The notes under the pieces are model-generated. The model saw only the letters and a list, made by a program, of their open reading frames with translations, had not been told where the DNA came from and made no database searches. From Deltaproteobacteria bacterium (lineage in GTDB: Bacteria > Myxococcota_A > UBA9160 > SZUA-336), in assembly GCA_029261925.1 (NCBI GenBank), contig JAJDAJ010000111.1:1-64000 (forward strand): a DNA stretch of 64,000 nucleotides, in the 5' to 3' direction. A program made the translations under genes and the position numbers. This document shows, piece by piece, positions 1 through 64,000 of this stretch. The stretch's first letter is position 1, and every line of letters starts with the position of its first letter.

Positions 1-119
1 ACCGACCCCGTGGGCGGCGGGGGCCGCCAGATCCCTCACAACACCAACCCGCGACGCGGCCTGGGCCGGCCCCAGCACTTCGGACCGCGTGGGCCCCCCC
101 CCCCCCCCAGCCCAGCCCC
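1..119. other. Left-edge non-coding or truncated segment with poly-C tract
   Basis: No recognisable gene end is visible in any frame of these bases. The clear landmark is a run of 15 consecutive C at 94-108, 11 nt before the ATG of the CoA-transferase. No Shine-Dalgarno sequence lies between the C run and that ATG. The stretch could be the end of an upstream gene whose frame cannot be judged from so little sequence. Confidence 0.5.
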
Positions 120-1268
120 ATGCTCGACGGGATCCGGGTCCTGAACCTGGCGAGCGTCGGCCCGGCCGCGCGGGCCGGTCGCTGGCTCGCCGACTACGGT
201 GCCGACGTGATCCAGATCGGTCCCACGCCGCGCAAGGGAGGCGTGCAGATCAAGCCGCCGTTCTTCAGCTACAGCGCGGGCCGCGGCCTGCGCCGCGCGC
301 AGTTCGACCTGAAAGACGAGGCGGGACGCGCGGCCTTCCTGCGCCTGGCGGCGGGCGCGGACGTGCTGATCGAGAGCTTCCGGCCCGGCGTCGCCGCGCG
401 CATCGGCATCGGCTACGACGAGGTTCGCGCGCTCAATCCGCGCATCGTGTACTGCTCCACCAGCGGCTACGGACAGCAGGGGCCCTACGCGCAGTGGGCG
501 GGGCACGACATCAACTACCTGGCGCTGGGTGGCTTCCTCGACTGCACCACGGCGCGCGCCGACGGGGGGCCGCCGATTCCCGGCGCGACCGTCGCCGACG
601 GCGCCGGCGGCGGCATGCAGGCCCTGGTCGCGATCCTGGCCGCGCTCGTCGAGCGCGGCCGCACCGGAGAGGGTCGCTGGCTCGACGTGAGTGCGGCCGA
701 CGGCGTGCTCGCGCTGATGTCGCAGCAGATCGACGAGTACCTCGCCGTGGGCACGCTCCCGGGGCCGGGCAGCAACATCCTGACGGGCCGCTACGCCTGC
801 TACGACTGCTACCCCTGCGCCGACGGCGGCTGGGTGAGCGTGGGCGTGGTGGAGCCGCATTTCTACGCCAATCTCTGCAAGGCACTGGAGCTGGAGCAGT
901 ACCTGCCGCACCAGCACGAGGACGAGAAGCAGGACGAGATCCGGGCGGCGTTCCGCGAGCGCTTCCTGACGCGAACGCGCGACGAGTGGGTCGCGGAGCT
1001 GGCGCCGAACGACTGCTGCGTGGCGCCCGTCTACAGCGTGCCCGAGCTCGTCGAGGACGCCCACTACGCCGCGCGCGGCGCCTGGATCGAGGCCGAGGAC
1101 GTCGAGCACGGCCGCTTCCGCCAGCTCGCCCCGATGTTCTCGGGCTGCGAGCGCGAGCAGCCCCTGTACACGACGCGCGACGAGACCGACACCGCCGACG
1201 TGCTGCGCGCGGCGGGCCTCGGCGACGACGAGATCGAGCGCCTGCGCGCCGCCGGCGCGGTGGCCTGA
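120..1268 (+). CDS. CaiB/BaiF (class III) CoA-transferase
   Basis: A 382-residue protein of the class III CoA-transferase family, which moves CoA between acyl-CoA and a free carboxylic acid through an enzyme-bound aspartyl-CoA intermediate. The start LDGIRVLNLA, the RxGRWLADYGADVIQIG segment and the central YCSTSGYGQQGPY and GHDINYLALGG segments are typical; the Asp of GHDINY is the expected catalytic Asp. Length fits the family (about 380-400). It is first in a run with two MaoC-type genes and an acyl-CoA dehydrogenase, so it probably activates an acid for beta-oxidation-like breakdown. The ATG at 120 fits the family N-terminus but has no visible ribosome binding site. The substrate cannot be read from sequence. 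Confidence 0.9.
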   Translation: MLDGIRVLNLASVGPAARAGRWLADYGADVIQIGPTPRKGGVQIKPPFFSYSAGRGLRRAQFDLKDEAGRAAFLRLAAGADVLIESFRPGVAARIGIGYDEVRALNPRIVYCSTSGYGQQGPYAQWAGHDINYLALGGFLDCTTARADGGPPIPGATVADGAGGGMQALVAILAALVERGRTGEGRWLDVSAADGVLALMSQQIDEYLAVGTLPGPGSNILTGRYACYDCYPCADGGWVSVGVVEPHFYANLCKALELEQYLPHQHEDEKQDEIRAAFRERFLTRTRDEWVAELAPNDCCVAPVYSVPELVEDAHYAARGAWIEAEDVEHGRFRQLAPMFSGCEREQPLYTTRDETDTADVLRAAGLGDDEIERLRAAGAVA

Positions 1269-1278
1269 GAGGAGGACC

Positions 1279-1806
1279 ATGGACCCGCCGCTGCTCGACC
1301 CGCTCCCCGACGAGATCGCCTCGCGCGTGGGCGAGGTCTGGTACACCGACGAGACCAGCTTCGGCATCGAGCGCGGTCACATCGAGACCGGCTGTGCCTC
1401 GGTCGAGAACGGCAACCCGCTGTACTGGGACGAGGAGGTCGCGCAGGAGATCACCGGCGGCGCGATCGCGCCTGCCACGATGATCTCGGTCTGGTTCCGC
1501 CGCCACCACTGGATGCCCGAGATGCACGACGCCCTGATGCCCTACCAGATCCACTTCGACCTGAAGGCACGGCTGGAGCTGCCCGAGGCGATCATGTCCC
1601 ACAACCTGCTCGAGTTCGGCGCCCCGGTGCGTCCGGGCGACCGGCTGCGCGTCAGCCAGTCGCTGGTCTCGATCAGCGAGCCCAAGCGCACGAAGCTCGG
1701 GATCGGACGCTTCTGGGTCATCTCGCAGGACTTCACCAACCAGGACGGCGAGCGGGTCTGCTGGGAGACGATCACCGGCTACGGCTACCGGAGGCAGGTC
1801 TCGTGA
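1279..1806 (+). CDS. MaoC-like / FAS1-like dehydratase domain protein (probable non-catalytic half)
   Basis: A 175-residue single hot-dog domain of the N-terminal MaoC (FAS1-like dehydratase) type. The segment SVENGNPLYWDEEVA sits where active hydratase-2 proteins carry a catalytic Asp and His (GD-NP-H). Here these positions read ENGNPLY, so this half probably binds substrate rather than catalyses. It starts with an ATG behind a strong AGGAGG and overlaps the next MaoC gene by 4 nt (GTGA), which fits co-translation of a two-subunit enoyl-CoA hydratase like ChsH1/ChsH2 of mycobacterial steroid side-chain catabolism. The pairing is inferred from gene size and order. Confidence 0.8.
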   Translation: MDPPLLDPLPDEIASRVGEVWYTDETSFGIERGHIETGCASVENGNPLYWDEEVAQEITGGAIAPATMISVWFRRHHWMPEMHDALMPYQIHFDLKARLELPEAIMSHNLLEFGAPVRPGDRLRVSQSLVSISEPKRTKLGIGRFWVISQDFTNQDGERVCWETITGYGYRRQVS

Positions 1807-2285
1807 GCACCCCCGTCAGGCTGACCGCCGGCGACGTCCAGAAGGGCGATCGGCTGCCCGAGCTCGCCCACGACGTGACCGCGACCACCGTCGTGCTGGG
1901 CGCGCTCGCGACCCGCGACTGGCGGCCGATGCACCACGACCACGACTTCGCGGTCAACCGCAACGGCACCCGGGACATCTTCCTGAACACGCCCAACCAG
2001 GCGCACTGGTTCGAGCGCTACGTCACCGACTGGACCGGGCCGCACGGGCGCGTCGCCAGGATGATCTTCAACATGCAGGACTCCGTGTACCCCGGCGATC
2101 ACATGATCTACCGCGGTACGGTCTCGAACGTCGAGACCGACGATCGCGGCTGCTGCTGGGTGGACGTGGAGGTCGAGCTGACCGCCGGCGATCGCCTGTG
2201 CACCACGTGCTCCGTGCGCGTGGCGCTGCCCTCCGACGCGAGCGACAACCCCTGGAAGCGCCGGGGCGAGGACTGGAAGCCCTGA
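1803..2285 (+). CDS. MaoC-like hydratase (probable catalytic half)
   Basis: A 160-residue hot-dog-fold protein. The segment TRDWRPMHHDHDFA carries the Asp and His expected of the hydratase-2 active site, unlike the preceding gene product. It probably adds water to a trans-2-enoyl-CoA as the partner of the upstream MaoC half. The GTG start overlaps the upstream stop as GTGA. A 36-nt gap with GGAG separates it from the acyl-CoA dehydrogenase gene, consistent with one operon for activation, dehydrogenation and hydration of an acyl-CoA. Confidence 0.83.
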   Translation: MSTPVRLTAGDVQKGDRLPELAHDVTATTVVLGALATRDWRPMHHDHDFAVNRNGTRDIFLNTPNQAHWFERYVTDWTGPHGRVARMIFNMQDSVYPGDHMIYRGTVSNVETDDRGCCWVDVEVELTAGDRLCTTCSVRVALPSDASDNPWKRRGEDWKP

Positions 2286-2321
2286 ATTCTGTGCCCCGCC
2301 GAAGGGGGCCGAGGAGCCGAC

Positions 2322-3446
2322 ATGGATCTGGACTTCACCGAGGAGCAGGGAATGCTTCGCGAGATGGTGCGGGGCGTCTGCAGCGAGTACGCGCCGCTGG
2401 ACATCGTGCGCGAGCTCGAGGACGATCCCACCGGATACCCGTCGGACTTCTGGAAGCAGCTCGGCGAGCTGGGCCTGCTCGGGATCCTGATCCCCGAGGA
2501 GCTGGGCGGCGCCGAGCAGAGCATGCTCGAGGCGGTGATCGTCTACGAGGAGCTGGGGCGCTCGCTCGCGCCCTCGCCCCACTTCGTCAGCGCGATCCTG
2601 GGCGCCGGGGCGCTGCGCGCGGCGGGCAGCCCGGCACAGCAGCAGCACTGGCTGCCGCAGATCGCCGACGGCAGCGCGATCCTGACCCCGGCGTGGCTCG
2701 AGCCTGGCAACGGCTCGGGCCCGCAGGGCGTGCAGCTGCGCGCCGAGCCGCGCGCGGATGGCTTCGTGCTCGACGGCACCAAGCGCCACGTGGTCTTCGC
2801 CAGCTCCGCGACGCGCCTGCTGGTCCTGGCCCGCACCGGCGACGCGCCCGGTGCGATCGACCTGTTCCTGATCGATCCGAGGGCGAAGGGGGTGACCCTG
2901 GAGCAGGACCTGACGCTGGCCGCCGACACCCAGTACCGCGTGACGTTCGACGGCGTCGAGGTCTCCGCCGACGACCGGGTCGGCGCGGCGGGCTCGGGCT
3001 GGGCGACCTGGGATCGTGTGATGCACGACGGCATCATCGTGTGCGGGGCGCAGGCGCTCGGTGGTGCCGGGCGCGCGCTGGAGCTGACGGTCGAGTACTC
3101 CAAGGAGCGCACGCAGTTCGACAAGCCGCTGGGCGCCTTCCAGGCGCTGGCGCACTACATGGCCGACGCCGCGACCACCATCGAGGGCGGCAAGGTCGTC
3201 GTCTACGAGGCGGCCTGGGCGCGCAGCGAGGGCCGCCCGATCACGCGCCTGGCCCCGATGGCGAAGCTCTTCGGGTGTCAGACGTATCGCGACGTGACCG
3301 CCAAGTGTCAGCAGATCTACGGCGGCAATGGCTTCACGATCGAGTACGACATCCAGCTCTACTTCCGGCGCGCCAAGCAGCTCCAGCTGTCGTGGTGGGA
3401 CCAGCGCTACCTCGAGGAGCTCGTCGCGGCGGCGGTGCTCGATTAG
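2322..3446 (+). CDS. Acyl-CoA dehydrogenase family protein (short, canonical Glu not seen)
   Basis: A 374-residue flavoprotein of the acyl-CoA dehydrogenase fold: alpha-helical N-terminus (MDLDFTEEQ), middle beta domain, and C-terminal helices with RTQFDKPLGAFQ and YGGNGFTIEYDIQLYFRRAK. The usual C-terminal YEGT-type segment carrying the catalytic Glu of MCAD-like enzymes is absent; the chain ends soon after the RRAK helix. That pattern is known from heteromeric (alpha2beta2) steroid-type dehydrogenases in which only one subunit is catalytic. No second dehydrogenase subunit is adjacent in this window. It could also be an active enzyme using another base. Confidence 0.88.
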   Translation: MDLDFTEEQGMLREMVRGVCSEYAPLDIVRELEDDPTGYPSDFWKQLGELGLLGILIPEELGGAEQSMLEAVIVYEELGRSLAPSPHFVSAILGAGALRAAGSPAQQQHWLPQIADGSAILTPAWLEPGNGSGPQGVQLRAEPRADGFVLDGTKRHVVFASSATRLLVLARTGDAPGAIDLFLIDPRAKGVTLEQDLTLAADTQYRVTFDGVEVSADDRVGAAGSGWATWDRVMHDGIIVCGAQALGGAGRALELTVEYSKERTQFDKPLGAFQALAHYMADAATTIEGGKVVVYEAAWARSEGRPITRLAPMAKLFGCQTYRDVTAKCQQIYGGNGFTIEYDIQLYFRRAKQLQLSWWDQRYLEELVAAAVLD

Positions 3447-3460
3447 CAGCTGGTGAACGC

Positions 3461-3466
3461 TATGCT
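3461..3466 (+). promoter_or_regulatory. Candidate -10 of the dprA operon
   Basis: TATGCT lies 36 nt before the dprA start in the 56-nt gap after the acyl-CoA dehydrogenase gene. It follows the TAnnnT pattern seen before many genes here. No good -35 is visible. Confidence 0.35.
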
Positions 3467-3502
3467 CGGCGCTCCCCGGCCCGGTCCCGCGGAGTGTCGA
3501 GA

Positions 3503-4582
3503 ATGCCGCACGATCCGGGACCCTGGCTTGCGCTGGCGCGCGGTACCGGCAGTCGCGCGCGCGCCCGACGCCTGCTCGAGGCGCTCGGAGATCCTCTCGC
3601 CGTGCTCGACGCCGGCGAGGCGCGGCTCGCGGCCCACGTACCGCGCGAGATCGCGCGGGCACTCGCGAGCGGTGCCCCGCTGGTCGCGGCGCGCGCGGAG
3701 CTCGAGCGCGCGGCCGCGCTCGGTGCTCGCTGCCTCGGCCTCGGGCACCCCGGGTTCCCCGACGCCCTGCGCCGGATCCCCGATCCTCCGCTCGCGCTGT
3801 ACGTGCGCGGTCCGCTGCCCAGCGGGCCGGCGCTCGCGGTCGTCGGCTCGCGACGCGCGACGCAGCGCGCGCGCGAGGTCGCCCGGAGCTGGTCGGCGGA
3901 GCTCGCGGCCGCGGGCGCCTGGGTGGTCAGCGGCCTCGCCTACGGCATCGACGCGGCCGCGCACCGCGGGGCCCTGGAGGCCGGAGGCTTCACGGCCGCG
4001 GTGCTGGCCTCCGGCCCCGACCGGGCATCGCCGCGCGGCAACGCGCGCCTGGCGCAGCGCATCCTGGACGCGGGCGGCGCCTGGATCTCGGAGCACCCGC
4101 CCGGCACGCCGGCCCTGCCGCATCACTTCCCCGAGCGGAACCGGCTGATCAGCGGGCTGGCCCGCGCGCTGCTCGTGGTCGAGGCGCGCATGGCCTCGGG
4201 CTCGCTCTGGAGCGCTCGCCACGCCCTGGAGCAGGGCCGGGAGGTCCTGGCCGTTCCGGGTCCCATCGACACCGACGCGTGTCGCGGGAGCAACCTGCTG
4301 CTCCGCGATGGCGCGCATGTCGCCCTCGAGGCGGCCGACGTGCTCTGGGCCGTGCTGGGCCGGGACGCGCCCGTCGCGCGGCCGGCGCCTCCCCGGGATC
4401 CGGCGCTGGACCCGATCCTCGAGGCCCTGCGCGAGGGCCCGGCCGATGCCGAGGCCCTGGGCAGCGCCCTCGGGCTGAGCCCTGCCGAGCTCGCCGGGAC
4501 CCTGCTCGAGCTGGAGCTCGGCGGGCGGGTGACCCGGAGCGGGACTCGCGTGGCCCTGCGGGCCCCGGGAGCGGACCCCTGA
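3503..4582 (+). CDS. dprA: DNA-processing protein DprA (Smf)
   Basis: A 359-residue DprA homologue. The N-terminal helix-hairpin region ([13 protein letters not shown]) is followed by the Rossmann-like DNA-binding domain with [35 protein letters not shown] and AVPGPID, and a C-terminal winged-helix (DML1-like) region from about residue 300. DprA loads RecA onto incoming single-stranded DNA during transformation; in many non-competent bacteria it remains as a housekeeping gene. The ATG at 3503 is preceded by GGAG and starts at the family N-terminus. It leads a compact operon with trmFO one base downstream. In the comparable Bacillus order topA lies between dprA and trmFO; here it is missing. 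Confidence 0.92.
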
Positions 4583-4583
4583 G

Positions 4584-5930
4584 ATGGGCTCTACTCTCCC
4601 GGATCCCATGGAGCGCTGCGTCACGGTCGTCGGCGGAGGTCTCGCGGGCTGCGAGGCGGCGCTGCAGCTCGCGCGCCGCGGCGTGGACGTGCGCCTGGTG
4701 GAGATGAAGCCACTGCGGCGCTCGCCCGCGCACCTGAGCGAGGCGCTCGCCGAGCTGGTCTGCTCCAACAGCCTGCGCTCCGACCGCCTGCACAACGCCG
4801 TGGGCCTGCTGCACGAGGAGATGCGGCGCGCCGGCTCGATCGTGCTCGAGGCCGCGGACGCCTCGCGCGTGCCCGCGGGTGGCGCGCTGGCGGTGGACCG
4901 CGAGGGCTTCTCGGCGCACATCGATGCCGCCGTTCGCGCCCACACGCGCATCGAGGTCGTGGCCGAGGAGCTGCGAGAGCTGCCGCCGTCTCCGGCGATC
5001 GTCGCCACCGGCCCGCTGACGGCCGACGATCTGGCGGCGCGCATCCGCGAGATCTGCGGCGACGCGCTGTACTTCTACGACTCGATCGCGCCGACGGTCT
5101 ACGCCGACAGCCTGGACATGGACGTGGTCTACCGGGCCTCGCGCTACGACGAGGCGGGGCAGGGCGACTACCTGAACCTGCCGCTCGACGAGGCGGCGTA
5201 CCTGGCATTCGTCGAGGAGCTGGTACGCGGCGAGAAGGTCCCGCTGCACGCCTTCGAGAAGGCGCTGTACTTCGAGGGCTGCCTGCCGATCGAGGTGATG
5301 GCCGAGCGCGGTCCGAAGACGCTTTCGTTCGGGCCGATGAAGCCGGTCGGCCTGCCCGATCCGCGCACGGGGCGTGAGCCGTACGCCGTGGTGCAGCTGC
5401 GCCAGGAGGACGCCGGCGGCACGCTCTACAACCTGGTCGGCTTCCAGACCAAGCTGCGCATCGGCGAGCAGCGCCGCATCTTCCGCAGCCTTCCCGGGAT
5501 GGCCGGTGCGGTCTTCGCGCGCTTCGGATCGGCGCATCGCAACACCTTCATCCGCTCGCCGGATCTCCTCGATGCGCAGCTCCAGCACCGGCAGCGCGAC
5601 GGCCTGTACTTCGCGGGGCAGATCGCCGGTGTCGAGGGCTACGTGGAGTCGGCCGCGCTGGGCCTGCTGGCGGGTGTCTTCCTCGCCGCCCGCGTCCGCG
5701 GCGAGGAGGCGCCGGAGCCGCCGCCGACCAGCGCGCTGGGCGCGCTGCTGGGCCACGTCTGCCGGGGGCCCGCTGGCGACTTCCAGCCCATGAACGTCAA
5801 CTTCGGCCTCTTTCCGCCGCTGGAAGGTCCGCGCCGGGTGCCGCGGCGCGAGAAGCACCAGCGGCTGGCCGAGCGCGCGCTGCGGGACCTCGAGCCCTGG
5901 GTCGCGAGCGTCCGCGCGGTGCCCGCGTGA
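4584..5930 (+). CDS. trmFO: Methylenetetrahydrofolate-tRNA-(uracil-5-)-methyltransferase TrmFO
   Basis: A 448-residue FAD- and folate-dependent enzyme that makes 5-methyluridine at position 54 of tRNA. The N-terminal dinucleotide-binding motif [12 protein letters not shown], the CSNSLRSD segment and [14 protein letters not shown] are family signatures; the two cysteines in the latter two correspond to the catalytic pair known in B. subtilis Trm[10 protein letters not shown] and [14 protein letters not shown] are also conserved. Length matches the family (435-450). A second in-frame ATG at 4608 ([10 protein letters not shown]) is an equally plausible start. It overlaps xerC by 4 nt. Confidence 0.96.
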
Positions 5931-6850
5931 CGGCCGCCGACGCCGCGGCGATCGAGGCCTTCGAGCGCTACCTGCTCGGCGAGTGCGGCTACAGCGTGCA
6001 CACCGCCCGCGCCTACATATCTACGCTGCGGCGCCTGGCCGCGGCGGCCGAGTGCGCGCGCGACGGGGGGCTGGACCGGATCGGGCCGCTGCCCCTGCGC
6101 GCCTGGCTGGCGAGCTTCCACGGCGCCCAGAAGCCCTCGACCCGCACGCGACGCCTTTCCGCGCTGCGCTCCTTCTTCCGCTTCCGCGTGCGCACCGGCG
6201 CGCGCCCCACGGACCCCAGCGAGGGGCTCCCGGCGCCCCGGCCGGAGCGTCGCCTGCCCGCGCCCCTGCCCGCCGAGGACTGCGAGCGCGTGATCGAGGT
6301 CGAGGAGCCGCGGCGCTCCGGGCTGCTCCAGGCGCGCGACCGGGCCATGCTCGACGTGCTCTACGGCGCTGGCCTGCGCGTCGGCGAGCTGGTCGGGCTC
6401 GATGTGCGCGACTACGACCGCCACCGGCGCGAGATCCGCGTGCGCCACGGAAAGGGCGACCGGGACCGCGTGGTGCCGCTGCCGACCCTCGCCCACCAGG
6501 CCCTCGAGGCCTACCTGGAGCTGCGCGAGCGACCGGGGATCATGGGCGAGCCGATGTTCCTCAACGCCCGCGGCCGCCGCCTCTCGGACCGCTCGGTGCG
6601 CCTGGTGCTCCGCCGCCGCCTGGGCGCCGCGGGAGTTGCGCGACGCGCCAGCCCGCATACCCTGCGGCACTCCTTCGCGACGCACCTGCTCGACGCCGAC
6701 GTCGACCTGCGCTCGATCCAGGAGCTGCTGGGCCACGCGCGGCTGTCGACGACGCAGCGCTACACGCACGTTTCGGCCGAGCGCCTGGCGCGCGTGCACC
6801 GGCAGGCGCACCCGCGTGCGAAGGGACGCGGAGGCAGAGGCAGCAGATGA
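5927..6850 (+). CDS. xerC: Tyrosine recombinase XerC
   Basis: A 307-residue tyrosine recombinase that resolves chromosome dimers at dif. It has an N-terminal SAM-like core-binding domain ([18 protein letters not shown]) and a C-terminal catalytic domain. The catalytic residues are visible: Arg in GLRVGEL, Lys in HGKGDRDR, His-x-x-Arg in [12 protein letters not shown], His in [11 protein letters not shown] and the Tyr nucleophile in RYTH. The GTG start overlaps the trmFO stop (GTGA) and the 3' end overlaps hslV (ATGA). The xerC-hslV-hslU order matches Bacillus and many deltaproteobacteria, which supports XerC rather than an integrase. Confidence 0.95.
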
Positions 6851-7385
6851 GACCCCGGATGCGATCGACCACGGTCGTGGCGGTACGGCGCGACGGCGCC
6901 GTGGCGCTGGCGAGCGACGGACAGGTGAGCTTCGGCGACACCGTGATGAAGGGCAGCGCGCGCAAGGTCCAGCGTCTGCGCGGCGGCGAGGTGCTGGCCG
7001 GGTTCGCGGGGTCCACCGCCGACGCCATGGCACTCGTCGAGCGCTTCGAGGGCAAGCTCGAGGAGTACGGTGGGGTGCTCCGGCGCGCGGCCGTGGAGCT
7101 CGCCAAGGACTGGCGCACCGACCGCAGCCTGCGCCGCCTCGAGGCGCTCATGGTGGTGGCGGACGTCCGCGAGACGCTGCTGATCTCGGGAAACGGCGAC
7201 GTGGTCGAGCCGGACGACGGCGTGGTGGGGATCGGCTCGGGCGGCGGCTACGCCCTGGCCGCGGCGCGGGCGCTGCTGGCAGCGACGGAGCTCGGCGCGC
7301 GCGAGATCGCGGAGCGCGCGCTGCTGATCGCCGCCGGCATCTGCGTGTACACCAACGACCAGCTCACCGTGGAGGTGCTGGGCGC

Positions 7386-7389
<4 letters not shown>
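6847..7389 (+). CDS. hslV: ATP-dependent protease subunit HslV (ClpQ)
   Basis: A 180-residue N-terminal-nucleophile peptidase, the proteolytic dodecamer of HslVU. The catalytic Thr heads the TTVVAVRR segment, preceded by a short propeptide (MRPRMRS, or MRS if the ATG at 6859 is used). [12 protein letters not shown] and the [16 protein letters not shown] segment are conserved. The ATG at 6847 overlaps the xerC stop and has GAGG six bases upstream, so I prefer it over 6859. It overlaps hslU by 4 nt. Confidence 0.96.
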
Positions 7390-8681
<1,292 letters not shown>

Positions 8682-8704
8682 GGCCCCAGTCCGCCGGAGG
8701 CGAC

Positions 8705-9565
8705 GTGGACGAGCTGATCGAGAAAGCCCGTGTCCTGATCGAGGCGCTGCCCTGGATCCGGGAGTTCTCCGACCGCACGGTGGTGATCAAGTACGGCGGC
8801 GCCGCCATGGTCGACGACGAGCTCAAGATGTCGTTCGCGCGCGACGTCACGCTGCTGCGGTACATCGGCGTCAAGCCCGTGATCGTGCACGGCGGTGGCC
8901 CGCAGATCGGCTCCATGCTGGAGCGCCTGGGCAAGAAGTCGAGCTTCGTGGACGGCCTGCGCGTGACCGACGACGAGACCATGGAGGTCGTCGAGATGGT
9001 CCTGGGCGGGCGCGTGAACTCCGAGATCGTGTCGCTGATCGGCGGCGAGGGCGCGCGCGCGGTCGGTCTCACCGGCCGGGACTCGGCGTTCATCACGGTC
9101 GAACGCCAGCTCGGCGCGGGCGGGCGCGACATCGGACGCGTGGGGCGGCCCGTCTCGGTGGACCCGACGCTGCTGCGCACGCTGACGGGAAACGGACTGG
9201 TCCCGGTGGTGGCGCCGCTGGGCGCCGACGCCGCGGGGCACACGCACAACATCAACGCCGACACGGCGGCGGGCGCGATCGCCGAGGCACTGCAGGCCGA
9301 GAAGCTGATCCTCCTGACCGACGTGGAGGGCGTGCTCGACGTGGACGGCAAGCTGCGGCGGCGCATGAGCCGCGCGTCGGCGCAGATCGCCATCGGCGAC
9401 GGGTCGATCCAGGGCGGCATGATCCCCAAGGTGGAGTGCTGCCTGCACGCGCTCGAGAACGGCGTGAACAGCGCGCACATCATCGACGGGCGGCTGCCGC
9501 ACGCCCTGCTTCTCGAGATCTTCACCGACGGCGGCGTGGGGACGCAGCTTGTCCGCGAAGCCTGA
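8705..9565 (+). CDS. argB: Acetylglutamate kinase
   Basis: A 286-residue amino acid kinase that phosphorylates N-acetylglutamate, the second step of arginine synthesis. Visible motifs are the lysine-containing VIKYGGAAM, HGGGPQIG, the substrate-binding GLRVTDDETMEVVEMVLGG, NINADTAAGAIA and the nucleotide-binding segment ending GGMIPKVE. The GTG start has GGAGG upstream (CCGGAGGCGAC). It continues the hslU operon and overlaps argF by 17 nt. Confidence 0.96.
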   Translation: MDELIEKARVLIEALPWIREFSDRTVVIKYGGAAMVDDELKMSFARDVTLLRYIGVKPVIVHGGGPQIGSMLERLGKKSSFVDGLRVTDDETMEVVEMVLGGRVNSEIVSLIGGEGARAVGLTGRDSAFITVERQLGAGGRDIGRVGRPVSVDPTLLRTLTGNGLVPVVAPLGADAAGHTHNINADTAAGAIAEALQAEKLILLTDVEGVLDVDGKLRRRMSRASAQIAIGDGSIQGGMIPKVECCLHALENGVNSAHIIDGRLPHALLLEIFTDGGVGTQLVREA

Positions 9566-10484
9566 TCTCCCCGAGGACTTCCTGTCGATCGCCGACTGGC
9601 CGACCGCCGCGATCGAGGCCATGCTCGACCGCGCCGTCGAGCTCAAGGCCATGCGGCGGCGCGGCGAGCAGATCGCGCCGCTCGCCGGTCGCTCGGCGCT
9701 GATGTACTTCGCCAAGCCCAGCCTGCGCACCTTCGTCAGCTTCCAGGTCGCGGTGACCGAGCTCGGCGGCAATGCGGTCTTCCTGCCGCCCGAGCAGGTG
9801 CAGATCGGCGAGCGCGAGCCCACCGAGGACGTGGCCCGGAACCTGGAGCGCTTCGTCCACCTGATCATCGCGCGGACCTACGGGCACGACCTGCTCGAGA
9901 CCCTGGCGCGCCAGGCGCGCGTTCCGGTCATCAACGCCCTGAGCGACCTGCTGCACCCCTGCCAGGCCATGGCCGACGCGCTCACGATCCGCGAGCACGG
10001 AGATCTGCGCCGCGACCTGCTCGTGTACGTGGGCGACGGCAACAACGTGGCGCACTCGCTCATGAATGTCGCCGGTGTCCTGGGCATGCAGCTCGTGGTT
10101 TGCACCCCGGAGGGCTTCGAGCCCGACCCGGCGGTGACGCGGCGGGCGCGGGAGCTGGCCGCGGCCAGCGGCGGGGAGATCCGGCTGGGCAGCGATCCGG
10201 TCCAGGCGGTGAAGGACGCAGCGTTCATCTACACCGACGTCTGGGCCAGCATGGGACAGGAGGACGAGGCCGACGCCCGCCGGGAGCGCTTCCGCCCGTA
10301 CCAGGTCAACGAGGATCTGGTCGCCGCGGCGCCGGCAGCCGTCCGGGTGCTCCACTGCCTGCCGGCCCACCGGGGCGAGGAGATCACGGCGGGCGTGTTC
10401 GAGTCCGGCCGCTCCCTGGTCTTCGAGCAGGCGGAGAACCGCCTCCACGCCCAGAAGGCCGTGATCGAGGCTCTGATGTCCTGA
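9549..10484 (+). CDS. argF: Ornithine carbamoyltransferase
   Basis: A 311-residue carbamoyltransferase forming citrulline from ornithine and carbamoyl phosphate. HPCQAMAD, DVWASMGQEDE (ornithine loop) and HCLPAHRGEE are intact. The carbamoyl-phosphate motif, usually STRTR, reads SLRTF; the first substitution is common, the second less so. The start is TTG, 17 nt inside argB, and gives the N-terminus expected of the family; the next in-frame ATG would remove part of the first helix. argG lies 5 kb downstream; argC, argD, argH and argJ are not in the window. Confidence 0.94.
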   Translation: MSAKPDLPEDFLSIADWPTAAIEAMLDRAVELKAMRRRGEQIAPLAGRSALMYFAKPSLRTFVSFQVAVTELGGNAVFLPPEQVQIGEREPTEDVARNLERFVHLIIARTYGHDLLETLARQARVPVINALSDLLHPCQAMADALTIREHGDLRRDLLVYVGDGNNVAHSLMNVAGVLGMQLVVCTPEGFEPDPAVTRRARELAAASGGEIRLGSDPVQAVKDAAFIYTDVWASMGQEDEADARRERFRPYQVNEDLVAAAPAAVRVLHCLPAHRGEEITAGVFESGRSLVFEQAENRLHAQKAVIEALMS

Positions 10485-10660
10485 GGGCCAGGGGCGCGAT
10501 GCCCCGGCGGCCCGGCACGCGGCGCGCGTCCGCGAGGCGGCTCCGCGCGCGGACCCCGCGCCAGCGCGCGACAGGCGCGCCGCGCCCGCTCAACTTCTCT
10601 CGCCACGTTCCCGATCACTTCGGGGTCAAGGTGCGCACCGGCGAAGGAGGGTGAGCGGGC
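10485..10660. other. Intergenic region with weak hairpin after argF
   Basis: This 176-nt GC-rich gap holds a 7-bp inverted repeat (GTCCGCG ... CGCGGAC) roughly 45-75 nt after the argF stop, which may help end transcription. AAGGAGG about 13 nt before the next GTG is a good ribosome binding site. I see no convincing sigma-70, sigma-32 or sigma-54 promoter. Confidence 0.4.
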
Positions 10661-11659
10661 GTGAGCGGTGGCGAAGTGCCGCAGGAGGTCTCGGAGCAGT
10701 CCGTCGACCTCGATCCGGATTTCCGCAAGGAGATCCGCAAGCTGGCGTCCGGGCTCCCGGCGATGAGCTACTACGAGCTCCTCGGTGTGGAGCGCGATGC
10801 CGATGCCGCCGCCGTGCGCGACGCGTTCTTCCAGCAGTCGCGCCGCTTCCACCCCGATCGCTTCTTCCGCAAGGAGCTGGGCGCGTACGGGCCGCTGCTC
10901 AACGAGATCTACAAGCGCATCGTCGCGGCGCACGACGCGCTCCGCGATCCGAAGCTCCGCGAGGGCTACGACCGCTCGCTGGGTCCGGAGCCGTCCGATC
11001 CCGAGCCGCCGACGGTGGCGCGACCTGCCGCGACCCCGAAGCGGCCCGTGGCCCCCGCGCGACGCCAGGGCAGCAGCTCGCTGCGCGAGCGCTCGGGCCT
11101 GCGGTCGCGCCAGAAGCTGATCAAGGGCCTCGAGTCGCAGATGAAGCGCGCACGCTCGAAGGGCGACCGGCACTTCGACCAGGCCATGTGCGAGAAGAAG
11201 CGCGAGAACTGGGCCCAGGCGGCGTCGCTGCTCAAGCTGGCCATGGCCTTCGCCCCGCGCGAGAACCGCTACCGGCGCGAGCTCGAGGAGATCCTGCCGC
11301 AGGCCAACGCCGAGCACGTGCGCGCCCAGCGCGAGCGGGCCGAGCAGCTGCTGGAGCAGGGCAACGGTCCCGAGGCGCTGGAGCTGCTGCTCGACTGCTC
11401 GGAGCTCGAGCCCACCGACGCCGAGCTGGCCCATCGCGTGGCGCGGCTCACCGTCCAGATCGATGGCGACCTCGAGCGCGGTCTGGAGTTCGCGCGGCGC
11501 GCGATCTCGCTCGACGAGGAGTCCAGCGAGTACCACAAGACCCTGGCGCGGCTGCTCAAGAAGAAGGGCGACCGCGCGGGCGCTCGCAGGGAGTACCAGC
11601 GGATCTGGGAGAAGGATCCGCTCGATGAAGAGGCCAAGAAGGAGCTGCAGAAGCTGTAG
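10661..11659 (+). CDS. J-domain protein with C-terminal TPR repeats
   Basis: A 332-residue cytoplasmic co-chaperone-like protein. The J domain spans about residues 35-95 (YYELLGVERDADAAAVRDAF) with the HPD tripeptide at residues 64-66, which is what stimulates Hsp70 ATP hydrolysis. A Pro/Ala/Arg-rich linker follows, then TPR-like helices from about 170 to the end (AMCEKKRENWAQAASLLKLA, EQGNGPEALELL, LARLLKKKGDRAGARREY). There is no zinc-finger or DnaJ C-terminal domain, so it is not DnaJ itself. The GTG start sits behind AAGGAGG. The gene 36 nt downstream encodes an Hsp70, so the two probably work together. Confidence 0.9.
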   Translation: MSGGEVPQEVSEQSVDLDPDFRKEIRKLASGLPAMSYYELLGVERDADAAAVRDAFFQQSRRFHPDRFFRKELGAYGPLLNEIYKRIVAAHDALRDPKLREGYDRSLGPEPSDPEPPTVARPAATPKRPVAPARRQGSSSLRERSGLRSRQKLIKGLESQMKRARSKGDRHFDQAMCEKKRENWAQAASLLKLAMAFAPRENRYRRELEEILPQANAEHVRAQRERAEQLLEQGNGPEALELLLDCSELEPTDAELAHRVARLTVQIDGDLERGLEFARRAISLDEESSEYHKTLARLLKKKGDRAGARREYQRIWEKDPLDEEAKKELQKL

Positions 11660-11695
11660 GCCGGGAGTCCGGTCGGCTCTGCCTGGAGAGACGAA

Positions 11696-13273
<1,578 letters not shown>

Positions 13274-13275
13274 CG

Positions 13276-13983
13276 GTGGACGGAGCTCGCAGCCAAGAGG
13301 TCACCCGGCTGCTCAAGCGGGGGTTGAACTACTACGGGCTGGGAGACCTGCGCTCGGCGATCGGCTGCTGGGAGGAGGCCCGGCAGCTCGACCCCGAGAA
13401 CCAGGCGGTGCACGACTACCTCGAGACGGCCTACGAGGAGTTCGAGTCCGATCCCTCGGGCAAGGCCGGGGTGGCGGAGCCGCTGGGCGAGGAGGATCCG
13501 ACGCCGGTGTCCGGCGACGCGCCGGGCCCGGCGCTCGAGGCCCGCGAGCTGGACGACGACCCCACCCCCGTGAGCGTGGCCCAGGTCGATCCGTTCGGCG
13601 CCATGGACGACGATCCCGACACGCTGATCTCGGGCGCGCTCGAGGCCTACAAGGCCGGCCGCCTCGAGGATGCCTGGGGCGAGCTGCAGAAGGTGGCGAG
13701 CGCCGAGCCCGAGCGGCTCGACGTGCAGGGCTACCTGCAGCTGATCCGCGCCGACCGCGCGAAGGTCTGGGCGCGGGAGATCGGCGACCAGGGGCGCGTG
13801 GTCCAGCTACGCCGGCCCACGCAGGACCTGATGGGCATGAAGCTGGCGCCCGACGAGGGCTTCCTGCTCAGCCAGGTGGACGGCAGCCTGACCCTGGCGG
13901 ATCTGATCAGCCTGTCCTCCTCGGACCGGGTGCGCACGCTCGAGATCCTCGCGCGCTTCCTGCGCGAGCAGATCATCGGCTAG
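13276..13983 (+). CDS. TPR-containing protein of the J-domain/Hsp70 cluster
   Basis: A 235-residue soluble protein. A TPR-like unit at the N-terminus (RGLNYYGLGDLRSAIGCWEEA) is followed by an acidic spacer in which the phrase DPTPVS occurs twice, a second helical pair (ALEAYKAGRLEDAWGELQKV), and a compact C-terminal region with FLLSQVDGSLTLADLI and RTLEILARFL. The last part resembles small helical domains found at the end of myxobacterial regulatory proteins; no function is assigned. The GTG start lies 2 nt after the Hsp70 stop, so the genes are co-transcribed and probably translationally coupled. Confidence 0.75.
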   Translation: MDGARSQEVTRLLKRGLNYYGLGDLRSAIGCWEEARQLDPENQAVHDYLETAYEEFESDPSGKAGVAEPLGEEDPTPVSGDAPGPALEARELDDDPTPVSVAQVDPFGAMDDDPDTLISGALEAYKAGRLEDAWGELQKVASAEPERLDVQGYLQLIRADRAKVWAREIGDQGRVVQLRRPTQDLMGMKLAPDEGFLLSQVDGSLTLADLISLSSSDRVRTLEILARFLREQIIG

Positions 13984-14014
13984 CCCCAGCGGCCGGCCGG
14001 TCAGCGGGAGCGCG

Positions 14015-14034
14015 CGGCGCGCTCAGGCGCGCCG
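14015..14034. terminator. Hairpin with the stop codon in its loop, between convergent genes
   Basis: An 8-bp perfect stem (CGGCGCGC / GCGCGCCG) closes the tetranucleotide TCAG, which on the minus strand contains the TGA stop of the vWA/PEP-CTERM gene. It lies 32 nt after the stop of the convergent TPR gene. No T tract follows on either strand. Confidence 0.5.
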
Positions 14035-15123
14035 GCGCAGCAGCGCTCCCAGGCCCAGGGCGATCAGCCAGGCTGCCGAGGGCTCGGGCAGGCCGAACTC
14101 GCGGCGCAGCTTGGCGGCCACGGCGCGGCGGATGTCGCCGTTGCTCTGGGCGACCTCGACGAAGGAGCCCTCGCCGCCGGTCGCGAAGTCGCGGTAGAAC
14201 CACTCGTGGTAGCTGAGCTCCGACTGCTGCAGGCCGAGATCCGCGATCAGGCCGGCCTCGAACTGCTCGAACCCGGCGATGATCGCCGCCTGCTGCTCCG
14301 GCGTGAAGCTGCTGAACTGAGCGCTCGGGTTCGCCTCGGCGTCGATGCCGTCGGCGCTGAAGAACTGGGCCAGGAGCCGGCGGCTCACGCGCTGCGAGTC
14401 CTTGAGCTCGGTCTCCTCGTTGGCGTTGGTCGGCGGGTCGAAGGCCTGCGGCCGGATCGGCAGGCCGTTGACCACGATGCCGGCGGCGTTGGCGTCGGCC
14501 ACCGCCTGCAGGTCCGCGCCCCAGCCCGGGTCGACCGGCAGGGTGAGGAAGGAGCCGGGTGCGAGCTCGATCTCGAGCTCGACGATCGGGCTCGCCGCGA
14601 TCTGGAAGTTCTCGCTGCCGTCCCCGACCAGGTCGATCACCAGGTTCGAGCTGCTGAACGCGTTCATGCCGAACATCGGCGTCGCGCCGCTGATCGCGCT
14701 GGCCACCGAGGTCAGGCCACCGACCGGATCGGTGAGCAGGGAATCCGGGTCGAAGTCGCGAACCGTGCCCTCGATCCGCGTCGCCAGGGCGTCTGCCTCG
14801 CCCGGGGTGGTGATGACGGTCCAGCCCAGCGGTGTGTCGGGCTCGCTGCCCGGATTGCTGCTGGGCGTGAGGGCGCTGGTGAGCTGCCCGTTGGCCCAGT
14901 ACACCAGGTTGAAGGCGACGCCGCCCGCGGGGAGGCTATCGGACGCGTCGCGCAGGCCCGCCGCGATCTCGTCGCGGATCAGCGCATGCTCGGCGTCGTC
15001 GATCGTGCCCGAGGCATCCACGAGCATGATCAGCTCGACGTCGACGGTCTCGATGGTGCCGGCCCCGGCCAGCCCGGGTCCCAGGATCATCAGCGCAGCC
15101 AGTAGCCAGCCGTGTACGCGCAC
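14023..15123 (-). CDS. Secreted vWA-like (DUF1194-type) protein with PEP-CTERM sorting signal
   Basis: A 366-residue exported protein. A Sec signal peptide ([21 protein letters not shown]) leads into a von Willebrand factor A-like domain with [14 protein letters not shown] (MIDAS-like, Asp-x-Ser) and [12 protein letters not shown]. The last 20-odd residues read LPEPSAAW, a hydrophobic helix, and RRRA: a PEP-CTERM signal recognised by an exosortase. I place the start at the GTG at 15123, 7 nt after AGGAGG; an ATG at 15150 would put that ribosome binding site inside the gene and add an odd N-terminus. No exosortase gene is in the window. Likely extracellular; ligand unknown. Confidence 0.85.
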
Positions 15124-15340
15124 CGCAACTCCTCCTGTTCCACCCCGCATCCCTGTGTCGCCATTAGACCCCGCCAGGTGGCCCGGAGGCAACCCCTCAC
15201 ATGCAGGCGGCCCACGCGCAGGAGGCGCGCAGGGAGCGCGCAGGGCGGCCCGGCACGGTCGCCCGGGCGCGTTCCGGCGCCGGGATCGGGGGCCTCCCCG
15301 GGGCCCCGGGGGCCCGGGACGCGCGCTGCGGGCCGGGCGC

Positions 15341-15346
15341 TATCCT
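15341..15346 (+). promoter_or_regulatory. Candidate -10 of argG (leaderless)
   Basis: TATCCT ends 8 nt before the argG ATG, so transcription would start at or within a couple of bases of the start codon. There is no Shine-Dalgarno sequence and only a weak -35 region upstream. Confidence 0.45.
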
Positions 15347-15354
15347 ACGCCGCC

Positions 15355-16545
15355 ATGAGCGACGTGAAGCGGGTCGTGCTCGCCTACAGCGGCGGGCTCG
15401 ACACCTCTGTGATCCTGCGCTGGCTGATCGAGACCCACGGCTGCGAGGTCGTGGCCTGGTGCGGCGACGTGGGCCAGGACGAGGACCTCGACGAGGTGCG
15501 GACCAAGGCCGCCCGGACCGGGGCGGTGGACTGCGTGATCACCGACCTGCGCGAGGAGTTCGTCCGGGACTACGTGTTCCCGGCGATCCAGGCGAACGCG
15601 ATCTACGAGGGCACGTACCTGCTGGGCACCTCGCTGGCGCGGCCGGTGCTGGCGCAGGATCAGGTCCGTGTCGCCCTGGAGTGCGGAGCTGATGCGGTCG
15701 CGCACGGCTGCACCGGCAAGGGCAACGACCAGCTGCGCTTCGAGCTGGCCTTCCAGGCGCTGGCGCCGCAGCTGCGGATCATCGCTCCCTGGCGCGAGTG
15801 GGATCTGGGCGGCCGCAGCGAGCTGATGGCCTACGCCGAGAAGCACGGCATCCCCGTCTCGGCCACGCTGAAGAAGCCCTACTCGATCGACCGCAACCTG
15901 TTCCACATCTCCTACGAGGGGGGCGTGCTCGAGGATCCCTGGCGCGCTCCCGACGAGGCCATGTTCGAGTGGACCACCTCGCCGCTCGATGCGCCCGACG
16001 CACCCGCCGAGGTCGAGATCGGCTTCGAGCGCGGCGTTCCGGTGTCGATCGACGGAGAGCGCCTCGACCCCGTGCCCCTGCTGCGCCGCGCCAACGAGCT
16101 GGCGGCGGCGCACGGCGTGGGCCGCGTGGACATCGTGGAGGACCGCGCGGTCGGCATGAAGGCGCGCGGCGTCTACGAGACCCCGGGCGGCACGGTGCTG
16201 CACCTGGCGCACCGGGCACTCGAGTCGATCACGCTCGACCGCGAGGTGATGCTCGAGCGCGACCGGCTCAGCCCGCGCATCGCGCAGCTCATCTACGCCG
16301 GCTTCTGGTTCTCGCCCGAGATGGACTTCCTGCGCGCCGCGGTCGAGCAGAGCCAGCAGCGTGTGACCGGCGACGTGCGCCTGCGCCTGTACAAGGGCGC
16401 GCCGAGCGTGCTGGGACGCCGCTCGCCGTACAGCCTGTACAGCGAGGAGATCGCGACCTTCGAGGCCGACCCCTCCTACGACCAGCGCGACGCCACCGGC
16501 TTCATCCGCCTCAACGCGCTGCGCCTGAAGCTCCAGGGGCGCTAG
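15355..16545 (+). CDS. argG: Argininosuccinate synthase
   Basis: A 396-residue enzyme joining citrulline and aspartate with ATP. The PP-loop [13 protein letters not shown] is at the N-terminus; [26 protein letters not shown] and [14 protein letters not shown] are family signatures. Length matches the family. The ATG at 15355 follows directly on a -10-like TATCCT with no ribosome binding site, suggesting a leaderless mRNA. It stands apart from argBF, separated by the chaperone cluster and the PEP-CTERM gene. Confidence 0.97.
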
Positions 16546-16570
16546 CGGAACTGCTGACGGGGCCGGATCC

Positions 16571-16597
16571 CGCGCGAGATCGCGCGAGATCGCGCGA
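16571..16597. repeat. Short tandem repeat, 10-bp unit
   Basis: CGCGCGAGAT occurs twice in tandem and is followed by a third partial copy (CGCGCGA), in the gap between argG and the large outer-membrane protein gene. No function is evident. Confidence 0.6.
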
Positions 16598-16655
16598 AGT
16601 GCCGCGCGTCCGCGGCTTGCGCCGCTCCCTGCGTCGGCGCTGCGCGCGCGGCGTG

Positions 16656-16683
16656 TTGACCCGCGGCGGCCACGCGTAGTACA
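16656..16683 (+). promoter_or_regulatory. Candidate sigma-70 promoter of the large outer-membrane protein gene
   Basis: TTGACC at 16656-16661 is followed after 15 nt by TAGTAC, or after 18 nt by TACAGG. Either places the transcription start about 45 nt before the GTG at 16733. Confidence 0.5.
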
Positions 16684-16732
16684 GGCGGGGTCGTCCGCCG
16701 GTGGGGGCTTGCTCGAGGAGCCGAGATCCCCC

Positions 16733-19700
16733 GTGCAGCGCGGCCCGGCCATCGCGACCCTGCTCAGCGCGCTCGCGCTCCTGCTCGGGACGACGGGGCG
16801 TGCCCCCGCGCTCGAGATCGAGCTGCCGGCGGGGCGCGAGCTGCGCCTGCACGGCTTCTACGAGGCGCGCCTGGCGCTGGCCGGCGAGGGAGTGCCGCTG
16901 GCCCGCGGCAGCCCCGAGCGCTTCCGTCACGCGCTCCAGCTCGAGGTCGAGGTCGATCTCTTCCCCGAGGGCGTCGGGCCCTTCGACACGCTGCGCCTGT
17001 ACGGCCGCGGCGTGCTCGCGTACGAGTGCCTGTACGAGCGCGCCTGCGGGCTGCTGCGCGGTGCCGATCACTTCGGCGGCGCTCGCCGCCGGCCGCGGCG
17101 GGTGCCGGCGGTCTTCGCCGGCGACGCGCGACCCTCGCGCGTGTACGTGGGCGGCTTCCACGGGCGGCGGGTCACCGCCCTGCCGCAGCTGACGCTGGAG
17201 CGGACGCGCCCCGTGCTGAGCCCGGGCCGGCGCCTGCGCAGCTGCTTCAACGGGCCCGACGAGTACATCCGCGGCAACCCCGCCCTGTACGGGCCACTGT
17301 GCAACGGGGCCGATCCGTCGCTGCTGACCGGGCCGCATCATGGCGCGGTCGGCGGCAGCTTCTTCGCGACCGCCCGCGTGCACGCCGGCGCCTTCGCCCT
17401 GCCGGCGCGCTTCGGGCTGCTCGGCATCGCGCGCGCGGATCTCGGTGAGGCGCGCCATGCGGAGCTCCTCGCCACGCTGCTGCCCGACGCCGATGGCCGC
17501 ATTGTCGGAGGCCTCACGCCCGAGCGGGAGTCGCTGCGCCGCGGGCTGCTCGCGGCCGGCCGCGTCGACGAGGCCGCGGCGCTGCGCACCGGGACCTTCG
17601 ACGCGGCGATCGACGAGCTGCTGGCGACCCGCCGCGACACCGGCACCTTCGAGCGCATCGCCCGCTCGCTCGCGCCGGAGCTGCTCGAGGCCCGCTGGGG
17701 CGCCGGCGAGCTCGGCGACCTCACGCAGCGCTACCTGGCGAGCCTCGACATGCCGCTGCGCCCCGACGGCTACCTGCGGGGCACGGCGCTGGACCTGGTC
17801 AACGAGCGCGCGCAGGGACTGGCCGCCGGGATCCCCGGCCGGCTCTCCGTGCAGGCCTACCTGGACTTCGCCGGGCCCGACAATCCCTTCATCCGCCCCG
17901 GCGACCTCGAGCGCGGTGCGGTGCCGCTGCTGGTCGGCCCCGACGGGCTCGCGAACACGGCCGACGATCTGCCGTCCACCCGCAGTGGCGTGCGGCTGCG
18001 GGGCGTCGATCCCGCGGGCAGCCTGGTGGGTGCGGGCTTCGACTACGAGGGCGCGGGCGTGGTCGAGATCGACGGGCAGATGGTCGAGCTCTACGGCATC
18101 CGCGATCGCGAGCAGCTGCGGCGCCGCGCCTGCGCGTTCCTGCTGGACCGCCCGCTCGACTTCCCGCTCGGCTGTACCCCGGCCGACGTCGGCCTGGGCT
18201 CGCCGCAGGAGCTGGAGCGGCTCGGCTGCCGGCTCGAGGGCGACGCGATCCCCGCGGAGCTGCGGCGCGTCATGGGCTTCAATGCGGACGGCCACTGCAT
18301 CCACCTGAACGTCGCCGACGAGCCGCGCCAGCAGCGCGACGGCAGCTTCGAGGGCGGCGTCGATCCCCGGGTGCTCGTGGCGCTCGGCGCTCCGGGCCTG
18401 CGCCCCGCCGGGGCGCGCTCGGAGCCGATCGATCTGACCGATCTGCTCGCCCGCGCGCGGGCCGGCGCCGGCCTGCCCGCGCGTCCTCGCGCCGCCGACG
18501 GTGGCCTGTACTTCGACACGCAGGGGCACGCACGCTTCCGGCGCCGACACCGCCGCAGCGTCTCGAACCTGGATCTCGACTTCGGCGAGAGCGAGCTGCG
18601 CTGGTCACACGGCGCGGCCGAGGACGAGCACGAGCTGCGCGAGCTCCGTCTCGACTTCGAGCTGCTCGACGGCCAGCTGCGCGGTCGCGTCGGCAAGCTG
18701 CTGTTCAACTGGGGCAAGACGGAGCTCTTCCGCAACACCGATCGCTTCAACCCGCTCGACACCGGCGGGGGACTGCTGCGCCCGCTCGAGGAGCTGCGGA
18801 TCGGGCAGTGGGCCGCCAGCTTCACCCTGGCGCCCGACGCCTGGCTGCGCGCGGGCCCGTTCGAGGATCTGCGCCTCGAGCTCGCGGTGGTCGTCGACGA
18901 TCTGCAGCGCGACGATCCGGGTCGCTGCGGGGAGCCCTCCGCCCTGCCCGGCAGCTGCCAGGCCACGGAGAGCGCGATCGGCGCGGGCCTGCTCGGCTAC
19001 GGGCTCGTGGGCGCGGTGGATCCCTGGCACGATCGCGGCAGCTGGCTGGAGCGCATGGACGTCGGTCTGCGTCTGGAGGGCCGTCTGGGGCGCTTCAGCT
19101 TCGAGATCAGCGACTTCTGGGGCTGGGACGACGTGCCCACCCTGGAGATCGTCCACCGGCATGCGCGCCTGGTCGACGACGTGACCGGCGCGCCGCTGCG
19201 GGCCGGCGGCGCGACCTGCCGCTGGCGCGCGGCCGACGGCAGCGCCACGAGCGAGCGCTCGCTCTCGGTCGGCCCCAACGGCGTGGACGGTGACGACGAC
19301 GACGCGGTCCCCAGCGCCGGTGACTGCCTGCTCTGGGCACCGCCGGACGCCTCAGGCCGCCAGCGCCTGCGCGATCCCGACGCGATCGCCGCGAGTCACG
19401 GCGCGAACCAGACGCTCTTCCACCTGACCTGCACGCTCAGCTTCGATCCCGAGGACGGCTACTGCGACCAGGACGTGTTCAACAGCCCGCAGCGCTTCGA
19501 GCAGCTCGCCGCGGCGCTCGGTGGCGACGGCGGGCTGATCGGCGTGCTGCTCGGCCTCGACCGGATCCGCGCGCAGGTGCCGCTGCCCGGTGCTGACTCC
19601 GCTTCGATCGAGGCGCGCGAGGCGGCGCTCGCGCTGCGCCTGCAGGAGATCGGCGCCTCGCGGCTCTTCGCGCCGGTCAACGCGACGGGCAACATCGGTG

Positions 19701-22354
19701 TGGACCTGCTCGCGGGCACGGGCCTGACCCCGGAGCAGCGAGCGGGCATCGGCCTCGGCCCCGCCGGGGGCCTGCTCGGCGGCGAGGGGGCGCTCACCGT
19801 CGAGCAGGGGGCCCTGCTCGGCTGTGGCCCCGCGTACGGCACGCCCTGCGGTCGCTGGGACCTGGCCGACTTCACCGGTCAGCGCGCGCACCCGGGCAGC
19901 CGCGGCGAGCTCGGCTCACTGCAGCTGATCGCGCGGCTCGACGCGGGCGATCCGCTGACGCCGGAGATCCTCGGCGTGGACCCCGAGGCGTTCGCCGGCA
20001 TGTCCGTCCGCGCCAAGCGCGAGATCCTCGACCGCGGGCGCGGCACCCTGGCCCGGAGCCTGGGGCGCCTCCCCTCGGAGGTGGTCGGCGGGATCGACCT
20101 GCTCAACGCCGACGCCAGCGTGCTGCTGCAGGAGAGCTCGATCCTGAAGGCATGGGCGCCCGACATGCTGGTGGGCACCCGGCTCGACGCGGCCGGGCGG
20201 CTGGTCTGGCTGCCCGGGATCAACACGGCGCGCGAGCGCACGCCGGAGCTCGACCATCTGCCGCGACGGCTCGAGCTCCCGGCCGAGGCGGCGCTCGCCC
20301 TGGGTCCCGCCGGGCGGCGCAGGCTGGCGTCGGCGGCCTTCAACGAGACCGTCGTCGACGGCTGGGTGGAGCCGGCGCCCTGGCAGCTGGATCCGTACTG
20401 GGAGGCCCGCGGCGTGATCCTGTACCGGGCCGACCCCGAGCGGCCCTTCGGCCACCCCGATGCCCTGGAGATCTCCGGGGGCAGGCTCATCGGCGGCGAT
20501 CCGCAGCGGCTCGAGCCGGGCACGAGCAATGCGTTCCGCAAGCTCGCCGACGGCACGCCCTACGGCGAGTACTGCGGTCCGGCGTTCGCCTCGACCGGTG
20601 TCGATGCCTCGGGTCGCCACGCCTTCAACGGCGGCTGCTCCAGCCTCGAGATCATCTCGGCCAACCACGACCGCCTGCTGATGGCGACCGAGATCGTGGG
20701 CAGCGACCGCGAGTTCGATCCGCCCGAGACCCTGGCCGAGCTGAGCGCCTGGATCGATCACGAGCTGCGGCTCGACCCCGACGCGGCGCTGCGCGGCGAC
20801 CCCGTGTCGGGGCCCGACGGGATCCTGGCGCGCAATCACTGGGCCGACCTGGACTTCGCGCGCACGGGTCGGCGCGCCGACGCCCAGGACGTGATCGCCG
20901 TGCGGGCCTCGCCGGGCGTGAGCCCCTCGACGTTCGTCTCGCCGTTCGCGGGCGTGTCCGACGCGGCGTCGCTCGACGAGGAGGGGCGCCTGCGCCGCCG
21001 CAGCGAGTTCGTGCGCGGCTACGATCCGGCCTCCTGTCCCGATCTGCACAGCGGTGCGTGTCACCTGAAGCTGTCGCTCTCGTTCGCGCCCGGCTCCCAG
21101 GTGCTCGAGGACTCGCTGCCGTTCGACCGGCGACCCGACGAGCTGGTGGCCTCGCTGCCGATCGCGTTCCCCGCCGAGCGCGTCGGTGACGGTGCCCGCG
21201 TCCGGGTCAACCTGCTGAGAATGGACCTCGAGCAGCGCCTCGACCTGGCGAGGCTGCTCGCCGGCGAGGCGGTGGTCGATCCCGACAGCGGTGCCGAGGT
21301 GCGGCTCATGCCGGCCCAGCGCGCGGCGCTGCTGGGGGAGAACGGCGAGCCGGGCCTCGACCTCGACCGCGACGGTGTGCCCGACCTCGACCGCGATCGC
21401 GACCACGTGTACGACGGCATCGACGACTACACCCCGGGTCCCGTGACCGATGACAACGTGCTCTGCGGCAGCGGGATTCCCGGCGACCCGCTCCAGGACG
21501 CGATCCAGTTCGAGCCGTACCTGCGCAGCGAGGCGCGCGACGGTGCGGCGTTCGCCGCGGCGCTCGGCGAGCTGCCGCCGCGCTCGCCGGTGTTCTGCAG
21601 CGCGAACGCGGGGATGCTGGCTTCCACGCGCTCCACGCTGCCGCTGAAGAAGGCGCGGGGTGACGGCCGCTACGGGCGGCTGCAGTTCGCCTGGCACGAC
21701 GGGCAGCAGGTCGCCCTGGACCACCGCAAGCACAACGTCTTCGGGATCGGCCTGGACTTCACCGAGGACGTGACGCGAACCACCTGGGGCGTCGAGGCGA
21801 GCTACGCGGCGCGACGCTGGTTCGCCGACTCGCGCGACACGGTCGACGGTCGCAGCCGCTCCGACGAGGCCGTGCTCAGCGTCTCGGTGGACCGGACCGC
21901 CTACCTGCGCTTCCTGAACCCGGACAGCAGCTTCTTCGTGAACTTCCAGATGTTCCTGCGCTGGCTCACCGACTACGAGGGCGGCGAGGATGACCTCGAC
22001 GGCTTCTACGGTCACACCTCCGCGCCGCTGACGAGTCTGCTCACGCTCAACGTGCAGACGCGCTACTTCCAGGGGCGCGTCGAGCCGCAGGTCACGCTGA
22101 TCCACCTGCCGCAGGAGGCGCAGCTCGGGCTGATCGCCGAGATGCGCTACCAGTGGACGCCGTCGGTCTCGACCACCGTCGGCTTCATGCACTTCGCCGG
22201 CCGCGCGGCGCGCGCCGAGGCGTTCTACGACCCGGTCGGTCCGGGACTCGGGTCCCCCGAGAACAGGGTCTGGACGGGCGGCGGGCTGACGCGTGGACTG
22301 ACCTCGGTGCTCAACCGCGACGAGGTCTTCCTCGACCTGCGCGTGGCATGGTAG
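16733..22354 (+). CDS. Very large DUF1302-like outer-membrane protein
   Basis: A 1,873-residue exported protein. Signal peptide: VQRGPAIATLLSALALLLGTTGRAPA, then LEIELPAGRELRLHGFYEAR. Around residue 660 FNWGKTELFRNTDRFNPLD resembles the conserved Gly-Arg/Lys...Trp-Gly segment of DUF1302 porin-like proteins, and alternating polar/hydrophobic strands continue to a C-terminus EVFLDLRVAW, an OmpA/BamA-type beta-signal ending in an aromatic residue. Asp-rich repeats near residue 1545 (DLDRDGVPDLDRDRD) look like calcium-binding thrombospondin-type repeats. Usual family members are about 600 residues, so this is roughly three times larger. I prefer the GTG at 16733 to a TTG at 16709, which would add acidic residues before the signal peptide. 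Possible role: uptake or surface binding of hydrophobic substrate. Confidence 0.7.
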   Translation: MQRGPAIATLLSALALLLGTTGRAPALEIELPAGRELRLHGFYEARLALAGEGVPLARGSPERFRHALQLEVEVDLFPEGVGPFDTLRLYGRGVLAYECLYERACGLLRGADHFGGARRRPRRVPAVFAGDARPSRVYVGGFHGRRVTALPQLTLERTRPVLSPGRRLRSCFNGPDEYIRGNPALYGPLCNGADPSLLTGPHHGAVGGSFFATARVHAGAFALPARFGLLGIARADLGEARHAELLATLLPDADGRIVGGLTPERESLRRGLLAAGRVDEAAALRTGTFDAAIDELLATRRDTGTFERIARSLAPELLEARWGAGELGDLTQRYLASLDMPLRPDGYLRGTALDLVNERAQGLAAGIPGRLSVQAYLDFAGPDNPFIRPGDLERGAVPLLVGPDGLANTADDLPSTRSGVRLRGVDPAGSLVGAGFDYEGAGVVEIDGQMVELYGIRDREQLRRRACAFLLDRPLDFPLGCTPADVGLGSPQELERLGCRLEGDAIPAELRRVMGFNADGHCIHLNVADEPRQQRDGSFEGGVDPRVLVALGAPGLRPAGARSEPIDLTDLLARARAGAGLPARPRAADGGLYFDTQGHARFRRRHRRSVSNLDLDFGESELRWSHGAAEDEHELRELRLDFELLDGQLRGRVGKLLFNWGKTELFRNTDRFNPLDTGGGLLRPLEELRIGQWAASFTLAPDAWLRAGPFEDLRLELAVVVDDLQRDDPGRCGEPSALPGSCQATESAIGAGLLGYGLVGAVDPWHDRGSWLERMDVGLRLEGRLGRFSFEISDFWGWDDVPTLEIVHRHARLVDDVTGAPLRAGGATCRWRAADGSATSERSLSVGPNGVDGDDDDAVPSAGDCLLWAPPDASGRQRLRDPDAIAASHGANQTLFHLTCTLSFDPEDGYCDQDVFNSPQRFEQLAAALGGDGGLIGVLLGLDRIRAQVPLPGADSASIEAREAALALRLQEIGASRLFAPVNATGNIGVDLLAGTGLTPEQRAGIGLGPAGGLLGGEGALTVEQGALLGCGPAYGTPCGRWDLADFTGQRAHPGSRGELGSLQLIARLDAGDPLTPEILGVDPEAFAGMSVRAKREILDRGRGTLARSLGRLPSEVVGGIDLLNADASVLLQESSILKAWAPDMLVGTRLDAAGRLVWLPGINTARERTPELDHLPRRLELPAEAALALGPAGRRRLASAAFNETVVDGWVEPAPWQLDPYWEARGVILYRADPERPFGHPDALEISGGRLIGGDPQRLEPGTSNAFRKLADGTPYGEYCGPAFASTGVDASGRHAFNGGCSSLEIISANHDRLLMATEIVGSDREFDPPETLAELSAWIDHELRLDPDAALRGDPVSGPDGILARNHWADLDFARTGRRADAQDVIAVRASPGVSPSTFVSPFAGVSDAASLDEEGRLRRRSEFVRGYDPASCPDLHSGACHLKLSLSFAPGSQVLEDSLPFDRRPDELVASLPIAFPAERVGDGARVRVNLLRMDLEQRLDLARLLAGEAVVDPDSGAEVRLMPAQRAALLGENGEPGLDLDRDGVPDLDRDRDHVYDGIDDYTPGPVTDDNVLCGSGIPGDPLQDAIQFEPYLRSEARDGAAFAAALGELPPRSPVFCSANAGMLASTRSTLPLKKARGDGRYGRLQFAWHDGQQVALDHRKHNVFGIGLDFTEDVTRTTWGVEASYAARRWFADSRDTVDGRSRSDEAVLSVSVDRTAYLRFLNPDSSFFVNFQMFLRWLTDYEGGEDDLDGFYGHTSAPLTSLLTLNVQTRYFQGRVEPQVTLIHLPQEAQLGLIAEMRYQWTPSVSTTVGFMHFAGRAARAEAFYDPVGPGLGSPENRVWTGGGLTRGLTSVLNRDEVFLDLRVAW

Positions 22355-22373
22355 CGGCGGCGACCGCGGCCTC

Positions 22374-22403
22374 GTGCCACTCCGGGCCGCGGCGTCCTAC
22401 AAT
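22374..22403 (+). promoter_or_regulatory. Candidate sigma-70 promoter of purN
   Basis: GTGCCA and TACAAT (five of six consensus bases) are separated by 18 nt. The leader to the purN ATG is about 50 nt and includes GGGAG near the start codon. Confidence 0.5.
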
Positions 22404-22459
22404 CCGCGCGGGTCGGGGCCGGCAGCCCCGCCCGTCTCGCAGGCCGGGGTGGGAGATCG

Positions 22460-23086
22460 ATGCGCACGCGGGTAGCGGTTCTGCTCTCGGGATCGGGCAC
22501 GACGTTCGAGCACGCGGCGCGCGAGCGCGCAGCGGGGCGGCTCGACGTGGACTTCTGCGCCGTGGTCGCCTCGAAGGCCGGCGCCGGCGGGCTCGAGCGC
22601 GCGCGCGATCACGGCGTGCCGGCCGAGCTGGTCGAGCGGCGCGCGTTCGACGACGAGCGCGCCTTCAACGACGCCCTGCACGCGGTCCTGGAGCCCCACC
22701 GGCCCGACCTGGTCGCGCTGATGGGCTTCCTGTCGCGGCTCGAGATCCGCGGCTACGCCGGGCGCGTGATGAACGTGCACCCCGCGCTGATCCCGTCATT
22801 CTGCGGCAAGGGCTTCTACGGCGACCGCGTGCACCGCGCGGTGCTGGAGGCGGGCGTGAAGCTGACCGGCGCCACCGTGCACTTCTGCGACGAGGAGTAC
22901 GACACCGGACCCATCATCGTGCAGCAGGCCGTCCCGGTCCTCGAGGGCGACACGCTCGACGCGCTGCGGGCCCGGGTGCAGGCCGCGGAGCGCGAGATCT
23001 ACCCGCGCGCGATCCAGCTCTTCGCCGGGGGCCGGCTGCGGGTGGAGGGGCGCCGGGTCCGCGTGCTGCCGGGGCCGGCCGCCTAG
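22460..23086 (+). CDS. purN: Phosphoribosylglycinamide formyltransferase
   Basis: A 208-residue folate-dependent formyltransferase of purine synthesis (GAR to FGAR). It starts RVAVLLSGSGTTFEH (substrate loop), and carries LMGFLSRL, NVHPALIPSF with the catalytic Asn/His, and the TGATVHFCDEEYDTGPIIVQQ signature with the catalytic Asp. Length is typical (190-220). GGGAG precedes the ATG. No other purine gene is adjacent. Confidence 0.93.
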   Translation: MRTRVAVLLSGSGTTFEHAARERAAGRLDVDFCAVVASKAGAGGLERARDHGVPAELVERRAFDDERAFNDALHAVLEPHRPDLVALMGFLSRLEIRGYAGRVMNVHPALIPSFCGKGFYGDRVHRAVLEAGVKLTGATVHFCDEEYDTGPIIVQQAVPVLEGDTLDALRARVQAAEREIYPRAIQLFAGGRLRVEGRRVRVLPGPAA

Positions 23087-23132
23087 CTTCGCCCGCCTCA
23101 GGTCACCCGCGCGCAGCGCCGATGCAACAGGC

Positions 23133-24521
23133 GTGCACGCGCGCGTCCTGCTGGTGGATGCGGACTCCGGGGTCCGGGAGTGGATCTCCGCGGCCCTGAG
23201 CCGGGAGGGATACGGGGTCGTGTCCGCGCCACCGGGTCCCGAGGTCGCGGGGCGCCTGGCGAAGGACGGGCCGTTCGACGTGGTGGTGACCGACCTGTCC
23301 ACCTGCGAGGGAGGCGGCATCGAGCTGCTCGAGGCCGTGCGCGGCGCCTCGTCGGAGACCGAGGTCGTGGTGCTGGCCGAGGACGCCGCCGCCGCGGCCG
23401 CGATGCAGGCGCTGCGTCTCGGCGCGGCGGACTACGTGCGCAAGCCACTCGGCGAGCACGACGTGGGCCTGGCGGTGCGCCGCTGCCTGCTCACGCGGCG
23501 CCTGATGCGCGAGAACGAGGCCCTGCGAGCGGCGATCCGGGCCTTCGAGTCGGCGCGCTCGCTCGGCTCGTGCCTGGAGACGGCCGACGTGCTGCCGCTG
23601 GCCCTGGACATGCTGAGCGAGGCCCTGGACCGCGATCGCGCCGTGGCCCGCCTGGTCGAGGTCGACGGGCCGATCGAGGGCGTGTACCTGCGCGGCTTCG
23701 GCGACGCCGAGGGCGCCGAGCTGCGGGGCCGCATCGAGCGCGACAAGCTCTTCGACCCCCACGAGCTCGAGCGGCCCTCGGCGCGCGGCTCCGAGAGCCT
23801 GCACAACGGTCTCGATCGCCTCGGCCTGGACTCGGGCGACCTGCTGGCCCTGCCGCTGCGGGTCGACGGACGCCTGGTCGGGGGCATCTGGCTGTTCGCA
23901 GGGGAGCGCAGCTTCGAGACCGAGGAGGTGCGCCGCGCCGAGATCGTCGTGCGCCAGGCCGAGCTCGCCCTGCTCAATGCCCAGCGCTTCGTGCAGGCCA
24001 CCGAGAAGGCCTTCGTCGACGACGTGACCGACCTGTACAACTCGCGCTACCTGCTGGCCGCGGTCGACCGCGAGATCGAGCGCGCGGACCGGGGCCGGCT
24101 CGAGCTCAGCGTGCTCTTCCTGGACCTCGACCGCTTCAAGCTGGTCAACGACCGCTACGGGCACCTGGTGGGCTCGAGCGTGCTGCGCGAGCTGGGCGGG
24201 GTGCTGCGCGAGTGCAGCCGCACGATCGACACCGTGGGCCGCTACGGGGGCGACGAGTTCACGATCCTGCTGGTCGACACCGGCCTCGAAGGGGCACAGC
24301 AGGTGGCCGAGCGGATCCGCTCGGCCGTGGCCGGGCGGCCCTTCGGGGCCGATCGCGGCCTGCGCCTGCAGCTGACCCTGAGCGTGGGCGTGGCCACGTT
24401 CCCCTTCCACGGGCGCTCGCGGGAGCAGGTGCTCGACATGGCGGACAAGGCCATGTACCTGGCCAAGGCCCTCGGTCGGGACCGCGTCTGCACGGCCGAC
24501 GAGCTGACGATCTCGCCCTGA
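23133..24521 (+). CDS. Response regulator with GAF-like middle and GGDEF domain
   Basis: A 462-residue predicted diguanylate cyclase. Receiver domain at residues 1-120 with VLLVDADSG, the phospho-acceptor Asp in VVVTDLS and the conserved Lys in VRKPL. A short coiled segment (MRENEALRAAIRAFESA) leads to a GAF-like region (about 140-290). The GGDEF domain follows, with DDVTDLYNSRYL, FLDLDRFKLVND and an intact RYGGDEF at about residue 372. An RTID motif five residues before GGDEF matches the inhibitory I-site, so product feedback is expected. No histidine kinase is next to it. The GTG at 23133 gives the proper receiver N-terminus. Confidence 0.92.
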   Translation: MHARVLLVDADSGVREWISAALSREGYGVVSAPPGPEVAGRLAKDGPFDVVVTDLSTCEGGGIELLEAVRGASSETEVVVLAEDAAAAAAMQALRLGAADYVRKPLGEHDVGLAVRRCLLTRRLMRENEALRAAIRAFESARSLGSCLETADVLPLALDMLSEALDRDRAVARLVEVDGPIEGVYLRGFGDAEGAELRGRIERDKLFDPHELERPSARGSESLHNGLDRLGLDSGDLLALPLRVDGRLVGGIWLFAGERSFETEEVRRAEIVVRQAELALLNAQRFVQATEKAFVDDVTDLYNSRYLLAAVDREIERADRGRLELSVLFLDLDRFKLVNDRYGHLVGSSVLRELGGVLRECSRTIDTVGRYGGDEFTILLVDTGLEGAQQVAERIRSAVAGRPFGADRGLRLQLTLSVGVATFPFHGRSREQVLDMADKAMYLAKALGRDRVCTADELTISP

Positions 24522-24548
24522 GGCCGCGGTTCGCGCCTCGCCGCGGCC
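24522..24548. terminator. Hairpin after the GGDEF regulator gene
   Basis: An 8-bp perfect stem (GGCCGCGG / CCGCGGCC, 11-nt loop) begins right after the TGA stop. No U tract follows, but the aspS promoter starts 40 nt downstream, consistent with termination here. Confidence 0.5.
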
Positions 24549-24588
24549 CCGGCCCGGGACCCCGGCGTCTGCGGTCGGGCCGGCGTCT

Positions 24589-24617
24589 TTGACCCTCTCC
24601 CGCGCCGCTGGTAGCCT
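24589..24617 (+). promoter_or_regulatory. Sigma-70-type promoter of aspS
   Basis: TTGACC and TAGCCT are separated by exactly 17 nt. The predicted leader to the GTG at 24660 is about 35 nt and contains GGGAGG. Confidence 0.7.
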
Positions 24618-24659
24618 CCGCGGGCCGCGGGGTCGGGCCCGCGACCCCCGGGAGGATGC

Positions 24660-26465
24660 GTGAAGGCCCTCGACCCACTGGGCAAGCTACGCCGTACGCA
24701 CTACTGCGGCAGCCTGCGTGCAGAGCACGTGGGCCAGGAGATCGTGCTCTGCGGCTGGGTGCATCGCCGCCGGGACCACGGCGGGGTGATCTTCGTGGAC
24801 CTGCGCGACCGCAGCGGCGTGGCGCAGGTGGTCTTCCGGCCGGACTCGGGCGCGACCGACGCGCACGCGCGCGCCCACGAGCTGCGCTCCGAGTACGTGA
24901 TCGCCGTGCGCGGCGAGCTCGTGCGGCGCGAGGACGACGCGAGCAACCCGAACATGGCCACCGGCGAGGTCGAGCTGACGGTCCGCGACCTGCGCCTGCT
25001 CAACACCGCGACCACGCCGCCGTTCCCGGTCGAGGACGAGGTCGAGGTGGACGACGCGGTGCGCATGCGCAACCGGATCCACGACCTGCGCCGCCCGGTC
25101 ATGCAGCAGCGCCTGATGCTCCGCGACCGGCTCAATCGATCGCTGCGCGCGAGCTGCACCGACCTGGAGCTGCTCGAGATCGAGACGCCGATGCTGGCGC
25201 GCGCCACGCCCGAGGGCGCGCGCGACTTCCTCGTGCCCAGCCGCGCCTATCCCGGTCAGTTCTACGCGCTGCCGCAGTCGCCGCAGATCATGAAGCAGCT
25301 CCTGATGGTCGCGGGCTACGACGGCTACTTCCAGATCGCACGCTGCTTCCGCGACGAGGACCAGCGCGCCGATCGCCAGCTCGAGTTCACGCAGCTCGAC
25401 CTGGAGATGTCGTTCGTCGGCGAGGACGAGGTGCTGGCCGCGCTCGAGAAGATCACGGCACGCGCGTTCGCCGACGTGCTCGGCGTCGAGCTGCCGCGGC
25501 CCTTCCCGCGCCTGGCGTTCGACGAGGCCGTGGGGCGCTACGGCTCGGACAAGCCCGACACGCGCATCGCGCTGGAGCTGGTGGACCTCTCGAGCGTCGT
25601 CGCGGGCTGCGGCTTCAAGGTCTTCGCCGACGCGGTCGCGCAGGGCGGGGTGGTCAAGGGCCTGCCGGTGCCCGACGCCCGGGACCTGGGCCGGCGTGAC
25701 ATCGACCGGCTCGGCGAGCAGGCGCAGGCCTGGGGTGCGCGCGGGCTGGCCTGGGTGCGGGTGCAGGACGACGGGAGCTGGCAGTCGCCGATCGCCAAGT
25801 TCCTCTCCGAGGAGGTGCGCGCGGAGATCACGCGCGCCGCGGGGCTCGAGCCGGGCCACGTGATCCTCTTCGGCGCCGACCGCCCCGACGTGGTGCACGA
25901 GGTTCTGGGGCGGCTGCGCCTGGATCTCGGTGCACGCCTCGGTCGCGCCGAGCCGCGCGACTGGGACGTGCTCTTCGTGGTGGGCTTCCCGATCTTCGAG
26001 CGCACGGACGACGGCAGCCTGACCTACATGCACATGCCCTTCGTGGCACCGGTCGAGGACGACATCGCCCTGCTCGAGACCGATCCGCTGGCGGTGCGCG
26101 CGACCCACTACGACCTGGTGATCAACGGCACCGAGATCGGGTCGGGCAGCCTCAGGAATCATCGGGCCGACGTGCAGCTGCGGATCCTGGAGCTGCTGGG
26201 CTACGACGAGGCCACGGCGCGCGAGCGCTTCGGCTTCATGCTCGACGCACTCGACACCGGTGCGCCGCCCCACGGCGGCTTCGCCTTCGGGCTCGACCGG
26301 CTCGCCATGCTGATGTCGGGCGGGGAGAGCCTGCGCGACGTGATCGCCTTCCCCAAGACGCAGCGCGCCCAGGACCCGTTCCTGCAGGCGCCGGGGGCGG
26401 TCGACCCCGGGCAGCTGCGCGAGCTGGGTCTGCGGGTGCGCCGGCAGGCGCCCGAGGGAGAATGA
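24660..26465 (+). CDS. aspS: Aspartyl-tRNA synthetase
   Basis: A 601-residue class II synthetase of bacterial type: N-terminal OB-fold anticodon-binding domain (CGWVHRRRDHGGVIFVDLRD), motif 2 (FRDEDQRADRQLEFTQLDLE), GAD insertion domain in the middle, and motif 3 (GGFAFGLDRLAMLM). The His in WVHRRRDHG is at the position that in Pseudomonas goes with non-discriminating enzymes charging both tRNA-Asp and tRNA-Asn; E. coli has Leu in that loop. Dual use would need GatCAB elsewhere. GTG start with GGGAGG upstream. The stop overlaps the ATG of the LysM gene. Confidence 0.96.
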   Translation: MKALDPLGKLRRTHYCGSLRAEHVGQEIVLCGWVHRRRDHGGVIFVDLRDRSGVAQVVFRPDSGATDAHARAHELRSEYVIAVRGELVRREDDASNPNMATGEVELTVRDLRLLNTATTPPFPVEDEVEVDDAVRMRNRIHDLRRPVMQQRLMLRDRLNRSLRASCTDLELLEIETPMLARATPEGARDFLVPSRAYPGQFYALPQSPQIMKQLLMVAGYDGYFQIARCFRDEDQRADRQLEFTQLDLEMSFVGEDEVLAALEKITARAFADVLGVELPRPFPRLAFDEAVGRYGSDKPDTRIALELVDLSSVVAGCGFKVFADAVAQGGVVKGLPVPDARDLGRRDIDRLGEQAQAWGARGLAWVRVQDDGSWQSPIAKFLSEEVRAEITRAAGLEPGHVILFGADRPDVVHEVLGRLRLDLGARLGRAEPRDWDVLFVVGFPIFERTDDGSLTYMHMPFVAPVEDDIALLETDPLAVRATHYDLVINGTEIGSGSLRNHRADVQLRILELLGYDEATARERFGFMLDALDTGAPPHGGFAFGLDRLAMLMSGGESLRDVIAFPKTQRAQDPFLQAPGAVDPGQLRELGLRVRRQAPEGE

Positions 26466-26737
26466 CCCGGGCGCTGCTCGTCGCGCTGCTCGGCGGCGGG
26501 ATCCTGGCCGCGTCCGCAGCGGCGGCGACCAGCGAGCACACGGTCGCCGCGGGCGAGACGCTCTGGGAGATCGCGGGCCGCGAGGACGTCTACGCGGATC
26601 CGCGCCGCTGGCGCCGGATCTATGAGCACAACCGGGACCAGATCACTGACCCGGACCGGATCTACCCGGGTCAGCGCCTGCGCATTCCCCGCCGGCCCGG
26701 GACCGGGGCGGCGGAAATGGACGCCGGGGGTCGCTGA
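26462..26737 (+). CDS. Small secreted LysM-domain protein
   Basis: A 91-residue protein with a Sec signal peptide (MTRALLVALLGGGILAASAAAA) and one LysM domain (HTVAAGETLWEIAG ... IYPGQRLRIP), a peptidoglycan-binding fold. No catalytic domain follows, so it may be a periplasmic peptidoglycan binder or an accessory subunit. The ATG overlaps the aspS stop (ATGA). Its own stop codon lies in the loop of a strong hairpin. Confidence 0.88.
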   Translation: MTRALLVALLGGGILAASAAAATSEHTVAAGETLWEIAGREDVYADPRRWRRIYEHNRDQITDPDRIYPGQRLRIPRRPGTGAAEMDAGGR

Positions 26738-26754
26738 GCGCGACGCCCGGCGTC
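26720..26754. terminator. Bidirectional hairpin at convergent LysM and desaturase genes
   Basis: A 15-bp inverted repeat with one mismatch (arms 26720-26734 and 26740-26754) encloses the loop TGAGC, whose first three bases are the LysM stop codon. The desaturase stop, on the other strand, is 9 nt beyond. No T tract on either side. Confidence 0.6.
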
Positions 26755-26763
26755 GGGCCGGCC

Positions 26764-27828
26764 CTACTCCAGCGCGGCCGCGTAGCCCTGCCAGCGACGC
26801 GATTCGAAGTCGAAGAGCTTGCACGCGCGCGTGGCGCGCAGGTAGTCGCCAGGGCGATACGTGCGCTCCCGGACGGTGTCGCCGTAGTGCTCGACGATCG
26901 CGTCGGTGGCCCGCGGCAGCTGGTAGAACGGGATGCGCATGTCGACGTGGTGCGGCACGTGCAGGAAGATGTTGTGGAAGAAGAAGTTCGACCAGCGCGG
27001 CATGTGCAGGATCGTGGTCCCCTCCATCTGCCCCTTGAAGCGGTCCCAGACGTCGCGCCCGTACCACGCAATCGATTCGTCGATGTGGTGTACGTACACC
27101 GAGAACCCGATCACGTAGTTCCAGAGCACGAACGGCACCGCGAAGACCTTGGTCCACATCCACAGGGCGCCGCCCAGATCGCCGTAGCGCCAGGCGCCGC
27201 CGGCCAGCAGCGCGGCGGAGACCACCAGGGCGTAGGCGACCACGATGCGCCGGTCGCGCACGACGTCGTCGCGGATCTTCCGGGGCGCGTCGAAGCGCAT
27301 CATCTTGCGCCACCAGATGTCCCAGCCGTAGTAGATGCCCGCGCCCAGGGCCGACCACTTGATGCGGTGCGCCAGGCGCTGCAGCGGGCCCATGGCCCGG
27401 TACTCCTGGGGCGAGACCGGATGCCAGACGTAGTCCATGGTCTGCTTCACGGTGTGGCCGTGGTGGACGCGGTTGTGGCCGTACACCCAGGCCTCGTACA
27501 CGTGCAGCGAGGGCAGCATGCACACCTGCCCGACCACGTAGCAGAGCCGCGGGCTGCGGAAGAGCGCTCCGTGGGCCGCGTCGTGGCCGATGATGAACAG
27601 CCCCGCGATGACCAGGCCGGTGAGCACCCACAGGGGCACCAGGGCCCACCAGGCGTCCACCCAGATCAGGCCCGCGACACAGCCCGCGTACACCAGCCAG
27701 TCGCGCGCGGCGTAGAGCAGGCCCCTGCGGGTGGGATTCTCGTAGACGTCCGCGGGCAGCCTGGCGATCACGTCGCTGATGCTGGGCCCCGCGTTGCCGG
27801 GCTCGCCGGCGGCAGCGGATTGGGTCAT
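26764..27828 (-). CDS. Membrane fatty acid desaturase
   Basis: A 354-residue integral membrane di-iron desaturase/hydroxylase. The three histidine boxes are intact: HDAAH near residue 80, HNRVHHGH near 120 and HVPHHVD near 290. Hydrophobic segments flank them (about residues 45-90 and 190-245). Such enzymes put a double bond or hydroxyl into acyl chains or carotenoid-like lipids; the substrate is not evident, and a beta-carotene hydroxylase/ketolase-like role is possible. The ATG at 27828 gives a short soluble N-terminus. It is divergent from frmA and convergent with the LysM gene. Confidence 0.88.
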   Translation of the reverse strand: MTQSAAAGEPGNAGPSISDVIARLPADVYENPTRRGLLYAARDWLVYAGCVAGLIWVDAWWALVPLWVLTGLVIAGLFIIGHDAAHGALFRSPRLCYVVGQVCMLPSLHVYEAWVYGHNRVHHGHTVKQTMDYVWHPVSPQEYRAMGPLQRLAHRIKWSALGAGIYYGWDIWWRKMMRFDAPRKIRDDVVRDRRIVVAYALVVSAALLAGGAWRYGDLGGALWMWTKVFAVPFVLWNYVIGFSVYVHHIDESIAWYGRDVWDRFKGQMEGTTILHMPRWSNFFFHNIFLHVPHHVDMRIPFYQLPRATDAIVEHYGDTVRERTYRPGDYLRATRACKLFDFESRRWQGYAAALE

Positions 27829-27892
27829 TACGGGGTCAATCCTAGCGTGCGCGGCGGCTCCCCCTCGCGCCGGCGTGTGAAACTTCGGTAAA

Positions 27893-27913
27893 AGGGGCCC
27901 CTGGAAGGCCCCT
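27893..27913. promoter_or_regulatory. Dyad upstream of frmA
   Basis: A perfect 7-bp inverted repeat (AGGGGCC / GGCCCCT, 7-nt spacer) lies 30 nt before the frmA ATG in the divergent region with the desaturase gene. It could be an operator or simply leader structure. Confidence 0.3.
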
Positions 27914-27942
27914 GCGCCAGCCGCGGGGCCAGAGGAGGGTCC

Positions 27943-29049
27943 ATGAAGGTTCGAGCCGCCGTCGCCTGGGAGCCCGGACGCCCGCTCGAGATCGACCAGA
28001 TCGACCTCGAGGGGCCGCGGGCCGGGGAGTGCCTGGTGCGCATCGTGGCGACGGGGGTCTGCCACACCGACGCCTACACCCTCAGCGGCAAGGATCCCGA
28101 GGGGCTCTTTCCCTGCGTGCTCGGCCACGAGGGGGCGGGGGTGGTCGAGGAGGTCGGCCCGGGCGTGAGCTCGGTGCGGGCGGGGGACCACGTGATTCCG
28201 CTGTACACGCCGGAGTGCCGGCAGTGCAAGTTCTGTCTCTCCGGTCGCACCAACCTGTGCCAGGCGATCCGCGAGACCCAGGGCCAGGGTCTGATGCCCG
28301 ACGGCACCAGCCGTCTGTCCAAAGAGGGTCGGATGATCCACCACTACATGGGGACCTCGACCTTCGGCGAGTACGCGATCGTGCCCGAGATCGCGCTCGC
28401 GAAGGTTCGCGATGACGCGCCCTTCGACCGGATCTGCCTGCTCGGGTGCGGCGTGACCACCGGGATCGGAGCCGTGCTCAACACCGCGAAGGTCGAGCCG
28501 GGCTCGAGCGTCGCGGTCTTCGGGCTCGGCGGCATCGGGCTCTCGGTCATCCAGGGCGCCGTCATGGCCGGGGCCGATCGCATCATCGCCGTGGACGTGA
28601 ACCCGGCCAAGTTCGAGATGGCCACGGCCATGGGCGCGACCGAGTGCCTGAACCCGACCGACGTCGGCGACGTGGTCGAGGCGGTCGTGGACATGACCGA
28701 TGGTGGCGTGGACTACTCGTTCGAGTGCATCGGCAACGTCGAGGTCATGGGTCAGGCCCTGCAGTGCACGCACAAGGGCTGGGGCGAGTCGATCATCATC
28801 GGCGTGGCCGGCGCGGGAGAGGAGATCCACGCGCGACCCTTCCTGCTGGTGACCGGTCGTTCGTGGCGCGGCACCGCCTTCGGCGGCTTCCGCAGCCGGA
28901 CCAGCGTGCCGCGGCTCGTGGATCGCTACATGAGCGGGCGCATCAAGCTCGACGAGATGGTCAGCCGCAAGCTGCCGCTCGACCAGATCAACCGGGCCTT
29001 CGAGCTGATGCACGACGGCGAGGTGATCCGCACGGTCATCGAGTACTGA
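27943..29049 (+). CDS. frmA: S-(hydroxymethyl)glutathione dehydrogenase / class III alcohol dehydrogenase
   Basis: A 368-residue zinc alcohol dehydrogenase. Catalytic zinc ligands appear in [12 protein letters not shown] and GHEGAGVV; the structural zinc loop is [16 protein letters not shown]. The Rossmann motif is [20 protein letters not shown] and the [12 protein letters not shown] segment are hallmarks of the glutathione-dependent formaldehyde dehydrogenase class. It would oxidise the spontaneous glutathione-formaldehyde adduct to S-formylglutathione, for detoxification. No frmB esterase is adjacent. GGAGG precedes the ATG. Confidence 0.94.
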
Positions 29050-29050
29050 A

Positions 29051-29067
29051 GGCGCGCGGCCCGCGCC
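29051..29067. terminator. Hairpin between convergent frmA and CcmH-like genes
   Basis: GGCGCG / CGCGCC stem with a 5-nt loop immediately after the frmA stop and 6 nt from the stop of the convergent gene. No T tract. Confidence 0.4.
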
Positions 29068-29072
29068 CGGGC

Positions 29073-29453
29073 TCAGCGGCGCTCGCGCCCGACCTGCATG
29101 AGCAGCACGCCCAGGGCCAGCAGCAGCGCGAGGCCCGTGCCGGCGATCGCGGCCGCGGCACGCACCTCGACGTCCTCGACGCCGGCGCTCAGCAGGGCGT
29201 TGCCGTGCGCCATCAGCGCCGCCCAGAGGATCTCGTCGTCGCTCTGGCCCGCGGCGATGCCCTCGCGGATCGTCTCGCGGATGGCGCCCTCCAGGGGCAG
29301 CCCGTCGATCTTCTTGGGGTGGCACGAGCACGAGACCAGGAGCTGGCGCTCGATCCGCTCCGCTCGCGTGCCCGCGTCGGACGAGCAGCCCGCGGCGCCC
29401 AGTCCGAGCACGAGCAGGCCCGCCGCGATCAGCCCGAGCAGTGCATTGCTCAT
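29073..29453 (-). CDS. CcmH-like lipoprotein with variant CxC site
   Basis: A 126-residue membrane protein. The N-terminus is a lipoprotein signal (GLGAAGCSS), and a C-terminal transmembrane helix (TGLALLLALGVLLM) ends in an Arg-rich tail, the topology of CcmH/CycL. The middle, PLEGAIRETIREGIAAGQSDDEIL, matches the CcmH helical region that normally follows LRCxxCQ. Here the cysteines read VSCSCHPKK, a CxC-His pair instead of CxxC. CcmH reduces apocytochrome c cysteines before heme attachment; with this site it might instead handle copper. It shares ATGA with the upstream SCO gene, so all three genes form one operon. Confidence 0.7.
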   Translation of the reverse strand: MSNALLGLIAAGLLVLGLGAAGCSSDAGTRAERIERQLLVSCSCHPKKIDGLPLEGAIRETIREGIAAGQSDDEILWAALMAHGNALLSAGVEDVEVRAAAAIAGTGLALLLALGVLLMQVGRERR

Positions 29454-30262
29454 GTCAGCACCTCGCGCAGGTCCGCGATGATCTCCTCGTCGCGGATCTC
29501 CAGTCCCGGGTAGCGGCGCTCGATCGTGCCGTCGGGTCCGATCAGGAACGTGACCACCAGGTGGTCCAGCTCGCCGTCGGGCGTGCGCACCGTGCCGATG
29601 TGGTAGGCGTCGAGCACCTCCTGCACGTCGGTCGGCGCGCCGGTGCAGAACGTCCAGCCCTCGAGGTCGGCCCGGCGCGCACGCGCGTAGTCGCGCAGCT
29701 CCTGCGGCCGGTCGTGCTCCGGGTCGAGCGAGACCGACACGAAGTGCGTGCGCCGGGCCACGTCGTCGGGCAGGCGTCGCTGCAGGCGCGCGTGCGCGGC
29801 GGTGAGGATCGGGCAGGGGCCCTTGCAGCGCGTGAACACGAAGTCGAGCAGGACGGCGCGGCCGCGCAGCGAGGAGAGCCGGAACGGCTCGCCGTCGTGG
29901 CCGATGAGCTCGAAGTCGGGCGCACTCTCGGGCACCGGGGGCTCGCCCGGCGGCACGAAGCCCGCCGCGGGCGGCGCGACGACCTCGATCGAGAGCACGC
30001 GAAGGGTCGTTCCCGAGCGCTCCAGCTCGAAGCGCACGTGGCTGCCCGGCTCGAGGTCCTCGAGCAGCTCCGGCGAGGCCACGTCGAAGTTCATCTTCAT
30101 CGCCGGCATGAAGCCGGCAATGTCCTGGTGGTCGATCTCGACCTGGCCGGCGGCGGCGTCGATCCGCTCCACGCGTCCGCGCACGCTGTACGTCTCGGTC
30201 GCGGGGACGCCGCAGGCCCAGGCCAGACAGGCCGCGGCGAGCAGGGAAGCCCAGCGCCCCAT
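29450..30262 (-). CDS. SCO-family copper chaperone with N-terminal CusF-like domain
   Basis: A 270-residue exported protein, probably a lipoprotein (LAWACG). Residues about 25-90 form a CusF-like small barrel with HQDIAGFMPAMKM, supplying His and Met copper ligands. The rest is a thioredoxin-fold SCO1/SenC domain with FTRCKGPC (Cys-x3-Cys near residue 147) and the conserved distal His in ELDHLVV. SCO proteins deliver copper to the CuA site of cytochrome oxidase. The start ATG overlaps the CtaG-like stop (TGATG), and its stop overlaps the CcmH-like start. Confidence 0.9.
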   Translation of the reverse strand: MGRWASLLAAACLAWACGVPATETYSVRGRVERIDAAAGQVEIDHQDIAGFMPAMKMNFDVASPELLEDLEPGSHVRFELERSGTTLRVLSIEVVAPPAAGFVPPGEPPVPESAPDFELIGHDGEPFRLSSLRGRAVLLDFVFTRCKGPCPILTAAHARLQRRLPDDVARRTHFVSVSLDPEHDRPQELRDYARARRADLEGWTFCTGAPTDVQEVLDAYHIGTVRTPDGELDHLVVTFLIGPDGTIERRYPGLEIRDEEIIADLREVLT

Positions 30263-31158
30263 CAGAGCACCCGCTCGCGGGTCAGCGGCACGACGTTGCG
30301 CGTGCCCAGATCCTGGGCCTGTGCCTCGCGGTACCAGCGGAAGAAGTGGGCGGCCAGCGTCACCCAGAACACGAAGCCGGCCGGCACCCACATGATGATC
30401 CCCCCGATCTGCTGGTCCGCCAGCGCGCTGATCCCCCAGATGCGCGGCGCGATCGCGTAGGCGGTGTAGAGAACCTGGTCGGACATGGTGATCAGCAGCC
30501 CCACGAGCTTGAGCGGGAAGGGCAGCAGCAGCAGGTAGATCAGCTGGAAGGCGATCGCCGCGCGCTGCTCGCGCGCCGGTGCCAGCACCGGCCACCAGCC
30601 GATCACGGCGGTGGCGATGAAGAGCAGGTGCTCGGCGACGTGGACGTCGAGGCGGATCAGCGTGCTGTTGTAGAGCACCGGCAGGTGCCAGGCCGCGATG
30701 GTCCCCGTGAACAGGAGGAACGCGACCGGCGGCCGGCCGAGCACGCTCATGGCGGCGCCGACCGGCCGCACGGCCAGCGCGCGGCGGGCCATCCAGTCGG
30801 GCGTGCCGATCAGCAGCATGGGCGGCACGACCAGCGTGATCAGCAGGTGCTGCACCATGTGCCCGGTGAACAGGTAGCTGTCGGAGATGTCGTGCATCGG
30901 CCCCGTGAGCGCGAAGAACAGGATCACGCAGGCGCTGATGAAGCAGAGCCACTGCGCCCGCGGGACCGGCGGTCCCCAGCCGCCGCGCACGCGCAGCGGG
31001 CCCGCGGCCGCGGCGTACAGCGCCAGCAGCGCGGCGATGCCCGCGGGGATGGTCCAGTGCGTGCTCCACGCACCCAGCGCGAGGCGTCCACCGGCCCAGA
31101 TCAGGCCGATGGCGGCGAGGCCGGACGGGAGCGCGGGGTGGAGCAGGATTCGGGGCAC
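30262..31158 (-). CDS. Caa3_CtaG-family cytochrome oxidase assembly protein
   Basis: A 298-residue polytopic membrane protein with about seven to eight hydrophobic segments. Conserved His-containing stretches (FTGHMVQHLLITLV, AWHLPVLYN, VHVAEHLLFI, SDQVLYTAY-type) are those of the Caa3_CtaG family needed for active caa3 oxidase in Bacillus. It is first in the operon with the SCO and CcmH-like genes, so the three together point to maturation of a copper-containing terminal oxidase. No oxidase subunit is in the window. Confidence 0.88.
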   Translation of the reverse strand: MPRILLHPALPSGLAAIGLIWAGGRLALGAWSTHWTIPAGIAALLALYAAAAGPLRVRGGWGPPVPRAQWLCFISACVILFFALTGPMHDISDSYLFTGHMVQHLLITLVVPPMLLIGTPDWMARRALAVRPVGAAMSVLGRPPVAFLLFTGTIAAWHLPVLYNSTLIRLDVHVAEHLLFIATAVIGWWPVLAPAREQRAAIAFQLIYLLLLPFPLKLVGLLITMSDQVLYTAYAIAPRIWGISALADQQIGGIIMWVPAGFVFWVTLAAHFFRWYREAQAQDLGTRNVVPLTRERVL

Positions 31159-31187
31159 GGGGGAGTCCTCGGGCGGCGCCCGGGGCG

Positions 31188-32486
31188 TCAGGCCAGGACG
31201 CGCTCGGAAAGGTAGCCCTCGACCGCGTCGATCGCGATGCGCTCCTGCTCCATGCTGTCGCGCTCGCGCACGGTCACCTTGCCGTCGTCCTCCGAGTCGA
31301 AGTCGTAGGTCACGCAGAACGGCGTGCCGATCTCGTCCTGGCGCCGGTAGCGGCGGCCGATGGCGCCCGAGACGTCGTAGTCCACGCTGAAGCGGCGCCG
31401 CAGCGCGGCCGCCAGCTTCCCGGTGGGTTCGGACAGCTTCTTGGAGAGCGGCAGCACGGCCGCCAGGTAGGGCGCGATCCGGGGCGAGAGCCGCAGCACG
31501 GTGCGCTTCTCGCCCTTGACCTCCTCGGTGTCGTAGGCGCTGGTGAGCAGCGCCAGCATGCAGCGGTCCACGCCGATCGAGGTCTCGACGACGTGCGGCG
31601 TGTAGCGCTCCTTGGTCTCCTGGTCGGTGTAGCTCAGGTCCTTGCCGGAGTGCTCGGTGTGCGAGCGGAGGTCGTGGTCCCCGCGGTGGTGCACGCCCTC
31701 GAGCTCGTGCCAGCCGAAGGGGAACTCGAACTCAACGTCGTAGGCAGCGCGGGCGTAGTGAGCCAGCTCGTCGGCGCCGTGCTCGTGCCAGCGCAGGCGC
31801 GCCTCGTCGAGCCCGACGTCGAGCAGCCAGCGCCAGCGGGTCTCGCGCCAGGCCTCGAAGCGGTCCATGCCTGCATCGGGATGCACGAAGTACTCCATCT
31901 CCATCTGCTCGAACTCGCGCGAGCGGAACACGAAGAAGCGCGGCGTGATCTCGTTGCGGAAGGCCTTGCCGATCTGCGCGATCCCGAACGGCGGCTTCTG
32001 CCGCGCCGAGGTCATCACGCGCTTGAAGTCGAGGAAGATCGACTGGCAGGTCTCGGCGCGCAGGTAGACCTGTGCCGACGACTCCTCGGCGGGCCCGACC
32101 TGCGTGCGCAGCATCAGGTTGAACTGGCGGGGCTCGGTCAGGTCGTGCTCGCCGTTGTCGGATGCCGAGCAGCGGTCCGCGGGATCGACCTGATCGGCGC
32201 GGAAGCGCTTCTTGCAGGCGCGGCAGTCGACCATGGGGTCGTGGAAGTTCGCGACGTGTCCCGAGGCCACCCAGGTCTCGGGGTTGGCGATGATCGAGGA
32301 GTCGAGGCCGACCACGTCGTCGCGCTCGCGGACCATGGTCTGCCACCAGGCGGCCTTGACGTTGTTGCGCATCTCCACGCCGAGCGGTCCGTAGTCCCAG
32401 AAGCCGGCGATCCCGCCGTAGATCTCGCTCGACGGGTAGATGAAGCCGCGGTTCAGGCACAGGCTCACGAGGGTGTCGAGATCCAT
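31188..32486 (-). CDS. glyS: Glycyl-tRNA synthetase (single-chain alpha2 type)
   Basis: A 432-residue class II synthetase of the eukaryote/archaea-like single-chain type. It starts LVSLCLNRGFIYPSSEIYGGIAGFWDYGPLG; motif 2 is GIAQIGKAFRNEITPRFFVFRSREFEQME; motif 3 is VETSIGVDRCMLALL; and the C-terminal anticodon domain carries GRRYRRQDEIGTPFC. An internal CRACKKRFR ... C segment suggests a zinc-like knuckle. The ATG at 32486 has GGAGG upstream. It has its own promoter inside the end of rsmE. Confidence 0.96.
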   Translation of the reverse strand: MDLDTLVSLCLNRGFIYPSSEIYGGIAGFWDYGPLGVEMRNNVKAAWWQTMVRERDDVVGLDSSIIANPETWVASGHVANFHDPMVDCRACKKRFRADQVDPADRCSASDNGEHDLTEPRQFNLMLRTQVGPAEESSAQVYLRAETCQSIFLDFKRVMTSARQKPPFGIAQIGKAFRNEITPRFFVFRSREFEQMEMEYFVHPDAGMDRFEAWRETRWRWLLDVGLDEARLRWHEHGADELAHYARAAYDVEFEFPFGWHELEGVHHRGDHDLRSHTEHSGKDLSYTDQETKERYTPHVVETSIGVDRCMLALLTSAYDTEEVKGEKRTVLRLSPRIAPYLAAVLPLSKKLSEPTGKLAAALRRRFSVDYDVSGAIGRRYRRQDEIGTPFCVTYDFDSEDDGKVTVRERDSMEQERIAIDAVEGYLSERVLA

Positions 32487-32550
32487 GGGATCCTCCGGGG
32501 GGCCACGCGGCGCCTCCGGCGTGGCTCGCCGGGACCCGGGCCGCGCGCGG

Positions 32551-32579
32551 AGTATCGAGACCCCCCCGGGGAGTGTCAA
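32551..32579 (-). promoter_or_regulatory. Strong sigma-70-type promoter of glyS
   Basis: On the minus strand TTGACA and GATACT are separated by exactly 17 nt. The -35 overlaps the stop codon of the upstream rsmE gene (its TGA is part of TTGACA). The leader to the glyS ATG is about 60 nt. Confidence 0.75.
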
Positions 32580-33304
32580 CCTGCGGGCGGCCCGCAGCGC
32601 GCCGCGATGGCGCCCAGCAGGGCCACCGCCGCCGTCTCCACGCGCAGCGGGCGCGCACCGGCGCCCACGGGCTGCGCTCCCGCGGCGCGCAGGCGTTCGA
32701 CCTCGGCCGGCAGCAGGCCCCCCTCGGGCCCGAGCACGAGGACCGCGCCGCTCGCGCCGGGAGCCGGGGGCGGCGGGGCGCCGGCCTCGGCGAGCCAGAG
32801 CGCGGCGCCGGCGCGCGGCCGCTCCGGCAGCGCATCGGCGAAGCGCGCGAAGCTGCGCTCGCAGGTCACGTGGGGTCGCACCGTGTCGCGCGCCTGCTCG
32901 AGACCGAGGCGCAGCTGCTCGTCGAGCGCGCCGGGTCGCAGCAGCGAGCTCTGCCAGAAGCTCTTCTCGACGCGCGCGCTGCCGAAGAGCAGGAGCTGCT
33001 TGACGCCCAGAGCGGTGGCCTGCTGCAGCACCTTGCGCAGCGTCGGCGGGCGCGGCAGCGCCAGCGCCAGCGCGACCGGCAGCGGCGGGGGTGGATCGCG
33101 CTGGAGCACGACCTGCAGCTCGAGCCCGGCGGCGTCGATCGCGCGCACCGTGCCGGTGCCGAGGCGGCCGTCGAGCTCGCCGACGACCAGCACGTCGCCC
33201 GGCCGGGCGCCGAGCACGCGCCGCGCGTGCTCCAGGCGCCGGCCCCCGATCCGCGCCAGACCGTCGGTGCCGATCTCTCCGGGCTCGAGCAGCAGCGCGT
33301 TCAG
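32576..33304 (-). CDS. rsmE: 16S rRNA (uracil1498-N3)-methyltransferase RsmE
   Basis: A 242-residue SPOUT methyltransferase. An N-terminal PUA-like domain (RRLEHARRVLGARPGDVLVVG) is followed by the knot domain with KQLLLFGSARVEKSFW, LVLGPEGGLLPAEVERL and RPLRVETAAVALLGAIAA. It methylates U1498 of 16S rRNA. There is no ATG, GTG or TTG in frame near the expected N-terminus. The best start is the CTG at 33302-33304, which overlaps the dipeptidase stop as CTGA and has GGGAG 8 nt upstream, mirroring the ATGA/GTGA couplings elsewhere. Confidence 0.92.
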   Translation of the reverse strand: MNALLLEPGEIGTDGLARIGGRRLEHARRVLGARPGDVLVVGELDGRLGTGTVRAIDAAGLELQVVLQRDPPPPLPVALALALPRPPTLRKVLQQATALGVKQLLLFGSARVEKSFWQSSLLRPGALDEQLRLGLEQARDTVRPHVTCERSFARFADALPERPRAGAALWLAEAGAPPPPAPGASGAVLVLGPEGGLLPAEVERLRAAGAQPVGAGARPLRVETAAVALLGAIAARCGPPAG

Positions 33305-34530
33305 CGCACCAGCTCCCGCGCGACGCGTTCGGCCTCCCCCAGGACACGCAGCAGGTTCTCGCCCAGGACCTTGCGCACGGTCGCGGGCGGGTGGCCGCGC
33401 TCCAGGAGGCCCAGCGTCAGCATCGGCAGCGCGCTCACGTCCTCCAGGCCTACCGGCATGCTGGCCACACCGTCCCAGTCGGAGCCCAGGCCGACGTGGT
33501 CGGCACCGGCCACGCGGATGGCGTGGTCGAAGTGGTCGAGCAGCGCGTCGAGTGGTGCGCGGGGTGGCGGGTGGGCCGCGAAGAACGCGCTCGCGCGCCG
33601 CTGCCGCGCCGCGAGCTCCGGCCCCGCGCCGGCATGCAGCGCCTCGAGGTCGGCGCGCCAGCGCCCGAAGAACTCGCCGATCCGCGCGCGGGTGGGCTCG
33701 TGGATGTACGCCGAGTAGAAGTTGAGCATGACCACCCCGCCGCCGGCCGCGAGCGCGCGCAGCATCGCGTCGTCGAGGTTGCGCGGGTGGTCGGTGATCG
33801 CACGGCACGAGGAGTGCGAGGCGATCAGCGGCGCGCGGCTCGCGGCCAGCGCGTCGTGGAAGGTCGCGTCGGACACGTGCGAGACGTCGACCAGCATTCC
33901 CAGCCGGTTCATCTCGTGCACGACCTCCTCGCCGAAGGCCGTCAGCCCGCCGTGCTCCGGCTCGACGGACTCGGTGATGCCCGAGGAGTCGGCCCATGCG
34001 GTGTTGAACGAGTGGGTCAGGGTCATGTAGCGCACGCCCAGGCGCCGGAAGCTGCGCAGCGCCTCGAGTCGACCCTCGATGATGTGCCCGCCCTCGAGGC
34101 CCATCATGCTGACGAGCTTGCCGGCCGCGACCCCGCGGCGGACCTCGTCGAGGGTGTCGGCGAGCACGACGCGATCCGCGTGGCGTTCGACCATGCGGTA
34201 CACCGCGTCGATGCGCTCGAGAGCCTCGCGGATCGAGCGGCCGTCGCCCTCCCGCCGCGGCAGGTAGATCGACCAGAACTGCACGTCCACGCCGCCCTCC
34301 TCGAGGCGCGGCAGGTCCACGTGGCCCTCGCCCGGCGCATGGCGCTCGTCGAAGCGCCAGTCCGGGTCCTGGAACAGCGGTGTGGTGTCGGCGTGCGTAT
34401 CGACCACGACCGCGTTGCGGTGCAGCAGGGCCACGTCGCGGGCGGTCCACTCGCCGCGCTGCTGCGGCGAGCAGCTGGCCAGCAGGGCGGCGGCGGCCAG
34501 GGCTGGAATCGCGCGGCGCTTCGCTCTCAC
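33301..34530 (-). CDS. Membrane dipeptidase family (M19) lipoprotein
   Basis: A 409-residue predicted lipoprotein: VRAKRRAIPALAAAALLASC gives a lipobox LASC. The M19 renal-dipeptidase fold follows, with the zinc-binding DTHADT near the start, MMGLEGGH, MLVDVSHVSD and LIASHSSCRAI. Such enzymes cleave dipeptides, including D-containing ones, in the periplasm. The GTG at 34530 is set by the signal peptide; a CATGAT -10-like element lies 9 nt upstream, so the mRNA may be leaderless. rsmE overlaps its 3' end. Confidence 0.93.
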   Translation of the reverse strand: MRAKRRAIPALAAAALLASCSPQQRGEWTARDVALLHRNAVVVDTHADTTPLFQDPDWRFDERHAPGEGHVDLPRLEEGGVDVQFWSIYLPRREGDGRSIREALERIDAVYRMVERHADRVVLADTLDEVRRGVAAGKLVSMMGLEGGHIIEGRLEALRSFRRLGVRYMTLTHSFNTAWADSSGITESVEPEHGGLTAFGEEVVHEMNRLGMLVDVSHVSDATFHDALAASRAPLIASHSSCRAITDHPRNLDDAMLRALAAGGGVVMLNFYSAYIHEPTRARIGEFFGRWRADLEALHAGAGPELAARQRRASAFFAAHPPPRAPLDALLDHFDHAIRVAGADHVGLGSDWDGVASMPVGLEDVSALPMLTLGLLERGHPPATVRKVLGENLLRVLGEAERVARELVR

Positions 34531-34915
34531 GGGGGCCAGATCATGGCACGCCCCGGGCGGGGCCGGCGCCCGCCGCCCGGGGCCCCCGGGGCCGGGGCGG
34601 TCGGCGCCGCCTGCTGGAGCGGGCGCCGCGCCCCCCGTCCGGCAGATCCCGCGCAACCGGGGCGGCCCACCCGGCACCTGACCGGGGCGTGCCCCGCCGC
34701 GGCGGCCCGGGCGCGCGCCCGCGAGCGCGGGGAGGAGGAGCCGGTACCCGATGCATCCCGTGGAGATCCTTCCCGGCGCCCGGCTTTGCGGTAGACTCCG
34801 CCGCAGTGAGCCCGGGCGAGCCGGCGTGTCCCGGATCGGCGGGGGACGAGGCCCCCGGAGCCCGCGTGGGGCGTGGCCCGGACGAGCCGGCCGCACCCGG
34901 ATTCGGAGAGCCATC
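34531..34915. other. Divergent GC-rich intergenic region before the CBS-domain gene
   Basis: A 385-nt gap between the dipeptidase (minus) and the CBS-domain gene (plus). It holds a 10-bp perfect hairpin at 34551-34582 (CCCCGGGCGG / CCGCCCGGGG), a -10-like TAGACT at 34792-34797 for the plus direction, and CATGAT at 34540-34545 for the minus direction. An in-frame ATG at 34751 would extend the CBS protein by 55 Arg/Gly-rich residues, but TAGACT lies inside that extension. I see no RNA gene. Confidence 0.5.
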
Positions 34916-35422
34916 ATGGCCAGTAGCGATCTTCTCGACGCGTACGAGCAGGACGAGCGCGCCCTCCGGGGCGCGATCCTGTCGGAGCCCATCTCGGCCC
35001 TGGAGCCCAGGCCCCCCGTCCTGCTCACGCCCGAGGCGAGCGTGCGCCGGGCGGTGGATCTCATGGTCAAGAACCACACCGGCTGCGTCTGCGCGGTCGA
35101 GAGCGGGCGGCTGATCGGGATCCTCACCGAGCGCGATCTGCTCCACGCGGCCGCGGAGCGCGTCGACGTCGAGGTCACGGCGCTCGGCCAGCTGATGACG
35201 CGCGATCCCGAGACGCTGCGCATGACCGACGGGATCGCCGTGGCACTCAACCAGATGTCGGAGGGCGGCTTCCGGCACGTTCCCATCGTGGACGGAGCCG
35301 GTCGGCCCGTCGGGATCATCGCGATGCGCGACATCGTTCGCTTCATCGTCTCGCTGTTCCCCGACGCGGTGCTCACCGTGCCTCCCGACCCCGCCGCGAT
35401 TCCCACGGAGTACGGCGGCTGA
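34916..35422 (+). CDS. Tandem CBS-domain protein linked to korAB
   Basis: A 168-residue soluble protein made almost only of two CBS domains (VLLTPEASVRRAVDLMVKNHTGCVCAV ... GILTERDLLHAA and MTRDPETLRMTDG ... RHVPIVD ... GIIAMRDIVRFI). CBS pairs bind adenine nucleotides. ATG at 34916 has GGAG upstream. Its stop overlaps the korA start (TGATG), so it may sense energy charge for, or bind to, the oxoacid oxidoreductase. That link is inference from coupling. Confidence 0.85.
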   Translation: MASSDLLDAYEQDERALRGAILSEPISALEPRPPVLLTPEASVRRAVDLMVKNHTGCVCAVESGRLIGILTERDLLHAAAERVDVEVTALGQLMTRDPETLRMTDGIAVALNQMSEGGFRHVPIVDGAGRPVGIIAMRDIVRFIVSLFPDAVLTVPPDPAAIPTEYGG

Positions 35423-37293
35423 TGGCACAGGGAAACGGATCGGAGCCGGACGTCGAGCAGCTCGATTCCGTCGTCATTCGCTTCGCGGGTGATTCGGGCG
35501 ACGGCATGCAGCTGACGGGGACCGAGTTCACGCGCACCGCGGCGCTGTTCGGGAACGACATCGCCACCTTCCCGGATTTCCCGGCGGAGATTCGCGCGCC
35601 CGCGGGCAGCCTGGCAGGCGTGTCGGGATTCCAGCTGCAGTTCTCGAGCAACGAGATCTTCACCGCCGGCGACGCGCCGGACGTGCTGGTCGCGATGAAT
35701 CCGGCGGCGCTGCGCACCAACCTGTCCGACCTCGTCGATGGCGGGCTGCTGATCGTCGATTCGGGGGCGTTCAAGAAGAAGAACCTCGACCTGGCGGGCT
35801 ACAAGTCGAGCCCGCTCGAGGACGGCAGCCTCTCGGGCTACCGCACCGTCGAGATCGACTTCGGCAAGCAGGTCAGCACCGCGCTGGCGGGCAGCGGGCT
35901 CTCGAACAAGGACGTGCAGCGGACGCGGAACTTCTTCGCGCTGGGCGTGCTCTTCTGGCTGTACGGGCGCGATCCGGCGCCCGAGATCGACGCCATCCGC
36001 AAGAAGTTCGCGCGCAAGACCGACGTGGCCGAGGCCAACGTCACCGCCTTCCAGACTGGCTACAACTACGGCGAGACGGTCGAGCTCTTCGACGCGACCT
36101 ACAGCGTGCCTCCCGCGACGCTGGCTCCCGGTACCTACCGGAACATCACCGGCAACGAGGCGACCGCGCTCGGCATCTGCGCGGCCACCCAGCTCTGCGG
36201 CCTGAAGACGCTCTTCGCCAGCTACCCGATCACCCCCGCATCCGACATCCTGCACTTCCTGGCGGATCGAACCCGCTGGGGCGTCACGACCTTCCAGGCC
36301 GAGGACGAGATCGCCGCGGTCACCGCGGCGCTCGGCGCCGCGTTCGGCGGCAGCGTCGGGATGACCTCGACCTCGGGCCCGGGCTTCGCGCTCAAGCAGG
36401 AGGGGATCGGCCTGGCGGTCGCCGCGGAGCTGCCGCTGGTCGTGATCGACGTGCAGCGCGCCGGCCCGTCCACGGGCATGCCCACGAAGAACGAGCAGAC
36501 CGACCTGTTCCAGGCCATGCTCGGCCGCAATGGCGAGTCGCCCATCGCGGTGGTCGCCCCGGCCACGCCTGCCGAGTGCTTCGACATGATCATCGAGACG
36601 GTGCGCCTCGCGCTCGAGCACATGTGCCCGGTGGCCTTCCTGTCCGACGGCGGGCTGGCGAACGGCGCGGAGCCCTGGGCGCTCCCCGATCCGTCGAGGA
36701 TCGAGAAGATCCACCCGCCCCTGGTCACCGATCCCGAGGGCTTCCAGCCCTACGGTCGCGACGAGAACTTCGTCCGGCCCTGGGCCGTCCCGGGCGTGCC
36801 CGGTCTCGAGCATCGCATCGGTGGCATCGAGAAGGAGGACGTCACGGGCAACGTCTCGTACGACCCCCTGAACCACGAGCACATGGTGCGCACGCGCCAG
36901 GCCAAGATCGACCGCATCGCGCACCGCCTGCCGCCCGCCGAGGTCGAGGGTCCGGACAGCGGCGAGGTGCTCCTGGTCGGCTGGGGCGGCACCTACGGGC
37001 CCCTGCACCAGGCCGCCGCGCGGCTCCGGGGCGAGGGGCACGCCGTGGGCCTGCTGCACCTGCGCTACCTCAATCCGCTGCAGATGAACGTCGGCGAGAT
37101 ACTGGCCCGCTGGCGGCACGTGGTGGTGGCGGAGCTGAACCGCGGTCAGCTGCGCACGATCCTGCGAGATCGCTTCCTGGTGGACGCGAAGGGCCTCAAC
37201 AAGATCCAGGGCAAGCCGTTCAAGGTCTCCGAGGTCATGGAGGCGGTACGCCCCCTGCTCGAGGGCAGCGCGGCCGAGGAGATGCGCGCATGA
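35422..37293 (+). CDS. korA: 2-oxoacid:acceptor oxidoreductase, fused gamma-alpha subunit (KorA type)
   Basis: A 623-residue subunit with an N-terminal gamma domain (VVIRFAGDSGDGMQLTG) joined to an alpha (pyrimidine-binding) domain containing GNEATALG, SYPITPASDILHFL, TSTSGPGFALKQEGIG and QRAGPSTGMPTKNEQ. Together with KorB it decarboxylates a 2-oxoacid, most likely 2-oxoglutarate, to acyl-CoA with ferredoxin as acceptor. The fused layout and size resemble the oxygen-tolerant KorAB of Mycobacterium. It starts 1 nt inside the CBS gene and overlaps korB by 4 nt. Confidence 0.93.
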   Translation: MAQGNGSEPDVEQLDSVVIRFAGDSGDGMQLTGTEFTRTAALFGNDIATFPDFPAEIRAPAGSLAGVSGFQLQFSSNEIFTAGDAPDVLVAMNPAALRTNLSDLVDGGLLIVDSGAFKKKNLDLAGYKSSPLEDGSLSGYRTVEIDFGKQVSTALAGSGLSNKDVQRTRNFFALGVLFWLYGRDPAPEIDAIRKKFARKTDVAEANVTAFQTGYNYGETVELFDATYSVPPATLAPGTYRNITGNEATALGICAATQLCGLKTLFASYPITPASDILHFLADRTRWGVTTFQAEDEIAAVTAALGAAFGGSVGMTSTSGPGFALKQEGIGLAVAAELPLVVIDVQRAGPSTGMPTKNEQTDLFQAMLGRNGESPIAVVAPATPAECFDMIIETVRLALEHMCPVAFLSDGGLANGAEPWALPDPSRIEKIHPPLVTDPEGFQPYGRDENFVRPWAVPGVPGLEHRIGGIEKEDVTGNVSYDPLNHEHMVRTRQAKIDRIAHRLPPAEVEGPDSGEVLLVGWGGTYGPLHQAAARLRGEGHAVGLLHLRYLNPLQMNVGEILARWRHVVVAELNRGQLRTILRDRFLVDAKGLNKIQGKPFKVSEVMEAVRPLLEGSAAEEMRA

Positions 37294-38315
37294 GCGCCGG
37301 AAACGGGTCGAGCGTGAAGCTCACGAAGAAGGACTTCATCTCCGACCAGGCCGTCCGCTGGTGCCCGGGCTGCGGCGACTACGCGATCCTCGCGCAGATG
37401 CAGAAGGTGATGCCCGATCTGGGGATCGCGCGCGAGAACGTCGTCTTCGTGTCGGGCATCGGCTGCAGCTCGCGCTTCCCGTACTACATGAACACGTACG
37501 GGTTCCACACCATCCACGGCCGCGCGCCGGCGATCGCCACCGGGCTGAAGATCTCGCGGCCCGAGCTCTCGGTCTGGGTCGTGACCGGCGACGGCGACGC
37601 CCTGTCGATCGGTGGCAACCACCTGATCCACACGCTGCGCCGCAACGTCGATGTGAAGATCCTGCTCTTCAACAACAAGGTCTACGGGCTGACCAAGGGC
37701 CAGTACTCGCCGACGTCGGACATCGGCATGGTGACCAAGTCGTCGCCCGGCGGCTCGATCGCCCAGCCGTTCCGCACGCTCTCGCTGGCACTCGGGGCGG
37801 AGGCAACGTTCGTCGCGCGCACCGTCGATACGGAGGTCGCGCACCTGCAGGAGATGATCGGGCGCATGGCGGAGCACAAGGGCACCGCCTTCCTCGAGAT
37901 CTACCAGAACTGCCCCGTGTTCAACGACAACCAGTTCGAGGGTCTGAAGGACCGCAAGACCAAGAGAGACGAGCTGCTCTTCCTCGACGATGGTGAGCCG
38001 CTGCGCTACGGCGCGGACGGCGACCGCCTGCTGAAGCTCAACCCGAACCTGATGCAGCTCTACGCGAGCCGCGACGGGATCCAGGACGAGGGCTTCGAGG
38101 TGCGGCACAACGAGGCCAATTCCGATCCGACGCTGGCCATGCTGCTCGCGCGCTGCATGCCCCCGGACTTCCCGGTGCCGATCGGCGTGCTGCGCGCGGT
38201 CGAGCAGCCGACCTTCGACGGGCAGATCGCGGAGCGCGGCCGCGCCCGGCTCGAGAAGGAGGGCGCCGGCACCCTCGAGGAGCTGCTCCTCGCCGGCGAT
38301 ACCTGGACCGTCTGA
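37290..38315 (+). CDS. korB: 2-oxoacid:acceptor oxidoreductase beta subunit (KorB type)
   Basis: A 341-residue thiamine diphosphate-binding subunit. RWCPGCGDYAIL and GIGCSSR give three cysteines for the [4Fe-4S] cluster, with a later CPVFND cysteine as probable fourth ligand. The TPP motif is TGDGDALSIGGNHLIHTLRRN. YGLTKGQYSPTS is typical of the 2-oxoglutarate enzyme group. No separate ferredoxin subunit is nearby, as in the mycobacterial type. ATGA overlap with korA. Confidence 0.94.
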   Translation: MSAGNGSSVKLTKKDFISDQAVRWCPGCGDYAILAQMQKVMPDLGIARENVVFVSGIGCSSRFPYYMNTYGFHTIHGRAPAIATGLKISRPELSVWVVTGDGDALSIGGNHLIHTLRRNVDVKILLFNNKVYGLTKGQYSPTSDIGMVTKSSPGGSIAQPFRTLSLALGAEATFVARTVDTEVAHLQEMIGRMAEHKGTAFLEIYQNCPVFNDNQFEGLKDRKTKRDELLFLDDGEPLRYGADGDRLLKLNPNLMQLYASRDGIQDEGFEVRHNEANSDPTLAMLLARCMPPDFPVPIGVLRAVEQPTFDGQIAERGRARLEKEGAGTLEELLLAGDTWTV

Positions 38316-38390
38316 GCCGCCGCTCGCCCCGTCCCCACGGATCCGCTGGCGCGCGGGCCCGAAAGAAAATGCGCGGGGGGGCCGATCCGC

Positions 38391-38396
38391 TACCCT
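38391..38396 (+). promoter_or_regulatory. Candidate -10 of the 39-residue membrane peptide gene
   Basis: TACCCT lies 27 nt before the ATG, behind an A-rich stretch (GAAAGAAAAT at 38361-38370) that could act as an UP element. The -35 is poor. Confidence 0.35.
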
Positions 38397-38422
38397 GCGC
38401 GCCGTCCCGGAGGAGCCCAGCC

Positions 38423-38542
38423 ATGGACTACCCGTTCCATCCCGACAGCTTCCACCTGATGGTCCTGTTCGCGGCGACCTGCGGCATCGTCGCGGTCCCG
38501 GCCATCCTGGGCCTGGTCGCCACGCTCCTCGAGCGGGAGTAG
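38423..38542 (+). CDS. 39-residue single-pass membrane peptide
   Basis: A short reading frame with a good ribosome binding site (GGAGGAG, 8-10 nt before ATG). The product has a polar start (MDYPFHPDSFH), one hydrophobic helix (about residues 12-36) and an acidic end (LERE). It lies between korB and the Nif3-family gene, 2 nt before the latter's probable CTG start, so the two are probably co-translated. I do not recognise the family. Its ribosome binding site, own -10 and helix composition argue for a real gene. Confidence 0.6.
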   Translation: MDYPFHPDSFHLMVLFAATCGIVAVPAILGLVATLLERE

Positions 38543-38544
38543 CC

Positions 38545-39651
38545 CTGCGCGTCGCCGACGTGGTCGCGGCGCTCGCCCGCCGGGCGCCGCCCGGGCGCGC
38601 CGCGGAGTGGGATCCCGTCGGCCTGCAGCTCGGCGATCCGGCGGCTCCCGCGAAGCTGGTGGGCCTCTGCCACGAGGTGACCGCCGAGGTGGTCGCCGCG
38701 GTCGAGGCGGATCGCGTGGACCTGCTGGTCGCGTACCACCCGCTGCTGTTCCGGCCCACGCGCAGCCTCGTCGCGGGCCCGGGCGCAGAGGGCCGTGCCT
38801 GGCGCCTGGCGCGACGCGACGTGGCGCTCGCCGTGGTGCACACCGGCTTCGACGTGGCGCCCGGCGGGGCCGCCGATGCCCTGGCTGCCGCGCTGGAGCT
38901 GCTCGAGCCGCGTGGCTTCGCGCCGCTGTTCGGGGCGGAGTCGCTCAAGGTGATCACCTTCCTGCCGGCCGACGACGCCGAGCGCGTGCTCGATGCGGTC
39001 GTGGCGGCCGGCGCCGGGCGCATCGGCGACTACACCCACTGCTCCTGGCGCACCGGGGGCCTGGGTACGTTTCACGCCGGCGCGGAGACCGACCCGGCGG
39101 TCGGGCGCGCTGGCGAGATGAATCGCGAGTCCGAGGTCCGGCTCGAGTTCGTCGCGCCGGTCGCGTGCGAGGCTGCGGTCGTCGCCGCGCTCTGTGCGGC
39201 GCACCCGTACGAGGAGCCGGCGTACGACGTGATCCGCCGACGTCCCGAGGCCGGAATGCTCGGACGGATCGGCGCCGTCGAGCCGGGCACCACGCTGGGT
39301 GAGCTCTGCGAGCGCGTCGTCGCCACGCTCGGCGCGGGTGCGCTGCGCGTCGCCGGCGATCCCGGGCGCGAGCTCGAGCAGGTCGCGGTGCTCCCCGGGT
39401 CGGGCGCGGACCACCTGCCGGGTGCGGCGCAGGCCGGGGCCGACGCCGTCGTCACGGGCGATGTGGGGCATCATGCCGCGCGTGACGCGACCGACCGGGG
39501 TCTGGCGGTGATCGACGCGGGACACGCCCCGACCGAGCGCCCGGGCCTGCGGGCGCTGCTCGCGGGGCTTGCCGCGGACGGGATCGCGGTGAAAAACCTG
39601 CTCGACCTCGACGCCGATCCATGGGAGAAGCGGCCCCGAAAGATCTCGTGA
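38545..39651 (+). CDS. Nif3-like dinuclear metal centre protein
   Basis: A 368-residue member of the Nif3/YbgI family, hexameric proteins with a dinuclear metal site and still uncertain function. The N-terminal half has AEWDPVGLQLGDP and LLVAYHPLLF; the C-terminal half has the second metal motif VVTGDVGHHAARDATDRGLAVIDAGHAPTE. A middle insertion (about residues 130-225) with VFLP-like strands matches the longer PII-like-containing subgroup. The family N-terminus begins one strand before the first standard codon (GTG at 38560). The CTG at 38545 supplies it and has GGGAG 5 nt upstream, so I place the start there. Confidence 0.85.
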   Translation: MRVADVVAALARRAPPGRAAEWDPVGLQLGDPAAPAKLVGLCHEVTAEVVAAVEADRVDLLVAYHPLLFRPTRSLVAGPGAEGRAWRLARRDVALAVVHTGFDVAPGGAADALAAALELLEPRGFAPLFGAESLKVITFLPADDAERVLDAVVAAGAGRIGDYTHCSWRTGGLGTFHAGAETDPAVGRAGEMNRESEVRLEFVAPVACEAAVVAALCAAHPYEEPAYDVIRRRPEAGMLGRIGAVEPGTTLGELCERVVATLGAGALRVAGDPGRELEQVAVLPGSGADHLPGAAQAGADAVVTGDVGHHAARDATDRGLAVIDAGHAPTERPGLRALLAGLAADGIAVKNLLDLDADPWEKRPRKIS

Positions 39652-39737
39652 TTCGTATCAGGATAAAGGGTTTGGGACCAGGAGCTGCGTATCTCCTGCC
39701 GCCCCGGGGGTGCCACCCCCCGTGCCCCATACGTTAC

Positions 39738-39767
39738 TTGTCAGCAGGCGTCATCCGGAGCGAGAAT
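39738..39767 (+). promoter_or_regulatory. Candidate promoter of the ankyrin gene
   Basis: TTGTCA and GAGAAT are separated by 18 nt, in the least GC-rich gap of the window (39652-39897). The leader is about 125 nt and ends with GGAGG before the ATG. Confidence 0.5.
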
Positions 39768-39897
39768 CGCACAGGGCCATGGCCTGCGGCGTATCGGCCC
39801 GGATCGCGCCGTCAGGTGCGGGTCGTTCACGCGGCCTGGGCCGGCTAGAACGACCCGGCGGAAGAGACCGGGGCGGAAAGACACTGGAGGCCATCGC

Positions 39898-42678
39898 ATG
39901 CTGCGGATCCTGCTCGCCACCCTGCTGGTCACCATCGGGGTCGAAGAGAAGGCGGAGCGATCCGTTGCCGAGACGCTGCTCGTGGCCGCGGCACCCGCCG
40001 CGCCTGCTCCTGCCCCGGCCGCGCCCGCACCGCCCGGGCCAGCGCCCGCACCCGCGCTGCCCGACGCCGTGGCCGCGACGGAGCTGGACGAGGCCAGCCA
40101 GCGGCTGCTCGTGGCTGCACGACGCGGCGCGCTCGGAGAGACCATCGCGGCGCTCGGTGCCGGAGCGCGCATCGACGCGCGTGATCCCGATGGCTCCACC
40201 GCGCTGCTGATCGCGGCGCGCGAGGGATTCCCGGTCCTGGTCGACCAGCTGCTGCGCAGCGGCGCGCAGGCCGACGTGATGGACCGTCAGGGTGCGACCG
40301 GCCTGCACCACGCGGCGCGGCGCGGGCAGGTCGAGATCCTCGAGGCGCTCCTCGACGCCGGAGCGCCCGTCGATGTGAGCGACCCCGAGGGCTTCACGCC
40401 GCTGATGGAGGCCGCGCTGCGCGGGCACCTGGCGGCGGCGCGCGCACTGCTCGGCAGCGGTGCTGATCTGGAGCGCGTCAACGAGGCCGGTCTGACGGCC
40501 CTGCAGCTCTGCGCGATCGCGGGCCGCACCCCGATCGCGGAGCTGCTCCTGGGGGCGGGCGCCGACCCCGAGCGCCGCGACCGCGAGGGGCGCAGTGCAC
40601 TGGCCCTGGCGGCGGACGGCGGCAAGACGCGCCTGGTCGAGCGGCTCCTGCTCGAGGGTGCCGACGCCAACGCACTCGACCACGCGGGCATGACCCCGCT
40701 GATGTACGCGGCGCGCGCCGGTCGCATCTACACCACGGCCGTGCTGATCGCCGGCGGTGCCGACGTCTCCCTGACCGATCGCGAGGGTCACAGCGCGCGG
40801 CAGCTCGCCCTCGACGCCGACTACCCGGACGTGGCGAGCATGCTGGCCGACGTCGCCTCACGCATGCGGCCGATCGAGAGGCCCGGAGACCCGCAGCCGG
40901 GTCTTGCGCCCGAGGAGCTGGCGCAGGCTCGCAGCGGCAAGACCGACCTGGTCTCGCTGCTGCTCGCGCACGGGGCCGACGTGAACGCGATCACCGCCGA
41001 GGGCTCGACTGCGCTGATGTACGCCGCGCAGCGCGGACGCGACTCGACCGTGGATCGCCTGATCCGCAGCGGGGCCGAGCTCGACGCCTCGGACAGCGGC
41101 GGCGAGACGGCGCTGACGCGCGCTGCGCGCGAGGGCCACAGCGAGGTGGTGGAGCGCCTGCGCCGCGCCGGAGCCGACATCACGCGGGCCGACCCTTCGT
41201 ACTTCCTGCCGCAGCTCTCCAGCGGCGCCCAGCTGCTGCTGCGCGCGTCGCGCGACGGCGACCACCGGCTCGTGGGCGAGCTGATCGCCAAGGGCGTCGA
41301 TCCGAGCACGGTCGGTCGCACCGGCCAGACTCCGCTGATGGAGGCGGCCCGGGCCGGCGAGCTGCGGACGGTCGAGCTGCTGCTGGCGGGCGGGGCCGAC
41401 GTCAACGTGCAGACCAAGTCGGGTCAGAGCGCGCTGACGCGCGCGGCTGCGGCCGGTGAGGCCGCGGTGATCGAGCTCCTGCTGGAGGCGGGAGCCGCTG
41501 TGGACCTGCCGACGCGCACCGGCATCACGGCGCTGATGTTCGCGGCGCAGGGCGGTCACGGACCGGCCGTGAGCGCGCTGCTGCGCGGCGGGGCCGACGT
41601 CGGGGTGCGCGCCGGGGACGGGCGCTCCGCGATCGTGCGCGCGGCTCGCGAGGGCAACACCCTGATCGTCGAGGCGCTCGTCACGGGCGACAAGAGCCTG
41701 GGTGTGCGCGGCGAGGAGGGCCGCGTGGCCATCGTGCAGGCCGTGCAGGGCGGTCACGCCGAGACGGTGCGCATGCTGCTGCGTGCGGGCGCCGATCCCA
41801 ACGGCACCGATCGCAACGGCAACACGCCGCTGGTCATCGCCGCGCGCGAGGGATACACGAACATCGTGGGTAGCCTGCTCACCGCCGGTGCCGAGCCCGA
41901 CGTGCGCAGCCGCACCGGCCAGACCGCCCTGATGTACGCCGCCGCGCGCGGCCGCGACGTGACCCTGCGCGCGCTGATCGCGGGCGGTGCGAAGGTGGAC
42001 GCGACCAGCGGGACCGGCCAGACGGCGCTGATGTACTCGGCCTGGAAGAACCGGACCAAGGCCCTGAAAACGCTCGTCGAGGCCGGGGCCGATCTCGACC
42101 GCCAGGCGCTCGACGGTCAGACCGCGCTGATGCGCGCGGTGCGCGAGGGCCACGCCGAGGCCGTCCGCATGCTGATCGAGGCCGAGGCGAACCCGAACAT
42201 CTTCGACAACACCGGTGCTGGCGCGCTGATGCTGGCCGCGGCGGGTGGCCACAAGCAGATCGCCCTGATGCTGATCGAGAAGGGCGCCGACGTGAACGCG
42301 CGCACCCGCGATGGCCGCACGCCGCTGATGTACGCCGCCTCGCTGCCGACGCTGTCCGACGGCCGGCGCTCCGAGGACGGCCAGATGGTCGACGGCGCGC
42401 TGATGCGCGCCGCGCGCGACGGGCACACCTCGTTCCTGCGCTCGCTGCTCTCCAGCGGTGCCCGCGCCGACGCGCGCGATCACAACGGCTGGACCGCGCT
42501 GATGCACGCCTCGAGCCAGGGCTTCGGCGACGTGGTGGAGGTGCTGCTCGAGCAGGGCGCGGATCTCGACGCCGCGGCCAACGCCGGCGACACCGCCGAG
42601 TCGATCGCCGCCAGGAGCGGCCACGATACGGTCGTGGACATCCTGAAGCGGCACCGGCGTCGCGCCGACGCCCGCTGA
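39898..42678 (+). CDS. Large ankyrin-repeat protein
   Basis: A 926-residue protein. The start (MLRILLATLLVTIG) is a short hydrophobic segment, possibly a signal peptide or anchor; residues about 30-58 are a Pro/Ala linker; from about 63 to the end the chain is built of roughly 25 ankyrin repeats of 33 residues (G-TAL-AA-G-----LL--GA-----). One spacing break occurs near residues 320-335. Many repeats share LMYAA or LTRAA, so the DNA is internally repetitive. Ankyrin stacks bind proteins; no enzymatic domain is attached. If exported it would be periplasmic or outer-membrane associated. GGAGG precedes the ATG. Confidence 0.92.
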   Translation: MLRILLATLLVTIGVEEKAERSVAETLLVAAAPAAPAPAPAAPAPPGPAPAPALPDAVAATELDEASQRLLVAARRGALGETIAALGAGARIDARDPDGSTALLIAAREGFPVLVDQLLRSGAQADVMDRQGATGLHHAARRGQVEILEALLDAGAPVDVSDPEGFTPLMEAALRGHLAAARALLGSGADLERVNEAGLTALQLCAIAGRTPIAELLLGAGADPERRDREGRSALALAADGGKTRLVERLLLEGADANALDHAGMTPLMYAARAGRIYTTAVLIAGGADVSLTDREGHSARQLALDADYPDVASMLADVASRMRPIERPGDPQPGLAPEELAQARSGKTDLVSLLLAHGADVNAITAEGSTALMYAAQRGRDSTVDRLIRSGAELDASDSGGETALTRAAREGHSEVVERLRRAGADITRADPSYFLPQLSSGAQLLLRASRDGDHRLVGELIAKGVDPSTVGRTGQTPLMEAARAGELRTVELLLAGGADVNVQTKSGQSALTRAAAAGEAAVIELLLEAGAAVDLPTRTGITALMFAAQGGHGPAVSALLRGGADVGVRAGDGRSAIVRAAREGNTLIVEALVTGDKSLGVRGEEGRVAIVQAVQGGHAETVRMLLRAGADPNGTDRNGNTPLVIAAREGYTNIVGSLLTAGAEPDVRSRTGQTALMYAAARGRDVTLRALIAGGAKVDATSGTGQTALMYSAWKNRTKALKTLVEAGADLDRQALDGQTALMRAVREGHAEAVRMLIEAEANPNIFDNTGAGALMLAAAGGHKQIALMLIEKGADVNARTRDGRTPLMYAASLPTLSDGRRSEDGQMVDGALMRAARDGHTSFLRSLLSSGARADARDHNGWTALMHASSQGFGDVVEVLLEQGADLDAAANAGDTAESIAARSGHDTVVDILKRHRRRADAR

Positions 42679-43476
42679 TTGCTCGCCGACGCGCGCGGCC
42701 ACGGCCTGCGCTTCGACGCGCCCCCCGGGCGCGTGGTCTCGCTGGTGCCCTCGTGGACCGAGGCCCTGTTCGCGCTCGGGCGCGGCGGGCACGTGGTCGG
42801 GGCGACCGACTACTGCGTGCACCCCTCCGGTCCCCTGAGCGGCGTGCCCCGCGTGGGCGGGACCAAGAACCCCTCGCTCGAGCGGATCGCGGCCCTGCGC
42901 CCGGACCTCGTGCTGGCCAATCGCGAGGAGAACCGGCGTCGCGATGTGGAGCGGCTCGAGGCCCGGGGCATCCGCGTCTGGGTCAGCTACCCGCGTGGCG
43001 TGCAGGAGGCCTTGCGCGACCTCCGCGGGCTGGGCGAGATCCTCGACGCCGCGGCGGCGGCTGGCCGCATCGCCGCCGAGGTCGAGGCGGCGCTGGCGCG
43101 CGCGGCCGCGCGGGCGCGACCGGTGCGCTACGCCGCGCTGGTGTGGTACGACCCGTTCATGCTGGTCGGCCCCGATACCTTCGCGGACGACCTGCTGGGC
43201 CACTGCGGGGGCGTCAATCCGCTGGGCGATGCGTGTGGGCGCTATCCGCGCGTCACGCGCGAGGTGCTGCTGGCGCTCGATCCCGAGGTCGTGCTGCTCC
43301 CGACCGAGCCGTATGCCTTCGGCGCGGCCGAGCGCGCGGAGCTGCTCGCCCTCGACTGGCGGCCGGCGCGGGAGTCGCGCGTGCACATCGTGGAGGGCGA
43401 GCTGCTGAGCTGGTACGGCCCGCGGATGGCGCGCGCCCTCGACACGTTCTCCGAGCTGCTGCATGGGCCTGCCTGA
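42679..43476 (+). CDS. BtuF-like helical-backbone metal receptor, apparently cytoplasmic
   Basis: A 265-residue type III periplasmic-binding-protein fold: RVVSLVPSWTEALFALG, VVGATDYCVHP, the long backbone helix (VEAALARAAARARP) and the second lobe with GGVNPLGD and LLALDPEVVLLPTEP. Homologues bind cobalamin or Fe-siderophores for ABC importers. Here no signal peptide is present and no transporter gene is adjacent. The start is TTG directly after the ankyrin stop. It may be a cytoplasmic relative with another ligand. It overlaps the next gene by 14 nt. Confidence 0.78.
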   Translation: MLADARGHGLRFDAPPGRVVSLVPSWTEALFALGRGGHVVGATDYCVHPSGPLSGVPRVGGTKNPSLERIAALRPDLVLANREENRRRDVERLEARGIRVWVSYPRGVQEALRDLRGLGEILDAAAAAGRIAAEVEAALARAAARARPVRYAALVWYDPFMLVGPDTFADDLLGHCGGVNPLGDACGRYPRVTREVLLALDPEVVLLPTEPYAFGAAERAELLALDWRPARESRVHIVEGELLSWYGPRMARALDTFSELLHGPA

Positions 43477-44224
43477 GCTCCGCGGGCGCACCGCGGTCGT
43501 CACCGGGGCCAGCCGCGGCCTCGGCGCGGGCCTGGCGCGCGCCTTTGCCGCGCACGGGCTGCAGCTGGGCCTGTGCGCGCGCGGCCCGATCGAGGCGCCC
43601 GGCGCGGCGCTGGTCGAGTCGCTCGACGTGCGCGACCTGGAGGCACTGCGGGGCTTCGCCGCGCGCGTCGGCGAGCGCTTCGGCCACATCGACCTCTGGG
43701 TGGGCAACGCGGGCGTGCTCGCGCCGATCGGACCCCTGCGCGACGTTCCGCCCGCGGCCTGGCGCGAGAACGTCGAGATCAACCTGATCGGCGTGTTCAA
43801 CGGCGCCCGGGCCTACCTGGAGCAGCTGCGCGCGCATCCCGGTCCCGGCGTGCTGATCCACGTGTCCTCGGGCGCTGCCCGGCGCGGCTATGCGGGCTGG
43901 AGCGCCTACTGCGCGGCCAAGGCCGGCGTCGATCGCCTGACCGAGAGCCTGCAGCTCGAGGAGGCCGCGAGTGGTCTGCGCTGCCACGCCGTGTCTCCCG
44001 GGCTCGTCGACACCGACATGCAGGCCGAGATCCGCGCGACCGAACCAGATCGCTTCCCGGAGGTCGGCCGCTTCATCGAGGCCAAGCGCAGCGGCGCCTT
44101 CAACACGCCGGACTTCGTCGCCCGCCACCTGCTCGAGATCGCCTTCGATCCCGATCGCGCGGAGCCGGTGGTCTGCTCACTCCCCCGCCCCGATCCCCCG
44201 ACGCCGGCGGGCCGCTCGGCCTGA
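43463..44224 (+). CDS. Short-chain dehydrogenase/reductase
   Basis: A 253-residue classical SDR. The cofactor motif TGASRGLGAGLA, the NAG motif in WVGNAGVL, catalytic Ser in HVSSGAARRG and the YCAAKAG Tyr/Lys pair are intact. After the TGAS motif the chain lacks the usual Arg/Asp pair in an easy-to-read place, so NAD versus NADP is not called. It overlaps the receptor-like gene by 14 nt, suggesting coupled expression. Substrate unknown. Confidence 0.9.
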   Translation: MGLPELRGRTAVVTGASRGLGAGLARAFAAHGLQLGLCARGPIEAPGAALVESLDVRDLEALRGFAARVGERFGHIDLWVGNAGVLAPIGPLRDVPPAAWRENVEINLIGVFNGARAYLEQLRAHPGPGVLIHVSSGAARRGYAGWSAYCAAKAGVDRLTESLQLEEAASGLRCHAVSPGLVDTDMQAEIRATEPDRFPEVGRFIEAKRSGAFNTPDFVARHLLEIAFDPDRAEPVVCSLPRPDPPTPAGRSA

Positions 44225-44272
44225 TTCGCTTCCCGCCGCGCGGCAATCCGCCGCCGGGCGCTCGGTACGGAC

Positions 44273-45334
44273 TCAGGCCCCGAAGGCCGTCCCGCAGCGC
44301 GCACAGAAGCGGGCGTCGGCGCCGTTGGCCTGGCTGCAGCTGCCGCAGGTCTTGGTCCCGCCCTGCCTTGCGCCGCAGCCGGGGCAGAAGTTCGCGCCGG
44401 TGGGCACGCCCTGGCCGCAGCTGGTGCAGTGCGCGCCGGCCGCGGCACCGCCCGCCGTCCCGGTCAGCGCCTGCGAGACCATCCCCGCCATGCCGCCCCC
44501 GATGCCGATGCCCGCGCCGATGCCCAGCCCCGCACCCATCAGGCCGGCGCTGCCACCATCGCCTCCGCCCTCGCCGCCTCCGCTGGCGGCCTGCTCGAGC
44601 GCGTGACCGGCCTGGTAGCGCATGAAGCCGTCGAGGTTACCGATCGCCGACATGCCCGAGCGCTTGTCGATCATCTCCTGCACGTGATCGGGCGGGGAGA
44701 TCGACAGGATCTTGAAGTCGCTGACCGTCACGCCGTACTTCTCGAAGTCCGAGATCAGGTGTGCCTTGATGCCCGCGGAGAGCTCGTTGTAGAACTGCGC
44801 CAGGTCGAGGATCGTGCCGAGGTGCTGGCCGAGAAAGTCGGCGACCTGGGTCACGATGAAGTTCCGGAAGAAGTCGCTCACCGACTCCGTGCCGAACGTG
44901 CTGACGGTCGCCGCGAGGGTGTTCACGAAGACCTGGGGATTGGCGATCCGGAACGAGTACATGCCGAAGGCGCGCAGGCGCACCATCTGGAGCTCCGAGT
45001 CCCGGAACAGGATCGGCTCCATCGTGCCCCACTTCTGGTTGGGGAACGTCTTCATGTTCACGAAGACGCACTCGGCGCGGAACGGGCTGTCGAAGCCGGT
45101 CGGCAGCGAGAGCAGCTTGGTGAGCAGCGGCACGTTCAGCGTCGAGAGCGTGTGCCGACCCGCGGCGAAGGTGTCGAGCGCGCGCCCGTCGCGGAAGAAC
45201 ACCGCACTCTGGCTCTCGCGCACGATGAGCTGGGCGCCGAGCTTGATGTCGGCCGAGCCCTGCTCCGGGAAGCGTCCGATGATCTGGTCTTCCCCCATGT
45301 CGGGGAGCTCGATGACCTCGATGAACTGTGACAC
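44273..45334 (-). CDS. SPFH-domain protein with C-terminal zinc ribbons (YdjI-like)
   Basis: A 353-residue protein of the family annotated as 'virion core protein, LSDV homologue' / YdjI. An SPFH (band-7 like) domain covers residues about 20-230 (SQSAVFFRDGRAL, AGRHTLST, LRAFGMYSFRI, DFEKYGVTVSDFKILSI). A Gly-rich linker follows, then two zinc-ribbon units (HCTSCGQ ... FCPGCGARQ and TCGSCSQ ... FCARCGTAF). In B. subtilis YdjI is encoded with PspA and the zinc-ribbon protein YdjG in envelope stress. GTG start with AGGAGG upstream, 2 nt after the coiled-coil gene. Confidence 0.87.
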   Translation of the reverse strand: MSQFIEVIELPDMGEDQIIGRFPEQGSADIKLGAQLIVRESQSAVFFRDGRALDTFAAGRHTLSTLNVPLLTKLLSLPTGFDSPFRAECVFVNMKTFPNQKWGTMEPILFRDSELQMVRLRAFGMYSFRIANPQVFVNTLAATVSTFGTESVSDFFRNFIVTQVADFLGQHLGTILDLAQFYNELSAGIKAHLISDFEKYGVTVSDFKILSISPPDHVQEMIDKRSGMSAIGNLDGFMRYQAGHALEQAASGGGEGGGDGGSAGLMGAGLGIGAGIGIGGGMAGMVSQALTGTAGGAAAGAHCTSCGQGVPTGANFCPGCGARQGGTKTCGSCSQANGADARFCARCGTAFGA

Positions 45335-45336
45335 GG

Positions 45337-45822
45337 TCAGGCCTCCTGGAGCCCGAGGATCGCGTGCTCGCGACCGCGCAGGGCCTCGCTGATCTGTCGG
45401 ATCTCGGCGCGAAGCTCGTCGAGGGGCGCGCCGCCCGTCCCGGCGTCCACGGTCGCGTCGATGCGCTCGACGAGCGCGGCATCGCGCTCGTGGAGCGCGT
45501 GGAGCAGCGCGGGGTCGTCCCACTTGACCTCGTCGAAGAAGCCCGCGTGACCGCGGTCGCTGTGGCGCAGCTCGTTGCGCAGCTTCTCGACCTGGTTCAC
45601 CAGCTCCTGCCATGTGTCCATCTGCTCCAGGGGAGCCTGCTTGGTCGCGTCGTGCAGGTGCGAGATCAGCGTCTCGAGCCGCTGCACGCCCCAGTCCCGC
45701 ACCACGCGGTCGGCCTCGCGCCGCCCCTCGCGCTCGCGATAGCCGCGGAAGCCGGGGATGCGCTGCACCAGGCGCTCGAGCGCGTTGCGCTGCTGCTCGA
45801 TGCGCTCGCGGACGTCGGTCAT
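45337..45822 (-). CDS. Helical coiled-coil protein of the SPFH module
   Basis: A 161-residue, highly charged, all-helical protein without signal peptide or membrane segment. The N-terminal segment IPGFRGYREREGRREADRVVRDW is its best landmark; similar 'GYREKE-RREAD' proteins occur next to SPFH/zinc-ribbon genes in other bacteria, as far as I recall. Strong GGAGG before the ATG at 45822. It lies 2 nt from the SPFH gene and is probably a structural partner. Confidence 0.7.
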   Translation of the reverse strand: MTDVRERIEQQRNALERLVQRIPGFRGYREREGRREADRVVRDWGVQRLETLISHLHDATKQAPLEQMDTWQELVNQVEKLRNELRHSDRGHAGFFDEVKWDDPALLHALHERDAALVERIDATVDAGTGGAPLDELRAEIRQISEALRGREHAILGLQEA

Positions 45823-45919
45823 CGGGGCCACCTCCGGCGCCGGCAGCGAACGTGCAGCGTCAGCGCTGCCCAGGGCCGGCTCAGGCGGACTTCGGCCCCG
45901 TGCCCGGCCGACTTGAGAC

Positions 45920-47536
45920 TCAGCCGCGCAGCCCGAACGAGCGGGTGACGCGCGGGGCATCGACGTCGCTGCGCAGGGCCGCGGCGGAGACGTCGCGCAG
46001 ACCGCCTCCCGGGCACCAGCGACCGTTCCGGAGCGGGACGGGCAGCGCGACCAGCCCGGCCTCGCCCAGCTCCAGGTCCGCGCCGGAGATCGCCTCGCGG
46101 AAGCTGCGGCCATTGAGGCGCCGCGTGCTCTGCGCATCGTGCAGGGCGAGCAGGGCGAACGGCGCCAGGTCGGCCGCCGCCCGGCGGTCCACCTCCGTCC
46201 CGAGCATGCACGCCCCCGGGACCACGGTGGTGCGGTCCCCGCCCAGGCGCGGCTGGCGCCAGCTCGCCCAGGCCACGAGCGCGGCGAAGGCGTCGTCGAG
46301 CTCGCGGGTGCCGTGGACGTGGCGCGCCGGCAGGTAGAGCCGCGCCTCGGCGGGGTCCTGCTCGCGGTGCGCCAGGGCTGCCGGCTGGGGCGAGATCTGC
46401 TCGAGCCAGTCCCAGATCCGGGTGCAGCTGCCGCGGGCGGTGGTGATACGGAACGGGAAGGACCAGAAGGGCAGGTAGAGCCACTCCGTGCCCGGCTGCG
46501 GGGTCGCCTCGCCCAGGCCGTACGCCAGCCGGCTCAGGCCCTTGGGGGCGATCTCGACGGCGCTGCGGCAGGTGGGGCAGAAGGCGATGCGCTCGGACTC
46601 GGCCAGCGCGAGCTCCCAGCCGCAGTTCGGGCACTCCGAGGCGATGGCGGCGATCTCGGGCCGGGGCAGCACCGAGGCTGCGGGCCGCGTGGGCAGGGAG
46701 CGATAGGCGGTGGCCTCGTCGGGCTCGAGGACCGCGGCCACGCCGCCGAACTGCCGGTCCAGCAGGTAGTGCTCGTCGCGGCCGTCGTTGAGCACGTGCG
46801 TGTAGGTGAAGTGCTTGTACGCCAGGATGCGGCGCTCGTGCCACGCCGCGTCGATGCGCGAGATGATCTGCGTGCCCGGCCGGATCCGCGTGCGCGAGCG
46901 CACGGCCAGGGGCCGCGCGTCGCCACCGACCGGGACGACCTCCAGGAAGCGCCCGCCGGAGAGCTCCAGGTGCCTCTGTGTGACCAGCTGCAGGCCCATG
47001 CCGCGGATCTTGAGCCCCACGTCGCGCAGGTTGAACGACGGGTCGTAGCGCCGCTCCAGGTCCTCGGTGCGGAAGCACTGGATGAACGACTCCTTGGCAT
47101 CGCGGCGGCGCCCGAGCACCCCCTGCACGATGGTCTGCTCGTGGATCTCGTAGGGCGCGAAGAAGTCCAGCGCCTCGACCACGTGCATCGATTCGAGCAG
47201 CTGCGCGCGGTGGCGCTCGACGTGACCCTCGAGCAGCGCGGGAAGCTCGAGCTCCAGCTCGCCCTCGACGCCGGCGCGGGGCATCAGGCGGCTCCGGAAG
47301 TCCTCGACCGCGCGGCGCACGATCGGCAGCCGCGGGTCGGGGTCGACCGGCATGTCGGCCACCACGAACACGGCGTCGCCGAACTCCCGGGCCGAGACCA
47401 GCAGCGAGCCGCAGAACTCGCAGCGGTGACTGTGGTCCCAGAGCCCGGCCTCGAAGGGTGCGCCGCACTCCGGGCAGGTTCCCTCGATCCGCAGTGCGGC
47501 CACGGGCGCTTCGTGCGTCGGCATCGCGGGCGACAT
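45920..47536 (-). CDS. Large zinc-ribbon protein of the SPFH module (YdjG-like)
   Basis: A 538-residue soluble protein. It starts with a zinc ribbon (CPECG at about residue 21 ... CEFCG at about 39) and has a second one near residues 300-322 (CPNCG ... CPTCRS). Between and after are beta-rich segments (LYLPFWSFPFRI, LYLPARHVHG). No transmembrane helix is obvious, unlike B. subtilis YdjG. It lies 97 nt upstream of the coiled-coil gene on the same strand. Two in-frame ATGs are possible (47536, 47524); 47536 has a weak GGTGA. Function unknown; membrane-stress role inferred from the neighbours. Confidence 0.7.
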   Translation of the reverse strand: MSPAMPTHEAPVAALRIEGTCPECGAPFEAGLWDHSHRCEFCGSLLVSAREFGDAVFVVADMPVDPDPRLPIVRRAVEDFRSRLMPRAGVEGELELELPALLEGHVERHRAQLLESMHVVEALDFFAPYEIHEQTIVQGVLGRRRDAKESFIQCFRTEDLERRYDPSFNLRDVGLKIRGMGLQLVTQRHLELSGGRFLEVVPVGGDARPLAVRSRTRIRPGTQIISRIDAAWHERRILAYKHFTYTHVLNDGRDEHYLLDRQFGGVAAVLEPDEATAYRSLPTRPAASVLPRPEIAAIASECPNCGWELALAESERIAFCPTCRSAVEIAPKGLSRLAYGLGEATPQPGTEWLYLPFWSFPFRITTARGSCTRIWDWLEQISPQPAALAHREQDPAEARLYLPARHVHGTRELDDAFAALVAWASWRQPRLGGDRTTVVPGACMLGTEVDRRAAADLAPFALLALHDAQSTRRLNGRSFREAISGADLELGEAGLVALPVPLRNGRWCPGGGLRDVSAAALRSDVDAPRVTRSFGLRG

Positions 47537-47565
47537 CGGCGTCACCCGCGCCGAACTTGGGCTGC

Positions 47566-47571
47566 TACCCT
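47566..47571 (+). promoter_or_regulatory. Candidate -10, leaderless start of 47580 gene
   Basis: TACCCT ends 8 nt before the ATG at 47580; no ribosome binding site is present. Confidence 0.4.
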
Positions 47572-47579
47572 GGCCCGGC

Positions 47580-47990
47580 ATGCGCGCCGCCGGCATCGTA
47601 CTCGCCTGTCTGCTCGGGCTCGCCGTCGTCGTCGGCGGCTGGCTGGCCAGCCGCGAGCGGATCGTGCTGCGCACCAACCTCTACGCCCCGCAGGTCAACG
47701 AGACCGCGCTCTGGGCGGCGCGCGAGGGTCTGAACCTCTGGGTCGAGGCCCCGAGCGCCGAGGCGGACTGGTACCGGCAGCTCCTCGACGATCCGCTGGT
47801 CGAGGTGCGCGAGCGCGGCCGGACCCTGCGCTTCCTGGCCGAGCCGGCACCGCACGCGGGCGCACACCTGCGCCGGCTGCGCCGTAGCCAGCACGGCTGG
47901 GCCGACGTGGCGCTGAGCCCGCTGCGGGATCCGGAGCGCGGCGTGCCGGTGCGCCTCAGGCGCATGCCCGCCGGCGGACACCGCGCCTGA
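47580..47990 (+). CDS. Small membrane-anchored protein, weakly nitroreductase (PNPOx)-like
   Basis: A 136-residue protein with one N-terminal transmembrane helix (MRAAGIVLACLLGLAVVVGGWLA, shortened here in meaning to residues 1-23) and a short soluble domain. DWYRQLLDDPLVEVRERGRTLRF is reminiscent of the deazaflavin-dependent nitroreductase/PNPOx fold, in which a Trp-Tyr-x-Asn-Leu helix precedes a beta strand, but the cofactor residues are not evident. I treat the function as unknown. It is divergent from the zinc-ribbon gene and convergent with the carboxylase gene. Confidence 0.6.
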   Translation: MRAAGIVLACLLGLAVVVGGWLASRERIVLRTNLYAPQVNETALWAAREGLNLWVEAPSAEADWYRQLLDDPLVEVRERGRTLRFLAEPAPHAGAHLRRLRRSQHGWADVALSPLRDPERGVPVRLRRMPAGGHRA

Positions 47991-48007
47991 GCGCGCTGCC
48001 GCCGGTC

Positions 48008-49567
48008 TCAGGGCCGCAGCGTGTACGCCCGCGGCCCCAGGTGCTCGTCGAGCCGCGGCTGGATCCACTCGACCCAGCGGCAGAGCTCCGGGCGCGTGCG
48101 CCGCGGATCGATCAGGTCGTTCACGGCGTAGGCCTCGCCCAGCGCGAACGGGTCGCGCGCGGACGCGAGCTGCTCCTCGAGCTCGCGGCGGCGGGCATCG
48201 GGGTCAGGCGCGCTGGCGATCTCGCGGCGGAACGCCACCGCGACCCCGCCCTCGACGGGCAGCGCGCCGCGCTCCGCCGACGGCCAGGCCAGCACGTGAC
48301 CTCCCGGGCCGAAGTGCGCGGCGCCCGCCACGCCGTAGACGCGGCGCACGATCACCGACGCCCACGGGACCGTGGACTGCATGACCGCGCAGAGCAGGGC
48401 GGTGCCGTGGCGGATCGTGGCGCTCTGCTCCGCCTCGGGCCCGATCAGGAATCCGGGCTCGTCGACGAAGCTGACGATCGGCAGGTGGAAGGTGTCGCAG
48501 GTGTCGACGAGGCGACGCACCTTCTGGGCGCCCTGGGCGTCCATGGCGCCGGCGTAGACGTGGGGATCGTTCGCGATCACGCCGACCGGCTGCCCGTCCA
48601 GGCGCGCCAGTCCGGTGATCTGCGTGCGGCCGTAGCGCCTGGACAGCTCCATGAAGCTGCCGCGGTCGACCACGGCCTCGATCACGCGCCGCATCCGGGT
48701 CGGGCGCCGCCGGCTCCGCGGGACGATCCCGAGCAGCTCCTGCTCGCTGCGCTCCGGGTCGTCGTCGCGCGTGCCGCGCGGCGCCCGCTCGTACACGCTC
48801 GAGGGCAGGTAGGACAGGAAGCGGCGCACCGTCTCGATCACCGCCGCCTCGTCGGCGCAGGCGGCGTCGACCACCCCGCTGCGCAGGTGCACGTCGGGCC
48901 CGCCGAGAGCCTCCTTGTCGATCTCGATGCCGCGGGCGCGCTCGACGACAGCGGGTCCGGCGATCAGCACCTGCGAGGTGCTCGCGGTCATCAGCGACAG
49001 GTGCGAGGCCACCAGGCGCGCCGCAGGCAGGCCGGCGACGCTGCCCATGGCCGCGCTGACCACCGGCACGGTGGCGAGCGCCTGCATGATCGACATGAAG
49101 CGCGGCGGCGCGTGGACCGGATCGGGCAGGCTGCGGCTCCCGGGTCGACCCACGCTCCCCCCGGCACCCTCGAGAAAGCGCACCAGCGGTGCCCGGTACT
49201 GCACGGCCAGCTCCTCGGCGAAGACCGACTTGCGCAGCCCGGCGGAGTCGGGCGAGCCGCCCCGCTGCGTGAAGTCCTCGCCCCCGACCACGACGCGCCG
49301 GCCGTCGACCCGGCCGAGTCCCAGGACGTAGTTGGCGGGCGTGAACCCGGGCGCCGCGTCCGCGCTCCCCGCCTCCCCGCGGGCTGCGGAGCTCCCGGCG
49401 ATCGGACCCTGCTCGTGGAACGAGCCGGCGTCGAGCAGGCCGTCGATGCGCTCGCGGATCGTCAGCCGCTGCTTCGCGTGCTGGCGCTCGATGGCGTCGG
49501 CGCCGCCGAGCCCGCGCGCGCGCCGGCGGCGGGCCTCGATCCCCTCGACCTCGCTCTCCCAGGACAT
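48008..49567 (-). CDS. Acyl-CoA carboxylase, carboxyltransferase (beta) subunit
   Basis: A 519-residue biotin-dependent carboxyltransferase of the propionyl-/methylcrotonyl-CoA carboxylase beta type. The N-terminal region has RLTIRERIDGLLDAGSF; two crotonase-fold halves follow, with VVGGEDFTQRGGS, AGPAVVERARG and, in the second half, VSFVDEPGFLIGPEAE and GPGGHVLAWPSAE. It moves CO2 from carboxybiotin onto an acyl-CoA. The biotin carboxylase/BCCP subunit is not in the window. A -10-like TACCCT lies just upstream of the ATG, so the mRNA may be leaderless. Confidence 0.92.
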   Translation of the reverse strand: MSWESEVEGIEARRRRARGLGGADAIERQHAKQRLTIRERIDGLLDAGSFHEQGPIAGSSAARGEAGSADAAPGFTPANYVLGLGRVDGRRVVVGGEDFTQRGGSPDSAGLRKSVFAEELAVQYRAPLVRFLEGAGGSVGRPGSRSLPDPVHAPPRFMSIMQALATVPVVSAAMGSVAGLPAARLVASHLSLMTASTSQVLIAGPAVVERARGIEIDKEALGGPDVHLRSGVVDAACADEAAVIETVRRFLSYLPSSVYERAPRGTRDDDPERSEQELLGIVPRSRRRPTRMRRVIEAVVDRGSFMELSRRYGRTQITGLARLDGQPVGVIANDPHVYAGAMDAQGAQKVRRLVDTCDTFHLPIVSFVDEPGFLIGPEAEQSATIRHGTALLCAVMQSTVPWASVIVRRVYGVAGAAHFGPGGHVLAWPSAERGALPVEGGVAVAFRREIASAPDPDARRRELEEQLASARDPFALGEAYAVNDLIDPRRTRPELCRWVEWIQPRLDEHLGPRAYTLRP

Positions 49568-49605
49568 CCGCGCAGGGTACCAGCGAGCCGCGTCGTCGCG
49601 CCCGC

Positions 49606-49635
49606 TTGAGCTGGCGGCGTGCCCCGCGCTAGTGT
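49606..49635 (+). promoter_or_regulatory. Promoter of the MFS gene (near-leaderless)
   Basis: TTGAGC is followed after 17-18 nt by CTAGTG/TAGTGT. The -10 ends 9 nt before the ATG at 49645, so little or no leader is expected. Confidence 0.55.
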
Positions 49636-49644
49636 CCGCCGCGG

Positions 49645-50862
49645 ATGACCACGACGGGCGACGAGCGCTGGCTGCGACGCGCGGCGCCGCTGGCGGCGCT
49701 CACGTTCCTGACGCTGATGCCCGTGACGCTGCCGGTCGCGGTGCTGCGCGGCCTGGTGCTCGAGCGCTTCGAGGTCTCGCAGACGCTCACGTCGCTGTTC
49801 ATGTCGATCAACATGATCGGAGCCGTCGTCGCGGCCCCGCTCGCCGGCGCGCTCGCCGACCGCTTCGGTCGTCGCAAGCAGATGATCGTGGGCGCGCTGC
49901 TCGCCGACGCGATCTGCTTCGCCGCGATGACGCGCGCGGCCGACTTCCCGACCTTCATGGCCCTGCGCTTTCTCGAGGGCTGCGCGCACATCTTCGCGCT
50001 CTCGCTGATCCTGGCCGTGGCGTCGGTCTCGACCGACGCGTCGCGCCGCGGCCGGGTGATGGGCATGGTCGGCGCCGGGATCATGCTGGGGGTGGCCGTG
50101 GGAGCGCCGGTGGGCGGGCTGATCGGCCGCGACGACCCCCTGCTGCCGCTGCGCGCGGGTGCGGCCCTGGTGCTGGCCGCCGCGCTGCTCGCCGCGATTC
50201 TCGTGCCCGACGTGGACGCCGGCGGGGTTGACCGGCGCCCGGGGCTGGGAGAGATCGTGCGCGCCCTGCGCGCCAACCGGGGCGTTCTGGCGCCGCTGCT
50301 CTTCGCCTTCGCCGATCGCTTCACCGTCGGCTTCTTCACCACCACCTTCAGCCTGTACCTGGGCACGGTGCATGGCCTGGGGAGCGCGCGCATCGGCGCG
50401 CTCATCGCGGTGTTCATGCTGCCGTTCGCACTGCTGTCGGCACCCTTCGGCCTGGCCTCGGAGCGCCGCTCGCGCGTGGCCATGCTCTGCGGGGGCAGCC
50501 TGATCTACGGCCTGGGCACGGCCAGCCTCGGCTGGTGGAGCGTGGAGACCCTGCCGCTGCTCATGGCGGGACTCGGCATGGCGGCCGCGGTGATGTTCGT
50601 GCCCTCGATGATCATGACCGCGGAGCTCGCCCCGGCGCAGATCCGCTCGACCGCGATGGGCGCGTTCAACCTGGCCGGCTCGCTCGGCTTCATCGTCGGG
50701 CCGCTCGCGGGCGGCCTGATCAGCGAGGGCGTGGCGGCCACGTCGGGGTGGCCGGCCGGCTACCGCGCGGCGTTCGTGGTGGCCGGCGCTTCGGAGATCG
50801 GCTGCGCGCTGCTCGCGCTGCCCTTCCTGCTGAAGCTGGTTCGCGCGGGCCGCACGGCCTGA
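49645..50862 (+). CDS. Major facilitator superfamily transporter
   Basis: A 405-residue polytopic protein with about 12 hydrophobic segments. The MFS signature between helices 2 and 3 is GALADRFGRRKQMI; a weaker repeat appears in the second half (LASERRSRVAML). PxGGLIG and IVGPLAGGLI segments suggest a drug/metabolite exporter-like DHA1 transporter, but the substrate is unknown. Its last codons form one arm of a long perfect hairpin with the stop codon as loop. Confidence 0.9.
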   Translation: MTTTGDERWLRRAAPLAALTFLTLMPVTLPVAVLRGLVLERFEVSQTLTSLFMSINMIGAVVAAPLAGALADRFGRRKQMIVGALLADAICFAAMTRAADFPTFMALRFLEGCAHIFALSLILAVASVSTDASRRGRVMGMVGAGIMLGVAVGAPVGGLIGRDDPLLPLRAGAALVLAAALLAAILVPDVDAGGVDRRPGLGEIVRALRANRGVLAPLLFAFADRFTVGFFTTTFSLYLGTVHGLGSARIGALIAVFMLPFALLSAPFGLASERRSRVAMLCGGSLIYGLGTASLGWWSVETLPLLMAGLGMAAAVMFVPSMIMTAELAPAQIRSTAMGAFNLAGSLGFIVGPLAGGLISEGVAATSGWPAGYRAAFVVAGASEIGCALLALPFLLKLVRAGRTA

Positions 50863-50881
50863 GGCCGTGCGGCCCGCGCGA
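50841..50881. terminator. Perfect 19-bp hairpin with TGA stop codon as loop
   Basis: Arms 50841-50859 and 50863-50881 are exact reverse complements; the three unpaired bases 50860-50862 are the MFS stop codon. The left arm encodes the last six residues. No T run follows. Likely an intrinsic, U-less terminator or an mRNA 3'-end protector. Confidence 0.65.
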
Positions 50882-50964
50882 GATCGGGCCGGGAGGTGGC
50901 ATCGACGGAGAGGGAGGGAAGAAGTGGACTGCCGCCGACGCGTCGCCCGTGCCCGATCGCCCTG

Positions 50965-50985
50965 GGCCGCGTGGGTCGCGCGGCC
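50965..50985 (-). terminator. Hairpin after the pilin-like gene
   Basis: GGCCGCG / CGCGGCC, 7-bp stem and 7-nt loop, 13 nt beyond the stop of the pilin-like gene on its strand. No T tract. Confidence 0.4.
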
Positions 50986-50998
50986 TCACGGAGGAACG

Positions 50999-51778
50999 CT
51001 ACTGCCAGGATCCGGTCCCGGGACGGAACTTCTTGATGCTGACCTCGCCCATCGGCGAGAGGATCGCCACGAACACCGCCTCGCGATTGTTCGTGATGTA
51101 AACCGCGCCGGCGCCCGTTCCCCACTGGTTCGGTGCGCCCAGCGCGACCGGCACGCCCCGCGGTGAGAACGCGATGGCCGGCACGCCGGTGCCCTCGTGC
51201 ACCGCGAAGGTCGTGCCGTTGAGGACCTCTTCCGAGACCGCCAGGCTGCTCTCGTCCTCGTCGTCCATCAGCAGGCTCTCGTAGGTGCACTCCGAGCCGC
51301 TGCAGCCCGAGCCCGAGACCACGTTCTCGAGGTACGCGTGGATCTTCTCGGAGTAGTCTCCGGACGCGAGCTTCATGGCTCCCGCGTAGGGAAGCTCGTT
51401 TCCCTCGCCGTACTGGGTGATCTTCTTGCCCAGGTGCTCGGGCAGCACGAACGGCCGCACGTCGTCGGCCGGCGTCACCGAGTAGCTGGCGTCGCGGTCC
51501 CGAACGATCAGCGCGAAGGGCGTGCGCCTGCCGAACGGGTCGACGTCCTCCTGCTGGAACAGGATCAGGTACGGGTTGCCCTGGGTGCGCGCGCGCTCGC
51601 GCACCTGGGTGAGCATGCTGCCGACCTGGATGGCTGCGTCCTGCGTGTCCTGTGCCGACTGGAAGCGCACCATGGCGGGCAGCGCCATGGCCGCGACCAC
51701 GCCCATGATCGCCAGCGAGATCATGGTCTCGGTCAGCGTGAATCCGGCCTGTTCCCGGCTCGCTCGTCCGTGTCTCAT
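50999..51778 (-). CDS. Type IV pilin-like (prepilin) protein
   Basis: A 259-residue prepilin-like protein. The class III signal is REQAGFTLTETMISLAIMG: cleavage between Gly-less Ala-Gly and Phe, Glu at +5, then a hydrophobic helix. The globular part includes a Cys pair (SGCSGSEC) and IAFSPRGVP, similar to GspH/FimT pseudopilins. The ATG at 51778 has GGGAGG 5 nt upstream; an earlier ATG at 51820 lacks one. It stands alone, with no other pilus gene here, so it is probably a minor pilin or a secretion pseudopilin supplied in trans. Confidence 0.87.
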   Translation of the reverse strand: MRHGRASREQAGFTLTETMISLAIMGVVAAMALPAMVRFQSAQDTQDAAIQVGSMLTQVRERARTQGNPYLILFQQEDVDPFGRRTPFALIVRDRDASYSVTPADDVRPFVLPEHLGKKITQYGEGNELPYAGAMKLASGDYSEKIHAYLENVVSGSGCSGSECTYESLLMDDEDESSLAVSEEVLNGTTFAVHEGTGVPAIAFSPRGVPVALGAPNQWGTGAGAVYITNNREAVFVAILSPMGEVSIKKFRPGTGSWQ

Positions 51779-52087
51779 CCGATCCTCCCGGTTCCCCGAA
51801 GCCGTGCCGGAAGGGTTCACGTGGTGTGCCAGGGTGTCTCGCGGGCGACGGGGATTCGTGGGTTTCCCTCCAGGGGCACGGGTCGCAGCCCCCCCGCTGC
51901 GCGGGGCCTGCCGGCAGCAAGAGGGGAAGTGAGTTTCCCTTCGTGGGTAAGCGCCTCCATGCGCCGGGACACGCGGGGCCCCACTCTTGCCGTACCTGCA
52001 TTCGCGCCGCGTACGTGATGCCGGTCACCGAGCCGGGGAAGCGTTGGCGCCACGCTCGGTACAGCTGCAGCGAAGAAGAGGGGAGTC
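51779..52087. other. Intergenic region upstream of the pilin-like gene, with direct repeats
   Basis: A 309-nt divergent gap. Two 12-nt direct repeats with one mismatch lie at 51858-51869 (GTGGGTTTCCCT) and 51929-51940 (GTGAGTTTCCCT); TTCGTGGGT also occurs twice (51855-51863 and 51940-51948). Between them are a CCCCGC-TGC-GCGGGG hairpin and the palindrome TGCCGGCA. This suggests a regulator binding region or a structured leader for the minus-strand gene. I could not match a known riboswitch or a sigma-54 promoter. Confidence 0.45.
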
Positions 52088-52204
52088 ATGTACCCGACGA
52101 GCACGCACGCAGAGCACGGCGCGGAGCCGAGAGGCCTGCTGGTACCGCTCGCATTCTGCGCCCTGAGCTGGGCCGGTCTGATCGGCGCCGTGATGCTGCT
52201 CTAG
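52088..52204 (+). CDS. 38-residue single-pass membrane peptide
   Basis: A short reading frame with a clear ribosome binding site (GAGGGGAG before ATG). The product has a polar N-terminus (MYPTSTHAEHGAEPRG) and one hydrophobic helix to the C-terminus (LLVPLAFCALSWAGLIGAV). It ends 10 nt before the convergent prfC stop. Family unknown. It resembles the 39-residue peptide after korB only in general design. Confidence 0.5.
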   Translation: MYPTSTHAEHGAEPRGLLVPLAFCALSWAGLIGAVMLL

Positions 52205-52214
52205 GGCTTCCGGC

Positions 52215-53807
<1,593 letters not shown>

Positions 53808-53904
53808 CGTCGATCCGTCGTCGGAAGTCGGAAGGCCGGGCTGTATACCTAAGGGGTCGGGGCTTCGCTAACCTGCGCCGCGGCAGCCCGGGAGCGGAGG
53901 TGAG

Positions 53905-54534
53905 ATGGACAGCCTGGCGGAGTTCGGACCGGTGATCCTGATCGTTCTCGGTGTCTTCCTGCTCGGCCTGGGCTTCGGTGTCATCGCCCGCCGCGACGCC
54001 GCCCACGCCCGCCGCCGCGCCGAGCGCCTCGAGGCCGAGCTCGCCGAGCTGGTGGCGCAGCTGGCCCAGGCCCGTGACGAGCTCGAGGAGGCGCGCAGCC
54101 AGGCCCGGGACGCTCACCGCCAGCTCGCGGGTCACCGGAACGCCGTCTCGAAGCACTTCGAGCAGACCTCGGACCTGTTCCGCGATCTGACGCGGCAGTA
54201 CACCAGCCTGTACGCGCACCTGGCCGAGGGCGCGCGGGAGCTCTGCCCCGACAGCATGATCCCGCTCGGCGCGGGCCTGGCCGAGCCGCTGCTCGCGGGT
54301 CACGGCGGGGAGGCCGGGGCCGAGCAGGCCCGGGCCCAGCTCGATGCCGTGCGCCGGGCCGCCTCCGGGGCGCGTGCGGAAGAGACCGCCACCGGGGACG
54401 GCGGCGATCCCGACCCCGATCCGGCACCGGAGAGCGAGGACGGGGCGGTGCCGGGGGCCGATGTCGAGGCCCCGCCCGCCGCGGGAGCCTCTGCCGGGCC
54501 GACCCCGGACGACGCCGCGCGCCCCGCGCCCTGA
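53905..54534 (+). CDS. zapG: ZapG/YhcB-family (DUF1043) division protein
   Basis: A 209-residue protein: one N-terminal transmembrane helix (VILIVLGVFLLGLGFGVIA), a coiled coil (about 35-80), then the family signature SKHFEQTSDLFRDLTRQYTSLYAHLAEGA, and a disordered acidic Pro/Ala tail. E. coli YhcB/ZapG coordinates cell division and envelope growth; the tail here is longer. GGAGG precedes the ATG. tesA begins 8 nt downstream. Confidence 0.9.
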   Translation: MDSLAEFGPVILIVLGVFLLGLGFGVIARRDAAHARRRAERLEAELAELVAQLAQARDELEEARSQARDAHRQLAGHRNAVSKHFEQTSDLFRDLTRQYTSLYAHLAEGARELCPDSMIPLGAGLAEPLLAGHGGEAGAEQARAQLDAVRRAASGARAEETATGDGGDPDPDPAPESEDGAVPGADVEAPPAAGASAGPTPDDAARPAP

Positions 54535-54542
54535 GGCAGCCG

Positions 54543-55145
54543 GTGCGTCTGGTCGCCTGGATCCTGCTCTGCGCGCTGGTGCGACCGGCCCTGGCCGACG
54601 AGCTCCGGGTGGTCTGCCTGGGCGACTCGCTGACCGAGGGCTACGGGCTGGCGGCCGACGAGGCGTATCCGGCGCTGGTCGAGCAGCGCCTGCACGCCGA
54701 GGGGCGCGGCGACGTGCGCGTGATCAACGCGGGGATCAGCGGATCGACCACCGCCAGCGGGCCGGCGCGCCTGCGCTGGCAGCTGCGGGGCGAGCCCGAC
54801 GTGCTGCTGCTCGCCCTGGGTGGAAACGACGGTCTGCGAGGGCTGGACCTCGAGACCACCCGCGCCAATCTCGCGCGGGTGATCGCCATGGCGCGCGAGG
54901 CCGGGGTGAGCGTGTTGCTGGCCGGCATGAAGCTGCCTCCGAACTACGGCGAGACCTACACGCGCGACTTCGAGCGCATGTACTTCGAGCTGGCTGCGGA
55001 CCACGAAGTGCCCATGATCCCGTTCCTGCTGGAGGGCGTGGCCGGTCGGCCGGAGCTCAACCTGCCCGACGGCATCCACCCCAATGCGCGCGGGCACGCG
55101 ATCGTGGCCGAGCTGGTCTACCGGCACCTGAAGGCGCTGCTTTGA
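54543..55145 (+). CDS. tesA: SGNH-family esterase/lysophospholipase, TesA-like
   Basis: A 200-residue exported hydrolase with signal peptide (MRLVAWILLCALVRPALA). Block I GDSLTEGYG holds the nucleophile Ser, GGND (block III) the oxyanion Asn, and DGIHPNARGH (block V) the Asp-His pair. E. coli TesA acts as thioesterase, protease I and lysophospholipase L1 in the periplasm. GTG start with GAGG upstream. As in E. coli, it lies beside a YbbA/YbbP-type ABC system, here in the same direction and with a 4-nt overlap (TTGA). Confidence 0.92.
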   Translation: MRLVAWILLCALVRPALADELRVVCLGDSLTEGYGLAADEAYPALVEQRLHAEGRGDVRVINAGISGSTTASGPARLRWQLRGEPDVLLLALGGNDGLRGLDLETTRANLARVIAMAREAGVSVLLAGMKLPPNYGETYTRDFERMYFELAADHEVPMIPFLLEGVAGRPELNLPDGIHPNARGHAIVAELVYRHLKALL

Positions 55146-55807
55146 TCCTGCGCGTGCGCGACGTGCACAAGTCCTTCCCGCAGCCGGGCGGCACGCTGGA
55201 GGTTCTGCGCGGCGTGGAGCTCGAGGTCCGCGAGGGCGAGACGGTCGCGATCCTGGGAACGTCGGGGTCGGGCAAGTCGACGCTGCTGTCGCTGCTGGCC
55301 GGTCTCGACGCGCCGACCCGCGGCAGCGTCGAGGTCGCGGGCCAGGATCTCGCGGCTCTCGACGAGGCCGGGCTCGCGGCCTTCCGGGCGAGCCAGCTCG
55401 GCATCGTCTTCCAGCAGTACCACCTCCTGGGCGGACTGACCGCGCTCGAGAACACCAGCCTCCCGCTCGAGCTGCACGACGTCGCTGCGCCCGACGCCGA
55501 GACGCGGGCGCGCGACGCGCTGGAGCGCGTCGGGCTCGGCGAGCGCCTGGGGCACTTCCCGCACGAGCTCAGCGGGGGTGAGCAGCAGCGCGTGGCGATC
55601 GCGCGGGCGCTGGTGGTCGAGCCTGCGCTGATCCTGGCCGACGAGCCCAGCGGCAGCCTCGACGATCGCACCGGTGAGATCGTGATGGGGCTGCTCTTCG
55701 ACCTGGTGGCGAAGCAGGGCACCACGCTGGTGCTGGTCACGCACAGCGATCCGCTGGCCGCGCGCTGCGATCGCGCCCTGCGCCTGCGCGACGGCGTCCT
55801 GGCCTAG
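55142..55807 (+). CDS. ABC transporter ATP-binding protein, LolD/YbbA type
   Basis: A 221-residue ATPase: Walker A GTSGSGKST, Q-loop FQQYHLL, signature LSGGEQQRVAIARAL, Walker B LILADEPSG, H-loop THSD. Size and sequence fit the LolD/MacB/YbbA subgroup that powers mechanotransmission with FtsX-like permeases. The TTG start overlaps the tesA stop. With the permease 14 nt downstream it probably extracts or exports a lipid or lipoprotein-like substrate. Confidence 0.93.
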   Translation: MILRVRDVHKSFPQPGGTLEVLRGVELEVREGETVAILGTSGSGKSTLLSLLAGLDAPTRGSVEVAGQDLAALDEAGLAAFRASQLGIVFQQYHLLGGLTALENTSLPLELHDVAAPDAETRARDALERVGLGERLGHFPHELSGGEQQRVAIARALVVEPALILADEPSGSLDDRTGEIVMGLLFDLVAKQGTTLVLVTHSDPLAARCDRALRLRDGVLA

Positions 55808-55821
55808 GGCAGGGCTCCGGC

Positions 55822-58392
55822 ATGGCCCTGCGCGCGCCCCTGACCCTGCGCCTGGCGTGGATCGAGCTGCGCAACGACCGCCGCTTCGCAGTCCTGTTCG
55901 CACTGAACCTGGCGCTCGGGCTCTGCGGCTTCGTCGCGCTCGATGCCTTCAAGACCTCGCTCGACGCCACGCTGGACCGCCGCTCGCGCTCGATGCTCGG
56001 CGCCGATCTGCAGCTCGTCGCGCGCCGGCCGATCCGCTCGGCGGAGCGCGAGCGCGTCGACGCCGCGGCCGGGCCCGGGGCCGTGGCGCTCGACGAGGCC
56101 GAGATGCCCTCGATGGTGGCGGCCGGACCGCGCTCGCGGCTGACCCAGCTGCGCGTGGTCGGGCCCGCGTTTCCCCTGCGCGGCGAGATCGGTCTGCGCG
56201 TCGCCGGCGCGCGCGGGAGCGGTGCGGGCCAGCGCCTGGACGGCACGCCGGTCGTCTGGCTGGCGCCCGAGCTGCTCGCGCAGCTCGACGTGGACGTCGG
56301 CGACGAGGTGCGCATCGGCCAGGCGAGCTTCGCGGTCGGAGACGTCGTCGAGCGCGACAACGGCATCGCCGCGGGGGGCTTCGCGCTGGCGCCGCGCGCC
56401 TACATCGGCGCCTCGCAGCTGGCCGCCACGGGGCTGGTGCAGTACGGCAGCCGCGTGGTCTACCGGCGCATGTACCGGCTGCCCGACCGCGTGGATCCAC
56501 AGGTGCTCGTCGAGTCGCTGCGCCCGGATCCGCTGCTCGAGAAGGTCCGCGTGCAGAGCCACCGCGATGCTGGCGAGGACATCGCGCGCGTCGTCGGCTA
56601 CCTGAGCGACTTCCTCTCTCTGGTGTCGCTGGTCGCGCTGCTGCTGGCGGGACTGGGCGCGGCGTTCCTGTTCCGCAGCTTCCTGGCCCGGCGCCTGCGC
56701 GACGTGGCCGTGCTGGTCTGCGTGGGCGCGTCCTTCGGACGCGCGCAGACCGTGTACGTCTGGCAGCTGGTGCTGCTCGGTCTGGGCGCGTCGCTGGTCA
56801 CCGTGGTGCTCAGCGCGCTCCTCGTGCCGCTGGTGCCGTGGCTGCTCGGTCCCGAGCTGGTGCCGCTCGCGGTGGCGCCGACGATCGGACCGCGCAGCGT
56901 GGTGATCGCGGTCGGGGCGGCGATCGGCGGCAGCCTGCTGCTGGCCCTGCCCTCGGTGCTGCGCCTGCGCAGCCTCAAGCCCGCGGTGCTCTTCAGCGAG
57001 GCGGCGCACCCGGAGCTCGCGCCGCGCTGGTGGGCCGGCGTGCTCTACCTGCCGACGGTGCTGCTGTACTGGGCGCTCGCGTCGTGGCAGGCGTACTCAC
57101 CGCTGCGCGGGGCGCTGTTCGTCGGCTTCCTGGCGGGCGCCTGCGTGCTGCTCGGCGCGGCGCTGTGGGCGGGGCTGCGCGTCGCCGAGCGCGTGGCCGC
57201 CTCGCGGGCGCTGCCCCTGCGTCTGGCGCTGCGACACATGGTGCGCCAGCGCACGCGCACGCTGGCCGCGTTCCTGGCGATCGGGCTCAGCGCCCTGCTG
57301 CTCGACGTGGTCCCGCAGCTGCGCGCGGTGCTGCGCGCCGAGGTGGACCGGCCCGAGGGCGAGGCGATCCCCAGCCTGTTCCTGATCGACATCCAGGACG
57401 AGCAGGTCGAGCCGCTGCGCGCGCTGGTCCAGGACCTCGGCAGCGAGCTGGTGCAGCTCTCGCCGCTGACCCGCGCCCGGCTGACGCACGTCGACGGCGT
57501 GGAGGTGCCGCGGCGGCCGCCGGAGCCGGATCCGGGCGCCTCGCCGGAGGAGCGCGAGGAGGCGCGGCTGCGGCATCGCAGCTACAACCTGAGCTCGCGC
57601 GAGCGCCTCTCCGACTCCGAGCGCCTCGTGGAGGGGCGCGAGTTCAGCGGGCGCTACGACTGGGACGCCGGGGGCACGGCCGAGATGTCGGTCGAGTCGG
57701 AGTTCGCGGAGCGTCTCGAGCTGGAGCTCGGAGACACGCTGCGCTTCGACGTGCAGGGCGTGCCCGTCAGCGGCCGCGTCGTGCAGCTGCGCGAGATCCG
57801 CTGGCAGAGCTTCGCGCCGAACTTCTTCGTGCAGTTCCAGCCCGGGGTGCTCGACGACGCCCCCAAGATCTGGATCGCCGCGCTCCCCGAGATGTCGCGA
57901 GAGCGCAAGCTCGATCACCAGCGCGAGATCGTGGGCGCGTTCCCGAACGTCTCGGTGATCGACATCAGCGCGGTCGTCGCGCGCGTGCTCGGGATCGTCG
58001 AGCAGGTGCAGCTGGCGACGAACTTCATGGCCGCGCTGGCCCTGCTCGCCGGCCTGGCCCTGATCTACGCGATCGCCAGCCACCAGGCGGAGGAGCGGCG
58101 CTGGGAGACCAACCTGCTCAAGGTGCTCGGCGCGGACTTCGCGCGGATCGCGGCGATCGTGCGCTGGGAGTTCGGCCTGATCTCGCTGGGCGCGGCGGTT
58201 CTCGGGGCGCTGGCCAGCCTGCTGCTGAGCTGGATGCTCGCGCGCTGGGTCATGGACGCACCCTGGCGACCGGGCTGGGCGGCGCCGCTGATCAGCGCCG
58301 TCGCCATCCCGGCGCTCTGCGTCCTGACCGCCGGGCTGGCGACGCGCCGCACCCTGCGCGAGCGGCCCCTGGCGCTGCTGCAGCGCAGCTAG
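55822..58392 (+). CDS. ABC transporter permease, YbbP/FtsX type
   Basis: An 856-residue inner-membrane permease. It has an N-terminal helix (FAVLFALNLALGLCGFVA), a large periplasmic domain (about 45-250), three to four helices around 270-385, further helices near 420-500, a second periplasmic domain (about 505-725) and a C-terminal FtsX-like bundle (AALALLAGLALIYAIASHQ). This two-FtsX-repeat layout is that of YbbP/DUF214 permeases. Partner of the preceding ATPase. Confidence 0.9.
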   Translation: MALRAPLTLRLAWIELRNDRRFAVLFALNLALGLCGFVALDAFKTSLDATLDRRSRSMLGADLQLVARRPIRSAERERVDAAAGPGAVALDEAEMPSMVAAGPRSRLTQLRVVGPAFPLRGEIGLRVAGARGSGAGQRLDGTPVVWLAPELLAQLDVDVGDEVRIGQASFAVGDVVERDNGIAAGGFALAPRAYIGASQLAATGLVQYGSRVVYRRMYRLPDRVDPQVLVESLRPDPLLEKVRVQSHRDAGEDIARVVGYLSDFLSLVSLVALLLAGLGAAFLFRSFLARRLRDVAVLVCVGASFGRAQTVYVWQLVLLGLGASLVTVVLSALLVPLVPWLLGPELVPLAVAPTIGPRSVVIAVGAAIGGSLLLALPSVLRLRSLKPAVLFSEAAHPELAPRWWAGVLYLPTVLLYWALASWQAYSPLRGALFVGFLAGACVLLGAALWAGLRVAERVAASRALPLRLALRHMVRQRTRTLAAFLAIGLSALLLDVVPQLRAVLRAEVDRPEGEAIPSLFLIDIQDEQVEPLRALVQDLGSELVQLSPLTRARLTHVDGVEVPRRPPEPDPGASPEEREEARLRHRSYNLSSRERLSDSERLVEGREFSGRYDWDAGGTAEMSVESEFAERLELELGDTLRFDVQGVPVSGRVVQLREIRWQSFAPNFFVQFQPGVLDDAPKIWIAALPEMSRERKLDHQREIVGAFPNVSVIDISAVVARVLGIVEQVQLATNFMAALALLAGLALIYAIASHQAEERRWETNLLKVLGADFARIAAIVRWEFGLISLGAAVLGALASLLLSWMLARWVMDAPWRPGWAAPLISAVAIPALCVLTAGLATRRTLRERPLALLQRS

Positions 58393-58432
58393 CCGTCGGC
58401 TCGCCGGACTGCGGGTCGGTCGGGGGATCGGA

Positions 58433-58438
58433 TACGAT
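58433..58438 (+). promoter_or_regulatory. Candidate -10 of the G3E GTPase gene (leaderless)
   Basis: TACGAT (after GGA) ends 6 nt before the ATG at 58445. No ribosome binding site; -35 weak. Confidence 0.4.
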
Positions 58439-58444
58439 GGGGCC

Positions 58445-59824
58445 ATGGCGGTCCCGGTGCACCTGATCTCCGGCTTTCTCGGCGCGGGCAAGACGACCGC
58501 GATCCGCGCGCAGCTCGAGGCGCGGCGACACGAGCGTGTGGCCATCATCGTCAACGACTTTGGCGAGGCCGGCCTCGACGAGGCGGCGCTGGGCGAGGAC
58601 GAGCCGTTCCGGATCACCAGCATCCCCGGCGCGTGCGTCTGCTGCACGGCGCCCGACGGCTTCGTCGCCGCGCTCGGCGCCGTGCTGGCCGACGGTCCCG
58701 ACCGCCTGATCATCGAGCCGACCGGTCTGGCGCGCCCGCAGGACCTGATCGACACCATCCGGCGCAGCCCGCAGCGCGACGCCGTCGAGCTGGCGCCCGT
58801 CGTGGTCCTGCTCGATCCGCGCCAGCTCGCACCCGACGGGCTCGGTGCGCTGCCCGTGCTGCGCGAGCAGCTGGAGGCGGCCGATGTGCTGGTCGCCAAT
58901 CACACCGACGCCTGCGGCCCCGACGACCTGGCCCGCTTCGACGCGCTCGTCGACGAGCTCTGGCCGGCACCGCTCGCGGTGGTGCGCACGACGCACGGGC
59001 GCCTGGAGCCGGCGGTCCTCGACTGGCCCGAGGGCGAGGGTGCGCGCGCGCCGCGCGCCCTCCGGGTCGATGGAGATCATGACCACGATCACGCCCACGG
59101 TGCGGACTCGACCCGTGGCTTCGCCGCGCGGTCCTGGCGCTGGTCGCCGGAGGTGGTGTTCTCCCGCGAGCGCCTGCTCGACGCGCTGGCGCGCCTGGCG
59201 ACCGGCGCTGCCGGCGCCCCGCTGGCGCGCCTCAAGGGCATCTTCCGCACCCAGGAGGGCGTGTACCTGCTGGAGGTCGCGGGCGGTGACGTTCACGATC
59301 GCCTGACCTCGCATCGCCGCGACAGCCGCGTCGACGTGATCGTCGCCTCCGAGGAGCCCGGGCCCCTGGAGGCCGCGGGTCGCTGGCTCGAGGACGCCGT
59401 GATGCGCGACGACGAGCTCCAGCTCGACACCGAGCGCATCGAGCTGGTCCTGCCCGACGGTCGCGTCAGCCTGGTGGACCGCGATCTCCTGACGGGGCTG
59501 CCCGACCAGGTCGCCGACGTCTCGCCGCTGTTCCCGAAGCGCGAGGGCAGTGCGGCGCGCGTGGACCGGCTCTGGTCCGCGCTCGACCTCCCCGCCAGGG
59601 GACATGCGGTCGTCGTCGCGGGCGACGGCTTCGCGACCGAGCCGGTGTCGATCGAGATCCTGCGCCAGGGCTACGTGCTGCACAGCCAGGGCGACCGGCC
59701 GCTGCCGGAGGGGCAGGGCGGTCCGTTCCGGCTGCTGATTCCCGAGGAGGCAGATGCGCCGCTGGGCGCCTGCGCCAACGTCAAGGGACTGGCGAAGATC
59801 GTCGTCCGCGAGGAGAGCGCCTGA
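58445..59824 (+). CDS. G3E (CobW/YjiA-like) GTPase with C-terminal molybdopterin-oxidoreductase-like domain
   Basis: A 459-residue fusion. The G3E part has Walker A GFLGAGKTT, the metal site GACVCCTAP (C64-V-C66-C67), EPTGLARP and a His-rich loop (DGDHDHDHAH), as in metal-chaperone COG0523 GTPases. The NKxD guanine motif is changed to NHTD. From about residue 320 comes an extra domain: VSLVDRDLLTGLP, VVVAGDGFATEPV, GGPFRLLIPEEA and ANVKGLAKIVV, which resembles the sulfite-oxidase-type molybdopterin-binding fold without its Cys ligand. A normal G3E protein is about 320 residues. It is coupled (TGATG) to an SDR gene. Metal and client unknown. Confidence 0.83.
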   Translation: MAVPVHLISGFLGAGKTTAIRAQLEARRHERVAIIVNDFGEAGLDEAALGEDEPFRITSIPGACVCCTAPDGFVAALGAVLADGPDRLIIEPTGLARPQDLIDTIRRSPQRDAVELAPVVVLLDPRQLAPDGLGALPVLREQLEAADVLVANHTDACGPDDLARFDALVDELWPAPLAVVRTTHGRLEPAVLDWPEGEGARAPRALRVDGDHDHDHAHGADSTRGFAARSWRWSPEVVFSRERLLDALARLATGAAGAPLARLKGIFRTQEGVYLLEVAGGDVHDRLTSHRRDSRVDVIVASEEPGPLEAAGRWLEDAVMRDDELQLDTERIELVLPDGRVSLVDRDLLTGLPDQVADVSPLFPKREGSAARVDRLWSALDLPARGHAVVVAGDGFATEPVSIEILRQGYVLHSQGDRPLPEGQGGPFRLLIPEEADAPLGACANVKGLAKIVVREESA

Positions 59825-60609
59825 TGCACGACCCGTTCGGATTCGGAGACAGGGGAGGCCTGGTGATCGGTGCCGGCCAGGGCATGGGCCGCGAGGCCGC
59901 GCTGCTGCTGGCGCGCCTGGGCGCACGCCTGGCTCTCGTCGACGTCGAGGCGGAGCGCGGCGAGGCCGTCGCGAAGGAGGTGCGCGCGCTCGGCACCAGC
60001 GCCGCGCCGCTGAGCTTCGACGTGACCGACGCGGCGCAGGTCCGTGCCGGCGTCGAGGCGGCGATCAAGGAGCTGGGGCGGATCGACGTGCTGATCAACA
60101 TCGTCGGCATGGCGGGCTGGGGTCCGCTGCTCGACATCGAGCCCGAGGACTGGGACCGCGACGTGCTCCTGAACCTGAAGCAGCACTTCCTGGTGTGCCG
60201 CGAGGTCGGGCGCCACATGCGCGACGCCGGCGGCGGCGCCATCTCCGTCGTGGCCTCGGTCAGCGGCCTCTTCGCCGCCCCCAATCACGGGCCCTACGGT
60301 GCCGCGAAGTCGGGCGTGATGGCCCTGGTGCGCACCATGTCGCAGGAGTGGGAGCCGCACGGCATCCGCGTCAACGCCGTCGCGCCGGGCTCGGTGCGCA
60401 CGCCGCGCATCATGGCCATGCGCGAGAGCGGCGAGATCGCCGAGAGTGACCCGCGCGCCGCCGGACGCGAGTCCGAGCCGCTCGACATCGCCAACGCCCT
60501 GGTCTTCCTCGTCTCCGACATGGCCCGCCGCATCAACGGCCAGGTCATCGTCGTGGACGGCGGCACGATCGCGCGCTTCCCGTTCGGCGACATGGAGCGG
60601 ACCGGTTGA
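59824..60609 (+). CDS. Short-chain dehydrogenase/reductase
   Basis: A 261-residue classical SDR. The cofactor loop is unusual: GGLVIGAGQGMGREAA, so TGxxxGxG reads IGAGQGMG. An acidic Asp in LVDVEAERG suggests NAD preference. NIVGMAGWG replaces the NAG motif, the catalytic Ser is in VASVSGLF and Tyr-Lys in YGAAKSGV. It starts 1 nt inside the GTPase gene and overlaps the next lipoprotein gene (TTGA). Substrate unknown. Confidence 0.9.
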   Translation: MHDPFGFGDRGGLVIGAGQGMGREAALLLARLGARLALVDVEAERGEAVAKEVRALGTSAAPLSFDVTDAAQVRAGVEAAIKELGRIDVLINIVGMAGWGPLLDIEPEDWDRDVLLNLKQHFLVCREVGRHMRDAGGGAISVVASVSGLFAAPNHGPYGAAKSGVMALVRTMSQEWEPHGIRVNAVAPGSVRTPRIMAMRESGEIAESDPRAAGRESEPLDIANALVFLVSDMARRINGQVIVVDGGTIARFPFGDMERTG

Positions 60610-61550
60610 GGCGCGTTCCGCGCCTGCTGGCGGGCGCTGCCCTTCTGATTCTTGGTGGCTGTGCGACGCCCCCTGAAGTCTACCGTCCGACCGATCCTTA
60701 CTATCGCCTGCGCCAGGTCGAATTCCCGGGCGAGACCCCCCGGCTCGAGCGGGCCGAGTTTCATCCGCTCGTGGACGGGCTGAACCACTACCTCCTCAGC
60801 CTGCCCACGAAACTCCTGCTCCTGAACTGGCGCGTGATGGATCACGAGCTGCCGGAGCGCAACGTGCAGCTCCTCCAGCACTACCTGGACCTCAACGGGC
60901 TCACAGCAGTCAAGATCCGGCACAACCGCTACGACCCGATCGATGAGCTCCGTCGACTCACGCAGAACTCCGACGTTGGGTGGGGCTATCGCTACACGCT
61001 GGGGCTCGTCAGCTGGCTGCAGTACACGATATTTCCCGGGAGGCTCTTCGGCGGCCTCCCGCTCATCGGCGTCGGGGATCACTTCAATCCGTTCAGCAAT
61101 ACCGTGCACGTGTACTCGAGTGACCTGGGGATCCTCCTGCACGAGCTCGGGCACGCCAAGGACTACGTGGAGCACGACTCGCGTGGAACGAGCTTCGTCC
61201 TGATGCGCCTGGTGCCGGGGATCGATCTGATGCAGGAGGCGCGGGCGACGGGTGACGCGATCCGATACTTGCGTTGCGTGAGCGAGCCGGGCGCCGAGAT
61301 CCGAGCCTACCGGACACTCATTCCGGCCTACTCGACGTACATCGCGGGCTACTTCGAGGGCGGACTCGTCGTGACCCTGCCCCTGGTGGCAGTGGGGCAC
61401 GTCAGCGGGCGTGCCCAGGCGGCGCGACGCTCCCGCGCGATCGAGATGACGGCCGAGTTCCCTTCCGGGCGCCATCCCGATGACTACCTTCCGGGCTTCT
61501 GCGGGCCCGTACTGCCCATTCCGGGCTTGTCGCCCGGCCCGGATCCGTGA
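60606..61550 (+). CDS. Lipoprotein with HExxH motif, function unknown
   Basis: A 314-residue predicted outer-membrane lipoprotein (signal ending ILGGC). Residues 179-186 read HELGHAKD, a zincin-type HExxH followed by Asp three residues on, a plausible metalloprotease site. Other segments (LPLIGVGDHFNPFSNTVHVYS, YFEGGLVVTLPLVAVG) do not tell me a family. The TTG start overlaps the SDR stop. Third-codon positions carry visibly more A/T than the neighbours, suggesting later acquisition or relaxed selection. Probably paired with the next lipoprotein. Confidence 0.72.
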   Translation: MRRVPRLLAGAALLILGGCATPPEVYRPTDPYYRLRQVEFPGETPRLERAEFHPLVDGLNHYLLSLPTKLLLLNWRVMDHELPERNVQLLQHYLDLNGLTAVKIRHNRYDPIDELRRLTQNSDVGWGYRYTLGLVSWLQYTIFPGRLFGGLPLIGVGDHFNPFSNTVHVYSSDLGILLHELGHAKDYVEHDSRGTSFVLMRLVPGIDLMQEARATGDAIRYLRCVSEPGAEIRAYRTLIPAYSTYIAGYFEGGLVVTLPLVAVGHVSGRAQAARRSRAIEMTAEFPSGRHPDDYLPGFCGPVLPIPGLSPGPDP

Positions 61551-61584
61551 TAGCTCTGCGGCGTAATCTCCGGGAGGGTTCCAC

Positions 61585-62361
61585 ATGCTGCGCTTCCGGC
61601 GCGCACCTCTGGCCCTGATCTTCCTCGGCCCCCTCGTCGCATGCACGCATCCCCTCGAGGTGAGAAACCTGCGCATGTACGAGACCTCGGTCCGCCTCGC
61701 CCCGGCGGAGGAGGCAATGACCGTCGGCGTCTTACCGTTTAGCGGCGGGCCCGACGATGTCTTCTACTTCAACGCACTGGTGCAGCGCCTCGCACAGGAT
61801 CCCGCCCTCGAATCGGTCGAGACCGACTACGTGCGCCGTGTCGCCGGGGAGCGACCCGATCTGATCCTCTCGATCTCTCCCCATGCGAGCTATCGCAGCT
61901 CGGGCTGGAACTTCCTCATCAACTGGCCGGGGTTCCTGCTGTTCACCCCGGCGTGGAACGGGTACGTCTACCACGCAGACGTGATGACCGACTTCGCGAT
62001 CCATGATGGGGACGGTCAGCTCCTCAGCTCCGCGCAGGTGCCCGTGGCCTACGACATCCGTCAGACCGACGGGGATCGGGGCGCGGTCGCCGGGTTCAGC
62101 TGGCTCGAGGTCTCGCTGATGGCGTTCATCGGCGGTATCTACAACGCGCAGAACTTCGACCGCGACATCATCGGAACGCTCCAGAACACCGTGCGCAACA
62201 ACTACGCGACCTTCGTTCACAACGATCTGCAGTCGAAGCTCCGCTCCGCCAGCAGAGCGGTGATCGCGCGCAGGCGCGCCGAGGAGGCGCTTCCCGAGAT
62301 CGGAGCGGGGTCGCCAGTCGACGAGCAGGAGGGGCCCTCCGCCGGGGTCGACGGACGCTGA
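61585..62361 (+). CDS. Lipoprotein, function unknown
   Basis: A 258-residue predicted lipoprotein (LGPLVACTHP). The middle has GVLPFSGGPDDVFYFN, RPDLILSISPHASY and two aromatic-rich segments (GWNFLINWPGFLLFTPAW), one perhaps membrane-embedded. The family is not recognised; the layout recalls lipoproteins with an ABC-like trans-envelope (GNA1162/CsgG-like) fold, but I cannot support that. GGGAGG precedes the ATG. It shares the lower-GC style of the preceding gene. Its stop lies in the arm of a hairpin. Confidence 0.7.
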   Translation: MLRFRRAPLALIFLGPLVACTHPLEVRNLRMYETSVRLAPAEEAMTVGVLPFSGGPDDVFYFNALVQRLAQDPALESVETDYVRRVAGERPDLILSISPHASYRSSGWNFLINWPGFLLFTPAWNGYVYHADVMTDFAIHDGDGQLLSSAQVPVAYDIRQTDGDRGAVAGFSWLEVSLMAFIGGIYNAQNFDRDIIGTLQNTVRNNYATFVHNDLQSKLRSASRAVIARRRAEEALPEIGAGSPVDEQEGPSAGVDGR

Positions 62362-62383
62362 GCGCCGGCTCCCGCCGGCTCAG
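62358..62383. terminator. Hairpin containing both convergent stop codons
   Basis: GCCGGC-TCCC-GCCGGC extended by CTGA/TCAG across a 2-nt bulge. The TGA of the plus-strand lipoprotein (62359-62361) lies in one arm, the stop of the minus-strand gene (62380-62382) in the other. Confidence 0.5.
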
Positions 62384-62790
62384 CCGTCGTACGTGAAGCT
62401 CTGGCTCGGCTCGGGTGCGGTGCGCACGGCGTCGCGCACGCGGGTCCAGCCGTCGCGCAGGGCTCCGGCGTCGACGCGGCCGGCGACCTGGGTGTAGCCG
62501 GCCTTCTCGAGCATCTCCGGGAGGCGCTCGCGGGTGCACTCGAGTGCCCAGTCCAGACCGTCGCCGACCTCGGCCGGATCGAGATCGAGCTGCCCCGGGG
62601 CTGACGGCGGCATGTGGTAGTGCGGCGACTGGCGGAAGCAGTCGAAGCGCAGCACCTGGGTGTCCTCGCCGTCCACGTCGGCGTAGATCTCGATGCTGGT
62701 CCCGCCGTCGTCGTCGATGTCCCGGCGCAGCACGTCGAAGCGCAGCCCGCCGAGGTCCACAGCCACCTTCTCGCCGACCGAGATCTTCAT
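62380..62790 (-). CDS. Conserved hypothetical protein, acidic
   Basis: A 136-residue acidic cytoplasmic protein with no signal or membrane segment. Landmarks are IEIYADVDGEDTQVLRFDCF and SPHYHMPP, followed by a helical half with LPEMLEKAGY. I do not recognise a named family. It begins 18 nt after the crotonase stop on the same strand, so it is the second gene of that operon. Confidence 0.7.
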   Translation of the reverse strand: MKISVGEKVAVDLGGLRFDVLRRDIDDDGGTSIEIYADVDGEDTQVLRFDCFRQSPHYHMPPSAPGQLDLDPAEVGDGLDWALECTRERLPEMLEKAGYTQVAGRVDAGALRDGWTRVRDAVRTAPEPSQSFTYDG

Positions 62791-62808
62791 GCTGCCGAGC
62801 TTATCACC

Positions 62809-63606
62809 TCAGGCCAGGTCGTCGGGCCAGTCGCTGGAAGGGCGGCCCGACCAGCGGGGCGCCCGCTTCTCCAGGAAGGCCTCGACGCCCTCGCGCGCGT
62901 CGGGCCGGTTGCCGAGCCAGGCGAAGAGCCGGTCCTCGCGGGCCTTGGTCGCGCCCGCGTCGACCGTCTCCCAGAGCAGGCGCTTCGAGATCGCGACCGG
63001 CAGGGGGGCGCAGCGGGTCGCCAGGTCGCGCGCGCGCTCGAGGGCGGCGGGCAGGACCTGCTCGGCCGGAAGCGCCGCCGAGGCCAGGCCCAGGGCCGCG
63101 GCCTCGCTGCCGCGGATCGTGCGGCCCGAGAGCAGCAGGTCGGCGGCGTTGGACAGGCCCGCGACGCGCGCCACGATCGCGTGCGCGGCATAGCCGGGTA
63201 GCACGCCGCGCCGCGGGAAGACGAAGCCGAGCTTCGCCTCGGCGGCGACCAGGCGCACGTCGCAGCTCATGGCGAAGCTGATGCCCACGCCCATGGCGTG
63301 TCCGTTGATCGCGGCGATCACCGGCTTGCGCAGATCCCAGGGGTGCAGCGTCCCGGCGGGGTCTGCCCCGGGGCGATCGCGGAAGCGGTCGCCGCCCGCG
63401 GAGAGATCCGCGCCCGCGCAGAAGGCCCGCCCGGCGCCGGTCACCACCAGGCAGCGCACGTCGTCGTCGCCGTCGCAGCGGCGCAGCGCGTCGGCGATCT
63501 CCGCTTCCATGGCGTCGTTCCAGGCGTTGAGCTGCTCGGGGCGATCGAGCGTGAGCAGCGCGACGCCGTCGCTGTCGGTCTCGAGCCGGATGGCCGTGTA
63601 GTCCAT
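62809..63606 (-). CDS. Crotonase-superfamily protein lacking the usual catalytic glutamates
   Basis: A 265-residue crotonase fold: TLDRPEQLNAWND, the oxyanion-hole regions AFCAGADLS and NGHAMGVGISFAMSCD, and the C-terminal domain. In classical enoyl-CoA hydratase one Glu sits in GGGCE and the other in the following PE segment; here these read GVGIS and FPRRGVLPG. All usual Glu positions are thus replaced, so hydratase activity is doubtful; it may be another CoA-thioester enzyme of the superfamily. TAGACT ends 6 nt before the ATG, suggesting leaderless expression. Confidence 0.88.
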   Translation of the reverse strand: MDYTAIRLETDSDGVALLTLDRPEQLNAWNDAMEAEIADALRRCDGDDDVRCLVVTGAGRAFCAGADLSAGGDRFRDRPGADPAGTLHPWDLRKPVIAAINGHAMGVGISFAMSCDVRLVAAEAKLGFVFPRRGVLPGYAAHAIVARVAGLSNAADLLLSGRTIRGSEAAALGLASAALPAEQVLPAALERARDLATRCAPLPVAISKRLLWETVDAGATKAREDRLFAWLGNRPDAREGVEAFLEKRAPRWSGRPSSDWPDDLA

Positions 63607-63612
63607 GCGCGC

Positions 63613-63618
63613 AGTCTA
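63613..63618 (-). promoter_or_regulatory. Candidate -10 of the crotonase gene (leaderless)
   Basis: On the minus strand TAGACT is followed by 6 nt and then the ATG at 63606; no ribosome binding site is present. Confidence 0.45.
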
Positions 63619-63638
63619 CGTGGCCGCGCGCCCGGGGT

Positions 63639-63667
63639 TTGACCGGACCCCGCGGGCCTCGCATTCT
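63639..63667 (+). promoter_or_regulatory. Promoter of the cyclic-nucleotide-binding regulator gene (leaderless)
   Basis: TTGACC and CATTCT are separated by exactly 17 nt. The -10 ends 6 nt before the GTG, so transcription should begin at the start codon. Confidence 0.65.
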
Positions 63668-63673
63668 GGTCGC

Positions 63674-64000
63674 GTGGCCTCCTCCGGATCCATCGAGCCG
63701 CGCGAGCTGCTCTCGCGCATCTGGATCTTCGAGGGCGTCGAGCCCGGCGAGCTCGACCGCCTGGAGCAGATCACCGGCAGCCGGGAGCTGCGTCGCGGCG
63801 AGATCCTGTTCGCGAAGGGCGCCCCCGGCGAGCAGCTGTTCGGGGTGATGCGGGGCCGGCTGAAGATCTCGGCCTCGGGTCCAGGCGGCAAGGGCGTGGT
63901 CTTCGGCTTCGCGGAGCCGGGCGAGGTCTTCGGCGAGATCGCGCTGCTCGACGCACAGCCGCGCTCCGCGACGATCGAGGCGATCGAGCCGACACAGCTG
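63674..64000 (+). CDS. Cyclic-nucleotide-binding domain regulator (CRP/FNR type), cut by window end
   Basis: The first 109 residues of a protein with a cNMP-binding domain: ELLSRIWIFEGVEPGEL, LRRGEILFAKGAPGEQLFGVMRGRLKI and GEVFGEIALLDAQPRSATIEA. The phosphate-binding-cassette-like segment FGEIALLDAQPRSAT fits a real nucleotide pocket (Glu, then Arg-Ser/Ala). The DNA-binding domain expected for a CRP/FNR regulator would lie beyond the window, so its class is not certain. Start GTG at 63674. Confidence 0.85.
   Translation, partial: MASSGSIEPRELLSRIWIFEGVEPGELDRLEQITGSRELRRGEILFAKGAPGEQLFGVMRGRLKISASGPGGKGVVFGFAEPGEVFGEIALLDAQPRSATIEAIEPTQL

Follow-up and report, generated by a model that had tools for sequence, protein, structure and literature searches.

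COG0523 GTPases are widespread, and for most of them neither a client nor a trigger is known (PMC9164220). For the sulfite oxidase (SUOX) fold there is a precedent, PruR, a Cys-less version that takes pterins as ligands and controls a partner (PMC13259868). No description of a fusion between a CobW/COG0523 protein and a sulfite oxidase, molybdopterin or pterin domain was found in the literature searched, judged by title and abstract. Here we describe such a gene, which lies on the plus strand of a window of 64,000 nucleotides (the whole stretch of DNA that was analysed). A first-pass annotation had read it as a COG0523 GTPase fused to a sulfite-oxidase-like fold without its Cys, and this is borne out by Pfam, profile comparison, AlphaFold2 and Foldseek. 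The same fusion was sought in other genomes and is present as 46 distinct in-frame copies in about 49 Myxococcota genomes from several families. The features of the gene are as follows.

58445..59824, plus strand: whole fusion gene, an open frame of 459 codons plus stop; the 46 distinct copies are full-length homologues.
58445..59029, plus strand: COG0523/G3E GTPase domain, residues 1-195 (Pfam cobW at 4-171, E 9.4e-35); the nearest solved structure, by sequence and by fold, is E. coli YjiA.
58472..58495, plus strand: P-loop GFLGAGKT, residues 10-17, kept in nearly all 46 fusions, with K16 and T17 in 46/46.
58634..58645, plus strand: CVCC metal-binding motif, residues 64-67, with all three Cys in 46/46.
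58898..58909, plus strand: G4 motif NHTD, residues 152-155, which is NRxD in most fusions.
59072..59098, plus strand: His-rich loop GDHDHDHAH, residues 210-218, seen in the sequence; the fusions carry 0-12 His here.
59123..59395, plus strand: CobW C-terminal domain, residues 227-317 (Pfam CobW_C at 229-286, E 4e-5, over the Pfam cut-off), with strands and helices in the model.
59408..59821, plus strand: third domain with a SUOX fold lacking the Mo ligand, residues 322-459, from Pfam, profile, AlphaFold2 and Foldseek.
59525..59527, plus strand: P361, in the column of the SUOX Mo-ligand Cys by profile alignment; never Cys in the 46 fusions.
59624..59632, plus strand: D394-G395-F396, aligned with the SUOX D-G-Y motif; D394 and G395 in 46/46.
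59717..59731, plus strand: GGPFR, residues 425-429, corresponding to SUOX HGGPxR; G425, G426, P427 and R429 in 46/46.
59771..59785, plus strand: CANVK, residues 443-447; C443, V446 and K447 in 46/46, K447 aligning with a SUOX-invariant Lys.

The fusion reading frame is real and its domain structure is well supported. AlphaFold2 models the full-length protein with a pLDDT of 84.9 and a pTM of 0.82. The CVCC motif, the His-rich loop, the NHTD in place of NKxD and the tail of about 140 residues, all listed in the first-pass annotation, were confirmed from the sequence. That tail is not the standard CobW C-terminal domain, which is a separate unit at residues 227-317; it follows this unit as a third, well-modelled domain of SUOX type.

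By the features tested, a G3E P-loop GTPase domain and a CxCC motif, the fusion protein classifies as a member of COG0523. The scores against the NCBIfam equivalog models for CobW, ZigA and the PRK11537 GTPase are far under their cut-offs, so that the protein is none of these named proteins. A second, ordinary COG0523 protein is encoded in the same genome. All 46 fusions retain intact GTPase and CxCC motifs, and metal-coupled GTP hydrolysis is therefore expected from the family (PMC9164220). The His-rich loop is present in most fusions and absent from some, and it is disordered in the AlphaFold2 model (pLDDT below 50 at residues 210-220). The NHTD change is present as claimed and carries little weight. 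The G4 position is Arg in 43 of the 46 fusions (NRxD), with His only in this genus and in one other fusion, and the motif is loose among the COG0523 proteins sampled, of which the others have NKxD, SKxD, TKxD, NQxD or SRxD. NHTD thus appears to be the genus-level form of a fusion-wide NRxD, a mild family feature and not evidence for a new nucleotide.

The Oxidored_molyb family (Pfam: PF00174) matches the tail of this protein weakly (Pfam E 0.2). It is matched by 26 of 30 homologues, with a best E of 1e-7, and in the genome searches many fusion homologues exceed the Pfam curated cut-off. A PDB search with a profile of the third domain reached putative sulfite oxidases (5.5e-7); the profile was necessary here, as phmmer with the single tail sequence returned noise only. 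Modelled alone in AlphaFold2, the third domain reaches a pLDDT of 89.5. Its Foldseek matches are, in order, the YlaL-SdhA integrative model 9a64, PruR proteins (E of about 1e-5 to 1e-4) and chicken sulfite oxidase (about 2e-4), and the C185S and C185A mutants of chicken sulfite oxidase are among the matches. With 9a64_A as the top match, YlaL may itself share a SUOX-type fold. In profile comparison the third domain matches catalytic SUOX proteins (98.2%, E 2.9e-14) and, more weakly, PruR (81%, 1.2e-5). Fold and alignment together assign it to the SUOX superfamily, in which it lacks the Cys of catalytic SUOX proteins and departs from PruR in two tested features.

The Cys that ligates molybdenum is missing in all 46 distinct fusions. 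Residues 355-368 hold no Cys at all and the P361 column is variable. Other parts of the pocket are kept: the SUOX-invariant Asp, Gly, Pro, Arg and Lys correspond to the fusion-invariant D394, G425, P427, R429 and K447, whose equivalents we take to contact the pterin and its phosphate in sulfite oxidase. Of the nine columns of the shared region that are invariant in SUOX proteins, five are also invariant in the fusions, where about one is expected by chance (hand arithmetic from 15 invariant columns of 136, and shared ancestry alone also favours overlap). Lost besides the Cys are the His that precedes GGP, the Trp that follows the Lys, and the cofactor segment at the N-terminus; with all of these gone, pterin binding may be weak or absent altogether. 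In addition, the fusions have invariants of their own in G368 and C443 (both 46/46), and R366 is present in 42/46. C443 aligns with a Trp or Phe shortly before the SUOX Lys. It is unlikely to be a substitute Mo ligand, because its region presumably forms the phosphate end of the pocket, by analogy with MsrP.

Our preferred reading, held tentatively and rated somewhat short of an even bet, is that the fusion protein may be a cytoplasmic metallochaperone in which the added domain serves as a switch or docking module by binding a phosphorylated pterin, perhaps molybdopterin. In the scheme that we infer, a divalent metal, most likely Zn, would be held at the CVCC motif and the His loop, and its release would be coupled to GTP hydrolysis. 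The ligand of the third domain would be a pterin with a phosphate, most probably molybdopterin or a related compound, and the domain would carry out no redox chemistry; its pterin occupancy would switch or direct the transfer of the metal to a client. A phosphorylated pterin such as molybdopterin is favoured since the SUOX-type anchors are kept in the fusions but lost in PruR. The first-pass annotation had seen a hint of a new factor that inserts a metal or cofactor, and the protein may be one; pterin sensing or docking fits equally.

A rather unlikely alternative is that the third domain is ligand-free, a degenerate SUOX fold retained as an interface, for a dimer or for another protein, through which the metallochaperone recognises its client. 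The loss of the catalytic Cys and of several other pocket positions is consistent with this, as is the variability of COG0523 C-terminal regions, which are thought to choose the targets (PMC9164220). However, the fusion invariants sit on SUOX-invariant columns more often than the chance figure given above, and a bare scaffold would not need the Arg and Lys at the cofactor site.

The neighbouring genes in other genomes, to which the first-pass annotation had also pointed, were compared by clustering the neighbours of about 42 loci. They are lineage-specific, and no conserved gene partner emerged among them. The most recurrent are a D-Ala-D-Ala carboxypeptidase-like gene (13 loci), glutamyl-tRNA synthetase (6) and an FKBP-type isomerase (5), followed by DAHP synthase (4) and a BioD-like gene (4); these names were assigned from sequence by eye, with glutamyl-tRNA synthetase alone confirmed by Pfam. 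No SUOX or molybdenum cofactor (Moco) gene lies beside any fusion gene in the collected loci. That no conserved neighbour for a pterin or Moco link was found counts against the pterin reading. In one family, the fusion is found in six loci a few genes away from apparent F420 biosynthesis genes cofD, cofC and cofE, and in most of these it directly precedes the glutamyl-tRNA synthetase gene.

In the genome studied here, the upstream genes (54543-58392, plus strand) look by eye like a GDSL/TesA-type esterase, an ABC ATPase and a large FtsX-type permease. About 50 non-coding bases separate them from the fusion, which may share their transcription unit. Downstream, a generic short-chain dehydrogenase (59824-60609, plus strand) begins on the last base of the fusion stop codon, and translation of the two may be coupled. 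We considered this dehydrogenase as a pteridine reductase and rejected the idea, as it matches generic short-chain dehydrogenases and the synteny is limited to the genus, where the same order is seen next to the same-genus copy. Rfam gave no match within the window.

MoeA is found in 47 of the 49 carriers, which we counted for the pterin reading; one carrier genome at 93% completeness showed none, a point against it. This genome, on two contigs, and most carriers of the same class have three MoeA-type genes, a tandem pair among them. The triple MoeA was rejected as a telling sign, as most carriers outside the class have one.

The co-occurrence data bear on a further reading, an unlikely one, in which the fusion protein helps SUOX-type molybdoenzymes such as MsrP to mature: its Cys-less domain would hold molybdopterin or Moco, or mimic the enzyme, and the GTPase would drive the handover or supply a metal. 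Of similarly low probability is a Moco-dedicated G3E GTPase, which would keep molybdopterin in its Cys-less SUOX domain and use GTP to load or quality-control SUOX-type enzymes. By profile, catalytic SUOX proteins are the nearest match of the third domain, and this genome encodes an MsrP-like protein. An additional SUOX-family gene is present in 48 of the 49 carriers. Among 148 relatives, PF00174 is found in 20/20 carriers against 92/128 non-carriers, with a hypergeometric probability of about 0.002, calculated by hand and ignoring kinship, so that the support is weak. Against a role in maturation stand the absence of SUOX and Moco genes next to the fusion genes and the presence of SUOX genes in most of the genomes that lack the fusion.

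It is more improbable still that the protein is a PruR-like sensor of small reduced pterins, tuning Zn delivery to pterin or folate enzymes, for example the Zn enzyme FolE. PruR structures rank above the sulfite oxidases in Foldseek and nearly all relatives have FolE, but FolE is present alike in carriers and non-carriers and was rejected as a discriminator. Moreover, the SUOX Arg and Lys are kept in the fusions and lost in PruR, and PruR proteins are exported and have c-di-GMP or kinase genes as partners, neither of which applies to the fusion protein.

The distribution of the fusion was determined by searching for the third domain in 379 genomes of the phylum, of which 52 had matches. In nearly all of these the third domain is in one open frame with the GTPase, and the few weakest matches are ordinary SUOX proteins or chance. 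Several carriers are named as Myxococcota or Myxococcales metagenome-assembled genomes (scan of GTDB species contigs). No fusion was found in the 398 Pseudomonadota genomes sampled, which have ordinary SUOX-family and PruR-like proteins only. The GTPase halves of all fusions group in a single clade of their tree, next to sister proteins from the same phylum that are not fused and have about 320-355 amino acids. All fusions also form one clade in the tree of the third domain, placed with catalytic SUOX and not with PruR, a tentative placement given the short domain and midpoint rooting. With one clade for either half, the fusion probably arose in a single event, which is the simplest account.

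A fusion copy of the same genus (L104:7499-8885, minus strand) is frameshifted in a GC-rich stretch just past the CobW C-terminal domain, perhaps by an assembly error. Although this copy is split and most of the sequences are from draft metagenome-assembled genomes, 46 distinct in-frame fusions in several families, with each half a single clade, make an assembly or gene-call artefact joining two genes hardly credible.

For a family of GTPases in which clients and triggers are mostly not known, a conserved natural fusion with a domain of pterin type gives a pointer to a ligand and to a switch that can be tested. Such a switch, if true, would tie the delivery of metal to the status of pterin or of the molybdenum cofactor. 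The fusion is also a second, apparently separate case besides PruR in which the sulfite oxidase fold was kept after loss of the metal ligand.

The periplasmic pterin-binding PruR proteins share with the third domain the Cys-less SUOX fold and a similar length, and they are its best experimentally solved fold matches. They are without the SUOX Arg and mostly have Trp at the position of the Lys, whereas the fusions have Lys in 46/46. PruR is secreted and encoded with DcpA or sensor kinases; the third domain lies behind a cytoplasmic GTPase, and no such neighbour was seen in the collected loci. With the catalytic SUOX proteins of PF00174 (sulfite oxidase, MsrP/YedY) the fusions have the fold in common and retain the Asp, the Gly-Pro-x-Arg and the Lys. 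In contrast to these, they are without the Mo-ligand Cys, the N-terminal cofactor segment, the His and the Trp, they have gained the invariant C443, and the domain is fused to a GTPase with no evident signal peptide. Compared with the COG0523/CobW G3E GTPases (YjiA, CobW, ZigA/ZagA and Nha3), the fusions share the P-loop, CxCC, the Walker B ExxG and the CobW C-terminal domain, as well as the His loop in most cases, and differ in a G4 motif of NRxD or NHxD and in the added third domain.
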